Assembly: GCF_000425645.1 (NCBI RefSeq)
Contig: NZ_AUDV01000006.1
Location: forward strand, 372,001 to 436,000
DNA length: 64,000 bases
Direction of reading: 5' to 3'
Source of the DNA: Gaetbulibacter saemankumensis DSM 17032
GTDB taxonomy: Bacteria > Bacteroidota > Bacteroidia > Flavobacteriales > Flavobacteriaceae
Positions 1 through 64,000 of the stretch are shown one piece after another. Made by a program: the position numbers and the translations under genes. Every line of letters starts with the position of its first letter. Position 1 is the stretch's first letter. Below the pieces are notes generated by a model that was not told the DNA's origin, searched no databases, and was given only the letters and a program-made list of their open reading frames with translations.

Positions 1-1
1 A

Positions 2-430
2 GAAAAAATTGCCAGAGCTTGTAACAAATTACAGGGGCAAATTACGAGTGGTGCCAACTGTATTGCACAACGCGCCGTAATTACTGCTTTAAACGAATCT
101 CCATCCCGTGTACAATACATGATAGATGAATTTAAACAACGTCGTGATTTAATATTAGGCCTTTTAAGTGATATTGAAGGATTCCATTGCAATACACCTG
201 AAGGTGCTTTTTATGTATTCCCTAATGTAACTCATTTCTTTGGTAAAACATTAAGAGGAAAAAAGATTAATAATGCAACAGATTTCTCATTATATTTATT
301 AGAAGAAGCCTTGGTAGCAACCGTTACCGGTGAAGCCTTTGGTAACCCTGATTGCATCCGTATATCGTATGCCGCTTCACAAGAACAAATTATTGAAGCA
401 ATAAAAAGAATAAAAGAAGCAGTGAGTTAA
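2..430 (+). CDS. Class I/II PLP-dependent aminotransferase (aspartate aminotransferase type), C-terminal 142 residues
   Basis: The reading frame is open from base 2, so this is the 3' end of a gene that starts before the window. The visible part begins EKIARACNKLQGQITSGANC, typical of the small-domain side of type I aspartate aminotransferases. It continues with EGAFYVFPNV and FGNPDCIRISYAAS; the arginine in CIRIS corresponds to the residue that holds the substrate alpha-carboxylate in this fold. The PLP-binding lysine lies upstream, outside the window. The likely reaction is transfer of an amino group between aspartate (or a related amino acid) and 2-oxoglutarate in the cytoplasm. Substrate specificity cannot be decided from this part. 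An ATG at 119 is internal and is not the start. A hairpin with a T run follows 20 bases after the stop. Confidence 0.85.
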   Translation, partial: EKIARACNKLQGQITSGANCIAQRAVITALNESPSRVQYMIDEFKQRRDLILGLLSDIEGFHCNTPEGAFYVFPNVTHFFGKTLRGKKINNATDFSLYLLEEALVATVTGEAFGNPDCIRISYAASQEQIIEAIKRIKEAVS

Positions 431-450
431 AAATCCTGTTTCATTTGAAT

Positions 451-478
451 AAAAAAGCCTCTAATTAGCGGCTTTTTT
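451..478. terminator. Bidirectional terminator between the aminotransferase and the convergent small gene
   Basis: Arms AAAAAAGCC (451-459) and GGCTTTTTT (470-478) pair across a 10-base loop. A T run lies on the 3' side in both directions, so it can end transcripts arriving from either side. The stop of the leftward small gene lies in its right arm. Confidence 0.75.
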
Positions 479-764
479 ATTTCAATATATAAATCATAAA
501 CGCTAATAATACGCATAATAAAAATGATAAAATCATTATTTGCTTACGTTTAATTCGAGCATTTTCAGTCTTCATACGTTTTTGAATGCGCAATAAATCA
601 AGTTTTGATGCTTTAGGAAAATTTTTCAGTTTCACATGAGCATAACTCCCATAAGAGGGTTGCTTAGCCTATCGTTTTAATAAATTACGATTATTTTGTA
701 ATGACTTGATCGCAGCCATCATTGAACCTTCTCCGCCCATAATAACATTTTTTAAGTGAAACAT
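477..764 (-). pseudogene. Small single-TM protein gene interrupted by an in-frame amber codon
   Basis: Reading leftward from an ATG at 764 gives MFHLKNVIMGGEGSMMAAIK and then SLQNNRNLLKR, followed by TAG at 669-671 (codon 32). The same frame then stays open for 63 more codons to a TAA at 477-479. The second part is rich in Lys and Arg (LLRIQKRMKTENARIKRK) and ends in a membrane segment (QIMILSFLLCVLLAFMIYIL). The two halves together look like one small protein with a cytoplasmic head and a C-terminal anchor. From memory, similar small proteins with an MMxAIxSLxxNRxLLK start occur in Flavobacteriaceae; this could not be checked. It may be a nonsense-mutated gene, a 31-residue peptide followed by debris, or a sequencing error at one base. 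Its function is unknown. Confidence 0.5.
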
Positions 765-812
765 ATAATACACTCTCTTATATGTAAATTATTTCACCTA
801 AATGTTACAAGT

Positions 813-2306
813 TTATCTGTTTCGCCAGAAAAAAGGCGATAATAAAATAAGTACAGTAAATAACTCTAATCTGCCAATAAGCATTAAAAAAGACGACCAT
901 AATTGCGCTAAAGGAGGTAAAGCCGCATAATTATTAACAGGACCAAAATCGCCAAGCGCCGGCCCTACATTACCTAAACTGGAAGCCGATAAACCAATCG
1001 CAGAATCAAAATCAATACCGAACATTGAAAACACCAATGCTCCAATAATAAAGGACAACATATATAAAATAAAAAAGCCTAAGACATTAAATACAATCTG
1101 TCCCGAAATCGCCTTCGTATTATAACGTACCGGAAGAATAGCATTAGGATGCAAGGTTCTTTTAAATTCTAGAAAACCATTTTTAATTAGAATTAAATGA
1201 CGAACAACCTTAACTCCTCCAGAGGTACTTCCTGCAGAACCACCTAAAAACATAAGTCCGAAAAAGAAAACCATTAAGAAGGGCGTCCATAAAGTATAAT
1301 CAGCCGTAACAAACCCTGTTGTTGTAATAACCGTAAGCACCTGAAACAAAGCATGCCTAAAAGCACTTTCCCCTTCACCCCACACCATAGGATGAGCAAT
1401 GGAAGAAACCGAGGCATCCGCTTTAAAGTATATTATCAGCGCCGCTATAATGGTGAATATAGCAACAAATTTAAAGTATAATTTAAATTCCTCGTCCTTA
1501 ATTATTTTCTGTATTCTTCCCTTAAACGCAAAATAACTTAATACAAAATTAGATCCTGCCAAAAACATAAAAAGGATAATTATATATTGAATTATAGGTT
1601 GTCCATTCCAATAAGCTACGCTGGCATTTTTTGTTGAAAAGCCACCTGTCGACAAAGTAGCCATAGAATGGTTCATCGCATCAAAAAGCGACATCCCTGC
1701 AAGCTTTAACAACAGCGTTTCAGCAATCGTATAGCCAAAATAAATTAACCACAAGCGTTTAGCCGTATCTGTTATTCGAGGGTGTAACTTATCGGCACTC
1801 GGGCCTGGTGCTTCAGCTGCAAATAACTGCATCCCTCCAATTCCTAACAACGGTAAGATAGCAATAGCTAAAACAATAATCCCCATACCACCTATCCAGT
1901 GAGTAGTACTACGCCAAAACAATACACCTTTTGGTATAATTTCAATATCATTTAAAATTGAAGCTCCTGTTGTCGTATAACCCGACATCGTCTCAAAAAA
2001 GGCATTTATAAAATTGGGAATGCTACCTGTAAGAACATAAGGTAAAGTCCCGGACAAAGACATGATAATCCATCCGAAAGTTACTACAATATACCCCTCT
2101 CGTTTGTTCATTTCCTTTCTATGACTACGAGTTAACAACATCACTAAACCTCCTATTGATAGCGTTATCAATCCGGCTGCAGTAATTAGCAATGTAACAC
2201 CGTCATGATACAAGAAACTTACAAGTGCAGAAAGGAGCATAAAGCCACCATTAAACAATAATAGCAACCCTAAGAAATGGAAAATAATTTTATAATTTAA
2301 TCTCAA
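813..2306 (-). CDS. trkH: TrkH/KtrB-type potassium uptake channel subunit
   Basis: This 497-residue integral membrane protein is the translocating subunit of a Trk/Ktr potassium uptake system. It has about ten hydrophobic segments. Four pore-loop sequences with the filter glycine of this family are visible: TTTGAS (residues 111-116), STGGFS (218-223), TTTGFV (327-332) and LGNVGP (443-448). The stretch GGSAGSTSGGVKVVRH, also typical of the family, lies near 354-369. Length matches TrkH (about 480-500). The gene follows trkA on the same strand after 17 bases, so channel and regulatory ring are probably made from one transcript. Potassium as substrate is taken from family knowledge. Confidence 0.93.
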   Translation of the reverse strand: MRLNYKIIFHFLGLLLLFNGGFMLLSALVSFLYHDGVTLLITAAGLITLSIGGLVMLLTRSHRKEMNKREGYIVVTFGWIIMSLSGTLPYVLTGSIPNFINAFFETMSGYTTTGASILNDIEIIPKGVLFWRSTTHWIGGMGIIVLAIAILPLLGIGGMQLFAAEAPGPSADKLHPRITDTAKRLWLIYFGYTIAETLLLKLAGMSLFDAMNHSMATLSTGGFSTKNASVAYWNGQPIIQYIIILFMFLAGSNFVLSYFAFKGRIQKIIKDEEFKLYFKFVAIFTIIAALIIYFKADASVSSIAHPMVWGEGESAFRHALFQVLTVITTTGFVTADYTLWTPFLMVFFFGLMFLGGSAGSTSGGVKVVRHLILIKNGFLEFKRTLHPNAILPVRYNTKAISGQIVFNVLGFFILYMLSFIIGALVFSMFGIDFDSAIGLSASSLGNVGPALGDFGPVNNYAALPPLAQLWSSFLMLIGRLELFTVLILLSPFFWRNR

Positions 2307-2323
2307 CGGTATCTCAGTTAATT

Positions 2324-3673
2324 TTATAAAAACAGCTTTTCAACGCCTTTTATTGACTGTAGTAAACAACACACCACAACACGGTCGCCTTCTTCAATTT
2401 TAAAGCTACCCAAAGCTATCATTCCAACACCATTTCTAATAACCCCTCCAACAATAGCGCTACGAGGAAAATCAATATCCTTGATATATTTATTACAAAC
2501 AATGGAAGACTTCTTTACCTCAAATTCTAAAAGTTCGGCATTTAGATTGCTTAATTTAGTCATAGCCACTACATCTCCCCTACGAATATATCGGAAAATA
2601 CTATTTGCAGCCAATAATTTTTTGTTTACTAGAGTATCTATACCTATGGATTGTGACAATTCAAAATAATCCATATTTTCAACGAGCGCAATGGTTTTTT
2701 TAACCCCTTTAGACTTAGCAATTAAGCAGGCCATAATATTGGTTTCGAAATTGGTACGTACCCCAATAAAAGCATCCATATCACTAATACTCTCTTCATC
2801 TAAAATATCGACATTTCTACCGTCACTGTGTATAACTAAAACATTCGGTAAGGCATCGGCAATTTCAAACGCACGCTCTTTATCCTTTTCAAAAAGCTTT
2901 ACATTGAACCCTTTATTACTTAAATCGCGCGCTGTTTTATATCCAATCTGAGTACCACCTAAAATCATCACGTTTTTCACCTCACGATTCGTTCGACCAG
3001 TAAGTCTACATAATTCTTCATCGCCACCTTCCGAGGTTATAAAAACAACATTATCTCCGCGTTTAAACTTAGTATCTCCACGAGGTATTATAGCATATTG
3101 CGTACCTGCACGCTGTATAGCAATAGGCACAAAATGAATTTCCGGAAAAATGTCTGCAGCTTCCTTAACCGATTTCCCCACAAAAGAAGCGGTTTTAGAA
3201 AGGGTTAATCCCGCCATGACTAAAGCGCCATTCTCAAACTCATAGGTATCATTAAAGGTTGTTTGCCTTAATGCCAATTCAATTTCTGCTGCTGCTAATG
3301 CTTCTGGTGAAATTAACTCATCAATACCAAATTGGGTAAACCCTATCTCATCTTTATTATGAATAAATTCGGTGTTCGAAATACGAGCGATGGTTTGTTT
3401 TGCCCCTAATTGCTTTGCTAACACACAAACTGTAATATTAGTTGTCTCACTAGAAGTAACAGCAATAAACAATTCGCAATTATTTATTCTGGCCTCTTTA
3501 AGGATAGCTATAGAAGTGGCATCACCATGTATTACTCTAATATCTAAATGCGTTTCAGCATGCGATAAGCTTTCTTTATTTGGATCTATTAGAGTAATTT
3601 CCTGAGATTCATAGGACAGTAATTTTGCCAAATGAAATCCAACTTCACCAGCACCTGCAATGATTATTTTCAT
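2324..3673 (-). CDS. trkA: Trk system potassium uptake protein TrkA (NAD-binding RCK subunit)
   Basis: This 449-residue cytoplasmic protein has the duplicated TrkA layout: RCK_N with the Rossmann motif IIAGAGEVG at residues 4-12, an RCK_C ligand domain, then a second RCK_N with MILGGTQIG near 235 and a second RCK_C. Family members bind NAD(H) or other nucleotides and gate the partner channel encoded immediately downstream. An upstream in-frame ATG at 3700 would add nine residues (MYHFYDFKI). That ATG overlaps a -7-like promoter box (3698-3705), so the start at 3673, which gives the family-typical MKIIIAGAG, is preferred. Confidence 0.93.
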   Translation of the reverse strand: MKIIIAGAGEVGFHLAKLLSYESQEITLIDPNKESLSHAETHLDIRVIHGDATSIAILKEARINNCELFIAVTSSETTNITVCVLAKQLGAKQTIARISNTEFIHNKDEIGFTQFGIDELISPEALAAAEIELALRQTTFNDTYEFENGALVMAGLTLSKTASFVGKSVKEAADIFPEIHFVPIAIQRAGTQYAIIPRGDTKFKRGDNVVFITSEGGDEELCRLTGRTNREVKNVMILGGTQIGYKTARDLSNKGFNVKLFEKDKERAFEIADALPNVLVIHSDGRNVDILDEESISDMDAFIGVRTNFETNIMACLIAKSKGVKKTIALVENMDYFELSQSIGIDTLVNKKLLAANSIFRYIRRGDVVAMTKLSNLNAELLEFEVKKSSIVCNKYIKDIDFPRSAIVGGVIRNGVGMIALGSFKIEEGDRVVVCCLLQSIKGVEKLFL

Positions 3674-3697
3674 TATTTTAAAATCATAAAAGTGGTA

Positions 3698-3705
3698 CAA
3701 ATATA
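3698..3705 (-). promoter_or_regulatory. -7 promoter box before trkA
   Basis: TATATTTG on the minus strand fits the Bacteroidota TAnnTTTG element, 24 bases before the chosen trkA start. No convincing -33 TTG was found. Confidence 0.5.
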
Positions 3706-3847
3706 CATTAATTTACTATTGATGTACTAAATTAGCCGAATAACACCATGATTAATAATCGCATCAACTTACAATTCTTATTCTGTCAATCTAGATTTTT
3801 AATCTTTTTAGATGATATTTGATATTTTAAAGTCGAAATAAATTATG

Positions 3848-3855
3848 TAGGTTTG
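3848..3855 (+). promoter_or_regulatory. -7 promoter box before ubiE
   Basis: TAGGTTTG fits TAnnTTTG. It would start transcription only about 10 bases before the TTG start codon at 3872, giving a nearly leaderless message. A TTG lies 26 bases upstream, farther than usual. Confidence 0.35.
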
Positions 3856-3871
3856 CCAAAAAAACAAAGCT

Positions 3872-4597
3872 TTGTCAAAAATTAAACCATACAAGAACAG
3901 TGATTTAGGCAAGAAAGAACAAGTCACTAAAATGTTTGATACCATCTCAAAGGATTATGACGGATTAAATCGTGTTATTTCCTTCGGAATTGATATTAAA
4001 TGGCGTAAAAAAGTAGTCAATATAATAAAGGAAAACAAACCTGACACTATATTAGATATCGCTACAGGAACAGGGGATTTAGCCATAAATCTCGCTGAAA
4101 CGGAGGCCTCCAAAATTATTGGTTTAGACATTAGTAGTGGCATGCTTGAAATAGGCAAATCAAAAATTTTAAAAAAAGGCCTTGAGAATAAAATCGAAAT
4201 GGTTTTAGGCGATAGTGAAAACATGCCTTTTCAAGACAATACTTTCGATGCTATAACTGTTGCTTTTGGTGTTAGAAATTTTGAAAATCTGGAAAACGGA
4301 TTAAAAGAAATTCATAGAGTTTTAAACCCGGGAGGTACTTTTGTTATTCTCGAAACATCTATCCCAACAAAATCACCATATAAGCAAGGATATAATTTTT
4401 ACTCTAAAAACATTTTACCGCTTATTGGAAAGGTATTTTCAAAAGACCGTAGTGCTTACAAATATTTATCAGAATCGGCCTCGGCTTTCCCATATGGCGA
4501 GGCACTAAACAATATTTTGCGTAAAATTGGGTTTATAGATGTTAAGGACTTCCCACAAACATTTGGGGTGGCAACAATCTATAAATCGTCAAAATAA
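3872..4597 (+). CDS. ubiE: Demethylmenaquinone/ubiquinone C-methyltransferase UbiE/MenG
   Basis: This 241-residue class I SAM-dependent methyltransferase carries out the last carbon methylation of menaquinone. Menaquinone is the expected respiratory quinone in Flavobacteriia. Visible features are the N-terminal [13 protein letters not shown] (residues 29-41), SAM motif [12 protein letters not shown] (61-71), motif [14 protein letters not shown] and the post-motif [11 protein letters not shown]. Length is normal. The start codon is TTG; the protein begins [18 protein letters not shown], as in relatives, and no ATG is available in frame. porT follows 4 bases after the stop, so the two genes are probably co-transcribed. 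Confidence 0.93.
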
Positions 4598-4601
4598 CAG
4601 T

Positions 4602-5330
4602 ATGCGATATACCTTTGTAATTCTTTTATTTCTACTTGCTTCACAAACATCTAACGCACAATTATTTAGCAGAGAAAAAGTAACTTATGATGCGAATCAA
4701 GGTCGAGGCACCACAGATAACGATTTATTACGCTGGGGGTATTTCTTAGGAATTAATTCTTACGACTTCAATTTCGACTATAAAGAAGACTTACGAGATA
4801 TTTATGTAAAACGAAGTCCTGGTTTTAGCGTTGGACTTATTGGGAATTTACGAGTTAATCAGTTTGTAGATATTCGTTTAGAACCTGGGCTTTTTATTAC
4901 TACCCGAGAATTATTTTATGCCGAAGAATATTTCGAAGCAGTCGTACCATCATCTACCGATTTAGTTAGAGAAGTTAAGTCAACCTATATTCATATTCCA
5001 TTATTAGTAAAATTATCAACTAAGCGTATTAACAATTTCAAACCCTTTGTCGTTGGTGGTGTTTCAACTGCGTTAAATCTATCAAGTAACGAAGACAACC
5101 CGAACGACAACAGTAATGGGCAGTTTAGAACAAAAAGCAGCGCACAGTTTTATGAATTAGGCTTCGGAATCGATTTTTACTTATACAATTTCAAGTTCTC
5201 ACCTTCAATTCGTGGCATATTTGGATTTAATGATGAGTTGGTTCGAGATGAAAACCCCAACAGTCCGTGGACGAGTAATATTGAAAACATGAAAACGCGT
5301 GGTGTATTCGTCAATTTTACGTTTCAATAA
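4602..5330 (+). CDS. porT: PorT/SprT-type outer membrane protein (type IX secretion / gliding)
   Basis: This 242-residue exported protein begins with a signal peptide (MRYTFVILLFLLASQTSNA) followed by a predicted small beta-barrel. It is rich in alternating polar and hydrophobic strands and ends in FVNFTFQ. Sequence character and position directly behind ubiE match the PorT family. From established work, Porphyromonas PorT and Flavobacterium SprT are needed for type IX secretion, and flavobacterial porT genes commonly sit next to ubiE. The ATG at 4602 is preferred over an upstream in-frame ATG at 4539, which lies inside ubiE and would bury the signal peptide. The last 7 bases overlap the convergent methylase gene. 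Family assignment is by memory of the family, not by search. Confidence 0.72.
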   Translation: MRYTFVILLFLLASQTSNAQLFSREKVTYDANQGRGTTDNDLLRWGYFLGINSYDFNFDYKEDLRDIYVKRSPGFSVGLIGNLRVNQFVDIRLEPGLFITTRELFYAEEYFEAVVPSSTDLVREVKSTYIHIPLLVKLSTKRINNFKPFVVGGVSTALNLSSNEDNPNDNSNGQFRTKSSAQFYELGFGIDFYLYNFKFSPSIRGIFGFNDELVRDENPNSPWTSNIENMKTRGVFVNFTFQ

Positions 5331-6049
5331 ACGCGTCGTTTAAATTCACTTAATAAAACAGCTGTTGCTGTAGCGACATTTAAACTCTCAGTGGCTTTCA
5401 AACTACCAAATCTTGGAATAGATATCCGATTACTAACAATAGCCTCCACTTGTTGAGAAATACCGTTAGCCTCATTACCCATAACTAAAACACCCGATTC
5501 TGGCAATACAGAATTATAAACATTCTCTCCATCCATAAAAGCGCCAAATACAGATAAATCGACAGTGTTTAAATAATCAACTAAATCCACATAACTTATA
5601 TTAACCCGCGTTATAGACCCCATGGTTGCCTGTACTACTTTCGGATTATAACAGTCTACAGTCGCACTGCTACACACTAGCTCTTCAATTCCAAACCAAT
5701 CACACAACCGGATAATAGTACCTAAATTACCTGGATCACGCACATCATCCAGCGCTACAATCAATCCTTGATTAGATATAGGTTTGGCTGCTGGAATATC
5801 AAAAACAGCTAAAGCCTTATTGGGGTTTGTTAGAAAACTTATTTTTTTAAGTTCAATTTCAGTAATTAAAATTTCCTTTTTGGCATCAATATTGAAGCTT
5901 TCGGTAGTATAAAGCGTTCGAAGTGTTAGCGACGACTCTAATAATTCGTTTATGGTTTTAATCCCTTCAGCAACAAAACAACCATGTTGCAGACGGTATT
6001 TTTTTTGCTTTAAGCTAGTTATTAACTTTATTTGACCTTTAGAAAGCAT
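5324..6049 (-). CDS. TrmH/SpoU family RNA 2'-O-methyltransferase
   Basis: This 241-residue protein has an N-terminal substrate-binding region (KLITSLKQKKYRLQHGCFVA) and a SPOUT methyltransferase domain from about residue 108. The three knot motifs are present: DDVRDPGNLGTIIR, then VLVMGNEANGIS, then the C-terminal SLNVATATAVLLSEF. It should methylate a ribose 2'-hydroxyl in rRNA or tRNA using SAM; the exact target base is unknown. The 3' end overlaps porT by 7 bases tail to tail. This gene, the TamL-like gene, fbaA, accD, rpsO and pnp form an order that I recall from many Flavobacteriaceae. Confidence 0.9.
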   Translation of the reverse strand: MLSKGQIKLITSLKQKKYRLQHGCFVAEGIKTINELLESSLTLRTLYTTESFNIDAKKEILITEIELKKISFLTNPNKALAVFDIPAAKPISNQGLIVALDDVRDPGNLGTIIRLCDWFGIEELVCSSATVDCYNPKVVQATMGSITRVNISYVDLVDYLNTVDLSVFGAFMDGENVYNSVLPESGVLVMGNEANGISQQVEAIVSNRISIPRFGSLKATESLNVATATAVLLSEFKRRVY

Positions 6050-6149
6050 TAGACGGTTCTTAAATAATTTAATTTTTAGGGGATAAAGAAATGAAAAATC
6101 AATTGACTTGTCTTAAATTAATTAAATATTTTTTTCTGCGGAAATAATG

Positions 6150-6157
6150 TATTTTTG
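6150..6157 (+). promoter_or_regulatory. -7 promoter box before the tamL-like gene
   Basis: TATTTTTG fits TAnnTTTG and lies 70 bases before the TTG start at 6228. No -33 element is clear. Confidence 0.4.
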
Positions 6158-6227
6158 AATTTAATTTAAAAGACCAGAATTCAACTTTAATTTTAGCAAC
6201 TCTTAAACAGACTTAACTTTTTAGCAT

Positions 6228-8753
6228 TTGATACAGCTACGCTCCAAAATACTAATATTAACTACCATTATTGTCTTGTTTTTATCCTGTAATGCTGTAA
6301 AACGAGTTGGTGATGACGAGCAATTGCTTACCAAAAATACGGTAATTATTGATGGCAAAAAAAATAATACCGAAGCTATTAAAAACCTAATTTCACAAAA
6401 CCCTAACTCTAAAATTCCTGTTTTTGGCATACCCCTGCGTTTAAATGTTTATAATTTGGCACGCCCGAATATCGATTCGATTTTAAACGAAAAAATATAT
6501 GAAAACCCGAAAAAACTAGCATGGAAAACCAAGTTGCTTTCCAGAAAACAATTAGACCAAGAAATTAAAGGCCGCAAAAGCTTTAATAAATGGTTAAAAA
6601 AAACGGGGGAAGCTCCGGTTATAATAAATGACGAAAAAACAAATCGCTCGATAAAAAAACTAAACGCTTATCATATAAACAATGGTTGGTTTAATGTAGA
6701 AACAAATTATAAAATTACCAACCAAGGTAATAAACGCGCCGAAATTACATACGAAGTTGAAAAAGGTTCACCATTTATTTTAGACTCTATTACCGCAGAT
6801 ATATCCTCTGTCGTTATCGATTCATTATATGAAAACATTAAGAAGAACAGCCTAATTAAAAGTAATCAACAATATAAAACAGTAAATTTCGAAAAAGAAC
6901 GCGAACGAATCTCAAGTGAATTAAGAAACTCTGGTATTTATCATTTTAGTCCCGAATATGTTACTTTTAAAATGGATACTATTGGTACCAATAAAAAAGT
7001 AAATGTAGATATTCAAATATTAGATCGCGCAATTCGAACCCAAGATTCTATAAGACGGGAACCTTTTAAAATTTACACTATAGCCGATATTAACATCATT
7101 ACAGATTATTCTTTTGAAAATCGAAATAAACCATTTCAAGATTCCATAAAATATGCAGGCTATAAAATATACGCCTATGATAAAATCCGATATCGCCCGA
7201 AAGCCCTAACTGATGCGATCTTCTTAAATCGAGGAAATATTTTTAAAGATAGTGACCGAACCTTAACCTATAGACATTTAAATGAACTTAGAACCTTTAA
7301 ATATCCCAATATAGAATATACCGAAACTCCTAATAACTCCTTAGCAGATACTATACGTCTTTCGCCATTAAAACGGTTTAACTTAGGATTTAGTGCAGAT
7401 ATATCTCAAAGTAATATTCAAACCTTTGGCATTTCATTACACCCAAGTTTGTTAATAAGAAATATATTTCGAGGTGCTGAAACTTTAGAAATTTCGGCTT
7501 TTGGTTCTATTGGAGCTTCTAAAGACAAGAATAATATTAACGATCCTTTTTTCGACATTAACGAGTATGGCTTAGATTTAAATATAACCATTCCCCGTTT
7601 CTTTTTCCCTGTAAATACTGAGCGAATTATACCTAAGTATATGTCTCCCAAGACACGTATTAACATGTCTATGAGCAGTCAAACTAATATTGGTCTCGAC
7701 AAACAAACATTGAGCGGTAATTTAAGTTACAACTGGCAGCCCTCCTCAAAGGTTACCGACCGTCTTGAGATTTTTAACGTTCAGTACGTTAGAAACTTAA
7801 ATATCGAAAACTATTTTAGAGTATATGGCAACTCATATAATGTGCTGAATCAAATTGCTAAAGACATAAATTATACGCCCGAAAATTTAATAATACCTGA
7901 AGAGACTGATAATTTTCTTGATTATGCATTAATGGATCCAACACCAGGAGAAATTAACAACGATGACTTAAGAACCATTAATAGTATTAATGAGCGAAAA
8001 AAACGTCTTACAGAAAACAATCTTATAATCTCATCGAGCTTTAGCTTAACCAATGATGAACGCATTAACTTATTTGATGAAAATTTTTCAATTTTTCGAT
8101 CAAAAATAGAATTTGCTGGAAATGTACTTTCAGGAATTTCAAACTTGATGAATCTTAACAAAAACAGTAATGGCAGATATGAAATTTTTAATGTTGCTTA
8201 TTCTCAATTTGTAAAGACAGAATTTGACTATATAAAACACTGGGATTTAGGAAACAAAAACGTTTTGGCTGTACGGGCATTTTTAGGTTTAGCCATTCCT
8301 TATGGCAATTCTACCAACATACCATTCTCTAAAAGTTTCTTTGCTGGAGGTGCTAATGATAACCGCGCATGGACTGCTTACCGTTTGGGACCAGGTAGTA
8401 CAGAATCGACTAACGAGTTCAATGAAGCCAATTCTAAATTAGCGTTAAGTCTAGAACACCGATTTAACTTATTCGACAACCTTAATGGTGCTGTTTTTAT
8501 TGATGCTGGCAATATATGGAACTTACTAGATGATGTTGAAGATCCGAATGCGACATTTACAGGATTTAACTCCTTAAAAGACATTGCCGTTGGTTCGGGC
8601 ATTGGACTGCGTTATGACTTTAGTTTTTTTGTTTTTCGTTTCGATATTGGATTTAAAACCTACGAGCCCTCTTATCAAGATAAAAATCGTTGGTTTAATA
8701 ATTACAATTTCAGCAACGCGGTATATAATATAGGTATAAACTATCCATTCTAA
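6228..8753 (+). CDS. tamL: TamL-like BamA/TamA family outer membrane lipoprotein
   Basis: This 841-residue Omp85-family protein starts with a lipoprotein signal (ILILTTIIVLFLSC, acceptor Cys at about residue 21). POTRA-like repeats follow to about residue 380. A C-terminal 16-strand-type barrel then runs to the end (NIGINYPF), with the Omp85 region FAGGANDNRAW near 705. In Bacteroidota the lipidated TamA relative is called TamL and works with the inner membrane protein TamB to insert proteins or move lipids to the outer membrane. The start is TTG; it gives a full signal peptide. No tamB gene is next to it here: the downstream gene is fbaA. TamL therefore rests on lipobox and length, and a generic BamA-like surface protein remains possible. 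Confidence 0.78.
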   Translation: MIQLRSKILILTTIIVLFLSCNAVKRVGDDEQLLTKNTVIIDGKKNNTEAIKNLISQNPNSKIPVFGIPLRLNVYNLARPNIDSILNEKIYENPKKLAWKTKLLSRKQLDQEIKGRKSFNKWLKKTGEAPVIINDEKTNRSIKKLNAYHINNGWFNVETNYKITNQGNKRAEITYEVEKGSPFILDSITADISSVVIDSLYENIKKNSLIKSNQQYKTVNFEKERERISSELRNSGIYHFSPEYVTFKMDTIGTNKKVNVDIQILDRAIRTQDSIRREPFKIYTIADINIITDYSFENRNKPFQDSIKYAGYKIYAYDKIRYRPKALTDAIFLNRGNIFKDSDRTLTYRHLNELRTFKYPNIEYTETPNNSLADTIRLSPLKRFNLGFSADISQSNIQTFGISLHPSLLIRNIFRGAETLEISAFGSIGASKDKNNINDPFFDINEYGLDLNITIPRFFFPVNTERIIPKYMSPKTRINMSMSSQTNIGLDKQTLSGNLSYNWQPSSKVTDRLEIFNVQYVRNLNIENYFRVYGNSYNVLNQIAKDINYTPENLIIPEETDNFLDYALMDPTPGEINNDDLRTINSINERKKRLTENNLIISSSFSLTNDERINLFDENFSIFRSKIEFAGNVLSGISNLMNLNKNSNGRYEIFNVAYSQFVKTEFDYIKHWDLGNKNVLAVRAFLGLAIPYGNSTNIPFSKSFFAGGANDNRAWTAYRLGPGSTESTNEFNEANSKLALSLEHRFNLFDNLNGAVFIDAGNIWNLLDDVEDPNATFTGFNSLKDIAVGSGIGLRYDFSFFVFRFDIGFKTYEPSYQDKNRWFNNYNFSNAVYNIGINYPF

Positions 8754-8843
8754 GTTAATTACATCTTTCTATCACTATAACGTTTTAGCTTGTTTTTAAC
8801 GTTTTCATTAGATAAAATGAGCCATAATTCTTCAAAAATTGAT

Positions 8844-8851
8844 TACTTTTG
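8844..8851 (+). promoter_or_regulatory. -7 promoter box before fbaA
   Basis: TACTTTTG fits TAnnTTTG, 36 bases before the fbaA ATG. It suggests fbaA has its own promoter and is not read only from tamL. Confidence 0.5.
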
Positions 8852-8886
8852 ATGCTCATTTAACTAAAATCTAATTTTTATATAAT

Positions 8887-9954
8887 ATGGGACATAATAT
8901 TAAACCTGGAGTTGCGACAGGAAATGAAGTACAAGCAATTTTTCAGCTTGCAAAAGAAAAAGGATTTGCTTTACCGGCAGTAAACGTAATAGGATCAGAT
9001 ACAATTAACGGTGTACTAGAAACCGCTGCAGCTTTAAATGCTCCCGTAATTATTCAATTTTCTAACGGTGGTGCTCAATTTAATGCGGGTAAAGGATTAA
9101 GCAACGAAGGACAAAAAGCTGCTATTGCTGGTGCTGTTGCAGGAGCAAAACATGTGCACACTTTAGCGGAAGCTTATGGGGTACCTGTAATTTTACATAC
9201 AGACCATTGTGCTAAGAAATTATTACCTTGGATTGACGGTCTTTTAGATGCCAGTGAAAAACATTTTGCTGAAACAGGAAAATCTTTATTCTCTTCGCAT
9301 ATGATTGATCTTTCAGAAGAACCTATAGAAGAAAACATTGAAACTTGTAAAAAATACCTTGAGCGTATGAGCAAAATGGGTATGACATTAGAAATAGAAC
9401 TTGGCATTACAGGTGGTGAAGAAGATGGTGTAGATAATACAGATGTTGATGATTCTAAATTATACACACAACCAGAAGAAGTTGCTTATGCTTATGAAGA
9501 ATTAAGTAAAGTAAGTCCACAGTTCACTATTGCGGCTGCTTTTGGTAATGTACACGGAGTATACAAACCAGGTAATGTTAAATTAACTCCGAAAATTTTA
9601 AAGAATTCTCAAGAGTATATCTCTGAAAAATACGGTGTAGGTCAAAATCATATCGATTTCGTATTCCACGGTGGTTCTGGTTCTTCAGTAGAAGAAATTA
9701 GAGAAGGAATTAGCTACGGAGTAATTAAAATGAACATCGATACCGATTTACAATATGCATTCATGACAGGTATCCGTGATTACATGGGAGATAAAGCCGA
9801 GTATTTAAAAGCTCAGATAGGAAACCCCGAAGGAGACGATTCTCCAAATAAAAAATATTACGATCCTCGTGTATGGTTACGTGAAGGTGAAAAAACATTT
9901 GTTGAGCGCTTAAAACAAGCCTTCGAAGATTTAAACAATGTAAACACGTTATAA
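8887..9954 (+). CDS. fbaA: Class II fructose-bisphosphate aldolase
   Basis: This 355-residue zinc-dependent aldolase cleaves fructose 1,6-bisphosphate to glyceraldehyde 3-phosphate and dihydroxyacetone phosphate, and runs in reverse for gluconeogenesis. Class II signatures are visible: HTDHCAKKL (metal and catalytic residues near 105-113), GITGGEEDGVDN (near 175-186), FHGGSGSS (about 260-267) and MNIDTDLQYA, which binds the substrate phosphate. Length fits the long FbaA subgroup of Escherichia coli type. The gene stands alone between its promoter box and a strong terminator, which fits high expression of a glycolytic gene. Confidence 0.96.
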   Translation: MGHNIKPGVATGNEVQAIFQLAKEKGFALPAVNVIGSDTINGVLETAAALNAPVIIQFSNGGAQFNAGKGLSNEGQKAAIAGAVAGAKHVHTLAEAYGVPVILHTDHCAKKLLPWIDGLLDASEKHFAETGKSLFSSHMIDLSEEPIEENIETCKKYLERMSKMGMTLEIELGITGGEEDGVDNTDVDDSKLYTQPEEVAYAYEELSKVSPQFTIAAAFGNVHGVYKPGNVKLTPKILKNSQEYISEKYGVGQNHIDFVFHGGSGSSVEEIREGISYGVIKMNIDTDLQYAFMTGIRDYMGDKAEYLKAQIGNPEGDDSPNKKYYDPRVWLREGEKTFVERLKQAFEDLNNVNTL

Positions 9955-9980
9955 TACTATAACATGCACATAAATAATTA

Positions 9981-10012
9981 AGACTCTACATTTAGTAGGG
10001 TCTTTTTTTTTT
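9981..10012 (+). terminator. fbaA terminator
   Basis: Arms AGACTCTAC (9981-9989) and GTAGGGTCT (9995-10003) with one G-T pair, followed by about ten T residues. Confidence 0.88.
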
Positions 10013-10089
10013 ATGCTATAATATCAGGACTTCTTTTAACAAATCATAAAGAAATTAACGTGATAGTATCTCAAAATTAAAAAAAGGTT

Positions 10090-10097
10090 TAATTTTG
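10090..10097 (+). promoter_or_regulatory. Candidate -7 promoter box before accD
   Basis: TAATTTTG fits TAnnTTTG. It would leave a leader of about 115 bases before accD. Confidence 0.35.
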
Positions 10098-10220
10098 TGC
10101 ACTGGCTTTTGGACGTAGTATATTTTAATAAGTATTTAAATTGACCAAAACCCTAATAACAAGTAATCTTATAGATTACATTAAAAATTTTAATAGCCTA
10201 AACTAAAATAATAGATTAGT

Positions 10221-11078
10221 ATGTCTTGGTTTAAAAGAAAAACAAAGGGAATTACAACAACTACTCAAGAGAAAAAAGACACACCTAAAGGTCTGTGGTA
10301 TAAATCTCCAACGGGTAAAATAATCGATACTGAAGAACTTGAAAGAAACTTCTTTGTGAGCCCAGAAGATGGATACCACGTACGCATTGGAAGTAAAGAG
10401 TATTTTTCAATCCTTTTTGATGATAATAAATTTAAAGAATTAGATAGCGACTTAGAATCTAAGGACCCTCTTAAATTTATTGACACTAAAAAATATCCAG
10501 ACCGCTTAAAAGCCGCTCAAAACAAAACTAACTTAAAAGATGCTGTTCGTGTTGGTGTTGGTAAGTCTAAAGGTAAAGATTTAGTGGTGGCATGTATGGA
10601 TTTCGCTTTTATAGGTGGATCTATGGGTAGCGTTGTAGGAGAAAAAATAGCCCGTGCAGCAGATTACTCTTTAAAAAATAAAATTCCATTAATGGTAATT
10701 TCTAAATCGGGAGGAGCACGTATGATGGAGGCTGCATTATCCTTAATGCAGTTAGCCAAAACTTCGGTAAAATTAGCACAATTAGCTGATGCTAAAATTC
10801 CTTACATTTCATTATGTACCGACCCTACCACAGGAGGAACAACAGCTTCATTTGCAATGTTAGGAGACATTAACATTAGTGAACCTGGAGCCTTAATCGG
10901 TTTCGCCGGACCACGTATTGTTCGCGACACCACAGGTAAAGAATTACCAGAAGGATTCCAAACCTCAGAATTCTTATTAGAACACGGTTTCTTAGATTTT
11001 ATTACCGTTCGTAAAGAATTAAAAAATAAAGTAAATCAATATCTCGATTTAATATTGAATCAGCCATTAAGAGCATAA
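10221..11078 (+). CDS. accD: Acetyl-CoA carboxylase carboxyltransferase subunit beta, zinc ribbon without cysteines
   Basis: This 285-residue subunit pairs with AccA to transfer the carboxyl group from carboxybiotin to acetyl-CoA, making malonyl-CoA for fatty acid synthesis. The crotonase-like core is intact: [19 protein letters not shown] (about 128-146), [10 protein letters not shown] and [16 protein letters not shown]. In Escherichia coli type AccD the N-terminus carries a CxxC...CxxC zinc ribbon. Here the matching positions read YKSPTGK and FVSPEDGYH, so Ser29, Gly32, Ser47 and Asp50 replace all four cysteines while the surrounding fold sequence is kept. From memory, other Flavobacteriaceae share this loss. 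It is followed by a strong terminator. Confidence 0.95.
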
Positions 11079-11082
11079 CAAT

Positions 11083-11112
11083 AAAAGCGACTAAAATTAG
11101 TCGCTTTTTCTT
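11083..11112 (+). terminator. accD terminator
   Basis: Perfect 12-bp arms AAAAGCGACTAA (11083-11094) and TTAGTCGCTTTT (11097-11108), then further T residues. The loop is only two bases as drawn, so the inner pairs probably open. Confidence 0.88.
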
Positions 11113-11147
11113 TTTTATTATTAGGCTTTTATATCAGTATAAATTAC

Positions 11148-11155
11148 TATATTTG
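11148..11155 (+). promoter_or_regulatory. -7 promoter box before rpsO
   Basis: TATATTTG fits TAnnTTTG, 54 bases before the rpsO ATG. A short hairpin CGAAAG/CTTTCG (11161-11177) follows at the expected 5' end of the message and could be a leader structure. Confidence 0.5.
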
Positions 11156-11209
11156 CCGCTCGAAAGATAGCCTTTCGTTTACATAACAATTATTTACAAT
11201 AATATTAGC

Positions 11210-11479
11210 ATGTATTTATCAAAAGAAGTAAAAGAAGAAATCTTCGCAAAACACGGTAACGGCAAAAATGATACCGGTTCAGCTGAAGGACAAATTGCGT
11301 TATTCACGCACAGAATTAATCACTTAACTGAGCACTTAAAAAAGAATCGTAAAGATTTTAACACTGAGCGCTCGTTAGTAAAACTAGTAGGTAAGCGTCG
11401 TGCTTTACTTGATTACTTAACTAAGAAAGATATCTTAAGATATCGTGCGATAGTAAAAGAATTAGGATTAAGAAAATAA
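11210..11479 (+). CDS. rpsO: 30S ribosomal protein S15
   Basis: This 89-residue primary 16S rRNA-binding protein organises the platform of the small subunit. It matches the S15 family over its whole length, with GSAEGQIALFTHRINHLTEHL (about residues 23-43, first part shown), HLKKNRKDFNTERSLVKLVG and RRALLDYL near 64-71. Length is standard. As in many bacteria it lies directly before pnp, but here a terminator and a structured element separate the two. S15 represses its own synthesis in several bacteria; whether the leader hairpin at 11161-11177 has that role is not known. Confidence 0.97.
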   Translation: MYLSKEVKEEIFAKHGNGKNDTGSAEGQIALFTHRINHLTEHLKKNRKDFNTERSLVKLVGKRRALLDYLTKKDILRYRAIVKELGLRK

Positions 11480-11480
11480 A

Positions 11481-11508
11481 AAAAAGAGGCTTTTATAGCC
11501 TCTTTTTT
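11481..11508 (+). terminator. rpsO terminator
   Basis: Arms AAAAAGAGGCT (11481-11491) and AGCCTCTTTTT (11497-11507), followed by T residues, starting two bases after the rpsO stop. Confidence 0.88.
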
Positions 11509-11515
11509 GTTTTAG

Positions 11516-11590
11516 CGTTAGGGATTGCAGCGACATCCTTTTTTATAAAAAAGATATAGCGAAAAGCCCGACCTTGATAAAGGTAACGCC
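11516..11590 (+). ncRNA. Structured flavobacterial intergenic element (possibly the Flavo-1 type)
   Basis: The 75 bases hold GTTAGGGATTGCAGCGACAT, a hairpin ATCCTTTTTT/AAAAAAGAT, the stretch ATAGCGAAAAGCCCGACC and a small hairpin ACC/GGT ending in AACGCCC. I recall nearly the same block (AGGGATTG...CATCC...GATATAGCG.AAAGCCCG...AACGCCC) from many intergenic regions of Flavobacteriaceae. The conserved bases lie outside the variable hairpin stems, as expected for a structured RNA. The link to the Rfam Flavo-1 motif is a guess. It sits between the rpsO terminator and pnp. Confidence 0.55.
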
Positions 11591-11718
11591 CAAGTAATAA
11601 AAATACTCCAGCGCATGAGTTTAAACGGCGTATTGAAGAAGCTAATTATAGTTTTTCATTGGTCACACAACAACTACACAACACAACGACCTTTGTTTAA
11701 TTAGAATTAAAAAAATTT

Positions 11719-13968
11719 ATGGTTCCACAAGTTTTTAAAGAGGTCATAGACCTAGGCGACGGTAGAGAAATCTCTATCGAAACCGGAAAATTAGCAAAAC
11801 AAGCTCATGGTAGTGTTGTTGTGCGATCTGGAGACACTATGTTATTATGTACTGTGGTGTCTAATTATAATGCTGCAGATGTAGACTTTTTACCGTTAAC
11901 GTTAGATTATCGCGAAAAATTTGCTGCTGCTGGTAGATACCCTGGTGGTTTTTTTAAACGCGAAGCAAGACCTAGTACCGAAGAAATTTTGGTAATGCGT
12001 ATTGTAGACCGTGTGTTACGTCCGCTATTCCCTAAAGATTACCATGCTGAAACTCAAGTTATGATTCAGTTAATGTCTTTAGACAAAGACGTTATGCCCG
12101 ATGCATTAGCTGGTTTAGCGGCTTCGGCAGCTATTCAGTTATCGGACATTCCTTTTGAAACACCAATTTCTGAAGTTCGAGTGGCTCGTTTAGACGGAGA
12201 ATTCATTATCAACCCAAGCTTCACGCAACTTGAGCAATCAGATATCGATATGATTATCGGAGCCTCTGAAGATTCTGTCATGATGGTTGAAGGTGAGATG
12301 AGTGAGATTTCTGAAGAAGAAATGGTAGAAGCTATTAAAGTAGCTCACGAAGCCATTAAAGTTCAAATTCAAGCTCAAAAACGCTTGGTAGAACAAGTTG
12401 GTAAAAAAGAAACTCGTGAATACGAATTAGAAGCTGAAGACGAAACTGTTTTAGAAAAAGTAAAAGCTTTCGCTTACGATAAATGCTACGACATCGCAAA
12501 ACAAGCTTCTTCTAAACAAGATAGAAGCCTTGCCTTTGCAGAAGTAAAAGAAGCCTTATTAGCTGAATTTACCGAAGAAGAATTAGAAGAAGTAAGCGGA
12601 CTGGTTTCTAAATATTACAATAAAGTTCAAAAAGAAGCTGTACGTAATGTCGTACTTGAAGAAGGTATTCGTTTAGACGGTAGAAAAACAACTGAGGTAC
12701 GCCCTATTTGGTGTGAGGTTGATTATTTACCATCAACACATGGTTCTTCGATCTTTTCACGTGGTGAAACTCAAGCTTTAGCGACTGTTACCTTAGGAAC
12801 CTCTCGTGAAGCTAACATGGTAGACAACCCTTCTCTAGAAACTGAAGAGCGTTTCTATTTACACTATAACTTCCCTCCTTTCTCTACTGGTGAAGCAAGA
12901 CCTTTAAGAGGTACTTCTCGTCGTGAGATTGGTCACGGAAACTTGGCACAGCGTGCATTAAAGCGCATGGTCCCTGCTGATTGTCCTTATACTGTTCGTG
13001 TAGTTTCTGAGGTATTAGAATCTAATGGATCATCTTCTATGGCAACCGTATGTGCTGGTACAATGGCATTAATGGATGCTGGTGTACAGTTAATAAAACC
13101 TGTTTCAGGAATTGCCATGGGATTAATTTCTGATGGTGAGCGTTACGCTGTATTATCAGACATCTTAGGTGATGAAGATCACTTAGGAGATATGGACTTT
13201 AAAGTAACTGGTACAGCTGATGGTATTACGGCTTGTCAGATGGATATTAAGATTAAAGGCTTAAGCTATGAGATTCTTGTAAACGCTTTAAATCAAGCAA
13301 AAGAAGGTCGTTTACATATCTTAGGTAAGTTAACTGATACCATTGCATCTCCAAATGCAGATGTTAAACCACATGCACCTAAAATGGTTACCAGAACTAT
13401 TCCTGGTGAATACATTGGAGCTTTAATTGGTCCTGGAGGTAAAGTTATTCAGGAACTACAAAAAGCAACAAACACGACAATCGTGATAAACGAAGACCCT
13501 GTAACAGAAGAAGGTATTGTTGAAATACTTGGTACTGGACAGGATGGTATTAATGCTGTTTTAGCTAAAATTGAGGCCATGATGTTTAAACCTGTTGTTG
13601 GTAATGTTTATGAAGTTAAAGTAATTAAAATGCTTGATTTTGGTGCAGTAGTAGAATATACTGAAGCCCCAGGAAATGAAGTATTATTACACGTAAGTGA
13701 ATTAGCCTGGGAACGCACTGAAAATGTTAGCGATGTTGTTAATATGGGTGACGTTTTTGAAGTGAAATACTTTGGTGTAGATCCTAAAACACGTAAAGAA
13801 AAAATATCTCGCAAAGCCATTTTGCCAAAACCTGAAGGTTATGTAGCAAGACCGCCAAGAGATAATAACAATCGTGGTGGTAGCCGTGATAACCGTGGTA
13901 GAGATAACAGAAACCGCGACAACCGCCGTGACGATAGAGCACCAAGAAACGATAAGAAAGAAGAATAA
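11719..13968 (+). CDS. pnp: Polyribonucleotide nucleotidyltransferase (PNPase)
   Basis: This 749-residue phosphorolytic 3'-5' exoribonuclease degrades RNA to nucleoside diphosphates. Domain order is RNase PH-1 (from [20 protein letters not shown]), an alpha-helical linker, RNase PH-2 ([17 protein letters not shown] near 395; later [16 protein letters not shown]), a KH domain with [12 protein letters not shown] (about 573-584) and an S1 domain ([17 protein letters not shown] near 630). From about residue 708 the protein ends in a disordered tail of about 40 residues made of Arg, Asn, Asp and Gly (RGG-like), probably an extra RNA-binding arm. Catalytic elements look intact. Confidence 0.97.
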
Positions 13969-13992
13969 TTTTTTTATCTATTCTATAATTTT

Positions 13993-14023
13993 AAAAACCC
14001 ATCAAAATATTGATGGGTTTTTT
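13993..14023 (+). terminator. pnp terminator
   Basis: Perfect arms AAAAACCCATCA (13993-14004) and TGATGGGTTTTT (14011-14022) with a T run. Confidence 0.88.
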
Positions 14024-14058
14024 ATTTATTACAAATATTGCCCGCTAGTTAAAATTAG

Positions 14059-14568
14059 CTAAGGCAATTTACTATAATAATATTCCTTAAAAATCCTCCA
14101 TTTGTTTTGTTCTCCCTCAATTACATACGTATTGGGATTTTTAACCAAAGCTGATATACCGCCTATTAATAATCCTGCCTCAGCCCCAGCAAGTGCCCCT
14201 ATAGCGGCATATTCTCCTCGTGAAAACCCGAATAAACTATCTGGATCATCAGGCTCGCCTAAAGTTGCCCCAACAATGGTACCGATACCTATTCCTATTA
14301 ATGTTCCCATAAAAACATTGTGTCCTCCGGATCGTTTAGTTTTTATTAATCCAATGTGCTGATAACTTATAGATTCCTTCTTACTGCCTAATTTAAGTTT
14401 TAAAATAGAATCATTCAATTCTATGATATTTCCTTTTGATATTTTCTTTCCATTTAAATCATACACCCTAATGAATTCCTCTTTATTCAATAATTTCTCC
14501 TGAGATTGCAATATTAAACAACCAAATAACAAAATGAGTTTCAGCACTGATGTCTTAAATCGATTCAT
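14059..14568 (-). CDS. Exported protein with glycine-rich membrane hairpin, function unknown
   Basis: This 169-residue protein has a signal peptide (LKLILLFGCLILQSQ), then a short beta-rich domain (residues 30-80, IELNDSILKLKLGSKKE). Two glycine-zipper hydrophobic segments follow (MGTLIGIGIGTIVGATLG and AAIGALAGAEAGLLIGGISA) separated by an acidic loop (GEPDDPDSLFG). Such glycine zippers occur in outer-membrane-associated proteins. The beta part resembles small Bacteroidota proteins that read like a key-value motif (VYDLNGKKISKGNII). I do not recognise the family. It is the last of a leftward set of exported proteins, 12 bases after the lipocalin-like gene. Confidence 0.7.
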   Translation of the reverse strand: MNRFKTSVLKLILLFGCLILQSQEKLLNKEEFIRVYDLNGKKISKGNIIELNDSILKLKLGSKKESISYQHIGLIKTKRSGGHNVFMGTLIGIGIGTIVGATLGEPDDPDSLFGFSRGEYAAIGALAGAEAGLLIGGISALVKNPNTYVIEGEQNKWRIFKEYYYSKLP

Positions 14569-14580
14569 GATATTTCCATA

Positions 14581-15033
14581 TTAATTCACTCTTATATATT
14601 CTCCATAATAATGAGCCCCTGCATCATTTCCTTCGCAAAACTCTTCATCATACTGACCAATCTTTAAGGTAGTTTCACTGATTTCAAATAATGTAATTTC
14701 TATATCATCAGATCCATTTTCTGAGACTATTAATTTGCCATTTACTATTTTCCAAGTCCCACTAGACTCACCATCATCTTCACATACATTATTATATTCA
14801 TAAAAATAAGTTTCCGTCCATGTGCCATTAGATCGCATAGTTAACCTGCCCGTTTGTTCACAGGCCGTAGAAAACTCTTCATCATTTAAATCAGTACATA
14901 CATAAACAAATTTGATAGGTTTCCACACACCTATTAATAAGTTAGATTCCGGTTTTGGTTCATCATCATTAGAACTACATCCAGCAATTATAACAAGAAT
15001 AAGCACAAGTACAATTTTGATCGAATTTTTCAT
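14581..15033 (-). CDS. Lipocalin-like lipoprotein
   Basis: This 150-residue lipoprotein has the signal MKNSIKIVLVLILVIIAGC, with the lipid acceptor Cys at 19 followed by SSNDDEP, which is the acidic surface-export-like tether common in Flavobacteriaceae. The mature part starts LLIGVWKPIKF and has GRLTMRSNGTWTETYFYEY and GTWKIVNGKLIV, the repeated GxWxx and xGTW pattern of small lipocalin-like domains in Bacteroidota. Six cysteines beyond the lipobox could form disulfides in the envelope. The ligand is unknown. It probably shares a transcript with its neighbours (gaps of 12 and 21 bases). Confidence 0.75.
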   Translation of the reverse strand: MKNSIKIVLVLILVIIAGCSSNDDEPKPESNLLIGVWKPIKFVYVCTDLNDEEFSTACEQTGRLTMRSNGTWTETYFYEYNNVCEDDGESSGTWKIVNGKLIVSENGSDDIEITLFEISETTLKIGQYDEEFCEGNDAGAHYYGEYIRVN

Positions 15034-15054
15034 AATTATAATGTTTTAAATTCA

Positions 15055-15456
15055 TTAAAAAACATAACTTAAAGAAACCTTGATAGTATAATTATTCGGT
15101 TTTGAAACATCATAACTCCTGAACCTCAGCATTCCAAAATTACAAAGTCCACTTAGTTTTAAATTTCTCTGAAGTTTATGAACCAGTCCAAAATTTAACC
15201 CCAAATCCAAGCAATTAAAAAACTGATTAAAATTAGTAACCCCTTGTATTTGTTTAAATGAATTTTCAAACAAATCTCCAAACTGTGGTTCTGTATATAA
15301 TTTTAAGCCATTATAAACAGAAATTTCCTGATTAAAACTCAACTTACTATCGGAAACTTTTAACGCCATAAGTTTATTTGAAACTAAAGGTTGATCTTGC
15401 CCGTAGCATTGCATAGAAAGTATAATTATTAATATAAGTTGCTTTAATGTTTTCAT
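15055..15456 (-). CDS. Small exported protein with beta-barrel-like C-terminus
   Basis: This 133-residue protein has a signal peptide (LKQLILIIILSMQCYG) and a short body predicted as beta strands. It ends in TIKVSLSYVF, the alternating pattern with a final Phe seen in outer membrane barrels. At this size it holds only about six strands, so it may be a shortened member of a larger porin-like family. The ATG at 15456 is chosen over one at 15477 because it puts the signal peptide at the N-terminus. I do not recognise a named family. Confidence 0.62.
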   Translation of the reverse strand: MKTLKQLILIIILSMQCYGQDQPLVSNKLMALKVSDSKLSFNQEISVYNGLKLYTEPQFGDLFENSFKQIQGVTNFNQFFNCLDLGLNFGLVHKLQRNLKLSGLCNFGMLRFRSYDVSKPNNYTIKVSLSYVF

Positions 15457-15575
15457 GACTATAAAATTTAAATTCATGAGGCGACTTCACCGACTTTACT
15501 ATTCAAAAGAAACTAACAATACAGAATAAGATCCTCCTACCTTATTTATCTAAAAACCCTTAGACTTCTTTTGCT

Positions 15576-16019
15576 TTAGTTCGTTTCAATAAGTAAATTA
15601 TATTCTTTATTCGCGTTATAATTAATACATATATTAGTATCAGGAAAATGTGGCTCGATATCTAGGTAAATCACAAATCCAAATTTCCCAGCTTTTGAAG
15701 GATGGCCTTCCAGAATAACACTTCTATTCTCTATAACTACTTTCAGTCCTTCGGGCACTCGACCTTCAATAGTAAAGTTATAATCGTAATCATCATCATT
15801 TGGATCATTCGAAACGGAAGCTGTTAACCTATCGTAGTAATATTCTTCTAGATATCCAGTCATGAATTCATGATTTGGAAGACTAGCACTCCTGTTTCCA
15901 ATACAACTTAATTCACCATCTTTATTAAGCTCACAATTATAAATGCAAGTAATTATTAAACAGAGAATACACCCCTTCTTTTTTAATAATTTCCAGTCTG
16001 ATATACTTTTAATTTTCAT
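15576..16019 (-). CDS. Exported protein with putative Ig-like (He_PIG-type) domain
   Basis: This 147-residue protein starts with a basic stretch and a hydrophobic, Cys-rich segment (GCILCLIITCIYNC) that could be a lipoprotein signal with Cys30 as acceptor. The mature part includes FTIEGRVPEGLKVVIENRSV followed by ILEGHPSKAGKFGFVI. This matches the pattern of He_PIG putative Ig domains (P-x-G-L ... G-x-P ... AG-x-F-x-F). Such domains are usually adhesion or spacer modules in large surface proteins; a solitary small one is unusual. No partner gene is evident. The next gene in the same direction lies 119 bases away. Confidence 0.6.
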   Translation of the reverse strand: MKIKSISDWKLLKKKGCILCLIITCIYNCELNKDGELSCIGNRSASLPNHEFMTGYLEEYYYDRLTASVSNDPNDDDYDYNFTIEGRVPEGLKVVIENRSVILEGHPSKAGKFGFVIYLDIEPHFPDTNICINYNANKEYNLLIETN

Positions 16020-16134
16020 AACTACCGTAATGCATTGAACTTATTTCAAATGTCCAGTTTTTAATTAAAATATATATCCGATTAAATAGTTTGTAGATGA
16101 TTTAGGACAACTAAATTAGGATTCAAAATGACAC

Positions 16135-17121
16135 CTAGCTCTTACAAACATACTTTTGAGAATTGAACCACTCCGCCGCTTCGGCGATCCCTTTTTCAAT
16201 GGGAGAAAACACAACGCCCAATTGTTCCCGAGCCTTTTTATTCGAGTAATAGCTATTAATGCACAACACTTTTAAATTATTTGAAGATAGCGGCGTTTTT
16301 ATCATTAATTTTCTTAACAAGTCACCCACAAACCCCAAAAAATAAAAACAAATCTTTGGCACCCTTACTAATATTTGATGCGACTTCTGAACCTTCTTTA
16401 ATAGTTTAAAAAATGCTTTATAGCTTAAATTTTCATTGGACAAAATATACGATTCACCATTCTTACCTTTTTCAACAGCCTTTACAATTCCCCTGGAAAC
16501 ATCTTGAACGCAAACAAAACTTTTTCCTCCAGGTGGATAGAACACTACAGACTTATTTAACCCATACAACACCAATTTACCTGAACTCGGTTTGGTATCG
16601 TAAGCACCTAGCATAAAAGTGGGATTTACCACCACCACTTCTATATCATCCTTTTTAGACAATACATATTCTTGGGCTACTTTTTTACTCCTTGAGTACG
16701 GTGATTTTGAAAACGGATCTTTTATAGAATGTAACTCGCATCCCAAACTTCCCAAAGTTCCATACCCATAAACATTGGCAGTTCCAACATAAATAATTTT
16801 CTTAACCCTATTTGCGATAGCAGACTCTACAATATTCTTTGTTCCAATGACATTTACTTTATAATAAGATTGATACTTTTTTATTTTAGGATCTATCAAT
16901 GAAGCCACATGAACTACAACTTCACAGCCCTCCATAGCCTTTTTAATTTCTTTGTTGTTTAAAATATCAACTTCAATTAACTTTAGCCGTTCATGCTTTC
17001 CCAACACAAAACTGGACACGCTTCTTACCTGCGCAACAACCTGATACCCTTGTTCCAAAAACACAAGCACAGTATTTGAACCTAGCAATCCATTCGCCCC
17101 TGTGATGAAAACTGTATTCAT
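16135..17121 (-). CDS. NAD-dependent epimerase/dehydratase (dihydroflavonol reductase/3beta-HSD-like)
   Basis: This 328-residue extended short-chain dehydrogenase carries the cofactor motif GANGLLG (residues 8-14) and the catalytic YSRSK (Tyr142, Lys146). Ending SNENLSYKAFF in the substrate half is typical of the dihydroflavonol-4-reductase / HpnA-like branch, whose members act on hydroxyls or ketones of lipids, terpenoids or sugars. It lies 26 bases after the desaturase on the same strand and is probably co-transcribed. A relative of the same branch is encoded at 19527-20507. The substrate is unknown; a lipid is likely from context (inference). Confidence 0.85.
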   Translation of the reverse strand: MNTVFITGANGLLGSNTVLVFLEQGYQVVAQVRSVSSFVLGKHERLKLIEVDILNNKEIKKAMEGCEVVVHVASLIDPKIKKYQSYYKVNVIGTKNIVESAIANRVKKIIYVGTANVYGYGTLGSLGCELHSIKDPFSKSPYSRSKKVAQEYVLSKKDDIEVVVVNPTFMLGAYDTKPSSGKLVLYGLNKSVVFYPPGGKSFVCVQDVSRGIVKAVEKGKNGESYILSNENLSYKAFFKLLKKVQKSHQILVRVPKICFYFLGFVGDLLRKLMIKTPLSSNNLKVLCINSYYSNKKAREQLGVVFSPIEKGIAEAAEWFNSQKYVCKS

Positions 17122-17147
17122 ACCATATAGTTTATATACCTCAAATA

Positions 17148-18239
17148 CTACATGTCTTCTTCTAAAAAATCGTCATCTACAGCATTGGCTTTTATTAACT
17201 TATAATGATAATATAATGCCTGATGTAACTTATATGAGCGATAACTCAACCCATTTTCTCTAGCATAATTTCGTATTTCAATAGTGATTTCTGGAGCATA
17301 AACCGAACTAATATTAGGAAATAAATGATGAGCTATGTGATAGTTAAAGTTCCCTAATACATGTCTAGATATCCAATTATCCATCGTAACATCGTTTGTA
17401 GTCAAAAATTGATGTTCTAACCAACTAACACTTAATTGACCTTCAGTATCCGGAACCGGAAATTTACTTTTATCATTAGCATGGGGAGGCAGCAAAGCTA
17501 ATAACGCAAAAATACTTCCTGCGGTTAACAAGATGAACAAACCGATTAAAGCAACATATAATTTTACTCCTAATAGAACCGGGACACCAATCGTATAAAA
17601 CAGGAAAATGGCTTTAAAAATGAACAACTTAAAATATTCTTTTTGCGGGATATTACAAACTTTTTGTATGGTTCGATTCTTTACAAAGAAATCTTTAAAA
17701 TCTCTGAGAAGAATCCAATTTAGCAAGTACATGGGGTACAAGAAAAAAACAAGCCAGGACTGATTTCTGCTTACAACAGTTGGCTTATCATTTTTAAATA
17801 TTCTTATTAAACCTGATTGCTGAATATCTGAATCCCATCCAGCAATATTCTGGTAGTTATGATGCAACAAAACATGTCGTTTTCTCCAGATAAAACTATT
17901 TGCTCCAATAAGATCGAAAATAATGAGCAGGGCTTTATTCATCCATTGCTTTTTAAAAATATTATTATGGGCAGCATCGTGAATAATGTTTAAAAAAATT
18001 AAAACTGACAATATTCCTAAAAACCCATACATAGTATAAAACATATAATTAATATAGCTATAGTTTAAAGCTGTAACATATGCAGTTAAATAAATAATGG
18101 GTAGAGTTAAAACAATATAAATTTTTTGCCGCTTACGTCTCTCCGGTAAGTTTTTCAACACTTGTTTTAGGCGTGATCTTAATTTTCGATAATGTAAATT
18201 GGCCGTGGGACTTGGGTTAAATGTAACTTGAGGTTCCAT
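17148..18239 (-). CDS. Membrane fatty acid desaturase
   Basis: This 363-residue di-iron membrane enzyme has the three histidine boxes of the fatty acid desaturase family: HDAAH (87-91), HVLLHH (122-127) and HIAHH (301-305), separated by pairs of transmembrane segments. Spacing and the NYHIAHHLFP context resemble DesA/acyl-CoA and front-end-type desaturases, although the QxxHH box and cytochrome b5 domain of true front-end enzymes are absent. It should insert a double bond or hydroxyl into an acyl chain at the cytoplasmic membrane, using oxygen. The C-terminus is acidic (AVDDDFLEEDM). It is the first gene of a two-gene leftward operon with the epimerase. Confidence 0.9.
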   Translation of the reverse strand: MEPQVTFNPSPTANLHYRKLRSRLKQVLKNLPERRKRQKIYIVLTLPIIYLTAYVTALNYSYINYMFYTMYGFLGILSVLIFLNIIHDAAHNNIFKKQWMNKALLIIFDLIGANSFIWRKRHVLLHHNYQNIAGWDSDIQQSGLIRIFKNDKPTVVSRNQSWLVFFLYPMYLLNWILLRDFKDFFVKNRTIQKVCNIPQKEYFKLFIFKAIFLFYTIGVPVLLGVKLYVALIGLFILLTAGSIFALLALLPPHANDKSKFPVPDTEGQLSVSWLEHQFLTTNDVTMDNWISRHVLGNFNYHIAHHLFPNISSVYAPEITIEIRNYARENGLSYRSYKLHQALYYHYKLIKANAVDDDFLEEDM

Positions 18240-18725
18240 ACTAATAAATTTAAAATTGACAACATTTTATTTTATACTATTAAAATCCATTGAGAAATAG
18301 TTAACAACTAAATAAAGGTTCCGAACCACTAACCATGGGCTTCCCAACACCCAGTATTGCTAAGACCCCGGGTGTACCGGCCAAGACGGCTCCTATTGGT
18401 AGAATTACAGAAAGCGTTTTGTTTTTTATATTTATGCTTTTAATATATTGTTCAGATTACTTTAGCTTTTCTAAGTTTTCTTTTACATTTCATATGCCCT
18501 AATATTTTCCATTTTGCACTTTTATATATTTAAATTTACATCTGATGCCATTGTAGGTTTACACTTTGGTTTTTACAGGCTTTTTAGCTGCCTGTTCCAA
18601 ACTAACAGTTTTACCTTTATACACGTGCAATTGTAAAACAATACGAAAACAGACAATAAATGCGTCAGTGGTTTTATATATTTCTTTAAACTTTTCTTAT
18701 CACTTCAATTTGTCATTAAACTACT
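18240..18725. other. 486-base gap with a GC-rich patch open on both strands
   Basis: This region separates two leftward operons. Bases 18335-18405 are about 60 percent GC in an AT-rich setting. A 55-residue frame on the plus strand starts at an ATG (18335-18502, MGFPTPSIAKTPGVPAKTAP...). A minus-strand frame of 51 codons (18301-18456) is open without an ATG before its last eleven codons and reads TLSVILPIGAVLAGTPGVLA..., with a natural-looking hydrophobic sequence. The patch also folds: ACACCC/GGGTGT, GGG/CCC and GGTT/AACC pairs on the minus strand. A hairpin ACAGGC/GCCTGT at 18576-18597 may end the dehydrogenase operon weakly. No gene can be called with confidence. Confidence 0.45.
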
Positions 18726-19520
18726 TTATACTTGTAATCTTGGCAATTTATTAAGCTCGCGTTCGGCAAGCCTGTCTTTTATAAACTCAGGTAAAATTTT
18801 ATCTAAAACCATAAGACACTTATTTATAAAACCAGGTATCAATAACGTTTGACCATCGAGCATGGCATCAACAGCCATTTTAGAAGCATCTTCTGGGTTT
18901 AAAACGGCCTCTCTCGAAATCCACCCCATAATTCGGTTTTGATAACACAAGCGTGTGGTGGTATTTAATCCACCTGGACAAATTGTAGTTACAGATATAT
19001 TATGAGGTTTTAATTCCTTCCCCAAACTTCTAGAAAAAGAGGTTAAATAAGCTTTTGTCGCTCCATAGACCTGTTTTTTGGGTAATGCAAAAAAACTAGC
19101 CATACTGCTAATATTTAATATAGAAGCTGGAGCTACAGATTTCATATTATCCAGCAATAATTTTATTAATAAGGTAGGGGTGGTAACATTCACAGCAATC
19201 TGACTTAAAATAAATTGCTCATCAATGTTTTCGAATAATCCGCGACTTAATACCCCTGCATTATTAACAAGGCATTTAATTTGTAATTGCTTTTCCTGTA
19301 TAAATTCCGAAATAGCATGACAGCTTTGGGAGGTACTTAAATCTAACTCCAGATAATGCGTTTTCACGTTATAATTATCTTTAATAAATTCAGATAATTC
19401 TGGTAGTCCTGAATTAGGTAAAGCGACCAAAACTAAATTCATTTTTCTATTGGCAAACTCTAATGCTATGGACTTACCTAATCCTTGACTTGCTCCTGTT
19501 ATTAATGTATGTGTTTTCAT
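18726..19520 (-). CDS. Short-chain dehydrogenase/reductase (classical SDR)
   Basis: This 264-residue NAD(P)-dependent oxidoreductase has TGASQGLG (residues 8-15), NNAG (86-89), the catalytic Ser in NISSM (137-141) and YGATK (Tyr152, Lys156). The C-terminal part (ISREAVLNPEDASKMAVDAM followed by a hydrophobic helix ending PEFIKDRL) resembles SDRs acting on keto-lipids, such as 3-ketosphinganine or 17beta-hydroxysteroid-type reductases. The substrate is therefore likely a lipophilic ketone or alcohol, but this is inference. It is the last gene of the leftward operon, 6 bases after the second epimerase. Confidence 0.88.
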   Translation of the reverse strand: MKTHTLITGASQGLGKSIALEFANRKMNLVLVALPNSGLPELSEFIKDNYNVKTHYLELDLSTSQSCHAISEFIQEKQLQIKCLVNNAGVLSRGLFENIDEQFILSQIAVNVTTPTLLIKLLLDNMKSVAPASILNISSMASFFALPKKQVYGATKAYLTSFSRSLGKELKPHNISVTTICPGGLNTTTRLCYQNRIMGWISREAVLNPEDASKMAVDAMLDGQTLLIPGFINKCLMVLDKILPEFIKDRLAERELNKLPRLQV

Positions 19521-19526
19521 GATTTC

Positions 19527-20507
19527 CTAATTTTTCAAGTAAGCTATTGTTTTGGAAATACCCTTTTTAAATGGCGTAATATGGTATTGTAATTCAGAAA
19601 TTGCTTTATTTGAGGAAGATCTTCGATTGGTAAAAATGGAATCTATCACTCTTGGACTTAAACTCGTTCCTATTTTAAGAATGGCGTTTATTTTAGAAAT
19701 TAGAATAAGAATAATCTTCAATATATTATAGTTAAGCTGTACAATTTTAATATCACTCTTTGTATATTTCTTTATCTTATTAAAAAGCTGCTTATAATTT
19801 AAATTCTCTCCTCCAATAATGTACCTTTCGCCATTCTTTCCTAGTGTCATAGCCGAAATATGGGCGTTTAATACATCATCTATATAAACATAATTGGCCA
19901 TAGTTTCCAGCTTGGAAGGAACAACTAACCAACTTTTATAAGTAATCATATCAACTAGTTTATTAACCCCGTTAGAAAAAGATTTCAATCCAGGTCCATA
20001 AACCCGTGTTAAATTTAAAATAACACAGGGCAAACCATTTCGAGTATAGGCCCTTACCTTTTCTTCGGCCATAGCTTTGGTTAATTCATAATCGTTGGCA
20101 TAAGAAACTAATCTGGGTTGTGTTTCCGTGATTGGTTTCTGTTTAAAAGAAGGTCCGAAAACAGATAAGGTACTTGTATAAATTACCTTTTTAATACCTT
20201 CAGCTAAGGCTGCATTCAAAATATGTTCTGTTCCTAAAACATTAATGTTATAAAAATCATCAATATTCCTATTTTTTAGATTAGTATAAGCCGCCGTATG
20301 AAATACATATTGACAGCCTGTTATGGCTCTTTTTATTGAATTGAGGTCGCAAATATCGCCCTGAAACACCTTAATATTTGGATGCTTAGGTATTTTAATT
20401 GAATTTACATCCCGAACAAGGGCATTCACCTGAATTTTTTTTGCTGCTAAAGCCAAAGCTAACCGATGCCCTATGTAACCGGTAGCTCCTGTAATTAATA
20501 CTTTCAT
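19527..20507 (-). CDS. NAD-dependent epimerase/dehydratase (dihydroflavonol reductase-like), second copy
   Basis: This 326-residue extended SDR has GATGYIG (7-13) and YELTK (Tyr140, Lys144). The substrate half contains GGENLNYKQLF and a long hydrophobic helix (IVQLNYNILKIILILISK), the same branch as the enzyme at 16135-17121 but only distantly similar overall. The ATG overlaps the stop of the CPBP gene in an ATGA junction, a sign of translational coupling. It probably reduces or oxidises a carbonyl or hydroxyl on a lipid-like molecule (inference). Confidence 0.87.
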   Translation of the reverse strand: MKVLITGATGYIGHRLALALAAKKIQVNALVRDVNSIKIPKHPNIKVFQGDICDLNSIKRAITGCQYVFHTAAYTNLKNRNIDDFYNINVLGTEHILNAALAEGIKKVIYTSTLSVFGPSFKQKPITETQPRLVSYANDYELTKAMAEEKVRAYTRNGLPCVILNLTRVYGPGLKSFSNGVNKLVDMITYKSWLVVPSKLETMANYVYIDDVLNAHISAMTLGKNGERYIIGGENLNYKQLFNKIKKYTKSDIKIVQLNYNILKIILILISKINAILKIGTSLSPRVIDSIFTNRRSSSNKAISELQYHITPFKKGISKTIAYLKN

Positions 20508-21175
20508 GACTTTAAAGTTTTTAGAGTTTTATTATAAAAAATCGAAATCTCATAAACTGCAGATAATATTAAATGCAACACAAAAGCATACCAGATACTT
20601 TGCGTCTCATAGGTTATTAAACACAGTATTATACCAAAAGGAATGGTTCCAACTATTTTGTCTTTAGAGTCAAATAAATGAATTACCAAATACAATAATG
20701 TTGTTAAAGAAATGGCTTCAATTAAACTGAAATAATCAAGAAAAGTAAAGAACAATACGCCCCTAAAGAAAAATTCATAACAAAATAAAAAGACGCATCT
20801 AAAGACCATATAAGACCAGGGATGTTCATATGCGTACTGATCGATATTTTCATTTGAATTATTTACTTTTTGTGCTGCTAAATGTGACATATAGCCACTT
20901 ATAAACAAAATAGCCAGATAAGGCAAAAAGACATACAACCTAGGAATTTCAATCTGAACAATTAAAAAACGTAAATCTGGACATAGTATATAAAATACTA
21001 TCCCAAAAAGTACAATACCCAGACCGTGTCTCATATTTAATAACCTTAAACCATTTCTGGCTTGTAGGGCCTGTTCAAATTTCCCAACCTCTAATTTCTT
21101 ATAAATCCAACTTAAAAGAAAGTAGGTGATAAATACTACTCCAATAAACACCCAAATATTTTCTATATTTCTCAT
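20504..21175 (-). CDS. CPBP-family (CAAX protease-like) membrane protein with degenerate active site
   Basis: This 223-residue protein has about six hydrophobic segments and the layout of the CPBP/Abi intramembrane metalloprotease family (Rce1 relatives). The first motif, normally EExxxR, reads YEFFFR (Tyr133, Glu134, Arg138), so the first glutamate is lost. The second-motif histidine is kept (VIHLF, His166) and so is the third (VLHLILS, His201), but the usual Asn four residues later is Ser205. It may be inactive as a protease or have a changed role. Both ends overlap neighbours by four bases (ATGA), placing it firmly inside the operon of lipid-type oxidoreductases. Confidence 0.75.
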   Translation of the reverse strand: MRNIENIWVFIGVVFITYFLLSWIYKKLEVGKFEQALQARNGLRLLNMRHGLGIVLFGIVFYILCPDLRFLIVQIEIPRLYVFLPYLAILFISGYMSHLAAQKVNNSNENIDQYAYEHPWSYMVFRCVFLFCYEFFFRGVLFFTFLDYFSLIEAISLTTLLYLVIHLFDSKDKIVGTIPFGIILCLITYETQSIWYAFVLHLILSAVYEISIFYNKTLKTLKS

Positions 21176-21861
21176 GATTCGGCAGGAATTAAATCAACCT
21201 CAAACAAAGCGCTAATAGCTTCAATTTTTACACATTTACCATCACGATAATGGTAAACATTATATTTTCCATCGGAAAAAGATACTTTATATGCGCTCTC
21301 GCCCATTGGCTCTATACGTACCATGCGTTTTTCCTTATCACAATAAATCTGATTCACCCCTACAGGCTCACTAAAATATAATGTTACCAGATTTCTATGA
21401 ATTTCCTTAAAGTATATTTGCTCCTGATTATTATGATCTTGGCTGTGATATTTTTCACCTTTAAAAACGACCTTGTGGTTAGCCTTAATTTTATTATTAA
21501 CTTTTCTGTAAATAGAAGAATACGTTAAAATACCATCCTTATACACTGTTGTTTCCTTACCCGTGATATTAAACTTAAAAAGAGCCTTTACATTAATATG
21601 ACTTTCTAAATGATAAGCTGTAGAATCTTCATTAAACATTCGACTTACGCTAATGGTTCCAATAACATGATTATTTCGAACAACGTTATAAATTAGATGG
21701 GTATTAGGATCGGTATTATTGGCGAAGGAAATATTAAAAACAAACAGCGGTAATAACAATTTTAGTTTCCAGATTAATCGTTTAAAATCCTCAAGTTTTC
21801 TTGAAAAGAACGACACCCTTTTTATTCTCCTTACTAAGTATAAAATTAATATTGGTATCAT
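21172..21861 (-). CDS. DUF6134-like exported protein
   Basis: The 229-residue frame contains an internal hydrophobic segment (LKLLLPLFVFNISFA, about residues 33-47) followed by NNTDPNTHLIYNVVRNNHVI, the start of a beta-rich domain I recognise as DUF6134-like (xxxYxVxxxGxxIGxxxxxR, then TVYKDGILTYSSIYRKVNN). Related DUF3108-type domains are lipocalin-like barrels, so binding of a lipid is possible. The ATG at 21861 lies directly beside an inverted repeat; a GTG at 21816 (MSFFSRKLEDF...) would give a shorter N-terminus before the signal and is a serious alternative. It is the first gene of a four-gene operon coupled by ATGA overlaps. Confidence 0.68.
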   Translation of the reverse strand: MIPILILYLVRRIKRVSFFSRKLEDFKRLIWKLKLLLPLFVFNISFANNTDPNTHLIYNVVRNNHVIGTISVSRMFNEDSTAYHLESHINVKALFKFNITGKETTVYKDGILTYSSIYRKVNNKIKANHKVVFKGEKYHSQDHNNQEQIYFKEIHRNLVTLYFSEPVGVNQIYCDKEKRMVRIEPMGESAYKVSFSDGKYNVYHYRDGKCVKIEAISALFEVDLIPAES

Positions 21862-21862
21862 A

Positions 21863-21892
21863 ACAGTAAGTGTTTAGTTGTTTACTTACTGT
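21863..21892. promoter_or_regulatory. 9-bp inverted repeat next to the DUF6134 gene start
   Basis: Perfect arms ACAGTAAGT (21863-21871) and ACTTACTGT (21884-21892) with a 12-base spacer, ending one base before the ATG at 21861. It could be an operator for the AraC regulator encoded next door or another repressor, or an RNA hairpin that hides the start codon. Confidence 0.55.
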
Positions 21893-21984
21893 AAAATTAT
21901 TACCAAAGATTAAGTACAATATCCTAATAGGTCTAAGAAGTAATTATTGGGATGTCCAACGATTTTTTCGGATAATGAATAAAA

Positions 21985-23130
21985 TTAAAATTGAGCTCTA
22001 AATGTAGAAGGTGTTTCTGAGGTAAACTTCTTGAAAGCTGAATAAAATGTAGACTTCGAGTTGAAGCCACACTCTAATCCTATGGCTACAATGGTATAAT
22101 CGCTAAATTCGTTGTTAGATAAAAACTTTTTAGCTTGTTTTACCCGAAGAGAATTAATAAAATCTGAAAAATTATAGTCACTATATGAATTAATAAGCTT
22201 AGAAAAATAACTTTTACTCATCCCTAATTCAGAAGCCACAGATTCCATACTTAATAGGGGATCGAGATAAAGCTTATTTTTTATAACATAGGATTTTATT
22301 TTATCGAAATCGGCTTGATGTTTTTCGTTAAAAAAATCATCTTTAGAATCATCTAATCCTGATTGATTTAAATTCTCGATACCAAATTCTTCAGCAGCTA
22401 ACGAACTTCTTAGTGAAATCCGATCCCTAACAACGCTATATTTATAAAATCCTTGGTAGCCTAACCAATATAGGAGGAAAGACGAACTTAAATTTAAAAA
22501 CTTGTAGGCTTCTTTATCCCCAGTTGCTACTTCTATACTTAAAGCAACCGCCCAAAAACCAACAACAATAACACCTAACTTAATTAACCATTTAATCCAA
22601 GCCAGATCGTCAAAAGATAAAATATAAGAAGTTATTTTCTGTCCTTTAAAGATAATTAAACAAGCTTGTATAAATAAAAATATACTATATAATAAATTGA
22701 TAATGTTCTCCCAAATTGTAAAATCTTTGATTAACGTCGATTCATCTTTATTGGGGACTTCATGATACACATAAGATATTAAAGCTAAGCGAATAACCAT
22801 TTCTATAATAAAAATAACTATTGTCAATTTTAAATAACGTCGAACTTTATCTTGGACCTTGGTAAAATAAATAGTAAAAGCGTAAAAGGACGGTAAAATA
22901 AAAAGATACCATGGTACCATTAAATTCTTTATTAAAAACAAATCAGATATATAACCATTATCAATTAGCCAGCGCTGTAGGTTGTTTAATGAAATAAATA
23001 AAACCGTAAGGTTTAAGAAAAGAATAGTCTTATCGGGTTTCTTCTTTACAAACAGAGTCACCAGGTTAAAACCGAAACCCTGAAGTACTCCAGCAATAAG
23101 TAAAATATTTATTATTTCCACCAAGCTCAT
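21985..23130 (-). CDS. Membrane-anchored AraC-family transcriptional regulator
   Basis: This 381-residue protein has seven hydrophobic segments in its first 230 residues and a cytoplasmic AraC-type DNA-binding domain in the last 100. Two helix-turn-helix units are seen: LSMESVASELGMSKSYFSKL and YTIVAIGLECGFNSKSTFYS. AraC regulators with such N-terminal membrane domains are common in Flavobacteriia and are thought to sense a membrane or extracellular signal. It is encoded 123 bases upstream of and in the same direction as the DUF6134 operon, so control of that operon is likely (inference). No separate sensor kinase is nearby. Confidence 0.88.
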   Translation of the reverse strand: MSLVEIINILLIAGVLQGFGFNLVTLFVKKKPDKTILFLNLTVLFISLNNLQRWLIDNGYISDLFLIKNLMVPWYLFILPSFYAFTIYFTKVQDKVRRYLKLTIVIFIIEMVIRLALISYVYHEVPNKDESTLIKDFTIWENIINLLYSIFLFIQACLIIFKGQKITSYILSFDDLAWIKWLIKLGVIVVGFWAVALSIEVATGDKEAYKFLNLSSSFLLYWLGYQGFYKYSVVRDRISLRSSLAAEEFGIENLNQSGLDDSKDDFFNEKHQADFDKIKSYVIKNKLYLDPLLSMESVASELGMSKSYFSKLINSYSDYNFSDFINSLRVKQAKKFLSNNEFSDYTIVAIGLECGFNSKSTFYSAFKKFTSETPSTFRAQF

Positions 23131-23374
23131 GTATCCAAAAAGTTGGTTATACTATCCATTTACTTTATCTCTAAGATAGTAAAAAATGCATGGAAATTAT
23201 TTACATAAAGAAAAATAAACGGCCACAAATTTCTAATTACCAAAACATTACCAACAAACCCAAGAATAAAACAAATGATAGTCTAAATAATTTTATAAAA
23301 GTGCATCTATTAAAAAGCGCATTCATGTCAATTTAAAATATCTTTCCCAGTAAAATAAACGTTAAACCCCTTCA

Positions 23375-23382
23375 TAAATTTG
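23375..23382 (+). promoter_or_regulatory. -7 promoter box before the gene at 23415
   Basis: TAAATTTG fits TAnnTTTG, 32 bases before the ATG. Confidence 0.45.
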
Positions 23383-23414
23383 CTTTTCTACTCATTTTCA
23401 TTATATTATAAGTT

Positions 23415-23789
23415 ATGATATACGAAGACAAAGCAAAATACACAGACATTTTAGAGCATTCAATTACCTACCTAGAAAACCACGGTTTTGAAAATATTAA
23501 AGCCGATTTAGAAGGTTACGAAACCCCTAAATCATACACCAAAGCAGGTAGTAATATTTCTATAACACCAGATATTGTTGCCCAGAAAGAAGGCAGAAAA
23601 CATTATTTCGACATCAGTCTGAAATCTGAAAAACCCAAATTACTAAAATCAAAATGGCTCTTTCTAAATACTTTGAGCGCTCTTAAATCTTCAAGATTTA
23701 AACTGATAACCGTACGAGGTCACTACAAGTTTACACAGGATATGCTTGACGCCATTAACCTTCCAAACAAGGCCTTAATTAAAATATAA
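23415..23789 (+). CDS. Conserved-looking cytoplasmic protein, possibly PD-(D/E)xK-like
   Basis: This 124-residue protein has no signal peptide or membrane segment. Residues 45-80 read SNISITPDIVAQKEGRKHYF and DISLKSEKPKLLKSKW, which fits the D...(D/E)xK spacing of small PD-(D/E)xK nuclease-like folds (Asp52, then Asp66 and Lys70). The rest is charged helix. No family is recognised with confidence and nuclease activity is only a suggestion. The gene has its own promoter box and lies upstream of rpoD, separated by 174 bases that contain a further promoter box. Confidence 0.62.
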   Translation: MIYEDKAKYTDILEHSITYLENHGFENIKADLEGYETPKSYTKAGSNISITPDIVAQKEGRKHYFDISLKSEKPKLLKSKWLFLNTLSALKSSRFKLITVRGHYKFTQDMLDAINLPNKALIKI

Positions 23790-23841
23790 GCCTGAATAAC
23801 ACTTTTGTTTTTCAACCTATATCTCAATTTAATTGACGGTG

Positions 23842-23849
23842 TAATTTTG
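23842..23849 (+). promoter_or_regulatory. -7 promoter box before rpoD
   Basis: TAATTTTG fits TAnnTTTG and would give a leader of about 108 bases for rpoD. Confidence 0.4.
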
Positions 23850-23950
23850 TCTGAAAAATAAAAATTCAAAAAATTATTACATCTTTTTGTAACATAATGT
23901 GATTTTGATACGTATAACTATCGAATAACAATATTCAATTTAATTTAATT

Positions 23951-23956
23951 AGGAGA
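23951..23956 (+). promoter_or_regulatory. Strong Shine-Dalgarno sequence of rpoD
   Basis: AGGAGA lies 7 bases before the ATG at 23964. Such a site is unusual in this window, where most genes have none, so rpoD may be translated by a different initiation mode. Confidence 0.7.
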
Positions 23957-23963
23957 ACATTAA

Positions 23964-24827
23964 ATGAGACAACTTAAAATCACGAAGCAGGTTACCAATA
24001 GAGAAACAGCTTCGTTAGACAAATATCTTCAAGAAATAGGTAAAGTTGACTTAATTACAGCAGACGAAGAAGTAGAATTAGCTCAGCGTATTAAAGCTGG
24101 CGATCAGGTTGCTTTAGAAAAGTTAACCAAAGCTAACCTACGTTTCGTTGTATCGGTAGCTAAGCAATACCAAAATCAAGGTTTAACTTTACCCGATTTA
24201 ATTAATGAAGGTAATTTAGGTTTAATTAAAGCTGCACAACGTTTTGATGAAACTCGTGGTTTTAAATTTATATCATATGCCGTTTGGTGGATTCGCCAAT
24301 CAATTCTTCAAGCTTTAGCAGAGCAGTCGCGTATTGTACGTTTACCGCTTAATAAAATTGGATCGATTAATAAAATTAATAAAACCTTTGCTTTCTTAGA
24401 GCAAAGTCATGAGCGCCCACCAAGTGCCGAAGAGATTGCTAAAGAATTAGACATGACTATTAACGATGTTAAGGAGTCTATGAAAAATTCTGGTCGTCAC
24501 GTAAGTATGGATGCTCCGTTAGTAGAAGGTGAAGATTCTAACTTATACGATGTACTAAACAGTGGCGAATCTCCAAATCCGGATAAAGAATTATTACACG
24601 AATCGTTACGCACTGAAATTGAGCGTGCACTTGAAACATTAACTCCTCGTGAAGCTGATGTGATTCGTCTTTACTTTGGTTTAGGAAACCAACATCCTAT
24701 GACTTTAGAAGAAATTGGTGAAACCTTCGATTTAACTCGTGAGCGTGTAAGACAAATTAAGGAAAAAGCTATTCGTAGATTAAAGCATACATCGCGAAGC
24801 AAAATATTAAAAACATATTTAGGTTAG
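23964..24827 (+). CDS. rpoD: Primary RNA polymerase sigma factor RpoD/SigA
   Basis: This 287-residue sigma-70 factor is the housekeeping sigma of Bacteroidota, which lacks the N-terminal region 1.1. Region 1.2 ([20 protein letters not shown], from about 18), region 2 ([20 protein letters not shown] and GYKF-like [16 protein letters not shown]), region 3 and region 4 ([17 protein letters not shown], then the helix-turn-helix [19 protein letters not shown]) are all present. It directs transcription from TAnnTTTG-type promoters such as those listed here. Two terminators follow, so it is a single-gene unit. Confidence 0.97.
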
Positions 24828-24862
24828 TAATTGTTAAAAATTACGACTAAATTACAGTAACA

Positions 24863-24890
24863 AACAGTTAAACATAACTGTTCGTTTTTT
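24863..24890 (+). terminator. First rpoD terminator
   Basis: Arms AACAGTTA (24863-24870) and TAACTGTT (24875-24882) followed by CGTTTTTT. Confidence 0.75.
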
Positions 24891-24902
24891 GATTGATGAA
24901 AG

Positions 24903-24937
24903 AACCCTCGGCTGATTACCGGGGGTTTGTTTTTTTT
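24903..24937 (+). terminator. Second rpoD terminator
   Basis: Arms AACCCTCGG (24903-24911) and CCGGGGGTT (24919-24927), nine pairs with one G-T, followed by TGTTTTTTTT. Two tandem terminators isolate rpoD from rpe. Confidence 0.88.
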
Positions 24938-24986
24938 AACAAAATCTTTATCCTTAATAAGCTAGGTCCTATCGAAAAGACTTTTC

Positions 24987-24994
24987 TATATTTG
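24987..24994 (+). promoter_or_regulatory. -7 promoter box before rpe
   Basis: TATATTTG fits TAnnTTTG, 28 bases before the rpe ATG. Confidence 0.5.
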
Positions 24995-25022
24995 CAAAAA
25001 TTTTAAATAACACAACAACATC

Positions 25023-25685
25023 ATGAGTTCTAAATTAATAGCTCCTTCATTATTAGCATCAGACTTTGCTAATTTACAACGCGATATAGAAATGGTTAAT
25101 CAAAGTGAGGCTGATTGGTTTCATATTGACATTATGGATGGGGTTTTTGTTCCAAACATTTCGTTTGGCATGCCAGTTTTACAAGCCATGGCAAAACACA
25201 CCAAGAAAACTCTTGATGTTCACTTAATGATTGTCGATCCTGATCGTTACATTAAAACCTTTGCTGATCTGGGAAGTGATATTTTAACAGTACATTACGA
25301 GGCTTGTACACATTTACACCGTACCATTCAGGCTATAAAAAATGAAGGTATGAAAGCCGGGGTCGCCTTAAACCCTCATACCAATGTTAATTTACTTGAA
25401 GACATTATTAATGACTTAGATTTAGTACTTATTATGAGTGTTAATCCAGGCTTTGGCGGTCAAAGTTTTATTGAAAACACTTATGAAAAAGTAAAACAAC
25501 TTAAAGAAATTATTACACGCAAAGGAGCATCAACCATTATTGAAATTGATGGCGGCGTTACAAATGCCAACGCTAAAGCTTTAGTTGATGCAGGTGCGGA
25601 CGTTTTAGTTGCGGGCAGCTTCGTATTTAAAAGCAGCACACCACTCGATACCATTAAAGACCTTAAAGCAACTGCTAATTCTTAA
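25023..25685 (+). CDS. rpe: Ribulose-phosphate 3-epimerase
   Basis: This 220-residue TIM-barrel enzyme interconverts ribulose 5-phosphate and xylulose 5-phosphate in the pentose phosphate pathway. Family motifs are visible: IAPSLLASDFANL (residues 6-18), HIDIMDGVFVPNISFG (about 34-49, metal-binding His and Asp), LDVHLMI, MSVNPGFGGQ (about 140-149) and IDGGV (near 178). Length is standard. Its last 4 bases overlap the convergent CBS gene. Confidence 0.96.
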   Translation: MSSKLIAPSLLASDFANLQRDIEMVNQSEADWFHIDIMDGVFVPNISFGMPVLQAMAKHTKKTLDVHLMIVDPDRYIKTFADLGSDILTVHYEACTHLHRTIQAIKNEGMKAGVALNPHTNVNLLEDIINDLDLVLIMSVNPGFGGQSFIENTYEKVKQLKEIITRKGASTIIEIDGGVTNANAKALVDAGADVLVAGSFVFKSSTPLDTIKDLKATANS

Positions 25686-26098
25686 AATACCTTTATATAA
25701 TATTTTAATAAATCGGTAGTTGTAACCATACCTACCAAAATACCATCATCAACTACTGGCAGGGCGTGAAATTCGCGCTCTGCTAGAATTTGAGCCGCCT
25801 CATTAACAGGTGTATTACTAGGAACCGTTACCACATTTTTAGTCATAACTTGTTCTATAGAAAATGTGTTATAAACCACGGTGTTAATATCATGTTCATC
25901 GGCACTTACTTCAGCCTGACTTATTTTTTGTAAATCGGTAAAACTTACCATACCAATTACCACATCATGACTAACAACTGGAATATGTTTTATTTGATAT
26001 TGGTTAAACAAGGCTTCCGCTATTTCTAAAGTATCACTACGTTTAAGGGCTATAGGTTTAGTAGCCATAATATCTCCTACCTCTGCTTGATGTCTCAT
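25682..26098 (-). CDS. CBS-domain pair protein
   Basis: This 138-residue protein consists of two CBS domains only. The first runs from VGDIMATKPIALKRSDTLEI, the second from IEQVMTKNVVTVPSNTPVNE, each ending in a GMVxxTDL motif (GMVSFTDL, GMVTTTDL). Stand-alone CBS pairs bind adenosine nucleotides such as AMP, ATP or SAM and usually regulate another protein; the partner is unknown. It is clearly a paralogue of the protein at 26211-26630, so the two arose by tandem duplication. Confidence 0.87.
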   Translation of the reverse strand: MRHQAEVGDIMATKPIALKRSDTLEIAEALFNQYQIKHIPVVSHDVVIGMVSFTDLQKISQAEVSADEHDINTVVYNTFSIEQVMTKNVVTVPSNTPVNEAAQILAEREFHALPVVDDGILVGMVTTTDLLKYYIKVF

Positions 26099-26210
26099 GA
26101 AGATTCCTTTTAAAATTCTAAACTAAAATTAATTATTCCAATAATGTCATTTTATGATAAATATCAGTTGTATTTACTTTTACGTAATTCGCAGCAATTA
26201 TAATTCCATT

Positions 26211-26630
26211 CTAAAATTGTTGCAATAAATACTTTATCAGGTCGGTGGTCGTAACGATACCCTCCAACTTATTATTCTCGACAACTGGTAATGCATGAAA
26301 CTCTCTGGTAGCAAATATTTCTGCCACTTCTTTAATAGAATTTGATGTTGACACGGTAACAATATCCCGTTTCATAACCTGTTTTATTGTAAACATATTA
26401 TATATCATCACATCGGTATCTCGTTGTTCTTCATCTAATATATCAGCAAAACTTAGCCTTAATAAATCTGTATAACTCAACATACCAACGACTGTATTTC
26501 CTGAAACTACCGGTATATGTCTAATATGATGTTTCTTAAATAAGCGCTCTGCTTTTTCAAGACTATCGTCTTTCTTTAATGTAATAACAGGCGTTGTCAT
26601 TATCATTGAAATTGGTGCTTTTCGTATCAT
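26211..26630 (-). CDS. CBS-domain pair protein, paralogue
   Basis: This 139-residue protein has two CBS domains (ISMIMTTPVITLKKDDSLEK and IKQVMKRDIVTVSTSNSIKE), ending in GMLSYTDLLRL and GIVTTTDLIKY. It matches its neighbour along the whole length, including the shared FHALPVV and the pattern HIRHIPVVS / QIKHIPVVS. It may pair with the neighbour as a heterodimer or have a diverged ligand. The 112-base gap between the genes allows separate transcription. Function beyond nucleotide sensing is unknown. Confidence 0.87.
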   Translation of the reverse strand: MIRKAPISMIMTTPVITLKKDDSLEKAERLFKKHHIRHIPVVSGNTVVGMLSYTDLLRLSFADILDEEQRDTDVMIYNMFTIKQVMKRDIVTVSTSNSIKEVAEIFATREFHALPVVENNKLEGIVTTTDLIKYLLQQF

Positions 26631-26834
26631 CTCCTTCAGCTTTAAGTTTTGTGCTTAATAAAATTATTAAACTTAAACCCGAAAAATTATGATAAAAATC
26701 ATTTTAAATAATACAAAATCCATAAATACGGAAAATACGTGCTTAATCGTATTTTTTTTATTATCTCATAATTTTTATGTACTTTAAGTTAATTAACAAC
26801 ACTATTTAGTTTTACAACTATCCTCCTCCCCAAA

Positions 26835-26856
26835 TTTTATGCGCTAGGGCATAAAA
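26835..26856. promoter_or_regulatory. 8-bp inverted repeat in the CHRD gene leader
   Basis: TTTTATGC (26835-26842) and GCATAAAA (26849-26856) with the 6-base spacer GCTAGG, ending 24 bases before the ATG. It may be an operator or a leader hairpin. Confidence 0.45.
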
Positions 26857-26880
26857 CTGAATAACTAAAAAAAACTCATT

Positions 26881-27444
26881 ATGAAAAAAATTACAAACCT
26901 TGTAATGCGCTTATGTCTTGTATTTGCGCTGGGCTGTATGTTATTTACATGCTCGAATGACCCCTTAATGATTTCCTCTGATGAAGCAGACACATCAGAA
27001 TTAAATAGCAAAATGGCTTCTGAAAAGAAATCCATGGATAATAAACTTCACTTCACAGCATCATTGAAAGGTAGTAATGAAACTACTCCAAATGATTCTA
27101 AAGCAGCAGGAGAAGCTATCGTTCATATTAACAAAGAAGAAACTATGATTCATTACAAATTAATAGTTGCTAATATTGAAAACGTTACTATGTCTCATTT
27201 TCACATGGCACCCGCTGGCTCAGATGGCGGACCTGTTGCTTGGCTATATAAGAATCTAGATGGTCAGCCTTCCGGTATGTCGAATGGCGTGATAGCTGAA
27301 GGCCAAATAGAGGAAAGTGATTTAATTGGAGGTTTGGCCGGCAAGAGTATTGCTGACTTAATTGAAGCTATTAGAAATGGGAAGATTTATGTTAATGTAC
27401 ATACCTCAGCCTATCCTGGTGGAGAATTAAGAGGTCAACTATAA
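26881..27444 (+). CDS. CHRD domain lipoprotein
   Basis: This 187-residue protein has a lipoprotein signal (LCLVFALGCMLFTC, acceptor Cys near 24) followed by a Ser/Asp/Glu-rich tether. From about residue 55 it is one CHRD domain: LHFTASLKGSNETTPNDSKA, MSHFHMAPAGSDGGPVAWLY and, at the end, IYVNVHTSAYPGGELRGQL. CHRD domains were first described in chordin. Bacterial ones are exported and of unknown role; the conserved His residues (HFH, VHT) suggest metal binding. A perfect terminator follows. Confidence 0.9.
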   Translation: MKKITNLVMRLCLVFALGCMLFTCSNDPLMISSDEADTSELNSKMASEKKSMDNKLHFTASLKGSNETTPNDSKAAGEAIVHINKEETMIHYKLIVANIENVTMSHFHMAPAGSDGGPVAWLYKNLDGQPSGMSNGVIAEGQIEESDLIGGLAGKSIADLIEAIRNGKIYVNVHTSAYPGGELRGQL

Positions 27445-27460
27445 GTGTCAATTTAGTACA

Positions 27461-27497
27461 AATAAAGCGCCGCTTATCTAGCGGCGCTTTATTTTTT
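27461..27497. terminator. Bidirectional terminator between the CHRD and MtfA-like genes
   Basis: Perfect 13-bp arms AATAAAGCGCCGC (27461-27473) and GCGGCGCTTTATT (27481-27493), then a T run to the right. The convergent gene ends at 27512. Confidence 0.85.
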
Positions 27498-27511
27498 ACC
27501 ATGTAAGCCTA

Positions 27512-28381
27512 TTAATAATTCGCTACTCTAAAATTTAGCATCTGCCTAATTTTAGCATATAATACCGGAAATTCGCTTTTAAATTGCTTAGGTGTTTCTA
27601 TAAAATTTTCAATTAAAACGGCTAAAAATTCAAATTGATTGGTAAAAGCATATTTTCTGAAATATTCAGAAACCAGTAGCTGATTCCTCAGTGACTCGTT
27701 AGAAACCAATAAATCGGACAATTCTTTAAACGAATCGTTGAAAATGGTAGAGCTTACATCCTTTTCTTTTATACTATTAAAGTGAATGGCATGGGTTAGT
27801 TCGTGAATACCCAAATTTAAATTATCCTTAGCATCTCTAAATCCTTCTTTAAAATCAAGCCAGGATACCACTAGGGTTTCAAGCCGGGGATTAAATTCTC
27901 CTTTATGATAAGCCTCGTTGGTATTCGAATAAAATTTGGTAGGATATACTACAATTTTAGAAATTAACCCAATATAGTAATCGCGAAACCCGAAAGTTAA
28001 CATAACGGCTGTAGCAGAAATGAGCACCTTAATTTCTTCTGAAATAACAACACCTTCTCTTCCTATAAAATCTTTATCTTTAATAAAATTAGCCACTCTA
28101 TGCTCAAAATATTTCTGATGTCTGGCGCCTAATTTATTATAAAATGAAAATTGACTTTTTAGAATTACCTTTTGTTCTGAAGATAATTTTTTCAAATAAA
28201 AATAAAAGTGATTGTATAAAGGTCTACGGTATTTTAAAACAAATGCCATTTCTATCATTCTAAAAAAATAATAGAAAATTAAACCAATTAAGGCAACAAT
28301 AAACACCAATAATAAAATATTAGCAGCAAATCGGCTATCGTCACCCTTAGTAAGAATCAGTATTGGTATTTTAAAAAGCAT
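27512..28381 (-). CDS. MtfA-like zinc peptidase with N-terminal membrane segment
   Basis: This 289-residue protein has one transmembrane helix (about residues 18-42) and then a domain of the MtfA/M90 peptidase family. The zinc motif is HELTH (His193 to His197), followed by QFEFLAVLIENFIE, where a glutamate should be the third ligand. Escherichia coli MtfA is cytoplasmic and acts on the Mlc glucose regulator; no Mlc is expected here, so the substrate is unknown. The membrane anchor is typical of the Bacteroidota forms I recall. Confidence 0.85.
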   Translation of the reverse strand: MLFKIPILILTKGDDSRFAANILLLVFIVALIGLIFYYFFRMIEMAFVLKYRRPLYNHFYFYLKKLSSEQKVILKSQFSFYNKLGARHQKYFEHRVANFIKDKDFIGREGVVISEEIKVLISATAVMLTFGFRDYYIGLISKIVVYPTKFYSNTNEAYHKGEFNPRLETLVVSWLDFKEGFRDAKDNLNLGIHELTHAIHFNSIKEKDVSSTIFNDSFKELSDLLVSNESLRNQLLVSEYFRKYAFTNQFEFLAVLIENFIETPKQFKSEFPVLYAKIRQMLNFRVANY

Positions 28382-28410
28382 CTATTTTTTTATTGCAATA
28401 TATTAAAAAC

Positions 28411-28442
28411 AAAAACACCTGAATTTACATTCAGGTGTTTTT
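28411..28442 (-). terminator. Terminator of the thioredoxin-like gene
   Basis: Perfect 13-bp arms AAAAACACCTGAA (28411-28423) and TTCAGGTGTTTTT (28430-28442). It lies just past the 3' end at 28467 and has T runs on both sides. Confidence 0.85.
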
Positions 28443-28466
28443 AATTCTAATCAGCTAGACATGCAT

Positions 28467-29687
28467 CTACTCCATTTGTATGGGTTTAAGCATTTGAGCC
28501 GCTAATATTTCAAGGCCGGATAATTCTTCTTTGCTTACAGCTAATTCTAAAGAACTAATAACCTCCTCACTTATACCTGGTGATTTCGTAGCATTTTCAA
28601 AATATTTCATAACATCTGCGGCCCTTTTATAATCTTTAAGAAATAAATTTATCAAGACTTCCTTATAAACATCTGATTGAAACTTCCTCTCGGAATTATT
28701 CTCATAATACCCGCGTAATTGCTCTAATATAGGTCCATTATTTTGAGAGTCCAATATAATATTGGCGTAAGCATTACTCCTATCCTGCCAATCGAAATTT
28801 CCATTATTAATTTTTTCTATATACCAATTAGTATCTTTTGTAACATCATAATATGGCTTATAAAAACACTTTATTCGTAAACGGTTCCAATCGTTAAGTG
28901 CCATTAACTCTTTAATATGAGACAAAGCCGCTTCATACTTTTCTAAATTATTAGTTTCCCCATACTTCTTTGCTAGATAGTCCATTTTTGAAATCATACT
29001 CCTAGCAACTATATTGGTTCCAAATTTATTACCAAATTCCAAAAGATGATCCGAATAATACTCAACGTATTTACCTTCCTTCAAAAATTTGAACATAATT
29101 AAAAACGGTATCTCACCATCTATATCGGCTAAGGTATCTAAATAATCATTTATTTCTTCTGACGATTTATCGAGCTTACGTTTCTCGAAAGAATTTCTGT
29201 AAAACTCCGGATAGTCTAGTTTATATGATGTACTGTAACCTTTATAATATTTTTTGTTAGCAAACTTAGCTGTGACACTATTTAAAAATCTTATAAAGTT
29301 ATCGACACCTTTAAAACCGCCATCTATATCTATAACGTGATTATCTGCTGTTAATATTAAAAACGTCGGAAAACCGGTAATGGCATATTTTTTTGATAGT
29401 TTAAGACCTAAAGCCTTCTCCTTTTCATTAAAAACATCAACCTTATAAGGTATAAATTCGTTATTTAAAATATTTGCCACTTTAGTATCGGGAAACACTC
29501 GATTATCCATTTCACGACAAGGCATACAGCCTGTAAAATACATATCGATAAAAATGGGTTTATTTTCCGTTTGCGCTTTCTTTATTAATTGCTCCCAACT
29601 ACCTGTATAGAATTGTGTTTGCCCGTATGCGGTGCTAATTGTATATAGACATATTAAACCAAGGACTATAGATTTTATTTTATTCAT
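28467..29687 (-). CDS. Exported thioredoxin-like protein of the SusCD locus
   Basis: This 406-residue protein has a signal peptide (IKSIVLGLICLYTISTAYG), then a thioredoxin-fold domain with FTGCMPCREMD (Cys54 and Cys57) and the cis-Pro region TGFPTFLIL. About 230 helical residues of unknown role follow. It is similar to DUF255/Thioredoxin_7-type proteins that reduce or isomerise disulfides in the periplasm. The ATG at 29687 is preferred to one at 29750, which adds 21 residues before the signal. It follows the lipoprotein gene at 29752 after an imperfect hairpin, so it may be a partly read-through last member of the nutrient locus. Confidence 0.82.
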   Translation of the reverse strand: MNKIKSIVLGLICLYTISTAYGQTQFYTGSWEQLIKKAQTENKPIFIDMYFTGCMPCREMDNRVFPDTKVANILNNEFIPYKVDVFNEKEKALGLKLSKKYAITGFPTFLILTADNHVIDIDGGFKGVDNFIRFLNSVTAKFANKKYYKGYSTSYKLDYPEFYRNSFEKRKLDKSSEEINDYLDTLADIDGEIPFLIMFKFLKEGKYVEYYSDHLLEFGNKFGTNIVARSMISKMDYLAKKYGETNNLEKYEAALSHIKELMALNDWNRLRIKCFYKPYYDVTKDTNWYIEKINNGNFDWQDRSNAYANIILDSQNNGPILEQLRGYYENNSERKFQSDVYKEVLINLFLKDYKRAADVMKYFENATKSPGISEEVISSLELAVSKEELSGLEILAAQMLKPIQME

Positions 29688-29713
29688 GTTTAATATATTA
29701 AAATAGATTGCAT

Positions 29714-29746
29714 AAAAAAGGGAAGCTTTAAACCTCCCCTTTTTTA
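29714..29746 (-). terminator. Imperfect hairpin after the PKD-like gene
   Basis: Leftward it reads AAAAAAGGG ... CCCTTTTTT (arms at about 29738-29746 and 29714-29722), with a T run. It may lower expression of the thioredoxin-like gene relative to the transport genes. Confidence 0.6.
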
Positions 29747-29751
29747 ACATA

Positions 29752-31248
29752 TTAACGATCTCGATAAGAAATACTCACTATTCTTCCAAATCCAACATAA
29801 GAGGCCTGCAAATTAAGATCTCCATTAACTGGTGGTACTTCATAAAGCTCCATAGTTCCTTCATTTGAAGCCGCATCATAACTCGCTAATACCAGTTCTG
29901 AACGTGTGTCTCCTCCAAAAGATTTAGAATCATCTTGAAATTTTAATACCGTTATTTCTGCCGAACCTTTATCTATCATCAATTTCGTTTGTTTTAAACT
30001 AAAATCGTACTCATAAACTTTTCCTCCGACATTATAAAATATATAACCGAAATCTGGACTCACCGCAAAATAATCTGCCTGTGCCATATCTACAGCAATT
30101 GTTTCAGGTATTTCTTCATAATACGTTTGTGTTATAGTCCCCCTAGAAGAAGACATTCTAGCCAAATACAATTTACTATCAGCTGGATCTTTTAATATAG
30201 CAAATACTTCCCCGCCGTTATAAATACTTCTTCTCATATATAACAGGTCTTTACCTGTATTATAATCAAAAAGTGTTCCAGGAGACATCACATTACACTC
30301 TTTACCTCCCCAAGCATGCTGAATAAAGCGCTTATTATCAACATCATAAAGCAAATTCTTTCCATAAAACCCTCCCGTACCAATAAATGGTGAAGCTCTA
30401 AAAGTAGTAGACTCTCCAGAAACTATATTTATAGGAACGCCATAACGATATTGAAAAATTCTTAAATAATAATAAAGATCGCCATCATGATACATTAAAC
30501 TTTCCTGACTTCCTATTCTTTCAATTAAATCGGCACCAAAATCAGTTGGCACGTCCCCTAACATTTCATAAGACAGGTTATAATCCAATTGCCAGTCAAA
30601 TGATTCTGGGTGTAACTTTGTAGTTCCGTTACCTTCAGTAGTTACGTATATACCATAAAACTGTTGATCATAATCAAAACACGTCACATCTTTTGGTGCA
30701 CCTTCAAGACTTAAGGACGATCCTGTATAGGCTAACACATCATAAATAGGCACATACGTGTCATTTATTTTTGACACCATATCTAATCTTGCTACACCAT
30801 TAATATCATTAAGGAGCATCCAGCCTTCGTAAATAGTACTTTGTACATGTAACCTAAAAGAAGTACTAAATTGCACTCCTGTACTATTATCGGTTACTCT
30901 ATACCGCACATCGTATTCCGCAGGAGGAATTTGCAAAGCCTCTAACTGTAAGTTCTTTGTAAAAGCCAAATCCTTTTTTATATCGCCAGGTAATACATTT
31001 CCTCTTTGAAAAGCAATCCATTCGTAGCTATAATTACTTTCATCTCCACTCATATCCTGAGAGAATTTTAAATTGGGAATGATTTCGAAAGGTTCGCCCA
31101 AAAGCCCAAAATACTCTGACTCGACACCTTCAAAGGTAACTTCATTTATTTCAGAATAATCATAATTTCCTAAATCTTCTGAACATGAAAACATGGCGAC
31201 AAAAACCGCTAATGTCATCAATACTTTATATGTTATATTTCTAAACAT
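29752..31248 (-). CDS. PKD-like family surface lipoprotein
   Basis: This 498-residue lipoprotein (signal LMTLAVFVAMFSC, acceptor Cys near 22, then SEDLGNYDY) matches the Bacteroidota PKD-like family found beside SusCD pairs. An Ig/PKD-like first domain (residues about 30-135, YSYEWIAFQ, EYDVRYRVTDNSTGV) is followed by a long repeat-rich part with blade-like segments (GWMLLNDINGVARLDMVS; LYLARMSSSRGT), suggesting a beta-propeller. It probably sits on the cell surface and binds or guides substrate into the SusC channel. The ATG at 31248 is chosen over 31275, which lies inside the previous gene and adds nine residues. Confidence 0.82.
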   Translation of the reverse strand: MFRNITYKVLMTLAVFVAMFSCSEDLGNYDYSEINEVTFEGVESEYFGLLGEPFEIIPNLKFSQDMSGDESNYSYEWIAFQRGNVLPGDIKKDLAFTKNLQLEALQIPPAEYDVRYRVTDNSTGVQFSTSFRLHVQSTIYEGWMLLNDINGVARLDMVSKINDTYVPIYDVLAYTGSSLSLEGAPKDVTCFDYDQQFYGIYVTTEGNGTTKLHPESFDWQLDYNLSYEMLGDVPTDFGADLIERIGSQESLMYHDGDLYYYLRIFQYRYGVPINIVSGESTTFRASPFIGTGGFYGKNLLYDVDNKRFIQHAWGGKECNVMSPGTLFDYNTGKDLLYMRRSIYNGGEVFAILKDPADSKLYLARMSSSRGTITQTYYEEIPETIAVDMAQADYFAVSPDFGYIFYNVGGKVYEYDFSLKQTKLMIDKGSAEITVLKFQDDSKSFGGDTRSELVLASYDAASNEGTMELYEVPPVNGDLNLQASYVGFGRIVSISYRDR

Positions 31249-31267
31249 TCTTATACTTTTTTTATTG

Positions 31268-32035
31268 TTATGCATAAATACCCATAGTCATTTCCGTACC
31301 ATCATCCTCATAAACCGTTTCACCGGCTGCCTTTTTATCGTTTAAATAACGTTTCATAAATTGAGCATGAAATTGTAAGTCACTATAAGGCACAATAGTA
31401 TTATAGTGATCTGTTGAGATACCTAACAACTCACTAATTAAAAATAATTTCTTCTTAGTAAAAACACCTAAAAAACCTTCATGCCAAAAAGTAGGTTGTT
31501 TCAATATATCGTTAACAGACAATTTAAATGATGTATAACTTCGCATCTCCCCAGTAAATTCGTCTTCAAGTTTATCATTCATTTCTATACGGAAATCTTC
31601 ATTTTCTTCTAAATCTAATACCAGCGTAAATGTTTCTGATTTCATTTCCGGTGTTCTGTGGAATGTTATTGGAATACTATCAGTTGTTAAATTGGCACCA
31701 AATTTTATCGATTCAGGCAAATCAAAATGAACACCTTCTTTGGCTGTAGATTCCGGGTTTACCGATACTTTTAAAGTTCTATCTCTATCTAAAACTTGCC
31801 CCTGTACCGTAACAGGTAATTTAAAAATAGAATCTGTTACTGCAGCTTCTTTATAAGCAAAAGTAAAACCAAGACTATCTGGATATACATACAACCTATT
31901 CACATAAAGTCCTTCAACGGACCAGGTATAATAAACATTATCATTACCCTGGTAAGTATCTATTGTATCATTGCTACATGCGGCCAAAACAAAGCCTAAA
32001 CAAATAACAAACATATAATTGATTATATTTTTCAT
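31268..32035 (-). CDS. DUF4843 surface lipoprotein
   Basis: This 255-residue lipoprotein (MKNIINYMFVICLGFVLAAC, acceptor Cys at 20) belongs to the DUF4843 family. The pattern YTWSVEGLYVNRLYVYPDSL, then TDSIFKLPVTVQGQVLDRDR, SVNPESTAKEGVHFDLPES and IPITFHRTPEMKSETFTLVL is typical. Members are two-domain beta proteins encoded between SusD and PKD-like lipoproteins and are thought to be surface accessory subunits. The gap to SusD is 20 bases. Confidence 0.87.
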   Translation of the reverse strand: MKNIINYMFVICLGFVLAACSNDTIDTYQGNDNVYYTWSVEGLYVNRLYVYPDSLGFTFAYKEAAVTDSIFKLPVTVQGQVLDRDRTLKVSVNPESTAKEGVHFDLPESIKFGANLTTDSIPITFHRTPEMKSETFTLVLDLEENEDFRIEMNDKLEDEFTGEMRSYTSFKLSVNDILKQPTFWHEGFLGVFTKKKLFLISELLGISTDHYNTIVPYSDLQFHAQFMKRYLNDKKAAGETVYEDDGTEMTMGIYA

Positions 32036-32055
32036 ATATAAAATTCTTTTATTTT

Positions 32056-33486
32056 TTATTGGTATTTAGTTTCAGACTCTGGTAACGGTAGCACGTACTG
32101 TTCTGGTCCCATAGTTTTATTAGACCAGCGACTCGAAGACGAACCGTTCGGTATTCTATTTATATTTTTTCTTTTATAGTAATAGAATAGCTGGCCTTCT
32201 CCAAAAAATTCCTTTTGGTATTCCTTTCTAAGCTCGGCATCCATATTGGTTCCTGCTGGTAAGTCTACCAGACCTCTATTATATCTAACTGTATTTAAAT
32301 ACTGTAATCCCTCAGCGGCATCGCTTTCTGTTTCGGCAACGATATAATACATCTCTGAAATTCTAATCAGTGGTTGTCTGAATCTAAAAGACTTTCTTGC
32401 ATCATCCACATCGGCATACTTAAAAAACGTTTTATATGATTTACCCCCTGTAGTAGGTAATATCCAGGTAGAATTATAACGATAATCGTTTTCATTACTT
32501 TCAAAGACATTAACTAATCGCGTACTGTTCGGCGCATAAATTTCCAAATTCGACAAGGAACTTGAAAAATAATCGTTATGCCTTTCATACAATTGAATGT
32601 TATGTAAAGCAAAAACAACCTCTGAAGAAAATGTTCTATCTGGATTACCTCCTGCCGAAATAACATCGGTTGGGTTTGTCCATGAAAAAACAGTCGATGC
32701 TTCATCGATAACCACTTTGGCAGCTGCATTGGCTTCCAATGTATTACCCGCATATAAGTAAGCTCTAGCCTGCAAAGCTTTAACCGCATAAAAATTAAAT
32801 CTTAGCCCACGTTCTTCGATATAAAAAAATTCTGGATTGCTAATTTCTGCCTCAGGACGTATCGCATCATTTACAAGTAGCGCTTCTGCCTGTTTTAAAT
32901 CTGCTATAATAGCATTCATAACTTCTGTAGCTGGTAATATTTTCCCATTTTCCGCCTTAGCTTCGGTATAATATGGAATAGAAGCATCATCGGGATTAGT
33001 GCTATATATTGGACCAAATAATCTTAATAAATCAAAATGCAACATAGCCCTAAGTCCATAAGCTTCTCCTTTAATAATATTGATTTTATATTCTGGTAAA
33101 GCCTGATATTTGTCGACATTAGCAATTAAATCGTTTAAATTTAAAATAATGCTATACATAGAAGACCACATGGCATCAAATGTTTCTCTGGCATATTCTT
33201 CACCATAACTATAATTAACTAATACATAATCATCACTTCTATTATCGGGAAATGAATAACGCTGAGCTAGAGACTCTACAGTTGTCATCGTTAAATTTCC
33301 TCCATAGGCATCCTCATCGAATAGGTCGAGGTATATACCATTTAGCACATTATTAATGCCTGATTCCGTTGAATATATTTTAGTTTCTAATATCTTATCT
33401 TCTGGTACAACATCTAAATAATCGCTACACGATGAGAACATTGTTGCAATAGCCAGACATGTTATTTTTAAAATGTTTTTCTTCAT
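32056..33486 (-). CDS. SusD/RagB family nutrient-binding lipoprotein
   Basis: This 476-residue surface lipoprotein (LKITCLAIATMFSSC, then SDYLDVVPEDKI) has the SusD fold: TPR-like helices (GEAYGLRAMLHFDLLRLFGP, then LQARAYLYAGNTLEANAAAK) and the C-terminal RQPLIRISEMYYIVAETESD and ending QYVLPLPESETKYQ. It caps the SusC barrel and captures substrate. The start at 33486 (MKKNILK) is preferred; an ATG at 33513 adds nine residues and overlaps susC. Its substrate is not sugar by any visible evidence in the locus. Confidence 0.95.
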   Translation of the reverse strand: MKKNILKITCLAIATMFSSCSDYLDVVPEDKILETKIYSTESGINNVLNGIYLDLFDEDAYGGNLTMTTVESLAQRYSFPDNRSDDYVLVNYSYGEEYARETFDAMWSSMYSIILNLNDLIANVDKYQALPEYKINIIKGEAYGLRAMLHFDLLRLFGPIYSTNPDDASIPYYTEAKAENGKILPATEVMNAIIADLKQAEALLVNDAIRPEAEISNPEFFYIEERGLRFNFYAVKALQARAYLYAGNTLEANAAAKVVIDEASTVFSWTNPTDVISAGGNPDRTFSSEVVFALHNIQLYERHNDYFSSSLSNLEIYAPNSTRLVNVFESNENDYRYNSTWILPTTGGKSYKTFFKYADVDDARKSFRFRQPLIRISEMYYIVAETESDAAEGLQYLNTVRYNRGLVDLPAGTNMDAELRKEYQKEFFGEGQLFYYYKRKNINRIPNGSSSSRWSNKTMGPEQYVLPLPESETKYQ

Positions 33487-33499
33487 AATAATTTTTTTT

Positions 33500-36400
33500 T
33501 TAAAATGATGCATTTATACTGAATGACACGGTGCGAGCAAACGGATATTCAATACCGCGTTCTGCATCCACTGTTGAAATTCTAAAAATATCATTCATAT
33601 AGGCTGTAAATCGTAAACTTTGTAAACCTAAGGCGGCTACCCATGATTGCGAGGTTACTCTGTAACCTACATTAATAGACTCCCCTATTAATACATTTTC
33701 ATCTTCCACAAATCTTGATGATATTGGCGTGGTATCTAATAACGAAATGGCTTTAAATCTTGATTGATCGCCTGGTAGCTGCCATCTGTCGTACAAGGCT
33801 CTTTTGTCTTGATTAAAATTAATATCAGCTCTGGATATATTTTCTACCTTATCGTAAAGTGCCGAATTAAATATTTGTCCTCCAAATCGATATCTCACAT
33901 TTAAACCTATATTAAAGGCTTTATAATTGAAAGATGTGCTTAAAACTCCTTCCATGGTTGGACGTAAATTACCCACAACAACCTCATCATCGTAATCGTA
34001 ATCGAATGTTGTTTGCCCATTGTGTTTTAAAAACACTTCCTGACCCGTAGCCGGATCGATTCCTAAGGATGGTACTGCCCAAATATCGTCTGGACTAGCG
34101 CCATCTCTAAAACGTCTTAAAGAGTTACTATCAATGGCATCTTCATCTAAGTTTTGTAATTTGTTTCCAAACCCACCGTACTCTTGGTTCACAACTGAAG
34201 TTGTAGCTCCAACACGCCAAATAATGCGATCTTTGCGGTTATTTATAACATTATAATTAACAATAGCTTCAAACCCATCCACCTGAAGATATCCCACATT
34301 TAATGGGTAAGCAACCAGTCCGGTTGACGACACTAAATTAACTGGCACCACTAAAGGGTCTGTTTTCTTTCTATAAATATTGAACTGCGCATCTAATCTA
34401 TTATTAAAAAATGCCATATCTAAACCTAAGTTCATATCAAAAGTTCGTTGCCATTCTAAATCAGGATTAGCAAAACTTGATAATCCAACACCTGAACCAA
34501 AATAGTTAATCAAATCTCTATAATCATACACGGAGATTGAAGCAATACTTCCTAAATTCTGATTACCGGTATATCCCAAAGTTTGTCTAATTCTTAATAA
34601 ATTCACAACTTCTTTATTGAAATTAAATTCGTTGTGAATGTTCCATCCTAAACCAGCCGACCAGAATGGTGAATATTTTTCATTTGATCCAAAGGCTGTA
34701 GAACCGTCTAACCTGTAATTTAAGTCTAAAAGATATCGGTTATCATAAGCGTAGTTCGCAGAAGCCATAACATTATTTCTTCTGAATTTTCTAATGTCAT
34801 AACCTGGACTTTCAAAACGGTCATAGCTAAATGCGAAGGCTGGATTCCCATTGGCTCCATAAGGAAAGCCTACAGCCTTAGTTGTATATGCTTCGTTATT
34901 TTGTTCTTCAATTTCTGCTCTTAAGTTTCCATTCACCATATGTTTCCCAGCAAACACATTATTGTAAACCAACATAAGATTACCACGGTAACTAAAATTA
35001 TCTATTTGTGTATTGGTATATTCTCCACGCTCGAAAAACGCACTATCATCAAATTCCGTTTCTTCAGGTGAAAGGAAAATCTTCTGTTTTGAACTTGTTT
35101 TTCTAAGCTGTAAACCTCCTTCTAATCTTAAGTTTTTATTAAACTTCCAGATGGCCCCTAAATTATTTTGAATATTAAACCCTACCGTATTGTCTATATT
35201 ATTTAATGTTGAACTATATAACGGATTTGAAACCTGAACATTACCAGGAGGCGTATTGACAACATAGTCTAAATATCTCGTAATTTCTCCAAAGGCATTT
35301 CTTTTAGTATAGTAAGGATTAGCCTGTGCAAATTTTTCAAAAGAACCATAAGGTGACTCGTCGGCATCATAACCATTTACATACAATCTGTTTGTGATAT
35401 TAATTTTACCCTTTCTATAGGTTAAATCGATATTTCCTCCCCAGGTTTTTCTACCTGAACCTTTCATAACTCCTTTACCATCTTTGTAATTAACACCTGC
35501 AGCTATACGAAGTGCTTCACTACCGCCATCTACATAAACGGAATGACGTTGTGAAAAGGCCGTACGTGTTGGTTCGCTTAACCAGTATGTATTTACACCT
35601 CGACGAACATCTGCTAATTTTAAATTGTATAAACTATCTAAAACTGCTTGACCTCTAGGATCCGTTGAGCCTGCTGACCAACGTCCTGATAGACGTTCAA
35701 ACTCTAACTTCTCAGAAGCATTCATTAGGTTATAATCGGTAAGATCTGGCATATCAACATTAAAGTCCCCTGTATAAGTCACTCTAAATTTACCCTCTAC
35801 AGGTTTTTTAGTTTCAACTACAACAACACCATTAGCTGCTTTAGATCCGTATAATGCTGTTGAAGCAGCGTCTTTTAAAATGGTTATAGATGCCACACGA
35901 TTCATATCAAGATCTACAATGGTTCTTAAATCGGTTTCGAAGCCGTCTAAAATAAATAACGGGCTATTAGGATCGGCACCAAACTCATCTCGTAATGCTT
36001 CTGTAGACACGCTCGTTTTTCCACGAACTTCAATATTTGGAAGTACATTCGGATTAGAACCTTGCAAATTATTTTCTAATACAATGAACGATGGATCTAA
36101 AGTTTTAATGCTTTGAATAACATTTAGGTTTCCAATTTCCTTTATTTCGTCTCCAGAAATTGTATTCACCGCTCCCGTAAAAGTTTCTTTATTACGTTGC
36201 ACAATTCCTGTTACAACGACCTCATCTAACTGAGACACATCAGATTTCATTTTAACATTAATATTGGTCTGATCGCCAACTGTAATTTCTTGTGTTTGAA
36301 AACCGATATAACTAAATACCAATACGCTATCGCTGTTAGTTTGTATTTTATATTGGCCATCGAAATTGGTAGTTGTACCTGTACGCTCTCCTTTGATTAA

Positions 36401-36862
36401 AACAGTCACACCGGGTAAAGGCATACCTGCCTCATCATAAACTAACCCGCTAACCGTGGTAGTTTGAAATCCGCTGATGACAAATGGTACAATTAAAAAC
36501 AGACCATCACCCTTGTCTTCAACCGTGTAATTTCCACCAACAAGCGTAGATATGGCTTCGACTAAATTGGTTTTATAAAACTGAACATTGACTATGCGGT
36601 TAACATCCAATTCTTCATCACTATAAAAAAATTCTACATCGGAAATATCTCTAATTTCCTTAAGTGCCCTTTCCAACTTTACATTACCCAGGCTTAAAGT
36701 AATTTCTTTTAAACTATTCTTACTGTTTTGCGAAGATGCAAAAACGGTAACATTTAAAAACAAGATGCAAAATAAATAAAGCGATCGCTTCATATACAAG
36801 ATAATTTGTTGTTTGTTCCTCTCGAGAAATCCAGAGAATTTCTCATGATGATTTTTTTTCAT
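33500..36862 (-). CDS. SusC/RagA TonB-dependent transporter with STN signalling domain
   Basis: This 1120-residue outer membrane transporter has, in order, a signal region, an STN (secretin/TonB N-terminal) domain (about 52-105, ITLSLGNVKLERALKEIRDI), a carboxypeptidase-like domain (about 135-210, VSGLVYDEAGMPLPGVTVLI), a TonB-box-like LDEVVVTG (about 213), a plug and a barrel ending in VSFSINASF. The STN domain contacts a FecR anti-sigma factor in surface signalling systems, and such a factor is encoded directly upstream. The start is uncertain: an ATG at 36793 (MKRSLYLFCIL) would start at the signal peptide, while the called start adds 23 basic residues. Confidence 0.94.
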   Translation of the reverse strand: MKKNHHEKFSGFLERNKQQIILYMKRSLYLFCILFLNVTVFASSQNSKNSLKEITLSLGNVKLERALKEIRDISDVEFFYSDEELDVNRIVNVQFYKTNLVEAISTLVGGNYTVEDKGDGLFLIVPFVISGFQTTTVSGLVYDEAGMPLPGVTVLIKGERTGTTTNFDGQYKIQTNSDSVLVFSYIGFQTQEITVGDQTNINVKMKSDVSQLDEVVVTGIVQRNKETFTGAVNTISGDEIKEIGNLNVIQSIKTLDPSFIVLENNLQGSNPNVLPNIEVRGKTSVSTEALRDEFGADPNSPLFILDGFETDLRTIVDLDMNRVASITILKDAASTALYGSKAANGVVVVETKKPVEGKFRVTYTGDFNVDMPDLTDYNLMNASEKLEFERLSGRWSAGSTDPRGQAVLDSLYNLKLADVRRGVNTYWLSEPTRTAFSQRHSVYVDGGSEALRIAAGVNYKDGKGVMKGSGRKTWGGNIDLTYRKGKINITNRLYVNGYDADESPYGSFEKFAQANPYYTKRNAFGEITRYLDYVVNTPPGNVQVSNPLYSSTLNNIDNTVGFNIQNNLGAIWKFNKNLRLEGGLQLRKTSSKQKIFLSPEETEFDDSAFFERGEYTNTQIDNFSYRGNLMLVYNNVFAGKHMVNGNLRAEIEEQNNEAYTTKAVGFPYGANGNPAFAFSYDRFESPGYDIRKFRRNNVMASANYAYDNRYLLDLNYRLDGSTAFGSNEKYSPFWSAGLGWNIHNEFNFNKEVVNLLRIRQTLGYTGNQNLGSIASISVYDYRDLINYFGSGVGLSSFANPDLEWQRTFDMNLGLDMAFFNNRLDAQFNIYRKKTDPLVVPVNLVSSTGLVAYPLNVGYLQVDGFEAIVNYNVINNRKDRIIWRVGATTSVVNQEYGGFGNKLQNLDEDAIDSNSLRRFRDGASPDDIWAVPSLGIDPATGQEVFLKHNGQTTFDYDYDDEVVVGNLRPTMEGVLSTSFNYKAFNIGLNVRYRFGGQIFNSALYDKVENISRADINFNQDKRALYDRWQLPGDQSRFKAISLLDTTPISSRFVEDENVLIGESINVGYRVTSQSWVAALGLQSLRFTAYMNDIFRISTVDAERGIEYPFARTVSFSINASF

Positions 36863-36916
36863 ACATTTACATGTTTAGTTAATTATTGATTAAGTGGTAG
36901 TTAATTAACAGTATAC

Positions 36917-36946
36917 AACCGGTTAGTGGGCCAACACGAACCGGTT
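36917..36946. other. Hairpin between the FecR and SusC genes
   Basis: The self-complementary octamer AACCGGTT occurs at 36917-36924 and 36939-36946 and can pair across 14 bases. Rightward it has a T run. Leftward, the direction of the operon, it has none, so it is more likely a processing or attenuating structure than a strong terminator for fecR. Confidence 0.5.
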
Positions 36947-36949
36947 TTT

Positions 36950-38161
36950 TTACTGCTTTATTTTTGATATTGTTATTTCATATCTTCCAGAATTATTCTT
37001 TGATGCCATATAAGAGATTCTTGATGTTTTACTAATGATATCCAATAAATATGTTATAGGTTTATCTTTACTAACAACCCCGGTAAATCTTGTCTTTTTT
37101 ATAGATTCATCTTCAAATTTCACATCGGTACCGTACCATCTAGCCATCTTTTTTAAAATATTTTCAAGTGGTTCTTGTTCGAAATAAAAACGACCGTCTT
37201 TCCATAGTGTATAATTTCTGGTATTTACAGTATTAACTTTCAAGGTATTATTTCCTATAACTTGTAAATACCCTCTTTCTCCAGGAGTTAAAATCACATC
37301 CGTATTTTGATTAGATGACAGTTTCACTTTACCTTCTACCAATGTGGTAGAAAAATAAACATCATCTGTATACGCACTCACATTAAATTCTGTACCCAAT
37401 ACCGTGACATCCTGATGTTCCGTCTTTACTACAAATTGCTTATCACTTTTGGTTACATCAAAATAGGCCTCACCAGTAAGTTCGACAACACGCTGACTTC
37501 CTGTAAATACCTCAGGATATTTAATCGAGGAATTAGAATTCAACCAAACTTTGGTTCCATCAGATAACTCTACCGTATAAATACCGCCAGTTGGCACATA
37601 AAGTGTATTATATGCTATCTCACCAGCATTTGTATCTGCTGTTGGTCTGTATTTTAAAAGATTATTTAGATTATTAATTTCGGCCGCTCCTGACAATTGT
37701 ATTTGTTTATTTATTGAAGCTTCTAGATTTATTTCAACGCCATTTGCCAGAATTAAAGTTGCCTTTTCATAACCAGGTTTTATCTCCTTTAATGTTTGCT
37801 GAGAAATAATTTGTTGTTGAGTTTGTATATAGTTATGCCATTTAATACCAGCTGTCACAAATAAACATAATACCGCTGCGGCGCCAATAGTTCGTTGTAG
37901 CAATCTACGCATGCGCTTACGCTTTTTTAATGCTATTTTTAATTGCACATTATTATAAGCGTCTTGACTATTCAATGCAGAAAGAAACTCTTGCTTAGTT
38001 TGCAGGTTTTCCACATTAACTATACGATTATATAATTCTTTGTTTCCCTTTTGTTTTAGCCAGTCATTTAACTGAGTATTTTCCTCGGTATTTAAGTCCT
38101 CTAAAACCGATTTAGTGATTAATTTGGCTATGAGATAATTGGAATACTTCTTTTCAATCAT
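36950..38161 (-). CDS. FecR family anti-sigma factor
   Basis: This 403-residue inner membrane protein has a cytoplasmic sigma-binding part (1-85), one transmembrane helix (about 87-105, TIGAAAVLCLFVTAGIKW), a periplasmic FecR domain (YTVELSDGTKVWLNSNSSIK ... VLGTEFNVSAY) and a C-terminal DUF4974 domain (LENILKKMARWYGTDVKFED). It passes the signal from the STN domain of the transporter to the sigma factor encoded upstream. The gap to the sigma gene is 84 bases. Confidence 0.93.
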   Translation of the reverse strand: MIEKKYSNYLIAKLITKSVLEDLNTEENTQLNDWLKQKGNKELYNRIVNVENLQTKQEFLSALNSQDAYNNVQLKIALKKRKRMRRLLQRTIGAAAVLCLFVTAGIKWHNYIQTQQQIISQQTLKEIKPGYEKATLILANGVEINLEASINKQIQLSGAAEINNLNNLLKYRPTADTNAGEIAYNTLYVPTGGIYTVELSDGTKVWLNSNSSIKYPEVFTGSQRVVELTGEAYFDVTKSDKQFVVKTEHQDVTVLGTEFNVSAYTDDVYFSTTLVEGKVKLSSNQNTDVILTPGERGYLQVIGNNTLKVNTVNTRNYTLWKDGRFYFEQEPLENILKKMARWYGTDVKFEDESIKKTRFTGVVSKDKPITYLLDIISKTSRISYMASKNNSGRYEITISKIKQ

Positions 38162-38245
38162 ATATCATCAAACCTTTAAAAGGTTGTTAATTTTTTGTTA
38201 TATAATGTTAAGAGTATATTAATTGAAAAATGGGTGGAAAAAAAA

Positions 38246-38758
38246 TCAAAAAATTTGATTCTTTATTAAAAAAGTCAGATAAGCCAATAAAATTGGTTGA
38301 TCTTTTAACTGTATTTTTAATAATTCAATAGCGCGAGCGCGCTGAGATTTAACAGTATTTACCGAAATATTCATGTCTTCGGCAATCTCTTTATATTTCA
38401 GCCCCTTTAAACACGATAACTCAAAAACGCGTCTACATTTTATTGGTAGAGTCTCTAATGCAGAAAGCAAAATGGTTTGTACTTCTTCTTCTATAATATT
38501 TTCATTGTCGGAATCACTAAAATAATCATGACGATCAGACTCTAAATAAATAACTTTCTCCGCTGCTTTAAGGTGTTTAAAAGCCTTATTTCTTACAATA
38601 GTATACAAATAAGACTTGATGTTATCTATATGATTAAGATCGCGTTTCCGTTCCCATAAATAGAGCAAAGCTTCGCCTACAATTTCATCGGCAATGAATT
38701 TATCTTGAACATATTTCATACAGAAAGACATGAGTCTTGGATACATCATGTAAAACAA
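38246..38758 (-). CDS. ECF RNA polymerase sigma factor of the FecR-SusC locus
   Basis: This sigma-70 factor of the Bacteroides-expanded ECF type has region 2 (YPRLMSFCMKYVQDKFIADE, IVGEALLYLWERK, SYLYTIVRNKAFKHL) and region 4 (LPIKCRRVFELSCLKGLKYK, then the helix-turn-helix IAEDMNISVNTVKSQRARA). It should be held by the FecR protein and released when SusC binds substrate. The start given is a TTG; it cuts off residues that belong to region 2. The frame is open upstream to a TGA and reads IKEKKQIEINSESYKDLFYM, which looks like a normal N-terminus but offers only ATT (38806) or ATA as start codon. See the finding. Confidence 0.85.
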   Translation of the reverse strand: MFYMMYPRLMSFCMKYVQDKFIADEIVGEALLYLWERKRDLNHIDNIKSYLYTIVRNKAFKHLKAAEKVIYLESDRHDYFSDSDNENIIEEEVQTILLSALETLPIKCRRVFELSCLKGLKYKEIAEDMNISVNTVKSQRARAIELLKIQLKDQPILLAYLTFLIKNQIF

Positions 38759-38810
38759 GTCTTTATAAGACTCAGAATTAATCTCTATCTGCTTTTTTTC
38801 TTTAATTGGA

Positions 38811-38843
38811 GGGCGTTTATTTATTCAGATTTAAATAACGCCC
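38811..38843. promoter_or_regulatory. Inverted repeat before the ECF sigma gene
   Basis: GGGCGTTTATTTA (38811-38823) faces TAAATAACGCCC (38832-38843) with one unpaired base and an 8-base loop. It ends five bases before the ATT candidate start of the sigma gene. It could be an operator or a structure controlling translation. Confidence 0.5.
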
Positions 38844-38851
38844 ATAATAAT

Positions 38852-38881
38852 AAAAAAAGCAAGCTAATGCTTGCTTTTTTA
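38852..38881 (-). terminator. Terminator after tRNA-Arg
   Basis: Perfect 12-bp arms AAAAAAGCAAGC (38853-38864) and GCTTGCTTTTTT (38869-38880) just past the 3' end of the tRNA. T runs lie on both sides. Confidence 0.85.
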
Positions 38882-38887
38882 TTAAAG

Positions 38888-38961
38888 TGACCACGGAGGG
38901 ATTCAAACCCCCGACCGCTGGAGCCGAAATCCAGTGCTCTATTCAGCTGAGCTACGTGGCC
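38888..38961 (-). tRNA. tRNA-Arg(TCG)
   Basis: The minus strand gives a 74-base cloverleaf. Acceptor GGCCACG pairs with CGTGGTC (one G-T), discriminator A; the D arm holds AGCTCAGC...GAGC; the anticodon stem CTGGA/TCCAG encloses TTTCGGC with anticodon TCG, reading CGA codons; the T arm is GGGGG TTTGAAT CCCTC with one mismatch-type pair. The CCA end is not encoded. It lies between a yqeY-type gene and the sigma gene. Confidence 0.93.
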
Positions 38962-38982
38962 GTTAACAATGTATAATATATA

Positions 38983-39432
38983 TTATCCTAATTTTTGCTT
39001 TACGATAGTAGAAATAGTTTTTCCATCAGCCTTTCCGGCAAGTTCCTTCGATAGAATCCCCATTACTTTACCCATATCTTTCATACCTTCAGCTCCTAAT
39101 GTCTCAATAGCTGCAAGAACCACCTTCTCAATCTCTTCTTCCGAAAGTGCCTCAGGTAAAAACTGTGCAATTATATCTGCTTCTGCCGTTTCGGGAGCAG
39201 CCAGGTCCTCTCTTCCTTGTTCCAAATAAATACTAGCACTATCGCGACGTTGTTTTACTTGTTTTTGAAGTATTTTTATTTCTTGTTCTTCTGTTAATTC
39301 CTCTTTAGAGCCTGTTTCTGTTTGCGCTAATAAAATAGCTGATTTTACTGCACGCAAAGCTGTTAAAGCTGTTTGATCTTTAGCTTTCATTGCTTCTTTC
39401 AAAGCCGTCATGATATCTTCTTGTAAACTCAT
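38983..39432 (-). CDS. yqeY: GatB/YqeY domain protein
   Basis: This 149-residue protein matches the YqeY family (MTALKEAMKAKDQTALTALR, residues 8-27; KQRRDSASIYLEQGREDLA; AEADIIAQFLPEALSEEEIE; GKVMGILSKELAGKADG). The domain is shared with the tail of the GatB amidotransferase, where it binds tRNA; the role of the free protein is not established. In flavobacteria it commonly follows ftsZ. Here a terminator separates the two. The tRNA-Arg gene lies 21 bases downstream. Confidence 0.93.
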   Translation of the reverse strand: MSLQEDIMTALKEAMKAKDQTALTALRAVKSAILLAQTETGSKEELTEEQEIKILQKQVKQRRDSASIYLEQGREDLAAPETAEADIIAQFLPEALSEEEIEKVVLAAIETLGAEGMKDMGKVMGILSKELAGKADGKTISTIVKQKLG

Positions 39433-39496
39433 TGGAATATTTTATTTGACTGCGAAGATAAAAAAAACTTTAGTAGAATTATAGGCTGTTAGCTAA

Positions 39497-39534
39497 TAAA
39501 AAACCCGAAAAGCTGAGGGAAACTTTTCGGGCTC
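39497..39534 (-). terminator. Terminator of the dcw cluster after ftsZ
   Basis: Arms CCCGAAAAG (39504-39512) and CTTTTCGGG (39523-39531); leftward it is followed by TTTTTTATT. It ends the long leftward division operon. Confidence 0.88.
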
Positions 39535-39562
39535 ATAACTAAGTAAGGCCAGTAATATTATT

Positions 39563-41530
39563 TTAATCTACATTATCGTGTAAAAACGAGTTATTACTTC
39601 TTAATTGAATATCATCATTATCGTCAAGACCAATACTGGTTCTAGACATATCGGTTTCTGAAGAGTGCTTTGCTGCATCTAAATTCACGCCCTGACGTTT
39701 ATAAGCTGGTACTTTTTCTATATCGTCAATTTTTGCATTATTGAACTTATAATTAAAGTCTTTCATCTTACGACGTCGTTCTTCTGCACGTTCCTTTAGC
39801 ATTGCTGAAATAGGACTGTTCATAGGATCAACTTCCTCCTCGGTTGTTTCCGTTACTGCTTCCTTTATTACTTTCTTTTCGAAAACCACATCTTCTTCCT
39901 CAACCCTTTCCTGCTTAGAGTTATTGGTCTTTTTTGATTCCGATTCGTAATAATCTTCTAAAGCATATCGAACATCTCCTTTTTCGTTAGATTCTGTTAC
40001 AGGAATAAGCTCTACGTAATCGTTAACAGCAATATCCTTTACATTTTCATCTAAACTAAAAGTAACTCGCTCCTTACGATTTTCTGGAGTTTCATTCTTT
40101 TCTTCCTTAGGAGAAAGCGGCATGTCGAATGTTAAAGTGAATTGCTGTTCATCCTCAACTTCAGTTTCTTCAATGTCCGACATTCTTGTAACAGGTTTAA
40201 TTACAAAATCTTCTTCTTCCTGAAAATGAGCTTTCACCTCTTCGTATTCTACTTCAATATTTTTAATAGTATTTGAAGTTGGAACAAACCCTGTATCAGC
40301 CTTTGGTTTTATCTCTTGCTTATTCTCTACAGGTTTCACTTCTTTACGTTCGAAAACCACATCTTCATGATCATCGATATCTAAATCTAAAGTATGACGA
40401 ACTATTTTTGGTTCCTTTTTTTCTTTCTTTAATTCAATTACCGGCTTAATAATTACAGGCTCTGTTTCCTTTTTAATCATTTCTACCTCTTCACTAAGCG
40501 AATGCACCACTTTTTTTGTTTCGGTATTTGAAATTTCGTCTTGTTGCTCAATATTGAAACCCGTAGCAATAATGGTTACAGCAATAGATTCTTCTAAGGA
40601 TTCATCTTCACCGACACCCATGATAATATTAGCACCATGACCGGCTTCGTTTTGAATATGATCGTTGATTTCACCAATTTCATCAATAGTAATTTCTTGA
40701 ACCCCTGAAACTATAAGCAGCAATACATTTTTAGCTCCAGTAATTTTATTATCATTTAACAACGGCGAATCTAAAGCCTTGGTAATGGCTTCCTGTGCTC
40801 TGTTTTGACCTGATGCTAATGCCGACCCCATAATAGCTGTTCCACTATTACTCAATACCGTTTTAGCATCACGTAAATCGATGTTTTGAGTGTAATGGTG
40901 TGTAATAACTTCGGCTATACCACGAGCAGCTGTGGATAACACTTCGTCGGCCTTAGAGAACCCGGCTTTAAAGCCCAGATTACCATAAACCTCACGTAGT
41001 TTGTTATTATTAATCACGATTAATGAATCGACTACATCTCTTAGTTTTTCAATCCCTTTTTGAGCTTGTTCAAGACGCATTTTACCCTCGAACTGAAAAG
41101 GCATCGTAACAATACCAACCGTTAAAATATCTAAATCTCGAGCCATTCTTGCAATAATAGGCGCAGCACCTGTACCGGTTCCTCCTCCCATTCCTGCTGT
41201 AATGAACACCATTTTAGTATTGGTATCTAACATCGTTGAGATATCTTCAAAACTTTCTACAGCAGATTGCTCACCTACGGCTGGGTTAGCTCCTGCCCCT
41301 AATCCTTCTGTTAGGTTAATTCCTAACTGAATTTTATTAGGCACACCGCTGTTTTGAAGTGCTTGGGCATCGGTATTACAGATATAAAAATCGACACCAT
41401 TAATTCCTTGTTGGAACATGTGATTGATAGCATTGCTACCGCCACCGCCAACACCAATAACTTTAATTACATTCGATTTGTTTTTTGGTAAATCAAATGC
41501 GATGCTTTCGAATTCTTTTTTGCTGCTCAT
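39563..41530 (-). CDS. ftsZ: Cell division GTPase FtsZ with very long acidic tail
   Basis: This 655-residue tubulin homologue polymerises into the division ring. The GTPase core covers about residues 15-330, with VIGVGGGGSNAINHM (25-39), the tubulin signature GGGTGTGAAP (115-124) and the synergy loop VQEITIDEIGEIND (277-290). Escherichia coli FtsZ has 383 residues; the excess here is a tail of about 325 residues rich in Glu, Lys, Asp and Val. A peptide EKVPAYKRQ (about 605-613) looks like the conserved binding site for FtsA, unusually followed by 42 further residues. It is the last gene of the cluster. Confidence 0.97.
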   Translation of the reverse strand: MSSKKEFESIAFDLPKNKSNVIKVIGVGGGGSNAINHMFQQGINGVDFYICNTDAQALQNSGVPNKIQLGINLTEGLGAGANPAVGEQSAVESFEDISTMLDTNTKMVFITAGMGGGTGTGAAPIIARMARDLDILTVGIVTMPFQFEGKMRLEQAQKGIEKLRDVVDSLIVINNNKLREVYGNLGFKAGFSKADEVLSTAARGIAEVITHHYTQNIDLRDAKTVLSNSGTAIMGSALASGQNRAQEAITKALDSPLLNDNKITGAKNVLLLIVSGVQEITIDEIGEINDHIQNEAGHGANIIMGVGEDESLEESIAVTIIATGFNIEQQDEISNTETKKVVHSLSEEVEMIKKETEPVIIKPVIELKKEKKEPKIVRHTLDLDIDDHEDVVFERKEVKPVENKQEIKPKADTGFVPTSNTIKNIEVEYEEVKAHFQEEEDFVIKPVTRMSDIEETEVEDEQQFTLTFDMPLSPKEEKNETPENRKERVTFSLDENVKDIAVNDYVELIPVTESNEKGDVRYALEDYYESESKKTNNSKQERVEEEDVVFEKKVIKEAVTETTEEEVDPMNSPISAMLKERAEERRRKMKDFNYKFNNAKIDDIEKVPAYKRQGVNLDAAKHSSETDMSRTSIGLDDNDDIQLRSNNSFLHDNVD

Positions 41531-41592
41531 AAATTCTGTTTTACTGGTATTCTACTTTTATTTTACTTTTATATTTCGTTAAATGATAATCA

Positions 41593-42912
41593 CTATTCTG
41601 CGTTATCTAAAAAATCTTTTACGCGTTCCGTTAACTTATCTAAAAATGAACGTCGTTCTTTAGGTCTTTCTGGTTCTGGTTCTTCTACAGGTGTGTCCTG
41701 ATCGTTTGTTATTTCAGGTTCGGCTTCTTCCTGCAATTCTACTTTTTTACGTTCCTGACGCTTTAAACCGTCAAGTACCAAACCTACAGCGGTTGCATAT
41801 AAAGGACTGGTAATATCTTCATCACTATCACCTGCCAAATGCTCATTAGGGTAACCAATTCTGGTATCCATTCCAGTGATATACTCTACTAATTGCTTTA
41901 AATGTTTTAGCTGACTTCCGCCTCCTGTTAAAACAATGCCTGCGATTAATTTTTTCTTTTGTTCTTCGTGTCCGTAGTTTTTAATTTCAACGTACACCTG
42001 TTCGATAATTTCAACAACACGTGCATGAATTATCTTCGATAAATTCTTAAGCGTTATCTCTTTTGGCTCACGTCCTCTTAATCCAGGAATAGAAACAATT
42101 TCGTTGTCTTTATTCTCTCCCGGCCAAGCTGATCCGAACTTGATTTTTAATAATTCGGCTTGCTTTTCAATAATTGAACAACCTTCCTTTATATCTTCAC
42201 TAATAACATTGCCTCCAAAAGGAATTACCGCTGTATGACGAATGATACCGTCTCTAAATATGGCTAAGTCAGTTGTTCCACCACCTATATCGATTAATGC
42301 AACACCTGCTTCCTTTTCTTCCTGACTTAACACAGCATTTGCCGATGCTAAAGGCTCTAATGTGATGCCCTCTAATTCAAGACCTGCACTTTTTACACAA
42401 CGACCAATATTTCGAATGGATGACACCTGACCAACAACTACATGGAAATTAGCTTCTAAACGCCCTCCATACATCCCAATAGGTTCTTTAATTTCTGCTT
42501 GCCCATCTACCTTATATTCCTGAGGCAACACATGAATAATTTCTTCTCCTGGAAGCATCACCAGTTTATGTACCTGATTAATTAAGCGATCGATATCATC
42601 TTCGTCTATAACCGTTTCTGAATTTGATCTTGTAATATAATCGCTGTGTTGCAAACTACGAATATGCTGACCTGCTATTCCAACGGTAACGCCGTCGATT
42701 TTCATATCGGCAGCGGCCTCTGCTTCTTGTACGGCCTGTTGAATAGATTGAATAGTTTGTGTTATATTATTAACAACACCACGGTGAACGCCCAAACTTT
42801 TAGATTTGCCAATTCCTAAAATTTCAACTTTACCGTACTCGTTCTTTCGGCCAATCATGGCCACGATTTTTGTGGTTCCTATATCTAATCCTACTGCTAT
42901 ATTATGCTCCAT
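41593..42912 (-). CDS. ftsA: Cell division protein FtsA
   Basis: This 439-residue actin-like ATPase tethers FtsZ filaments to the membrane. Seen are the phosphate-1 motif VGLDIGTTKIVAMIG (7-21), the SHS2/1C region, the phosphate-2 motif LIDIGGGTTDLAIF (about 206-219), IVLTGGGSQL and the C-terminal amphipathic helix FLDKLTERVKDFLDNAE that serves as membrane anchor. An acidic linker rich in Glu and Pro (about 385-420) comes before the helix. ftsQ ends 3 bases upstream. Confidence 0.96.
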   Translation of the reverse strand: MEHNIAVGLDIGTTKIVAMIGRKNEYGKVEILGIGKSKSLGVHRGVVNNITQTIQSIQQAVQEAEAAADMKIDGVTVGIAGQHIRSLQHSDYITRSNSETVIDEDDIDRLINQVHKLVMLPGEEIIHVLPQEYKVDGQAEIKEPIGMYGGRLEANFHVVVGQVSSIRNIGRCVKSAGLELEGITLEPLASANAVLSQEEKEAGVALIDIGGGTTDLAIFRDGIIRHTAVIPFGGNVISEDIKEGCSIIEKQAELLKIKFGSAWPGENKDNEIVSIPGLRGREPKEITLKNLSKIIHARVVEIIEQVYVEIKNYGHEEQKKKLIAGIVLTGGGSQLKHLKQLVEYITGMDTRIGYPNEHLAGDSDEDITSPLYATAVGLVLDGLKRQERKKVELQEEAEPEITNDQDTPVEEPEPERPKERRSFLDKLTERVKDFLDNAE

Positions 42913-42915
42913 CGC

Positions 42916-43635
42916 TTATATTTTGGTACATACTACTTGGTTGTCAAACTGTAAATTGACTTTACTATATTTATCAAGCGTTTTATCTTTTAAATTCTTC
43001 TGATAAAAAGCTTTTAAATTATTCACCTTTTTATTTAATAAAGAAACATCTCCTAACTGCACTAAAAATTGGCACTGCCTAAGTTTTAAATACAACACGT
43101 CATCACGACTTTGGTGTATTTCGATAACGTGCTTTTTTAAGAAGTCGTCATCTCTAACTTTTTTAGCAACAGTATAGATGTTCTTTAACTTATTTTTTTC
43201 TACATAACCGGTAACCAAGGGTACTCTGGCCGAATAATTTGAAGATAACGGCATATAATAACCGTCGGCATCAATGTAATAAGACGCATTGGTACTTACT
43301 CTTGCAATTGGTGTTTTCTGTTCAATTTCTGCATTTAGTGTCCCATCCACAGTAAGATACACCTCAGCAGATTTTATTAATGGATTAGAATTCAGGGCAG
43401 TCTCTAACTTATTCAAATCTAAAGTTTCTTTAGCTACATTTTTAGAGGCTTTAAAATTTTGTATTAACAATTTACTAACAGCCTCATTAGTAATAAATAA
43501 ATTGTTTTCACCTACAAATTCAATTTTAGGTTCTGGCAACAACCTAGCCGAATTTCTTTTTGATGCAAAGGCATACAAAAACACTACCACAAGTGTTAGA
43601 ACAATCATCTTTATGTAATGCCAGTTAATTCGCAA
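42916..43635 (-). CDS. ftsQ: Cell division protein FtsQ/DivIB-like
   Basis: This 239-residue bitopic protein has a short cytoplasmic part, one transmembrane helix (MIVLTLVVVFLYAFA, about 10-24) and a periplasmic part. The start of the latter (PKIEFVGENNLFITNEAVSK) is a POTRA-type domain, followed by the FtsQ beta domain (KTPIARVSTNASYYIDADGY). It links the FtsL/FtsB and FtsI parts of the divisome. Its first 11 bases overlap the end of murC, so translation is coupled. Sequence conservation is low in this family; position supports the call. Confidence 0.9.
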   Translation of the reverse strand: MRINWHYIKMIVLTLVVVFLYAFASKRNSARLLPEPKIEFVGENNLFITNEAVSKLLIQNFKASKNVAKETLDLNKLETALNSNPLIKSAEVYLTVDGTLNAEIEQKTPIARVSTNASYYIDADGYYMPLSSNYSARVPLVTGYVEKNKLKNIYTVAKKVRDDDFLKKHVIEIHQSRDDVLYLKLRQCQFLVQLGDVSLLNKKVNNLKAFYQKNLKDKTLDKYSKVNLQFDNQVVCTKI

Positions 43636-44977
43636 GACTAAATTCCTTTTTTATATGTTTTACTTCTTCACCTATGTCTCCCGCTCCAATAGTAAGAATC
43701 ACTTCTGCACTACTTTTACGCAATTCTATTAACAGGTTAGACTTATTAACTAGGCGTTTATGTTCATTATTAATTTTTTCAAGTAGCCACTGAGATGTCA
43801 CCCCTTCAATAGGCAATTCTCTGGCCGGATAAATATCTAAGAGAAGTAACTCATCGAATTGAGCCAAACTATTAGCAAACTCATCTGCAAAATCTCGAGT
43901 TCTACTATAAAGATGCGGCTGAAAAACAGCCAATACCTTCTTATCCGGATACATTTCCCTAACGGCCTGATGTACGGCATTAATTTCTTCTGGGTGATGT
44001 GCATAGTCATCTATAAATACCAACTCATTGGTTTTTATATGATAGGTAAAACGACGCTTAACCCCTTTATAAGACGCTAAAGCATTGGCGAGCTGCTGGT
44101 GAGGGCAACCATACTCTACAGCCATCGCCAAGGCTAATAATGCGTTCGACAAATTATGTCTACCAGGTAGGTTAAAGTGAATATTTTTAAGAACAGCTTT
44201 CGGCGTTTGCACATCGAAAACATACGTTCCGTTTTCTATTTTTATATTTTGAATGGTATAATCTGAATCATCTTCTATACCATAAGTTATACCTGAAAGA
44301 GGCAACCCATTCTTTACAAACAGCTTACCTTTAGGTTTGATTTTTTTTGTAAAGTCTTCAAATGATTTTATTAACTCCGAAGCTTCACCATAAATATCTA
44401 AATGATCGGCATCCATCGAGGTAACACCTGCTAAATTTGGTGATAACGTTAAAAACGATCTATCGAACTCATCAGCTTCCACTACCGAAACTTCCGTACC
44501 ATTTATAATTAAATTAGAATCGTAATTTTCACTAATACCACCTAAAAATGCCGTTACCGGAACATTACAAACCTTCAATAAATGTCCCAGAATACTTGTT
44601 GTAGTTGTCTTACCGTGGGTACCAGCTACAGCTAAACAAAAGGTGTTTTCTGTGATTAAACCTAAAAGTTGCGAACGTTTTAACACTTGATACCCTTCCG
44701 ATTTAAAATAGTCTAATTCGGCATGCCCCTTAGGAACGGCGGGCGTGTAAACAATCAAAGTTGTTTCCTTATTAAAAAAGGAATCATCAATATTGTTTAT
44801 AGCATCCTCAAAATGAATCTTAACACCTAAAGCATTTAAAGCCTTCGTAATATCGGAAGGTGTTTTATCATAGCCACCAACACATTTCCCTTTGGCTACA
44901 AAATATCTTGCCAAAGCACTCATGCCTATTCCGCCGATGCCAATAAAATAGATGTTATGTATTTTATCTAATTTCAT
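43625..44977 (-). CDS. murC: UDP-N-acetylmuramate--L-alanine ligase MurC
   Basis: This 450-residue cytoplasmic ligase adds the first L-alanine to UDP-MurNAc using ATP. It has the nucleotide-sugar-binding N-terminus (IYFIGIGGIGMSALARYF, 9-26), the ATP loop VAGTHGKTTTTSIL (about 116-129), the Mur central motif with DADHLDIYG and the C-terminal FQPHLYSRT. Length is standard. The gene starts 2 bases after murG. Confidence 0.97.
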   Translation of the reverse strand: MKLDKIHNIYFIGIGGIGMSALARYFVAKGKCVGGYDKTPSDITKALNALGVKIHFEDAINNIDDSFFNKETTLIVYTPAVPKGHAELDYFKSEGYQVLKRSQLLGLITENTFCLAVAGTHGKTTTTSILGHLLKVCNVPVTAFLGGISENYDSNLIINGTEVSVVEADEFDRSFLTLSPNLAGVTSMDADHLDIYGEASELIKSFEDFTKKIKPKGKLFVKNGLPLSGITYGIEDDSDYTIQNIKIENGTYVFDVQTPKAVLKNIHFNLPGRHNLSNALLALAMAVEYGCPHQQLANALASYKGVKRRFTYHIKTNELVFIDDYAHHPEEINAVHQAVREMYPDKKVLAVFQPHLYSRTRDFADEFANSLAQFDELLLLDIYPARELPIEGVTSQWLLEKINNEHKRLVNKSNLLIELRKSSAEVILTIGAGDIGEEVKHIKKEFSLAN

Positions 44978-44979
44978 TT

Positions 44980-46086
44980 TTATGCTTTTAGAAGTTTTTC
45001 AACCTCATCTGCTATATCCTTTGTAGCATTAACCAATGCCATTTTTTTTATGTTTGTTCCTAATTCCTTTTGCCTTTCAGGTGAAGCTATAAGACTAGAA
45101 AATTTATTCTCAAAATCTACATCCAATTCATCTTCTCTAATAATTAAAGCTGCATCCTTATTTACAACCGCCATCGCATTTTTTGTCTGATGATCTTCAG
45201 CCACATTTGGCGATGGAATAAAAATTACTGGTTTTCCTACAATACATAATTCCGAAACCGAGCTGGCTCCAGCACGAGAAATGACAATATCTGCCGCTGC
45301 ATAAGCCAAATCCATATTGTTTAAAAACTCACAAACCTGAACATTCTTGATATTATTATAAATTTTATATTGTTGATAATACAACTTTCCACACTGCCAA
45401 ATAACTTGAACATTCTGTGTGTCTAAGAAATCTAATTCTTTCTCTATAAGTTCGTTTATACGCCTTGCCCCTAAACTCCCACCTAAAACCAGAAGAGTAT
45501 ATTTTCCATGTTTTAGATTGAAAAAATTCTTAGCTGCAACAGTTTTATCTTCAATATCCAATAATCCTTTGCGAACCGGATTTCCAGTTTTTATAATTTT
45601 ATCTTTAGGAAAAAATCGGTCCAAATCATCATAAGCCACACAAATCTTTTGTGTTTTTTTAGCCAATAATTTATTGGTAATTCCTGGGTACGAATTCTGC
45701 TCCTGAATTAAACTAGGTATGCCATTAATTTCGGCCATATATAACAATGGGCCACTAGCAAAACCACCTGTACCAATAACCACATCTGGTTTAAACGACT
45801 TAATAATTTTGCGAGCATTCCATAAACTACTTAAGAGTTTAAATGGAAACATGAGATTTTTCAGAGTTAATTGGCGTTGCACCCCGGAAATCCACAGTCC
45901 TTTAATTTCATAACCGGCCTGCGGTACTTTTTCCATCTCCATTCTATCTTTAGCCCCAACAAACAAAATTTCGGCATCTGGAAAACGAGATTGCATTTCA
46001 TTAGCTATAGCAATAGCTGGGTAGATATGACCACCTGTTCCTCCGCCAGATAAGATAATTTTATATGCTCCGTTTTTCTTACTCAC
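44980..46086 (-). CDS. murG: Lipid II synthase MurG
   Basis: This 368-residue GT28 glycosyltransferase transfers GlcNAc from UDP-GlcNAc onto lipid I at the inner face of the membrane. Motifs are [18 protein letters not shown] (11-28), [33 protein letters not shown] and [13 protein letters not shown] (near 275) with [13 protein letters not shown]. Length and all G loops are normal. Confidence 0.97.
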
Positions 46087-46107
46087 CAGTTCTCTTATAT
46101 AATATCT

Positions 46108-47304
46108 TTAAATAGTTTCCGATAGAATTTCTAAAGGACTCTCTTCTTCTGTTTCTTCCTGTTCTTTAAGTTCTTCTCGTTTTGCGCTTACACTTAAAAT
46201 AATTCCAACTGCCATGCAAGTCATCCAAATAGATGTCCCCCCACTACTTATTAATGGCAAAGTTTGCCCTGTAACCGGAAATAATTCAACTGCAACCGCC
46301 ATATTTATCAATGCCTGAAATACAATTGGCAAGCCAACACCAAGCACTAACAGTTTACCAAATACTGTATCTGATTTTTGTGACACTATTACTATTCTGA
46401 ATAACAACCACATATACAAAATCATAATAAACAAGCCACCTATCAACCCATATTCTTCAATAATGATGGCAAAAATAAAATCGGAGGATGATTGTGGCAA
46501 GAAATTTTTCTGAATACTTTTCCCTGGCCCCACGCCTTGAATACCACCCGTTGCAATAGCAATTTTAGCTTTTTCAATTTGATAATCTGCCGCAGTATCT
46601 TCTGGGTTCGCGAAATTTTCAACTCTACTTATCCAAGTATCTACACGATTTGGCATAGCATCTGGAAATGCTTTAGCCACTAAAACAAACATACCCAACA
46701 TCAACACTCCGGAACCCACTATCAAAACCAAGTATCGTATAGGATACCCTCCTAAAAACACTAACATCAATACCATTAAGAACATAATGGCTGTTGTTGA
46801 AAAGTTTGCCGGTAATATTAAAACTAATACTAAAAACACTGGTAGCCACAAGGGCAGTATTGAATCTTTAAAGGTGATGACTTCATCCTTTATTTTTGAC
46901 ATATAGCGAGACACATAGACCATAAGAACCACATATGCGAACGTAGATGTCTGAAAAGACATCCCCACTATTGGAATTTGAATCCAACGACTGGCATTCG
47001 CTCCATCAATTGTTGTCCCCTGCAACATAGTTATTACTAGCAACACCAACACCACCGGCATCATAAATAATGACAGACCTTTAAAATAACGGTACGGTAT
47101 TTTATGTACGCCATACATAATTGCAAAACCTAAAAACAAATGCATAAAGTGCTTGATAAAGAAACCAAAAGTATTAGCACTCCCCCCTTTATAAGCTAGA
47201 TTACTAGAAGCGCTATACACAGGCAGAAACGACAAAATTGCCAACAAAGCCGCAATTGCCCATATTAAACGATCTCCTTTTATGTTTTTAAATAATGCTT
47301 GCAT
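46108..47304 (-). CDS. ftsW: Lipid II polymerase FtsW (SEDS family)
   Basis: This 398-residue membrane protein has about ten transmembrane segments and SEDS signatures such as GSGVLM, KAKIAIATGGIQGVGPGKSI (near 247-266), SSSDFIFAIIIEEYGLIGG and LISSGGTSIWMTCMAVGI at the end. It polymerises lipid II glycans at the septum together with the PBP encoded upstream. An acidic cytoplasmic tail (ELKEQEETEEESPLEIL) follows the last segment. Confidence 0.96.
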   Translation of the reverse strand: MQALFKNIKGDRLIWAIAALLAILSFLPVYSASSNLAYKGGSANTFGFFIKHFMHLFLGFAIMYGVHKIPYRYFKGLSLFMMPVVLVLLVITMLQGTTIDGANASRWIQIPIVGMSFQTSTFAYVVLMVYVSRYMSKIKDEVITFKDSILPLWLPVFLVLVLILPANFSTTAIMFLMVLMLVFLGGYPIRYLVLIVGSGVLMLGMFVLVAKAFPDAMPNRVDTWISRVENFANPEDTAADYQIEKAKIAIATGGIQGVGPGKSIQKNFLPQSSSDFIFAIIIEEYGLIGGLFIMILYMWLLFRIVIVSQKSDTVFGKLLVLGVGLPIVFQALINMAVAVELFPVTGQTLPLISSGGTSIWMTCMAVGIILSVSAKREELKEQEETEEESPLEILSETI

Positions 47305-47309
47305 TCAAT

Positions 47310-48641
47310 TTATAAATTTCTTACTGCCTCTTTAAATTGACGGCCGCGATCTTCATAGTTTTCAAACAAATCGAAACTCGCACAAGCTGGTGACAATAAA
47401 ACATTATCTCCACTCTCCGCTAATTTGTAAGCCATCTTTACAGCCTCACTCATAGACTGAGTTTCACTAATCACATCTACCATGCCTCCAAAAGCATCTA
47501 ACAGCTTTTCATTATCAACACCCAAACAAATGATAGCTTTTACTTTTTCATTTACAAAAGCATAAAGCTCCTCATAATTATTTCCTTTATCGACTCCTCC
47601 AACAATCCAAATTGTAGGCGCATCCATACTTTCTAAAGCGTAATAAGTCGCATTGACATTGGTTGCTTTTGAATCATTGATATACTGTACTTTATTAATT
47701 TTAAGAACCTGCTCTAAACGATGTTCTACGGCTTGAAAATTTTCCAAACTCTCACGAATAGTCTGCTTTCTAATTTTTAACAAATGTGACACTGTAGAAG
47801 CCGCCATAGCATTTTTAATATTATGTTTACCTTCTAATGCAAGATTTTTTGTTGGCATAATTATCTCATTATTGGTTATTGATACTATCATATTTTCATT
47901 TTTTAAATAAGCTCCATTTTCAAATGTTTTATCAAGTGAAAATGGTAACAAAGTAGACTGAACCGGATGTTCCTTCAACCAACCTGTTAACACCTCATCG
48001 TCTGCATCATATATTAAATAATCATCTTTAGTTTGATTCATCGCTATCCGAAATTTAGAAGCGATATAATTTTCAAACTTATAGTCATACCTATCCAAAT
48101 GATCTGGGCTAATATTTGTGATGACAGCTATATGCGGTTTAAAATCTACAATATCATCCAACTGAAAACTACTTATCTCCAGCACATAATTTTCATAACC
48201 ATGCTCTAACACCTGTTTTGCAAAACTATCGCCAATATTGCCTGCCAACCCAACATTTAACACCTCCTTTAATATATGATGCGTTAAGGTTGCCGTAGTT
48301 GTCTTACCATTACTTCCTGTGATTCCTACAATTACTGCATCTGTATATTTTGACGCGAATTCAATTTCGGAAACCACTGGAATATTAGCTGCAATTAATT
48401 TACTTACCAAACTAACATTTCCTGGTATACCCGGGCTTTTCATGACGATATCAGCATTTAAAATCTTTGATTCGGTATGCCTTTCATCTTCCCATTCAAT
48501 CTCATTATTTACAAGAACTTGTTTATATTTTTCGTTAATTCTCCCCTTATCTGACACAAAAACCTCGAAGCCTTTTGCTTTTGCTAACAATGCTGTACCC
48601 ACACCACTTTCTCCTCCACCAAGCACTACCAATCGTTTCAC
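47310..48641 (-). CDS. murD: UDP-N-acetylmuramoyl-L-alanine--D-glutamate ligase MurD
   Basis: This 443-residue ligase adds D-glutamate to UDP-MurNAc-L-Ala. It has the N-terminal LGGGESGVGTALLAKAKG (6-23), the ATP loop GITGSNGKTTTATL (about 109-122), the central NISPDHLDRYD and the C-terminal YINDSKATNVNAT and LLSPACASFDLFENYEDRG, all characteristic of MurD. It follows mraY with no gap. Confidence 0.97.
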   Translation of the reverse strand: MKRLVVLGGGESGVGTALLAKAKGFEVFVSDKGRINEKYKQVLVNNEIEWEDERHTESKILNADIVMKSPGIPGNVSLVSKLIAANIPVVSEIEFASKYTDAVIVGITGSNGKTTTATLTHHILKEVLNVGLAGNIGDSFAKQVLEHGYENYVLEISSFQLDDIVDFKPHIAVITNISPDHLDRYDYKFENYIASKFRIAMNQTKDDYLIYDADDEVLTGWLKEHPVQSTLLPFSLDKTFENGAYLKNENMIVSITNNEIIMPTKNLALEGKHNIKNAMAASTVSHLLKIRKQTIRESLENFQAVEHRLEQVLKINKVQYINDSKATNVNATYYALESMDAPTIWIVGGVDKGNNYEELYAFVNEKVKAIICLGVDNEKLLDAFGGMVDVISETQSMSEAVKMAYKLAESGDNVLLSPACASFDLFENYEDRGRQFKEAVRNL

Positions 48642-49883
48642 TTATCTAATCTTTAAGGTTACTATAGAAACAATCGCTAACAATATGCCCACAATCCAAA
48701 ATCGAGTTACAATTTTACTTTCATGATATCCTATTTTTTGATAATGATGATGTAAAGGCGACATCTTAAAAATGCGACGACCTTCACCATATTTCTTTTT
48801 GGTATACTTAAACCAACTTACCTGCATAACTACCGATAAATTTTCTGCTAAAAAGATGCCACACAATACTGGAATCAACCATTCCTTTCTAACAGCAATG
48901 GCTATTACCGCAATAATTCCACCAATGGTCAAACTTCCTGTATCACCCATAAACACTTGAGCCGGAAACGTATTATACCATAAAAACCCTATCAATGCGC
49001 CAACAAAAGCTGCTATGTAAATAGTAATTTCTTCAACTCTAGGGATATACATTATGTTTAAGTATTCCGAAAATATAATATTACCAGACACCCAGGCGAA
49101 AATACCCAAAGTAAGCACAATGATAGCAGAGGTTCCTGCCGCTAATCCATCTATTCCATCTGTAAGGTTAGCTCCATTTGAAACCGCTGTAATTATAAAT
49201 ATGGTTACAACTATAAATATTATCCATGCATATTTTTCCAATTTCGGGCTAATCCACGTAATCAAATCGGCATAATCAAACTCATTCCCTTTCATGAATG
49301 GGATAGTCGTTTTAGTAGACTTCGCCTCTTCACTAAAAAATTTAGTTGGAGATACATTCGGATTCTCAGCAAGTAATACTTGTTGTTCTTCAATTGGTAA
49401 TTTTTCTTTTATAGTAACTTCCTGATGAAAATAAAGCGTAGCACCTACAATAAGCCCTAACCCAATCTGACCCAAAATTTTAAAACGTCCTTTTAAACCT
49501 TCCTTGTCCTGTTTAAATTTCTTAATATAATCATCTATAAAACCTATAATCCCCATCCAAATTGTGGTAATTACTAATAGGATGATATAGATATTATCTA
49601 GTTTCGCTAATAAAAAAACTGGTATTAAAGTTGCAAGAATGATAATAATTCCACCCATAGTTGGTGTTCCTGCCTTTTCGCTTTGTCCTTGAAGCCCTAA
49701 ATCACGAACTGTTTCACCTACTTGTTGTTTTTGTAAAAAACGAATAATGCGCTTTCCGTAAATAGTAGATATTAACAATGAGAATATCATAGCCAATGCC
49801 GCCCTAAAGGTTAAAAACCCAAAAAGGGACGCCCCAGGCAACTGGAATTGTGTTTCTAAATATTCAAATAGGTAATACAGCAT
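48642..49883 (-). CDS. mraY: Phospho-N-acetylmuramoyl-pentapeptide transferase MraY
   Basis: This 413-residue membrane enzyme transfers the UDP-MurNAc-pentapeptide moiety to undecaprenyl phosphate, making lipid I. Motifs are GTPTMGGI (72-79), FIDDYIKK (115-122), the [16 protein letters not shown] region (about 241-256), [11 protein letters not shown] and [14 protein letters not shown] near the end. It is about 50 residues longer than the Escherichia coli enzyme because of a soluble stretch between two membrane segments (about 152-218, [20 protein letters not shown]...). From memory this insertion is common in Bacteroidota. Confidence 0.97.
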
Positions 49884-49904
49884 GTTTTATCTCTACTATT
49901 TAAG

Positions 49905-51368
49905 TTACTTCTGTAACTCTGTTAAAATTTGGTTTACTAATTTAAAATCATCAAAATCAAAACGCTTGCCATTAATCTCTTGATAAGTTTCATGACCTTT
50001 ACCCGCAATTAAAATAATGTCGTTTGGCTGTGCCAATTGACAAGCCGTTTTAATAGCTTGAGCGCGATCTTGAATCGTTAAGGTCTTTTTATAATTTTGA
50101 GGCTCTACCCCTTTTTCAATCTCTTCTAAAATAGTTTCAGGTGCTTCACTTCTAGGATTATCATTTGTAAAAATAACTTTAGTACTTAACTGTGAAGCTA
50201 TATGTCCCATTTTAGGTCGCTTTGTCTTATCACGATCACCTCCACAACCAACAACAGTAATTAACTCTTCGTTTTTAGTTCGAATATTATTAATGGTTTC
50301 TAAAACATTTTTTAAGGCATCCGGTGTATGCGCATAATCAACAATAGCCGTAATATTACTTCCAGACACCATATATTGAAAACGTCCACTTACACTTTCT
50401 AAGTCGCTAATTAAACGTAGCACCTCAACTTTTTCTAACCCCAGCAATTCGGCCGTTGCATAAATTGCTAATACATTATAGGCATTAAAACTCCCTATTA
50501 GCTTAGTCCAAACCTCGGATTCATCAACCTTTAACAACAAGCCTCCAAATTGATTTTCTAAAATCTGAGCTTTGTAATCTGCATAGCCCTTTAATGCGTA
50601 GGTCACTTTTTTGGCCCCAGTATTTTGCAACATTACCAAACCATTTTTATCATCCACATTTACCAAAGCAAAGGCCGATTTCGGCAACCTATCGAAAAAG
50701 CTTTTCTTAACATCTCTATACTCCGGAAAGGTATTATGGTAATCCAGATGATCGTGAGAAAGATTAGTAAATACACCTCCCGCAAAAGTTAAACCTTCTG
50801 TACGTTTTTGATGAATACCATGAGAGCTTACCTCCATAAAACAATACTCAACACCAGCCACATTCATTTCTGCCAAATACTTATTTATGGTCAGTGAATC
50901 TGGTGTGGTATGAGTTGCTTTATATTCAACCTCATCGACTAAAATTTTAACGGTTGACAACAGTCCTACTTTGTAACCAGCATTTTTAAAGAGCTGATAC
51001 AGCAAGCTAGAAACCGTAGTTTTTCCATTAGTACCTGTTACTCCAACCAACTTTAAATTTTCAGAAGGCGTATCATAATAATTTGAAGCCATTAATGCTA
51101 AGGCCTTATTAGTATCAGCAACCTGAACATAGGTAACACCTTCTTTTAAATCGACTGGTAAATCTTCACAAATAATTGCTATAGCTCCTTTTTCTATTGC
51201 CTTTCCTATGTATTCATGCCCATTAGCCGCACTTCCTTTTATAGCGACAAAAACATCTTGCTCTGCAACTTTTCTAGAGTCGAAATGTATTGCATTAATA
51301 CCCACAGTCGTACTACCAACAACGGCATCAATGGAAACTTTATACAATATGTCTTTTAATACAATCAT
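49905..51368 (-). CDS. murE: UDP-MurNAc-L-Ala-D-Glu--diaminopimelate ligase MurE
   Basis: This 487-residue ligase adds the third peptide residue of the cell wall stem. It has the Mur ATP loop VGVTGTNGKTTVSSLL (about 107-122), the central SHDHLDYHN and the specificity motif DNPRSE (near 395), whose Arg marks enzymes using meso-diaminopimelate rather than lysine. The ATG overlaps the stop of the PBP gene (ATGA), so the two are translationally coupled. Confidence 0.97.
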   Translation of the reverse strand: MIVLKDILYKVSIDAVVGSTTVGINAIHFDSRKVAEQDVFVAIKGSAANGHEYIGKAIEKGAIAIICEDLPVDLKEGVTYVQVADTNKALALMASNYYDTPSENLKLVGVTGTNGKTTVSSLLYQLFKNAGYKVGLLSTVKILVDEVEYKATHTTPDSLTINKYLAEMNVAGVEYCFMEVSSHGIHQKRTEGLTFAGGVFTNLSHDHLDYHNTFPEYRDVKKSFFDRLPKSAFALVNVDDKNGLVMLQNTGAKKVTYALKGYADYKAQILENQFGGLLLKVDESEVWTKLIGSFNAYNVLAIYATAELLGLEKVEVLRLISDLESVSGRFQYMVSGSNITAIVDYAHTPDALKNVLETINNIRTKNEELITVVGCGGDRDKTKRPKMGHIASQLSTKVIFTNDNPRSEAPETILEEIEKGVEPQNYKKTLTIQDRAQAIKTACQLAQPNDIILIAGKGHETYQEINGKRFDFDDFKLVNQILTELQK

Positions 51369-53371
51369 GAAGCTTTTAATACAACTATCTGGTTATTTTT
51401 TAATTTCTGATTATGATTTACTGACTGATTCTTCACCACACCACTTCCTTCTAACTTGACGCGAATATCTACCTGCATATTTTCCAGTAATGCTAAAGCA
51501 TCCATAACAGGTAATCCAACTACATTAGGCATGATAGTTTTATAAGTCTGCGCTGTTTTATAATAATTCTCAAATTCAGATTCCACTGAAGCAACTTTAA
51601 CATCTAAAGCCTCCACCTCATCTACAATTGGAGTATCAGTATGTATTTTCTGAGCAATTCTTTTAAATACCGGCCCTGTAACATCAGCCCCATAATACCC
51701 TTTTTTCACACTTGGCTTATGAATAACCACAATACAAGAATATTTAGGGTTATCGGCTGGAAAATACCCTGCAAAAGATGAGATATAGCGTTTATTATCT
51801 TTCCAATCTTTCATCCAGTATTCCGTTTGAGCTGTACCTGTTTTACCCGCCATTGAAAAATAAGGTGAATATAATGAACGTCCTGTTCCACGCTCAACCA
51901 CATGCTTCAAAATATCTTGTATTTCCTTCAAGGTCTTTTCTGAACATATTTTTTCATCACTGGCAACCTTATCAAAAGATTCCACCACTTTCCCCAACTC
52001 CTTTACTTCTTTTATAAATCTTGGTTTTACTATTACCCCATTATTCGCAATCGCATTATAAAACGTTAACGTTTGTAATGGTGTTAATTTTAAATTGTAT
52101 CCATAAGCCAAAGACGGCAGGGCATTTTTACTCCATATCTTATCTCCCGGCTGCGGAATTACAGGCTCTCCCTCTCCTAATATTGGCAGTCCTAAAGGTT
52201 TATCTAGACCCCAGTCCTGAAGATGAGCTATAAACTTTCTAGGATTTTTAGCATATCCCTGATCAACAATAGTAGCCAATCCTATATTAGAAGACACTTC
52301 TAAAGTTCTGGCTGCAGAAATTTTACCATGTCCGTGAGTATCATAAATCCCTCTACCATAAAATTGTTTATATCCTAATTTAGTATCAATTACAGTAGAT
52401 GTATCAACCACTTTATCTTCTAAAGCAGCCATTAAAGCCATGACTTTAAATGTTGAACCAGGCTCGATGGCTTCACCTACAGCATAATTCAAACGTTCAT
52501 AATAATGTCCATTATCGTTTCTACCCAAGTTCGAAATTGCCCTAACCTCTCCGGTTTTAGCTTCCATCACCACCACACAACCGTGATCTGCTTCATACTC
52601 TTCAAGTTGTTTCAATAAAGCATGATGTGCAATATCCTGAATATTCACATCTATAGTTGTATAAACATCGTACCCATCTTTAGGTTCTATTTCATTTGCA
52701 TCACTTAAAGGTTTCCATTGACCTTTTCCTATTTTTTGCTTTCTACGATGCCCATCCGAACCACGTAAATATTTAACACCAAAGGCTCCGTCGATACCCG
52801 CTCGTGTTACATTACCATCTTCATCAAAACGTTCATATCCAATAGAACGTTGCGCGATACCTCCCATTGGATGTTCGCGCTTTGTTTTTTGCTCTACAAT
52901 TAAACCGCCTTTAAAAGCCCCTAGATTTAACAAAGGAAAATTCCTTAATCGCATATACCCAGAATAACCAATATTACGAGCCAACAGGTAATATCGGTTT
53001 TTATTAGCTCGCGCCCGACGTAATTCTTTTTGATAATATTTTGAAGACTTTCCTGTATAACTTGCTAAAGAATCACTTAACGGAATTAAATATTTCTCGA
53101 ACCGCGCCGACGTTGGTGTGATGGCATCAAAACGAATATCGTATTTAGGAACAGAAGTTGCCAGCAAATTTCCGTTTACTGAATACACATTACCTCTATT
53201 AGCCGGAATTACCACATCTTTAATTACGCGCTCGTTAGCCAAGGCACGGTATTTATCTCCTTGTAAGAACTGAATACTAAACAGCTTAAACAACACAGCC
53301 ATCCCGAAGACGAACATACATCCTGCTATAAAATACAATCGGTTTAATATGTCTTTCTCTTTAACTGCCAA
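51365..53371 (-). CDS. ftsI: Septal penicillin-binding protein FtsI (class B PBP with PASTA domain)
   Basis: This 668-residue transpeptidase has a short cytoplasmic part, one transmembrane helix (about 12-32), a PBP dimerisation domain with RGNVYSVNGNLLATS (59-73) and the transpeptidase domain. Active-site motifs are STFK (Ser306 to Lys309), SSN in VSSNIGLA and KTGT in AGKTGTAQTE. It ends with one PASTA domain (MPNVVGLPVMDALALLENMQ...). It crosslinks septal peptidoglycan together with FtsW. Confidence 0.96.
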   Translation of the reverse strand: MAVKEKDILNRLYFIAGCMFVFGMAVLFKLFSIQFLQGDKYRALANERVIKDVVIPANRGNVYSVNGNLLATSVPKYDIRFDAITPTSARFEKYLIPLSDSLASYTGKSSKYYQKELRRARANKNRYYLLARNIGYSGYMRLRNFPLLNLGAFKGGLIVEQKTKREHPMGGIAQRSIGYERFDEDGNVTRAGIDGAFGVKYLRGSDGHRRKQKIGKGQWKPLSDANEIEPKDGYDVYTTIDVNIQDIAHHALLKQLEEYEADHGCVVVMEAKTGEVRAISNLGRNDNGHYYERLNYAVGEAIEPGSTFKVMALMAALEDKVVDTSTVIDTKLGYKQFYGRGIYDTHGHGKISAARTLEVSSNIGLATIVDQGYAKNPRKFIAHLQDWGLDKPLGLPILGEGEPVIPQPGDKIWSKNALPSLAYGYNLKLTPLQTLTFYNAIANNGVIVKPRFIKEVKELGKVVESFDKVASDEKICSEKTLKEIQDILKHVVERGTGRSLYSPYFSMAGKTGTAQTEYWMKDWKDNKRYISSFAGYFPADNPKYSCIVVIHKPSVKKGYYGADVTGPVFKRIAQKIHTDTPIVDEVEALDVKVASVESEFENYYKTAQTYKTIMPNVVGLPVMDALALLENMQVDIRVKLEGSGVVKNQSVNHNQKLKNNQIVVLKAS

Positions 53372-53381
53372 AGTTCAGAAA

Positions 53382-53699
53382 CTAGTTTTGGGATTTAATT
53401 TTTATTTTTTTTGGAGGAATTACGGAAGGTGCAATTCCTTTTTCCTTCATATTATTAACGATTACCGATTCCATTTTCATTTTCATGAGCTTGGATCGAC
53501 CATCTATAAAAGCAGATCGCATTTCACTTACTTCATTTTTCAAACGCGCAATCTCGTATACCTTTTTATCTGCACTATGAGAACTCGCAATCATCACTAC
53601 AGCCAGCAAAGAAACATAAATGATAAATCTCCAGTTTTTAAAGGAGTCATCACTTACTAAAAAAGTACCTTTTAATATTTTATAAATTTTTGTTTTCAT
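53382..53699 (-). CDS. ftsL: FtsL-like cell division protein
   Basis: This 105-residue bitopic protein has a cytoplasmic N-terminus, one transmembrane helix (FIIYVSLLAVVMIASS, about 25-40) and a short coiled coil (YEIARLKNEVSEMRSAFIDG). It sits exactly where ftsL lies, between rsmH and ftsI, starting one base before the rsmH stop codon ends. Sequence identity in this family is too low for more than structural and positional support. The C-terminus is basic (PPKKIKIKSQN). Confidence 0.87.
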   Translation of the reverse strand: MKTKIYKILKGTFLVSDDSFKNWRFIIYVSLLAVVMIASSHSADKKVYEIARLKNEVSEMRSAFIDGRSKLMKMKMESVIVNNMKEKGIAPSVIPPKKIKIKSQN

Positions 53700-54596
53700 T
53701 TATAATTTTTCCGCCACTCTTAATTTAGCACTACGCGCCCGGCTATTAATTTTTATTTCTTCTTTTGTTGGCACAATTAATCCGTTTACCTTTTTAAATG
53801 GCACTTCAAAATTTCCATACATATCGCGCTCCGGTTCCCCTTCAAATAAACCATTTCTAATAAAACGCTTCACTAAACGATCTTCGAGAGAATGATAAGA
53901 AATCAAACTTAATCGCCCCCCTTTACTCAACAACTCAGGCGTCTGCATTAAAAACTCCTTTAACACTTCTATCTCCTGATTAACCTCTATTCGAATGGCC
54001 TGATAAATTTGTGCTAGTATTTTATTTTCATGTCTTGGCGACAAGAACTTTTTTAACACTGTTTTTAGTTCCTCGCTAGTCACAATTGGTTTATCTTCAC
54101 GACTCTCAATAATGAGCCTAGCCATTGCTGGAGCCGCACGTAATTCTCCATACTGCGCAAACACTTGCCGCAACTGCTCTTCATCATATTCATTAACCAC
54201 ATGGTAAGCCGATAATTGATTTTGTTGATTCATTCGCATATCTAAATCAGCTTCAAAACGGGTTGAAAATCCACGCTCGGCCACATCGAACTGATGTGAC
54301 GACACACCAAAATCACCAAGAATACCATCAACCACTTTTACGCCATGAAATCTTAAAAATCGCTTTATATATCTAAAATTCTCATGAATCAAAGTAAAAC
54401 GCTCATCATCTATAGCATTTTTTAAAGCATCCTGATCTTGATCGAATGAATACAATTTACCTTTCTCATTTAAACGACTTAAAATCTCACGACTATGTCC
54501 ACCTCCGCCAAAAGTGACATCCACATAAACACCATCAGGATTAATATTTAATCCATCAACTGTTTCTTTTAATAATACCGGATTATGATATTCCAT
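53700..54596 (-). CDS. rsmH: 16S rRNA (cytosine(1402)-N(4))-methyltransferase RsmH
   Basis: This 298-residue SAM-dependent enzyme methylates N4 of C1402 in the decoding centre. Motifs are YHNPVLLKETVDGL (3-16), VDVTFGGGGHSREIL (24-38, SAM loop), GDFGVSSHQFD and LISYHSLEDRLVKRF near 240. Its first 14 bases overlap the end of mraZ. It was formerly called MraW and keeps its usual second place in the cluster. Confidence 0.96.
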   Translation of the reverse strand: MEYHNPVLLKETVDGLNINPDGVYVDVTFGGGGHSREILSRLNEKGKLYSFDQDQDALKNAIDDERFTLIHENFRYIKRFLRFHGVKVVDGILGDFGVSSHQFDVAERGFSTRFEADLDMRMNQQNQLSAYHVVNEYDEEQLRQVFAQYGELRAAPAMARLIIESREDKPIVTSEELKTVLKKFLSPRHENKILAQIYQAIRIEVNQEIEVLKEFLMQTPELLSKGGRLSLISYHSLEDRLVKRFIRNGLFEGEPERDMYGNFEVPFKKVNGLIVPTKEEIKINSRARSAKLRVAEKL

Positions 54597-55053
54597 ACTC
54601 TTCGTCGTCTTGTCCCATTACTTCTTCAGCTAATTCAGCAAAATCATCGGCTGCATCATCAATAGCCTTTTCATACAAATCTTTATCCCAAATCTCAATG
54701 ATATTAATAGCCGAAGCCACCACAATATCTTTGGATATATTAGCAAACACCGTTAAATCTTTTGGAATTAGCAATCTGCCATTCGCATCAACCTCCACAA
54801 GCTTCACTCCTGCTGTAAACCGACGGATAAAATCGTTGTTCTTTTTCTTAAATCGATTTAGTTTATTCATTTTTCCCATAAGCACTTGCCACTCAGCCAT
54901 AGGATACAATTCTAAACACTTTTGAAAAACCGAACGACGCAACACAAACCCGTCCTGCAGGACTGGAGAAAGCTGTTTTTTCAGCATAGCAGGCATCATT
55001 AGCCGACCTTTAGCATCAACTTTACAATCATATGTACCTGTTAATAAGTCCAA
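54583..55053 (-). CDS. mraZ: Transcriptional regulator MraZ
   Basis: This 156-residue protein has two AbrB-like swapped-hairpin halves, each with the family motif: GTYDCKVDAKGRLMMPAMLK (6-25) and VKLVEVDANGRLLIPKDL (about 83-100). MraZ forms rings and represses the dcw operon that it heads. Three direct GTGGT repeats lie 52-76 bases upstream of the start and are a probable binding site for it. The C-terminus is acidic and slightly longer than in Escherichia coli MraZ (152 residues). Confidence 0.95.
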   Translation of the reverse strand: MDLLTGTYDCKVDAKGRLMMPAMLKKQLSPVLQDGFVLRRSVFQKCLELYPMAEWQVLMGKMNKLNRFKKKNNDFIRRFTAGVKLVEVDANGRLLIPKDLTVFANISKDIVVASAINIIEIWDKDLYEKAIDDAADDFAELAEEVMGQDDEEYGIS

Positions 55054-55085
55054 TGCAGATTTTTAGTGGTTAATTGTTTGTTTTT

Positions 55086-55093
55086 CAAATATA
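55086..55093 (-). promoter_or_regulatory. -7 promoter box of the dcw cluster
   Basis: TATATTTG on the minus strand, 33 bases before the mraZ ATG. The MraZ-type repeats begin 12 bases upstream of it, where a -33 element would be expected. Confidence 0.55.
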
Positions 55094-55104
55094 TTGAAAA
55101 TTTT

Positions 55105-55129
55105 ACCACATTTTACCACTTTATACCAC
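55105..55129 (-). promoter_or_regulatory. Probable MraZ operator: three GTGGT repeats with 10-bp spacing
   Basis: On the minus strand GTGGT occurs at 55125-55129, 55115-55119 and 55105-55109, each start exactly 10 bases apart, with the wider pattern AAAGTGGTAT, AAAGTGGTAA, AATGTGGTAA. Escherichia coli MraZ binds TGGGN repeats with 5-base spacers; mollicute MraZ binds AAAGTG(T/G) with 3-base spacers. The repeats here fit the second pattern nearly exactly and the first in spacing. Confidence 0.75.
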
Positions 55130-55312
55130 TTTGTTGATAAATTTTCGATAAAACAACAAAAGTTCAATACTTTAAATCACCAAAACACGCGCTCTGCTTA
55201 GTATCAACACATTACAGACAACTATTTAACAACACCAAAATTATTAACATCTATAATTACAAGTTTTATGCTTGTGAATTAATTAAAATAGTTATAATAT
55301 GCACGAAATAAC

Positions 55313-55320
55313 TATATTTG
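55313..55320 (+). promoter_or_regulatory. -7 promoter box before the alpha/beta hydrolase gene
   Basis: TATATTTG fits TAnnTTTG, 26 bases before the ATG at 55347. Confidence 0.5.
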
Positions 55321-55346
55321 TTTTTTAGTAACGACTTATTTGATTA

Positions 55347-56111
55347 ATGACGCATCGTTTAAAAAAAGAGAAGGATTACAGCTACATTGAAGCTGGAGAA
55401 GGCACCCCAATTATTGTTCTACATGGCTTAATGGGTGGATTAAGCAATTTTGATTCTGTAACAAAACACTTTAGCCAAAATGGATATAAGGTAGTCATAC
55501 CAGAACTACCAATTTACGACATGTCTTTACTTAAAACCAATGTAAAAAGCTTCGCTAAATATTTGCATGAATTTATAGAATTTAAAGGATATGAAGAAGC
55601 GATTTTATTAGGCAATTCTTTAGGTGGTCATATTGGTTTATATCACACCAAGCACTATCCTGAAAAAATTAAAGCACTCGTAATAACAGGAAGTTCAGGG
55701 CTTTACGAAAGCGCCATGGGAAGCGGCTACACCAAACGTAGCGATTACAATGTTATCAAGAAAAAAGCGGAAGATGTATTTTACGATCCTGCGGTAGCAA
55801 CAAAGGAAATCGTTGACGAAGTTTACGAAACCGTGAACGATCGCAATAAACTAATTAAGACCTTAGCCATTGCAAAAAGTGCCATTAGGCATAACATGTC
55901 TAAAGATTTACCAAAAATGGAAACACCCACTTGCATCATCTGGGGAAAAAACGACACAGTAACACCTCCAGAAGTAGCCGAAGAATTTAATGCACTCCTA
56001 CCCGATTCAGAATTATTTTGGATTGATAAATGTGGACACGCTGCCATGATGGAACACCCTGAACTATTCAACAAAATATTAGCAGATTGGCTAACAAAAC
56101 GTGAGTTATAA
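55347..56111 (+). CDS. Alpha/beta hydrolase
   Basis: This 254-residue cytoplasmic protein has the alpha/beta hydrolase fold. It has the oxyanion region LHGLMGG (25-31), nucleophile elbow GNSLGG (Ser91), acid in KNDTVTPPE (near 206) and His in CGHAAMMEHPE (near 235). The closest families are lactonase or ester hydrolases of the MhpC/proline iminopeptidase type; the substrate is unknown. From memory, Flavobacteriaceae often carry this gene between mraZ and engB, divergent from the dcw cluster. Confidence 0.88.
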   Translation: MTHRLKKEKDYSYIEAGEGTPIIVLHGLMGGLSNFDSVTKHFSQNGYKVVIPELPIYDMSLLKTNVKSFAKYLHEFIEFKGYEEAILLGNSLGGHIGLYHTKHYPEKIKALVITGSSGLYESAMGSGYTKRSDYNVIKKKAEDVFYDPAVATKEIVDEVYETVNDRNKLIKTLAIAKSAIRHNMSKDLPKMETPTCIIWGKNDTVTPPEVAEEFNALLPDSELFWIDKCGHAAMMEHPELFNKILADWLTKREL

Positions 56112-56185
56112 AAAAGCTCAACGACGAAACATAAACATTCAAAAAATTAAATTAACACACCTCCAACTCCTGAGGTTAATGACCT

Positions 56186-56797
56186 ATGAAAATTAAATCT
56201 GCTGAATTCGTAATGAGTAATTCCGACGTAGCAAAATGTCCGAAAAGCATGCTACCCGAATATGCATTTATTGGCAGAAGTAATGTCGGAAAATCGTCGT
56301 TAATTAATATGCTAACAAGTAGAAAAAGCTTAGCTAAAACTTCAGGACGCCCCGGGAAAACACAACTTATCAATCACTTTTTAATTAACAAAAACTGGCA
56401 TTTAGTTGATTTGCCTGGATATGGTTACGCCCGTGTTTCGAAAAGTGCCAAAAAAACTTTCCAAAAATTTATTACACAATATTTTAGCCTACGAGAACAA
56501 TTAGTAACCGCATTTGTACTTGTAGATATTCGCCATAAACCACAACCTATTGATTTAGAATTCATGCAGTGGCTAGGAGAACATGACATTCCTTTTTCTA
56601 TTATATTTACAAAAGCCGACAAACTAAAACCGAAGGCCATCGAAAGACATATTGCAGAATACGAAGCAGTACTTTTAGAATTCTGGGAAGCCATGCCAAA
56701 TTATTTTGTCACCTCATCTTCAAAAGACATTGGTAAAGATGACGTATTAGACTATATCGAGCAGCTAAATGACAATATGCAACAAGAGACTTTTTAA
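56186..56797 (+). CDS. engB: Ribosome biogenesis GTPase EngB (YihA/YsxC)
   Basis: This 203-residue TRAFAC GTPase helps late assembly of the 50S subunit. G motifs are GRSNVGKSSLIN (G1, 31-42), SGRPGKT (G2), DLPGYGYA (G3), TKADK (G4) and SSSK (G5). Length matches the family. It follows the hydrolase by 74 bases. Confidence 0.96.
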   Translation: MKIKSAEFVMSNSDVAKCPKSMLPEYAFIGRSNVGKSSLINMLTSRKSLAKTSGRPGKTQLINHFLINKNWHLVDLPGYGYARVSKSAKKTFQKFITQYFSLREQLVTAFVLVDIRHKPQPIDLEFMQWLGEHDIPFSIIFTKADKLKPKAIERHIAEYEAVLLEFWEAMPNYFVTSSSKDIGKDDVLDYIEQLNDNMQQETF

Positions 56798-56818
56798 TAA
56801 CAATACACCCCTTAAAAG

Positions 56819-57916
56819 CTACTCCCCTTTTACGTCTAAAGCATCGCGAAGTGCGTTGCCGATTAGCATAAAAGCCATTACCAAACTCATTATACAAAGT
56901 CCAGGGATAACCGCTAAATAAGGTTTCCCGAGAATAATATAATTATAATGATCTTTTATCATGGCACCCCAACTAGCCATTGGAGGTTGCGCTCCAATAC
57001 CCAAAAAACTAAGTCCGCTTTCAATTAAAATAGCCGCCGCAAAATTCGCTGCTGATATTACAATAACTGGTGCCATAATATTGGGTAAAATATGCTTAGT
57101 AACAATCCTAAAGTCCGAAAAACCTAATGCCCGGGCAGCAGTAACATACTGCATTTCTTTAGCACTAATTATCTGCCCTCTTACTACTCTGGCTACCTCA
57201 ACCCACATAGTTAATCCAACAGCTATAAACACTTGCCAAAATCCCTTTCCTAAAGCCAACGTAATAGCAATTACTAACAATAAAGTTGGTATAGACCAAG
57301 TCACATTAATTACCCACATGATAATAGCATCAACCTTACCTCCAAAATAACCGGCTACACTTCCCATAAAAACTCCTATAACTAAGGATATAAACACAGC
57401 AATGAAGCCAATAAAAAACGAAATCCTAGCTCCCACTAAAACACGACTTAGTAAGTCTCTACCGTATTTATCAGTTCCAAAATAAAAAGTTCTTACTGAA
57501 ATATACGTTTCAACCTTTCCATTTGGAAAAGCATCTAAACTTATTGTTTTCTGAACACCTTCTAAACCATCTGAAGCATACTCCTGATATTTTAACTCAC
57601 CATTTTCGACAGAATAATTCGAAATAGCAATTTCAGAGAAAGTATTTTTATCACCAAAAAACATTTTACTAAAAGCCCCTTGTTCTACTAATTTCTCAGA
57701 AGGCACAGTAAGCATAGTAACAGTAAAACCTGGCTTCTTAGAATGTATAGCCAAATGCATTTGATTTGCATATTGAGAATTATCCGGAGCAAAAACATAG
57801 GCAAACACAGACACCAACCCTATTAAAATAATAAACCAGAAACTAAAAACGCCCCAAAAGTTCTTTTTAAACTTTTGGAGCGCCAATTGTTTTAATGAGT
57901 TTAATTTTCGACTCAT
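56819..57916 (-). CDS. OppC-like ABC transporter permease
   Basis: This 365-residue inner membrane permease belongs to the peptide/nickel (DppC/OppC) group. The N-terminal helix (FWGVFSFWFIILIGLVSVFA) is followed by an unusually long soluble loop (about 45-135) and five transmembrane segments. The loop to the ATPase reads ARALGFSDFRIVTKHILPN, the EAA-type motif. It ends LIGNALRDALDVKGE as in OppC proteins. No OppA, OppB or ATPase gene is adjacent, so partners must be encoded elsewhere. It follows the protease gene by 8 bases and is probably read from the same message. Confidence 0.88.
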   Translation of the reverse strand: MSRKLNSLKQLALQKFKKNFWGVFSFWFIILIGLVSVFAYVFAPDNSQYANQMHLAIHSKKPGFTVTMLTVPSEKLVEQGAFSKMFFGDKNTFSEIAISNYSVENGELKYQEYASDGLEGVQKTISLDAFPNGKVETYISVRTFYFGTDKYGRDLLSRVLVGARISFFIGFIAVFISLVIGVFMGSVAGYFGGKVDAIIMWVINVTWSIPTLLLVIAITLALGKGFWQVFIAVGLTMWVEVARVVRGQIISAKEMQYVTAARALGFSDFRIVTKHILPNIMAPVIVISAANFAAAILIESGLSFLGIGAQPPMASWGAMIKDHYNYIILGKPYLAVIPGLCIMSLVMAFMLIGNALRDALDVKGE

Positions 57917-57924
57917 AAATATAT

Positions 57925-60078
57925 TTAGTTTTTCACAGAGGCAGCCACCTTTTTAATAGGATAAGCCATTTGAATATCTTCTAATACATTTACAGCTTCT
58001 TCCACATAAACATCTTTAGCCAAGTTTTCATGCCAACGAACACGTTTTTCTTTTAAATCGGTTGTATCCTGTTCGAATAGCGATTTTTCATATTGTGTAG
58101 AATCGAAGGTTAAGTCGTTTTTATAATTTGAAAGCACCTCAAATTGTTTCGCCTCCATATCATTCAACTCTAAAAAAGATTTATAATCTTGATACCCTAA
58201 TGGCACAGCCGTATTATCTATCTGTTGCTTTAACCATTTCCCATTATCTTCCATAAGCTTAATCTGTTCATTATTACTTATGCGATCTTCACTTTTCTTT
58301 ACAATTTTATCATAATCGAAGTACCCATCCCAAGGCGTGTAATCAGCAGGATCTATTTCATCATAAGGCAATGGATTGGGTTTATCTTTCTCACCAACAT
58401 CAATAAAACTAAAGCGACCCGGTAACATAATATCACTTTTTACACCTTCCAACTGAACAGAACCTCCATTAATTCGGTAATACTTCTGTGTTGTTAAGGC
58501 TAAAGCACCTAAATCGCCCGTTGTATTGTTACGAAGCATATTATTTAGATTAATCACATTTTGCACGGTTCCTTTACCATAAGTCTGCTTTCCTCCAATT
58601 ATAATGGCACGTTTATAATCTTGCATAGCAGCGGCCATAATTTCCGATGCCGATGCCGATATTTCGTTAACTAACACAACCAAAGGGCCATCCCATGAAA
58701 TGGAAGCGTTTCGATCTCTTAAAACTTCTTTTGTTTTACCTGTGGAACGCACTTGAACTACAGGGCCGTCCTTTATAAAAAGTCCTGCCATTTCAACAAC
58801 CGTTGGCAAGGATCCTCCTCCATTATTACGTAAATCTAAAATAAGACCTTTCATACCATCGGCTTTAAGATGTTCAATTTCTGCTTTTACATCCTTTGCT
58901 GCATTTATGTTCTTATAATCTTGAAAATCGACATAAAATGATGGCAAGTTAATTACCCCGAACGTTCTGCCATCCTTTTTTATAAGCGATGACTTAGCAT
59001 AAGTTTCAGAAATTTCTATTACATCACGAACAATAGTAATATCTTTAATAGTTCCATCTACTTTTTTAACCGTTAAGGTTACCTTACTTCCCTTTGGACC
59101 TTTTATATATTTTATAGCATCATTAATACGCATACCTACAATATTAACCGGGTAATCCTCATCCTCTTGCTTTACTTTAAGAATCAAATCTTCCACTTCC
59201 AGCTCGTTACCCCTCCAGGCCGGACCACCAGAGATTAATTCAATAACCTTTATGTAGTCCATACGTTTCTGAAGACGAGCTCCAATACCTTCTAATTTAC
59301 CAGACATACGCTCATCGAAATCCTCTTTATTTTTAGGAGCCAGATAATAGGTATGCGGATCGAATTCTTCAACCATCGTGTTCACATAAATAGCAAACCA
59401 ATCTTCACGGCGTAGGTCATCAATATTATCGTTAAAATAAATATCTAATGATTTCATGGTAGACTCACGTGCTTCTTTTTCAATCTCAGCTTCCGTTTTC
59501 ATTACATAAGACGCATCTTTTTCCTTAGCGTTTTTTTCTTGCTCAAAAAGATCATCATAATTTGTAAGTGTAGAAAACTTTAATTGTTGTCTCCAACGCT
59601 CCTTCATTTCAGACTTGCTAGACACATAATCAATCTTATCATAGTCTGTGTCGAAAGATTCTTCCCTAGAATAATCGAAAGGTTTCGATAAAATTTCTTT
59701 ATAAATCGCCTTACCTTCTGCTATGCGCTTTAAAATACGTTCATGAACCAGATTAAAAAATGTAATATCTGAAGTTTTTATTTGTTCATCCAAACTAAAC
59801 TTAAACTTTTCAAATTCTTTTAAATCTGATTGATAAAAGTATCGCTTTACCGGATCGATAATTTCGATATAATTATTAAAAAATGCTTCGGAAAACTCGT
59901 TATCAAAATTAACGGGGTCATAATGCCCTTGTTCTAACACAAAAGTCACCACCTGTATTAATAGCTTATCCTTGTCTGGATTACTGAATTTTTTTGTAGT
60001 AAAACTACATGAAGCAAATGCCAATAATATGGTAAGTAGTAAAAACTTATAATTCTTTTTCATCATTTTTTTCATCAT
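57925..60078 (-). CDS. prc: Carboxy-terminal processing protease Prc (tail-specific protease)
   Basis: This 717-residue periplasmic protease has a lipoprotein-type signal (FLLLTILLAFASC, acceptor Cys near 24), an N-terminal helical region, a PDZ domain (about 245-330, GIGARLQKRMDYIKVIELIS), an S41 peptidase domain and a C-terminal DUF3340-like part. The catalytic dyad is the Ser in SASASEIMAAAM and the Lys in YGKGTVQNV. It trims proteins by their C-terminal tails, including cell wall enzymes. The lipid anchor differs from the free Escherichia coli Prc (signal call is inference). Confidence 0.94.
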   Translation of the reverse strand: MMKKMMKKNYKFLLLTILLAFASCSFTTKKFSNPDKDKLLIQVVTFVLEQGHYDPVNFDNEFSEAFFNNYIEIIDPVKRYFYQSDLKEFEKFKFSLDEQIKTSDITFFNLVHERILKRIAEGKAIYKEILSKPFDYSREESFDTDYDKIDYVSSKSEMKERWRQQLKFSTLTNYDDLFEQEKNAKEKDASYVMKTEAEIEKEARESTMKSLDIYFNDNIDDLRREDWFAIYVNTMVEEFDPHTYYLAPKNKEDFDERMSGKLEGIGARLQKRMDYIKVIELISGGPAWRGNELEVEDLILKVKQEDEDYPVNIVGMRINDAIKYIKGPKGSKVTLTVKKVDGTIKDITIVRDVIEISETYAKSSLIKKDGRTFGVINLPSFYVDFQDYKNINAAKDVKAEIEHLKADGMKGLILDLRNNGGGSLPTVVEMAGLFIKDGPVVQVRSTGKTKEVLRDRNASISWDGPLVVLVNEISASASEIMAAAMQDYKRAIIIGGKQTYGKGTVQNVINLNNMLRNNTTGDLGALALTTQKYYRINGGSVQLEGVKSDIMLPGRFSFIDVGEKDKPNPLPYDEIDPADYTPWDGYFDYDKIVKKSEDRISNNEQIKLMEDNGKWLKQQIDNTAVPLGYQDYKSFLELNDMEAKQFEVLSNYKNDLTFDSTQYEKSLFEQDTTDLKEKRVRWHENLAKDVYVEEAVNVLEDIQMAYPIKKVAASVKN

Positions 60079-60238
60079 TTTAGATCCACAGCTCTTAAAA
60101 GCTCATCATGAATCTACTAAAATAAAGAAAAATCCATGCCAACAATTAACATTCGCTACTAATTTTTTGTTAAACTGAAGAATTACCATATTTCCTAATG
60201 AAATTATGTATTTTAGCGAGAGAATTTCAAGAAATTAA

Positions 60239-61012
60239 ATGAAAGAGAAACCACTTATTTTAGTTACCAATGACGATGGCATTAATGCACCAGGAATTCG
60301 AACACTTATAGATATCATGAAGACCCTTGGTGATGTGGTGGTGGTGGCTCCCGATAGTCCTCAAAGTGCTATGGGACATGCAATCACTCTCGACTCTACC
60401 TTATATGTTGAGCAGGTTTCTGCAAACGGCAGTTTACAAGAAGAATACAGTTGTTCGGGTACACCTGCGGATTGTGTTAAGCTTGCTATTCGAGAAAAAT
60501 TAAAACGCAAACCCGACTTGTGTGTTTCAGGAATTAATCATGGCTCAAATTCATCTATAAATGTTATTTATTCCGGAACCATGAGCGCGGCAATCGAAGC
60601 CGGAATTGAAGGTATCCCCGCCATTGGTTTTTCCTTATTAAATTACAAGTGGAGTGCCAATTTTGAAGCTACAAAATCGTTTGTTAAAACCATTACAGAA
60701 AATGTTTTAAAACATGGATTACCCAATGGAGTAGTGTTAAACGTGAACATACCAGATCTTGATAAAAATAAAATTAAAGGAATAAAAATTTGCCGTCAAG
60801 CCAAGGCGAATTGGGTTGAAGAATTTGATAAACGTAAAAGTCCACAAGGCAGAGAATATTACTGGCTAACTGGTAAATTTGTTAATTTAGATGGAGGTGA
60901 AGATACCGATGAATGGGCTTTAGAAAATGGATATGTTTCGGTAGTTCCTGTACAATTCGACCTGACAGCACATCATTTTATACAAAATTTAAACACCTGG
61001 AATTTAAAATAA
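60239..61012 (+). CDS. surE: 5'/3'-nucleotidase SurE
   Basis: This 257-residue phosphatase dephosphorylates nucleoside monophosphates and survives as a stationary-phase factor. The SurE motif LVTNDDGINAPGI (8-20) carries the metal-binding Asp pair, with SPQSAMGHAIT (about 39-49), SGTPADCVKLA and SGINHGSNSS (about 99-108) following. Length is standard. It starts an operon-like run with the membrane protein, lpxB, the NlpC/P60 gene and comEC. Confidence 0.96.
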   Translation: MKEKPLILVTNDDGINAPGIRTLIDIMKTLGDVVVVAPDSPQSAMGHAITLDSTLYVEQVSANGSLQEEYSCSGTPADCVKLAIREKLKRKPDLCVSGINHGSNSSINVIYSGTMSAAIEAGIEGIPAIGFSLLNYKWSANFEATKSFVKTITENVLKHGLPNGVVLNVNIPDLDKNKIKGIKICRQAKANWVEEFDKRKSPQGREYYWLTGKFVNLDGGEDTDEWALENGYVSVVPVQFDLTAHHFIQNLNTWNLK

Positions 61013-61030
61013 GTAAGAAATAAATCATTA

Positions 61031-61312
61031 ATGAAAAAAGACATTTTAATTGGCGTTTTGGTTGGTCTGATTGCAAACTGTATCGGACTGTATTTTGCGG
61101 CAACTTTATTGGGGCGGGGCGACGATTTCACCACTGTAATTATGGCAGCTTCAAAAGAAGGCTTTTTAGGCAAACTAATTAGCCTTGGCGCTATTTTAAA
61201 TCTAGGAGCATTTTTTGTATTTATAAAAAAGCGACAAGATTATCGCGCTAGAGGGGTATTATTAATTACAGTTTTTATTGCTGTATTTACTTTCGTTTTT
61301 AAACTCTTTTAA
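61031..61312 (+). CDS. Small three-TM membrane protein, function unknown
   Basis: This 93-residue protein has three hydrophobic segments: IGVLVGLIANCIGLYFAATL (7-26), LISLGAILNLGAFFVFI (about 49-65) and VLLITVFIAVFTFVF (about 76-90). The connecting parts are charged (GRGDDFTTV; KKRQDYRAR). No catalytic motif is visible and I do not recognise the family. Its stop codon is directly followed by the lpxB ATG, which suggests coupled translation and perhaps a role near lipid A synthesis (inference). Confidence 0.8.
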   Translation: MKKDILIGVLVGLIANCIGLYFAATLLGRGDDFTTVIMAASKEGFLGKLISLGAILNLGAFFVFIKKRQDYRARGVLLITVFIAVFTFVFKLF

Positions 61313-62428
61313 ATGAGATATTATATAATTTCGGGTGAAGCTTCGGGTGATTTACACGGTTCCAACCTCATGAAAGCTTTGCAAAAGGAAGATGTCAATG
61401 CCGAATTTAGATTTTGGGGAGGCGACCTCATGGTCGCCGTTGGTGGCACCTTAGTAAAACACTATAAAGAGCGAGCTTTCATGGGCTTTATAGAAGTACT
61501 CATGAATATTAAAGCCATTTATAAAGACATTGCATTTTGCAAACAAGACATTGCCCAATTTCAACCAGATGTTATTATTTTTATTGATAATTCGGGTTTC
61601 AATTTACGCATAGCGAAATGGGCCAAACAAGAAGGCTTTAGAACCAATTATTATATTTCCCCTCAAGTTTGGGCTTCTCGTGCCAGTCGTGTAAAAGCTA
61701 TTAAACGCGATATCGATGCCATGTATGTTATCCTTCCTTTTGTTGAAGATTTCTACAAAAAATACGACTATAAGGTTAACTTTGTCGGACATCCACTTAT
61801 AGATGCCATTTCCGACCGACCTTTATTAGATGAATTTGAGTTTAGAAAAAAACACCTTTTAAACGATAAACCAATTATTGCATTACTACCCGGAAGTCGC
61901 AAACAGGAAATAAAAAACATGCTCTCGGTAATGTTAAGTTTAGTAGAAGATTATCCCGACTATCAATTCGTAATTGCAGGTGCCCCGAGTCAAGATTATA
62001 ATTTTTATGCATCCTTTATAAAATCTGAGAACGTAACCTTTATAGAAAACAAAACATATGATTTACTAAGCATCTCGACTGCCGCCCTGGTAACTTCAGG
62101 CACAGCCACTTTAGAAACAGCTCTCTTTAAAGTACCTCAGGTTGTTTGTTATAAAGGAAGTGCTATTTCCTACCATATTGCTAAGCGTATTATTACTTTA
62201 AGATTTATTTCTTTGGTAAATTTAATTATGGATAAAGAGGTCGTCACCGAACTTATCCAAAACGATTTTAACAAAAAACGCCTTAAAGAAGAACTGGACC
62301 TTATTCTCAATGAAGAAGAGCGAAAAAAGATTTTCTTAAATTATAACGAATTAGAAAAGAAACTTGGAGGTAAAGGAGCCAGTGAGAAAGCTGCTAAACT
62401 AATATTTAACGCATTACAGGATTCATAA
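61313..62428 (+). CDS. lpxB: Lipid-A-disaccharide synthase
   Basis: This 371-residue GT19 glycosyltransferase joins UDP-diacylglucosamine to lipid X, making the lipid A disaccharide. Motifs are IISGEASGDLHGSNLMKAL (4-22), FWGGDLMVAVGG, SPQVWASRASRVK (about 116-128), FVGHPLID (about 158-165), LLPGSRKQEI and TSGTATLETAL (about 262-272). Length is standard. It shows that this organism makes lipid A. Confidence 0.96.
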   Translation: MRYYIISGEASGDLHGSNLMKALQKEDVNAEFRFWGGDLMVAVGGTLVKHYKERAFMGFIEVLMNIKAIYKDIAFCKQDIAQFQPDVIIFIDNSGFNLRIAKWAKQEGFRTNYYISPQVWASRASRVKAIKRDIDAMYVILPFVEDFYKKYDYKVNFVGHPLIDAISDRPLLDEFEFRKKHLLNDKPIIALLPGSRKQEIKNMLSVMLSLVEDYPDYQFVIAGAPSQDYNFYASFIKSENVTFIENKTYDLLSISTAALVTSGTATLETALFKVPQVVCYKGSAISYHIAKRIITLRFISLVNLIMDKEVVTELIQNDFNKKRLKEELDLILNEEERKKIFLNYNELEKKLGGKGASEKAAKLIFNALQDS

Positions 62429-62430
62429 AA

Positions 62431-63009
62431 ATGAAGTTTATAGGTATATTTATTGTTCTACTTTTTAGTTTTACAGCCTGTAAATCTTCGAAACAACATA
62501 TTGAAAAAGCTTCTAATTCTAAGGAAGTTACTGAAAGCGAATCTTTGCAAAAAGACATGTCGAAGATAGATTCAACAGTCAATTCCTTTGTTTCTAATGA
62601 GGCCATAAAAACCGAACCCATTTCTGAGTCCAAAGCCAGAAGTATTGCAGACTATGCTTTACAATTTGAAGGGGTAAAATACAAATGGGGCGGCACCACG
62701 AAATCAGGAATGGATTGTTCAGGATTAGTTTTTGAATCTTTTAAAGCCCATGATATCATTTTACCTCGCATATCCCGGGATATGGCTAAAATTGGTGAAA
62801 AAATTACCTTAAAAAAGGTTCAGGAAGGCGATTTATTATTCTTTAAAACCAGAAATCGGCGTAATACCATTAACCATGTTGGATTAGTTATAGATACTAA
62901 TAGCGATATAAAATTTATACATGCTACATCAAGCAGCGGTGTAATTATTTCTAAGCTTTCAGAAAATTACTGGGAAAAAGCATACATAGAGGTAAGAAGA
63001 ATATTATAG
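62431..63009 (+). CDS. NlpC/P60 (C40) peptidase lipoprotein
   Basis: This 192-residue lipoprotein has a signal MKFIGIFIVLLFSFTAC (acceptor Cys17), a charged linker, and an NlpC/P60 domain from about residue 66. The catalytic residues are Cys96 (GMDCSGLVF), His149 (INHVGLVID) and probably His164 (FIHATSSSGV). Such enzymes cut peptidoglycan stem peptides, often between D-Glu and diaminopimelate. It starts 2 bases after lpxB. Confidence 0.94.
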   Translation: MKFIGIFIVLLFSFTACKSSKQHIEKASNSKEVTESESLQKDMSKIDSTVNSFVSNEAIKTEPISESKARSIADYALQFEGVKYKWGGTTKSGMDCSGLVFESFKAHDIILPRISRDMAKIGEKITLKKVQEGDLLFFKTRNRRNTINHVGLVIDTNSDIKFIHATSSSGVIISKLSENYWEKAYIEVRRIL

Positions 63010-63030
63010 TTTTGTATATTTATTGGGTAT

Positions 63031-64000
63031 ATGAAATTACTCAATTTTGCAATAATTAAATTGTGCTTTTGCTTCATTATTGGAATTATCATTGCTTTTT
63101 TTATTCCAATTGATTACACCTATAGTATTATTGGCACACTGTTCTTGATTATTAAACTTACTATTTCATACTTTCTGGCAAAAAAGAAATTTACTAAAAG
63201 CATATGGTTTGGAATTCTAAGCCTCACTACTATGATTTCTATTGGAATTCTGACCAGTAATTTACACAATCAGAAAAATTTTAAAAATCATTATACAACA
63301 GTCATACCTATAGTAGAACCTGATTCTCTCTATCCCATCTCTTTTAAAATCCGTGAAGCACTTAAGCCAAACAAATACTATCAGAAATATGTTGTAGACC
63401 TGCTTGAACTAAAAGGCCAGCCAGTATCGGGAAAACTTTTACTTCATATTAAAATAGATAGTCTAAAACCGTTACTTCAGGTAGACGACATCCTTTTTAG
63501 CAAAACACCAATTAAACCAATACAAACTCCTTTAAACCCTAACCAGTTTGATTATAAATCCTATTTAAAGAAACGATATATTTATCATCAATTAATTTTA
63601 GAAAGAAAGGAATTATATAAAATAGAGCATTCTTCTTCATCCATTTTAGGATTTGCTAATTCTATTAGAAATCACATAAGTTCCAAGCTTAGTAAACAGA
63701 ATTTTTCAAATGATGAACTCGGTGTAATCAAAGCACTATTTCTTGGTGAACGGACTGACATAAGTGAATCGCTATATGAAAATTACAAAAATGCCGGAGC
63801 GATTCACATACTAGCAGTCTCTGGCCTTCATGTTGGAATTATTTTAATCATTCTCAATTTCATATTACAGCCCATAGAACGGTTTAAATATGGTAGACAA
63901 TTGAAAACTATTCTCTTAATTATTACTCTATGGCTATTTGCTATTGTTGCAGGTTTATCTGCATCTGTTACACGAGCCGTAACCATGTTCAGTATTGTAA
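63031..64000 (+). CDS. comEC: ComEC/Rec2-like DNA uptake channel, N-terminal part
   Basis: The frame opens with an ATG at 63031 and runs off the window after 323 codons. N-terminal membrane segments (FCFIIGIIIAFFIPI and a second near 32-50) are followed by the soluble DUF4131/OB-like region (about 85-195; LNPNQFDYKSYLKKRYIYHQ) and the start of the competence domain, with ALFLGERTDI, AGAIHILAVSGLHVGIILII and LSASVTRAV. ComEC proteins carry single-stranded DNA across the inner membrane in natural transformation. A C-terminal metallo-beta-lactamase domain, if present, lies outside the window. Confidence 0.93.
   Translation, partial: MKLLNFAIIKLCFCFIIGIIIAFFIPIDYTYSIIGTLFLIIKLTISYFLAKKKFTKSIWFGILSLTTMISIGILTSNLHNQKNFKNHYTTVIPIVEPDSLYPISFKIREALKPNKYYQKYVVDLLELKGQPVSGKLLLHIKIDSLKPLLQVDDILFSKTPIKPIQTPLNPNQFDYKSYLKKRYIYHQLILERKELYKIEHSSSSILGFANSIRNHISSKLSKQNFSNDELGVIKALFLGERTDISESLYENYKNAGAIHILAVSGLHVGIILIILNFILQPIERFKYGRQLKTILLIITLWLFAIVAGLSASVTRAVTMFSIV

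Follow-up and report, generated by a model that had tools for sequence, protein, structure and literature searches.

A candidate MraZ operator at mraZ in Bacteroidota and a putative DnaA box adjoining it in Flavobacteriales

The three GTGGT repeats found upstream of mraZ in Gaetbulibacter saemankumensis DSM 17032 very probably represent, with a probability that we estimate at about 0.87, an autorepressing MraZ operator placed over the −33 region, from which the promoter of the division cluster would be shut. A MraZ operator is very probable because the array is specific for the 10-bp step, is conserved, and is absent from the mraZ-less genomes evaluated; as such, the MraZ operator is an already known kind of site. 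What is new here is a second conserved element, TTATNAACA, which adjoins the array in 77/80 named Flavobacteriaceae loci and in 41/53 loci of other relatives, touches the first unit and had been overlooked in the initial annotation of this region. Among the titles and abstract openings listed by searches of open-licence literature, none dealt with MraZ boxes in Bacteroidota or, within that phylum, with a DnaA box at mraZ.

The GTGGT array and the mraZ promoter

The window, that is, the whole stretch of 64,000 nt that was analysed, contains the following features, the minus strand being that of mraZ:

55132..55140, minus strand: TTATCAACA, a putative DnaA-type box, sharing one base with operator unit 1
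55123..55132, minus strand: candidate MraZ operator unit 1, AAAGTGGTAT, core GTGGT at 55125-55129
55113..55122, minus strand: candidate MraZ operator unit 2, AAAGTGGTAA, core at 55115-55119
55103..55112, minus strand: candidate MraZ operator unit 3, AATGTGGTAA, core at 55105-55109, at the expected −33 place
55086..55093, minus strand: −7-like promoter element TATATTTG, which fits TAnnTTTG
55066..55070, plus strand: one inverted GTGGT copy within the 5' leader, unconserved and probably due to chance
54583..55053, minus strand: mraZ, 156 aa, TTG start, PF02381 in two stretches
53700..54596, minus strand: rsmH/mraW, second gene of the cluster
53382..53699, minus strand: ftsL-like gene (FtsL_2, PF19579)
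39563..53371, minus strand: remaining co-oriented cluster, with a transpeptidase PBP and Mur ligases, through ftsZ

The array proved exact as originally claimed, with three GTGGT at exact 10-base steps on the mraZ strand (55105-55129, minus), read at 55129-55125, 55119-55115 and 55109-55105, and with exact 10-bp units. Three GTGGT at 10-bp steps matched nowhere else in the window and in none of 100 dinucleotide shuffles, and the array at mraZ was also the only exact three-unit GTGG array in the whole genome. A second three-unit MraZ site in this genome was ruled out, the remaining matches being three one-mismatch arrays that all fall within open frames of at least 350 codons. Two-unit GTGGT pairs were not over-represented in the same genome when compared with a reversed control pattern (5 matches, two of them the mraZ array itself, versus 7), and the other three pairs lie inside open frames. 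The inverted GTGGT of the leader was also rejected as a further operator unit, since ACCAC follows the −7 box in only 2/80 named loci.

Flavobacterial promoters follow a consensus made up of a TAnnTTTG −7 box and a −33 TTG, and we take TATATTTG at 55093-55086 to be the −7-like box of this promoter. The initial annotation had put 12 bases between the array and this box; the box is indeed there, but the gap measures 11 nt. Its proposal that the array replaces the −33 region was borne out, since no TTG occurs at the usual −33 distance and unit 3 stands there instead. Among the named loci, a TAnnTTTG element is found no more than 40 nt from the array in 80/80 and at 11 nt from the last core in 76/80.

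The mraZ product matched PF02381 in two stretches with 91.2 bits against a cut-off of 23. Proteins of the MraZ family contain two repeats, each with a DxxxR motif, and both motifs are present in the MraZ of the window, as DAKGR and DANGR; the structures matching it by sequence were 1n0e/1n0f/1n0g, 9qlr, 9qlg/9r4j and 9sx6/9sz7. Downstream, the block at 39563..53371 also holds mraY-, ftsW- and murG-like genes and ftsA, together with a 239-aa gene whose FtsQ-type match was sub-threshold. Gene order and Pfam matches thus agree with the earlier placement of the array upstream of mraZ and of the whole co-oriented division cluster. In 68/80 named loci, TTG (at 55051-55053 in the window) was the sole start codon available at a distance of 6-20 codons from the DxKGR motif that follows it, and MraZ might be kept low by a weak start conserved in this way.

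Occurrence of the array with and without mraZ

Conservation was assessed in 190 Bacteroidota loci, comprising a named set of 80 (Flavobacteriaceae or adjoining MAGs, the best 80 of at least 570 relatives), 53 relatives (53 of 56 matching genomes, our own included and G052, G053 and G054 left out) and a phylum sample of 57 loci hand-picked among the matches listed, a list that favours top scores. GTGG at 10-bp steps was found upstream of mraZ with at least two units in 171/190 loci and with three in 133/190, or in 170/189 and 132/189, respectively, after removal of a duplicate (L013 and L071 stem from a single genome). At least two units occurred in 80/80 named loci, 51/53 relatives and 40/57 loci of the phylum sample, and three units in 79/80, 40/53 and 14/57; three GTGK cores at 10-bp steps were present in 80/80 named loci. 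Steps of 6-15 bp other than 10 gave two units in at most 6/190 loci and three units in none. On the antisense strand, three units were seen in 0/190 loci and two at the 10-bp step in 7/190 (0 named, 1 among the relatives, 6 in the phylum sample). Shuffling each locus 20 times never produced three units, and produced two in 0/1600 named, 3/1060 relatives and 5/1140 phylum-sample shuffles. Around the conserved array block, the flanks have diverged.

The alignment of regions upstream of mraZ across Bacteroidota, which the initial annotation had proposed, therefore recovered the 10-bp repeat in most loci, and absence from close relatives, which it had named as the refuting result, was not seen in any of the 80 named loci. 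Outside Flavobacteriales the arrays are often shorter: a single GTGG only was found in 17/57 loci of the phylum sample, a number that falls to 5/57 when GTGT is also allowed. Two loci of the relatives, L025 and L132, scored a single GTGG, the former with ATGG at the middle position and the latter with GTGT on both sides. In one family of the same class and another order (f18; L142, L143, L145-L148, L150, L151 and L160), the array reads about GTGGGAAAAAGTGTTATTTTGTG and apparently lies over the −7-like element and not over the −33 region.

A PF02381 match was present in 280/296 genomes of the phylum survey. Twenty genomes without a MraZ match (4 relatives and 16 from the survey) were searched for rsmH, which was found in 17/20, with a start that could be placed in 16 (all but L384). 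In the rsmH promoters of these 16 mraZ-less genomes, at least two GTGG units occurred in 0/16, and there was never more than one, the cases not being independent since a single family (f38) accounts for 9/16. Array and mraZ hence go together, the former being present with the gene and gone at rsmH without it; the whole rsmH promoter region differs in the mraZ-less genomes, beyond the loss of the array. These data extend the MraZ operator, at the strength given above, across Bacteroidota, and absence of the array where mraZ is absent provides a simple genetic test of it.

The MraZ boxes of E. coli, reportedly described by Eraso et al. in 2014 as TGGGN-N5 repeats, are presumably those contained in the GTGGGAAATTGTGGGGCAAAGTGGGAA that we read upstream of mraZ in E. 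coli K-12, where three GTGG cores stand at exactly 10 bp. Both systems thus share three GTGG cores, a 10-bp step and a location ahead of mraZ and the dcw cluster, whereas E. coli differs in its fifth base, which is G in 3/3 units versus T in 93% of named Flavobacteriaceae units, and in having no TTATNAACA adjoining the array in the stretch read. The mollicute MraZ site, (AAAGTGKN3)3 (PMC5282649; also PMC8475190), resembles the array in its period, its GTGK core and its A-rich lead, and the passages that describe that site do not mention a DnaA-type box. The initial annotation had fitted all three units to the mollicute AAAGTG(T/G)-N3; units 1 and 2 do fit letter for letter, but unit 3 begins with AAT, and the mollicute sequence, compared here by its published consensus alone, leaves the fifth base open.

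The further claim that recognition is closer to that of Mollicutes than to that of Proteobacteria was not supported, since core and step are identical in E. coli and Bacteroidota themselves differ in the fifth base. Where a locus had two or more GTGK units, this base was T in the stated 93% of units in named Flavobacteriaceae (80/80 loci), in 73% in the same-order set (56/57 loci) and in 52% in other orders of the class (17/19 loci), and other classes of the phylum had G there in 87% of their units (31/34 loci). A mollicute-like specificity was accordingly discarded as a lineage signal, the base being mostly T in Flavobacteriaceae and mostly G in other classes. The fifth core base drifts within one phylum, and the difference from E. 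coli therefore amounts to one drifting position and not to mollicute-like recognition.

Identity of the element adjoining the array

In the loci that carry it at the array, TTATNAACA lies 30-32 nt before the last core, at −31 in 66/80 named loci and at −32 in 11/80; only L094, L101 and L102 of the named set are without it. The 77 named copies read TTATC in 41, TTATT in 35 and TTATA in one. Four more relatives (L025, L130, L133 and L138) have the element directly before a GTGG, their loci being anchored on another unit. In the phylum sample the carriers were 4/57, one from the same order (L141), one from the same class (L153) and two from the same family (L196 and L197), and at the array the element appears to be essentially a feature of Flavobacteriales. 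Its distance from the array varies by one base and the box is kept in L134 and L141, where unit 1 is degenerate, which suggests a separate protein. The classical DnaA box is TTATNCACA, with C at position 6. The mraZ box departs from this consensus, with A at that position in 77/80 named loci, and was therefore filed as DnaA-type and not as classical.

An origin of replication beside dnaA was rejected, since GC skew points near rpiB instead. In the complete genome G014, with dnaA at about 1 kb, the skew turns from negative to positive near 0.89-0.91 Mb, and the largest gap between open frames at 880-914 kb, of 715 bp, is that between rpiB and rnr, two genes confirmed by Pfam in our own genome. 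The switch of G021 falls at rpiB (1.19 Mb, with dnaA at 3.29 Mb) and a weak one in G049 at 0.61-0.74 Mb, ahead of rpiB at 0.79 Mb; the skew, sampled coarsely, shows further sign changes in all three genomes. Because of these switches at or near it, the rpiB-rnr intergenic region (L364 in our own genome; also L354 and L362) is the probable oriC, far from dnaA.

Motifs were counted in the 12/30 rpiB loci with a recognisable divergent rnr start (8,598 bp in total, without the remaining 18 loci), ranking 9-mers with N at position 5 that were seen at least 8 times. The top-ranked 9-mer was TTATNAACA, with 31 copies versus 2.82 expected and a shuffle maximum of 7, and its position 5 took all four letters (A6 G6 T11 C8), like the N of the classical box; TTATNCACA itself occurred 5 times versus 0.5-0.7 expected. 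Being the motif most enriched at the probable origin, TTATNAACA is most likely, as far as sequence can indicate, the DnaA box of this lineage. In Elizabethkingia, oriC was located at 0.74 Mb, with dnaA at 2.6 Mb, by means of TTATCCACA with at most one mismatch (PMC8994065), and the TTATCAACA of the window is one mismatch away from that box.

The base-contacting positions of E. coli DnaA are 399, 423, 432-435 and 438-439 (PMC5043019). In the 29/30 relatives that fit our DnaA pattern, which itself requires R399 and H434 (E. coli numbering), the residue corresponding to P423 was replaced in 29/29, by A in 27, and that corresponding to T435 was A in 27/29. The relation of these changes to the changed base 6 of the box is a correlation only.

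The element recurs at other genes. Upstream of dnaB (200 nt, 29/30 loci) there were 29 TTATNAACA in 20 loci versus 1.1 expected. In the accA-dnaB intergenic region of many Flavobacteriaceae, including our own genome (L199), such boxes precede dnaB, often as two about 20 bp apart. A search of 37 genomes for same-strand TTATYMACA pairs spaced by at most 30 bp yielded, in 25/37 of them, a pair of TTATYAACA between fmt and the HU gene (hup), with a step of 20 bp in 22 and of 21 bp in 3; since the motif itself served to find the hup pairs, this is a count and not an enrichment test. The two copies are separated by variable sequence (L200 in our own genome; parts of L296-L322 and L402-L415), and the contig of G008 stops before HU can be read. 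Our own fmt, HU, accA and dnaB genes were confirmed by Pfam, those of other genomes being named by eye. When 29 pair loci were opened, 12 were at HU, 5 at dnaB, 2 beside rpiB and 10 at other places; 20 more gave 12 at HU and 8 elsewhere.

A competing reading, to which we concede an appreciable though lesser chance, is that TTATNAACA is the site of another global regulator or a UP-like promoter element, and not of DnaA. The A at position 6, where TTATNCACA has C, speaks for it. So does the distribution of copies in our own genome, with TTATYAACAA only mildly over-represented (111 versus 78 for the reversed pattern) and with 24 of the first 30 copies listed, all of them on one contig, in open frames of at least 120 codons. 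Upstream of dnaA, TTATNAACA stood at chance (28/30 loci, L265-L294; 2 versus 1.0), and the classical TTATNCACA above it (28 loci; 4 versus a shuffle mean of 0.2 and maximum of 2). The arrangement as one box at mraZ and a 20-bp pair at hup is also at variance with the preference of E. coli DnaA for box pairs 2-3 bp apart (PMC11317965). A DnaA box is nevertheless better supported by the first rank of TTATNAACA in the skew-defined candidate origin with every letter at position 5, by the enrichment of TTATNCACA at that same origin, as if both forms served one protein, and by the divergence of DnaA contact positions 423 and 435 in nearly all 29 matched relatives.

We regard as improbable that the GTGG array and TTATNAACA make up one extended MraZ site, in which TTATNAACA would be a further MraZ unit. 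Such a site would account for the adjoining of both in most Flavobacteriales loci and for the lack of both at rsmH in the four mraZ-less Flavobacteriales (G023, G047, G048 and G051), where the TTATNAACA box is missing as well, yet TTATCAACAA, in 10-bp register, is unlike AGTGGTAAAA, the motif recurs at rpiB-rnr, dnaB and hup, and neither the one-base variation in the distance between array and box nor the persistence of the box beside a degenerate unit 1 in L134 and L141 agrees with it. That the triple repeat is a functionless chance or mutational direct repeat, for which nothing was found beyond the A+T-rich setting, is ruled out for practical purposes by conservation across the phylum in most of the 190 loci, by strand and step specificity and by its absence where mraZ is absent.

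Proposed control of the division cluster

In E. coli and M. genitalium, MraZ is reported to repress its own cluster (PMC8475190), and we infer that MraZ binds and represses here too, with autorepression extrapolated from the E. coli and Mycoplasma work. In M. gallisepticum, overexpression of MraZ was accompanied by more FtsZ (PMC8475190), so the sign of MraZ control need not be uniform. A MraZ oligomer would contact one GTGG core per helical turn over three successive turns, on the same face of the DNA. As the array lies at the −33 contact of RNA polymerase, bound MraZ should block the promoter, and by blocking it MraZ would limit its own synthesis and the division cluster behind.

If DnaA binds the adjoining box, it would do so about 40-50 bp before the predicted transcription start and would touch unit 1, and could therefore displace MraZ or else assist it; competition or co-operation of the two proteins at the mraZ promoter is probable. 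We give roughly even odds to a composite switch in Flavobacteriales, in which a DnaA box TTATNAACA overlapping MraZ unit 1 would time the division genes, the same form of box would control dnaB and, as a 20-bp pair, the HU gene, and position 6 of the box would have shifted alongside DnaA residues 423 and 435.

DnaA-controlled promoters include those of Caulobacter ftsZ, gcrA and dnaB, and in B. subtilis the ftsL promoter region is bound (PMC8203912). The likeness lies in DnaA-type boxes that precede genes for division and replication, among them dnaB, whereas here a single putative box is joined to a candidate MraZ operator, carries A and not C at position 6 and belongs to the Flavobacteriales lineage. 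During replication arrest in B. subtilis, RsmH and PbpB of the ftsL operon stayed at wild-type level, and FtsL was undetected (PMC11019786). Should the element next to the array prove to be a DnaA box, the mraZ promoter would physically connect the initiation of replication with the division cluster in a conserved manner, and an element present at the dcw operator in 77/80 loci offers a precise place for testing a replication-division link.

Some loci carry additional copies of these elements. In L032, L033, L035, L039 and L043, an extra GTGG lies about 21 bp before unit 1, beyond the TTATNAACA box, and in L033 box and unit appear duplicated. In G014, three tandem TTATYAACA at 12-bp steps occur inside an open frame (L416; G014:C1:3873311-3873343), and their separation by 3 bp is close to the pair spacing preferred by E. 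coli DnaA.
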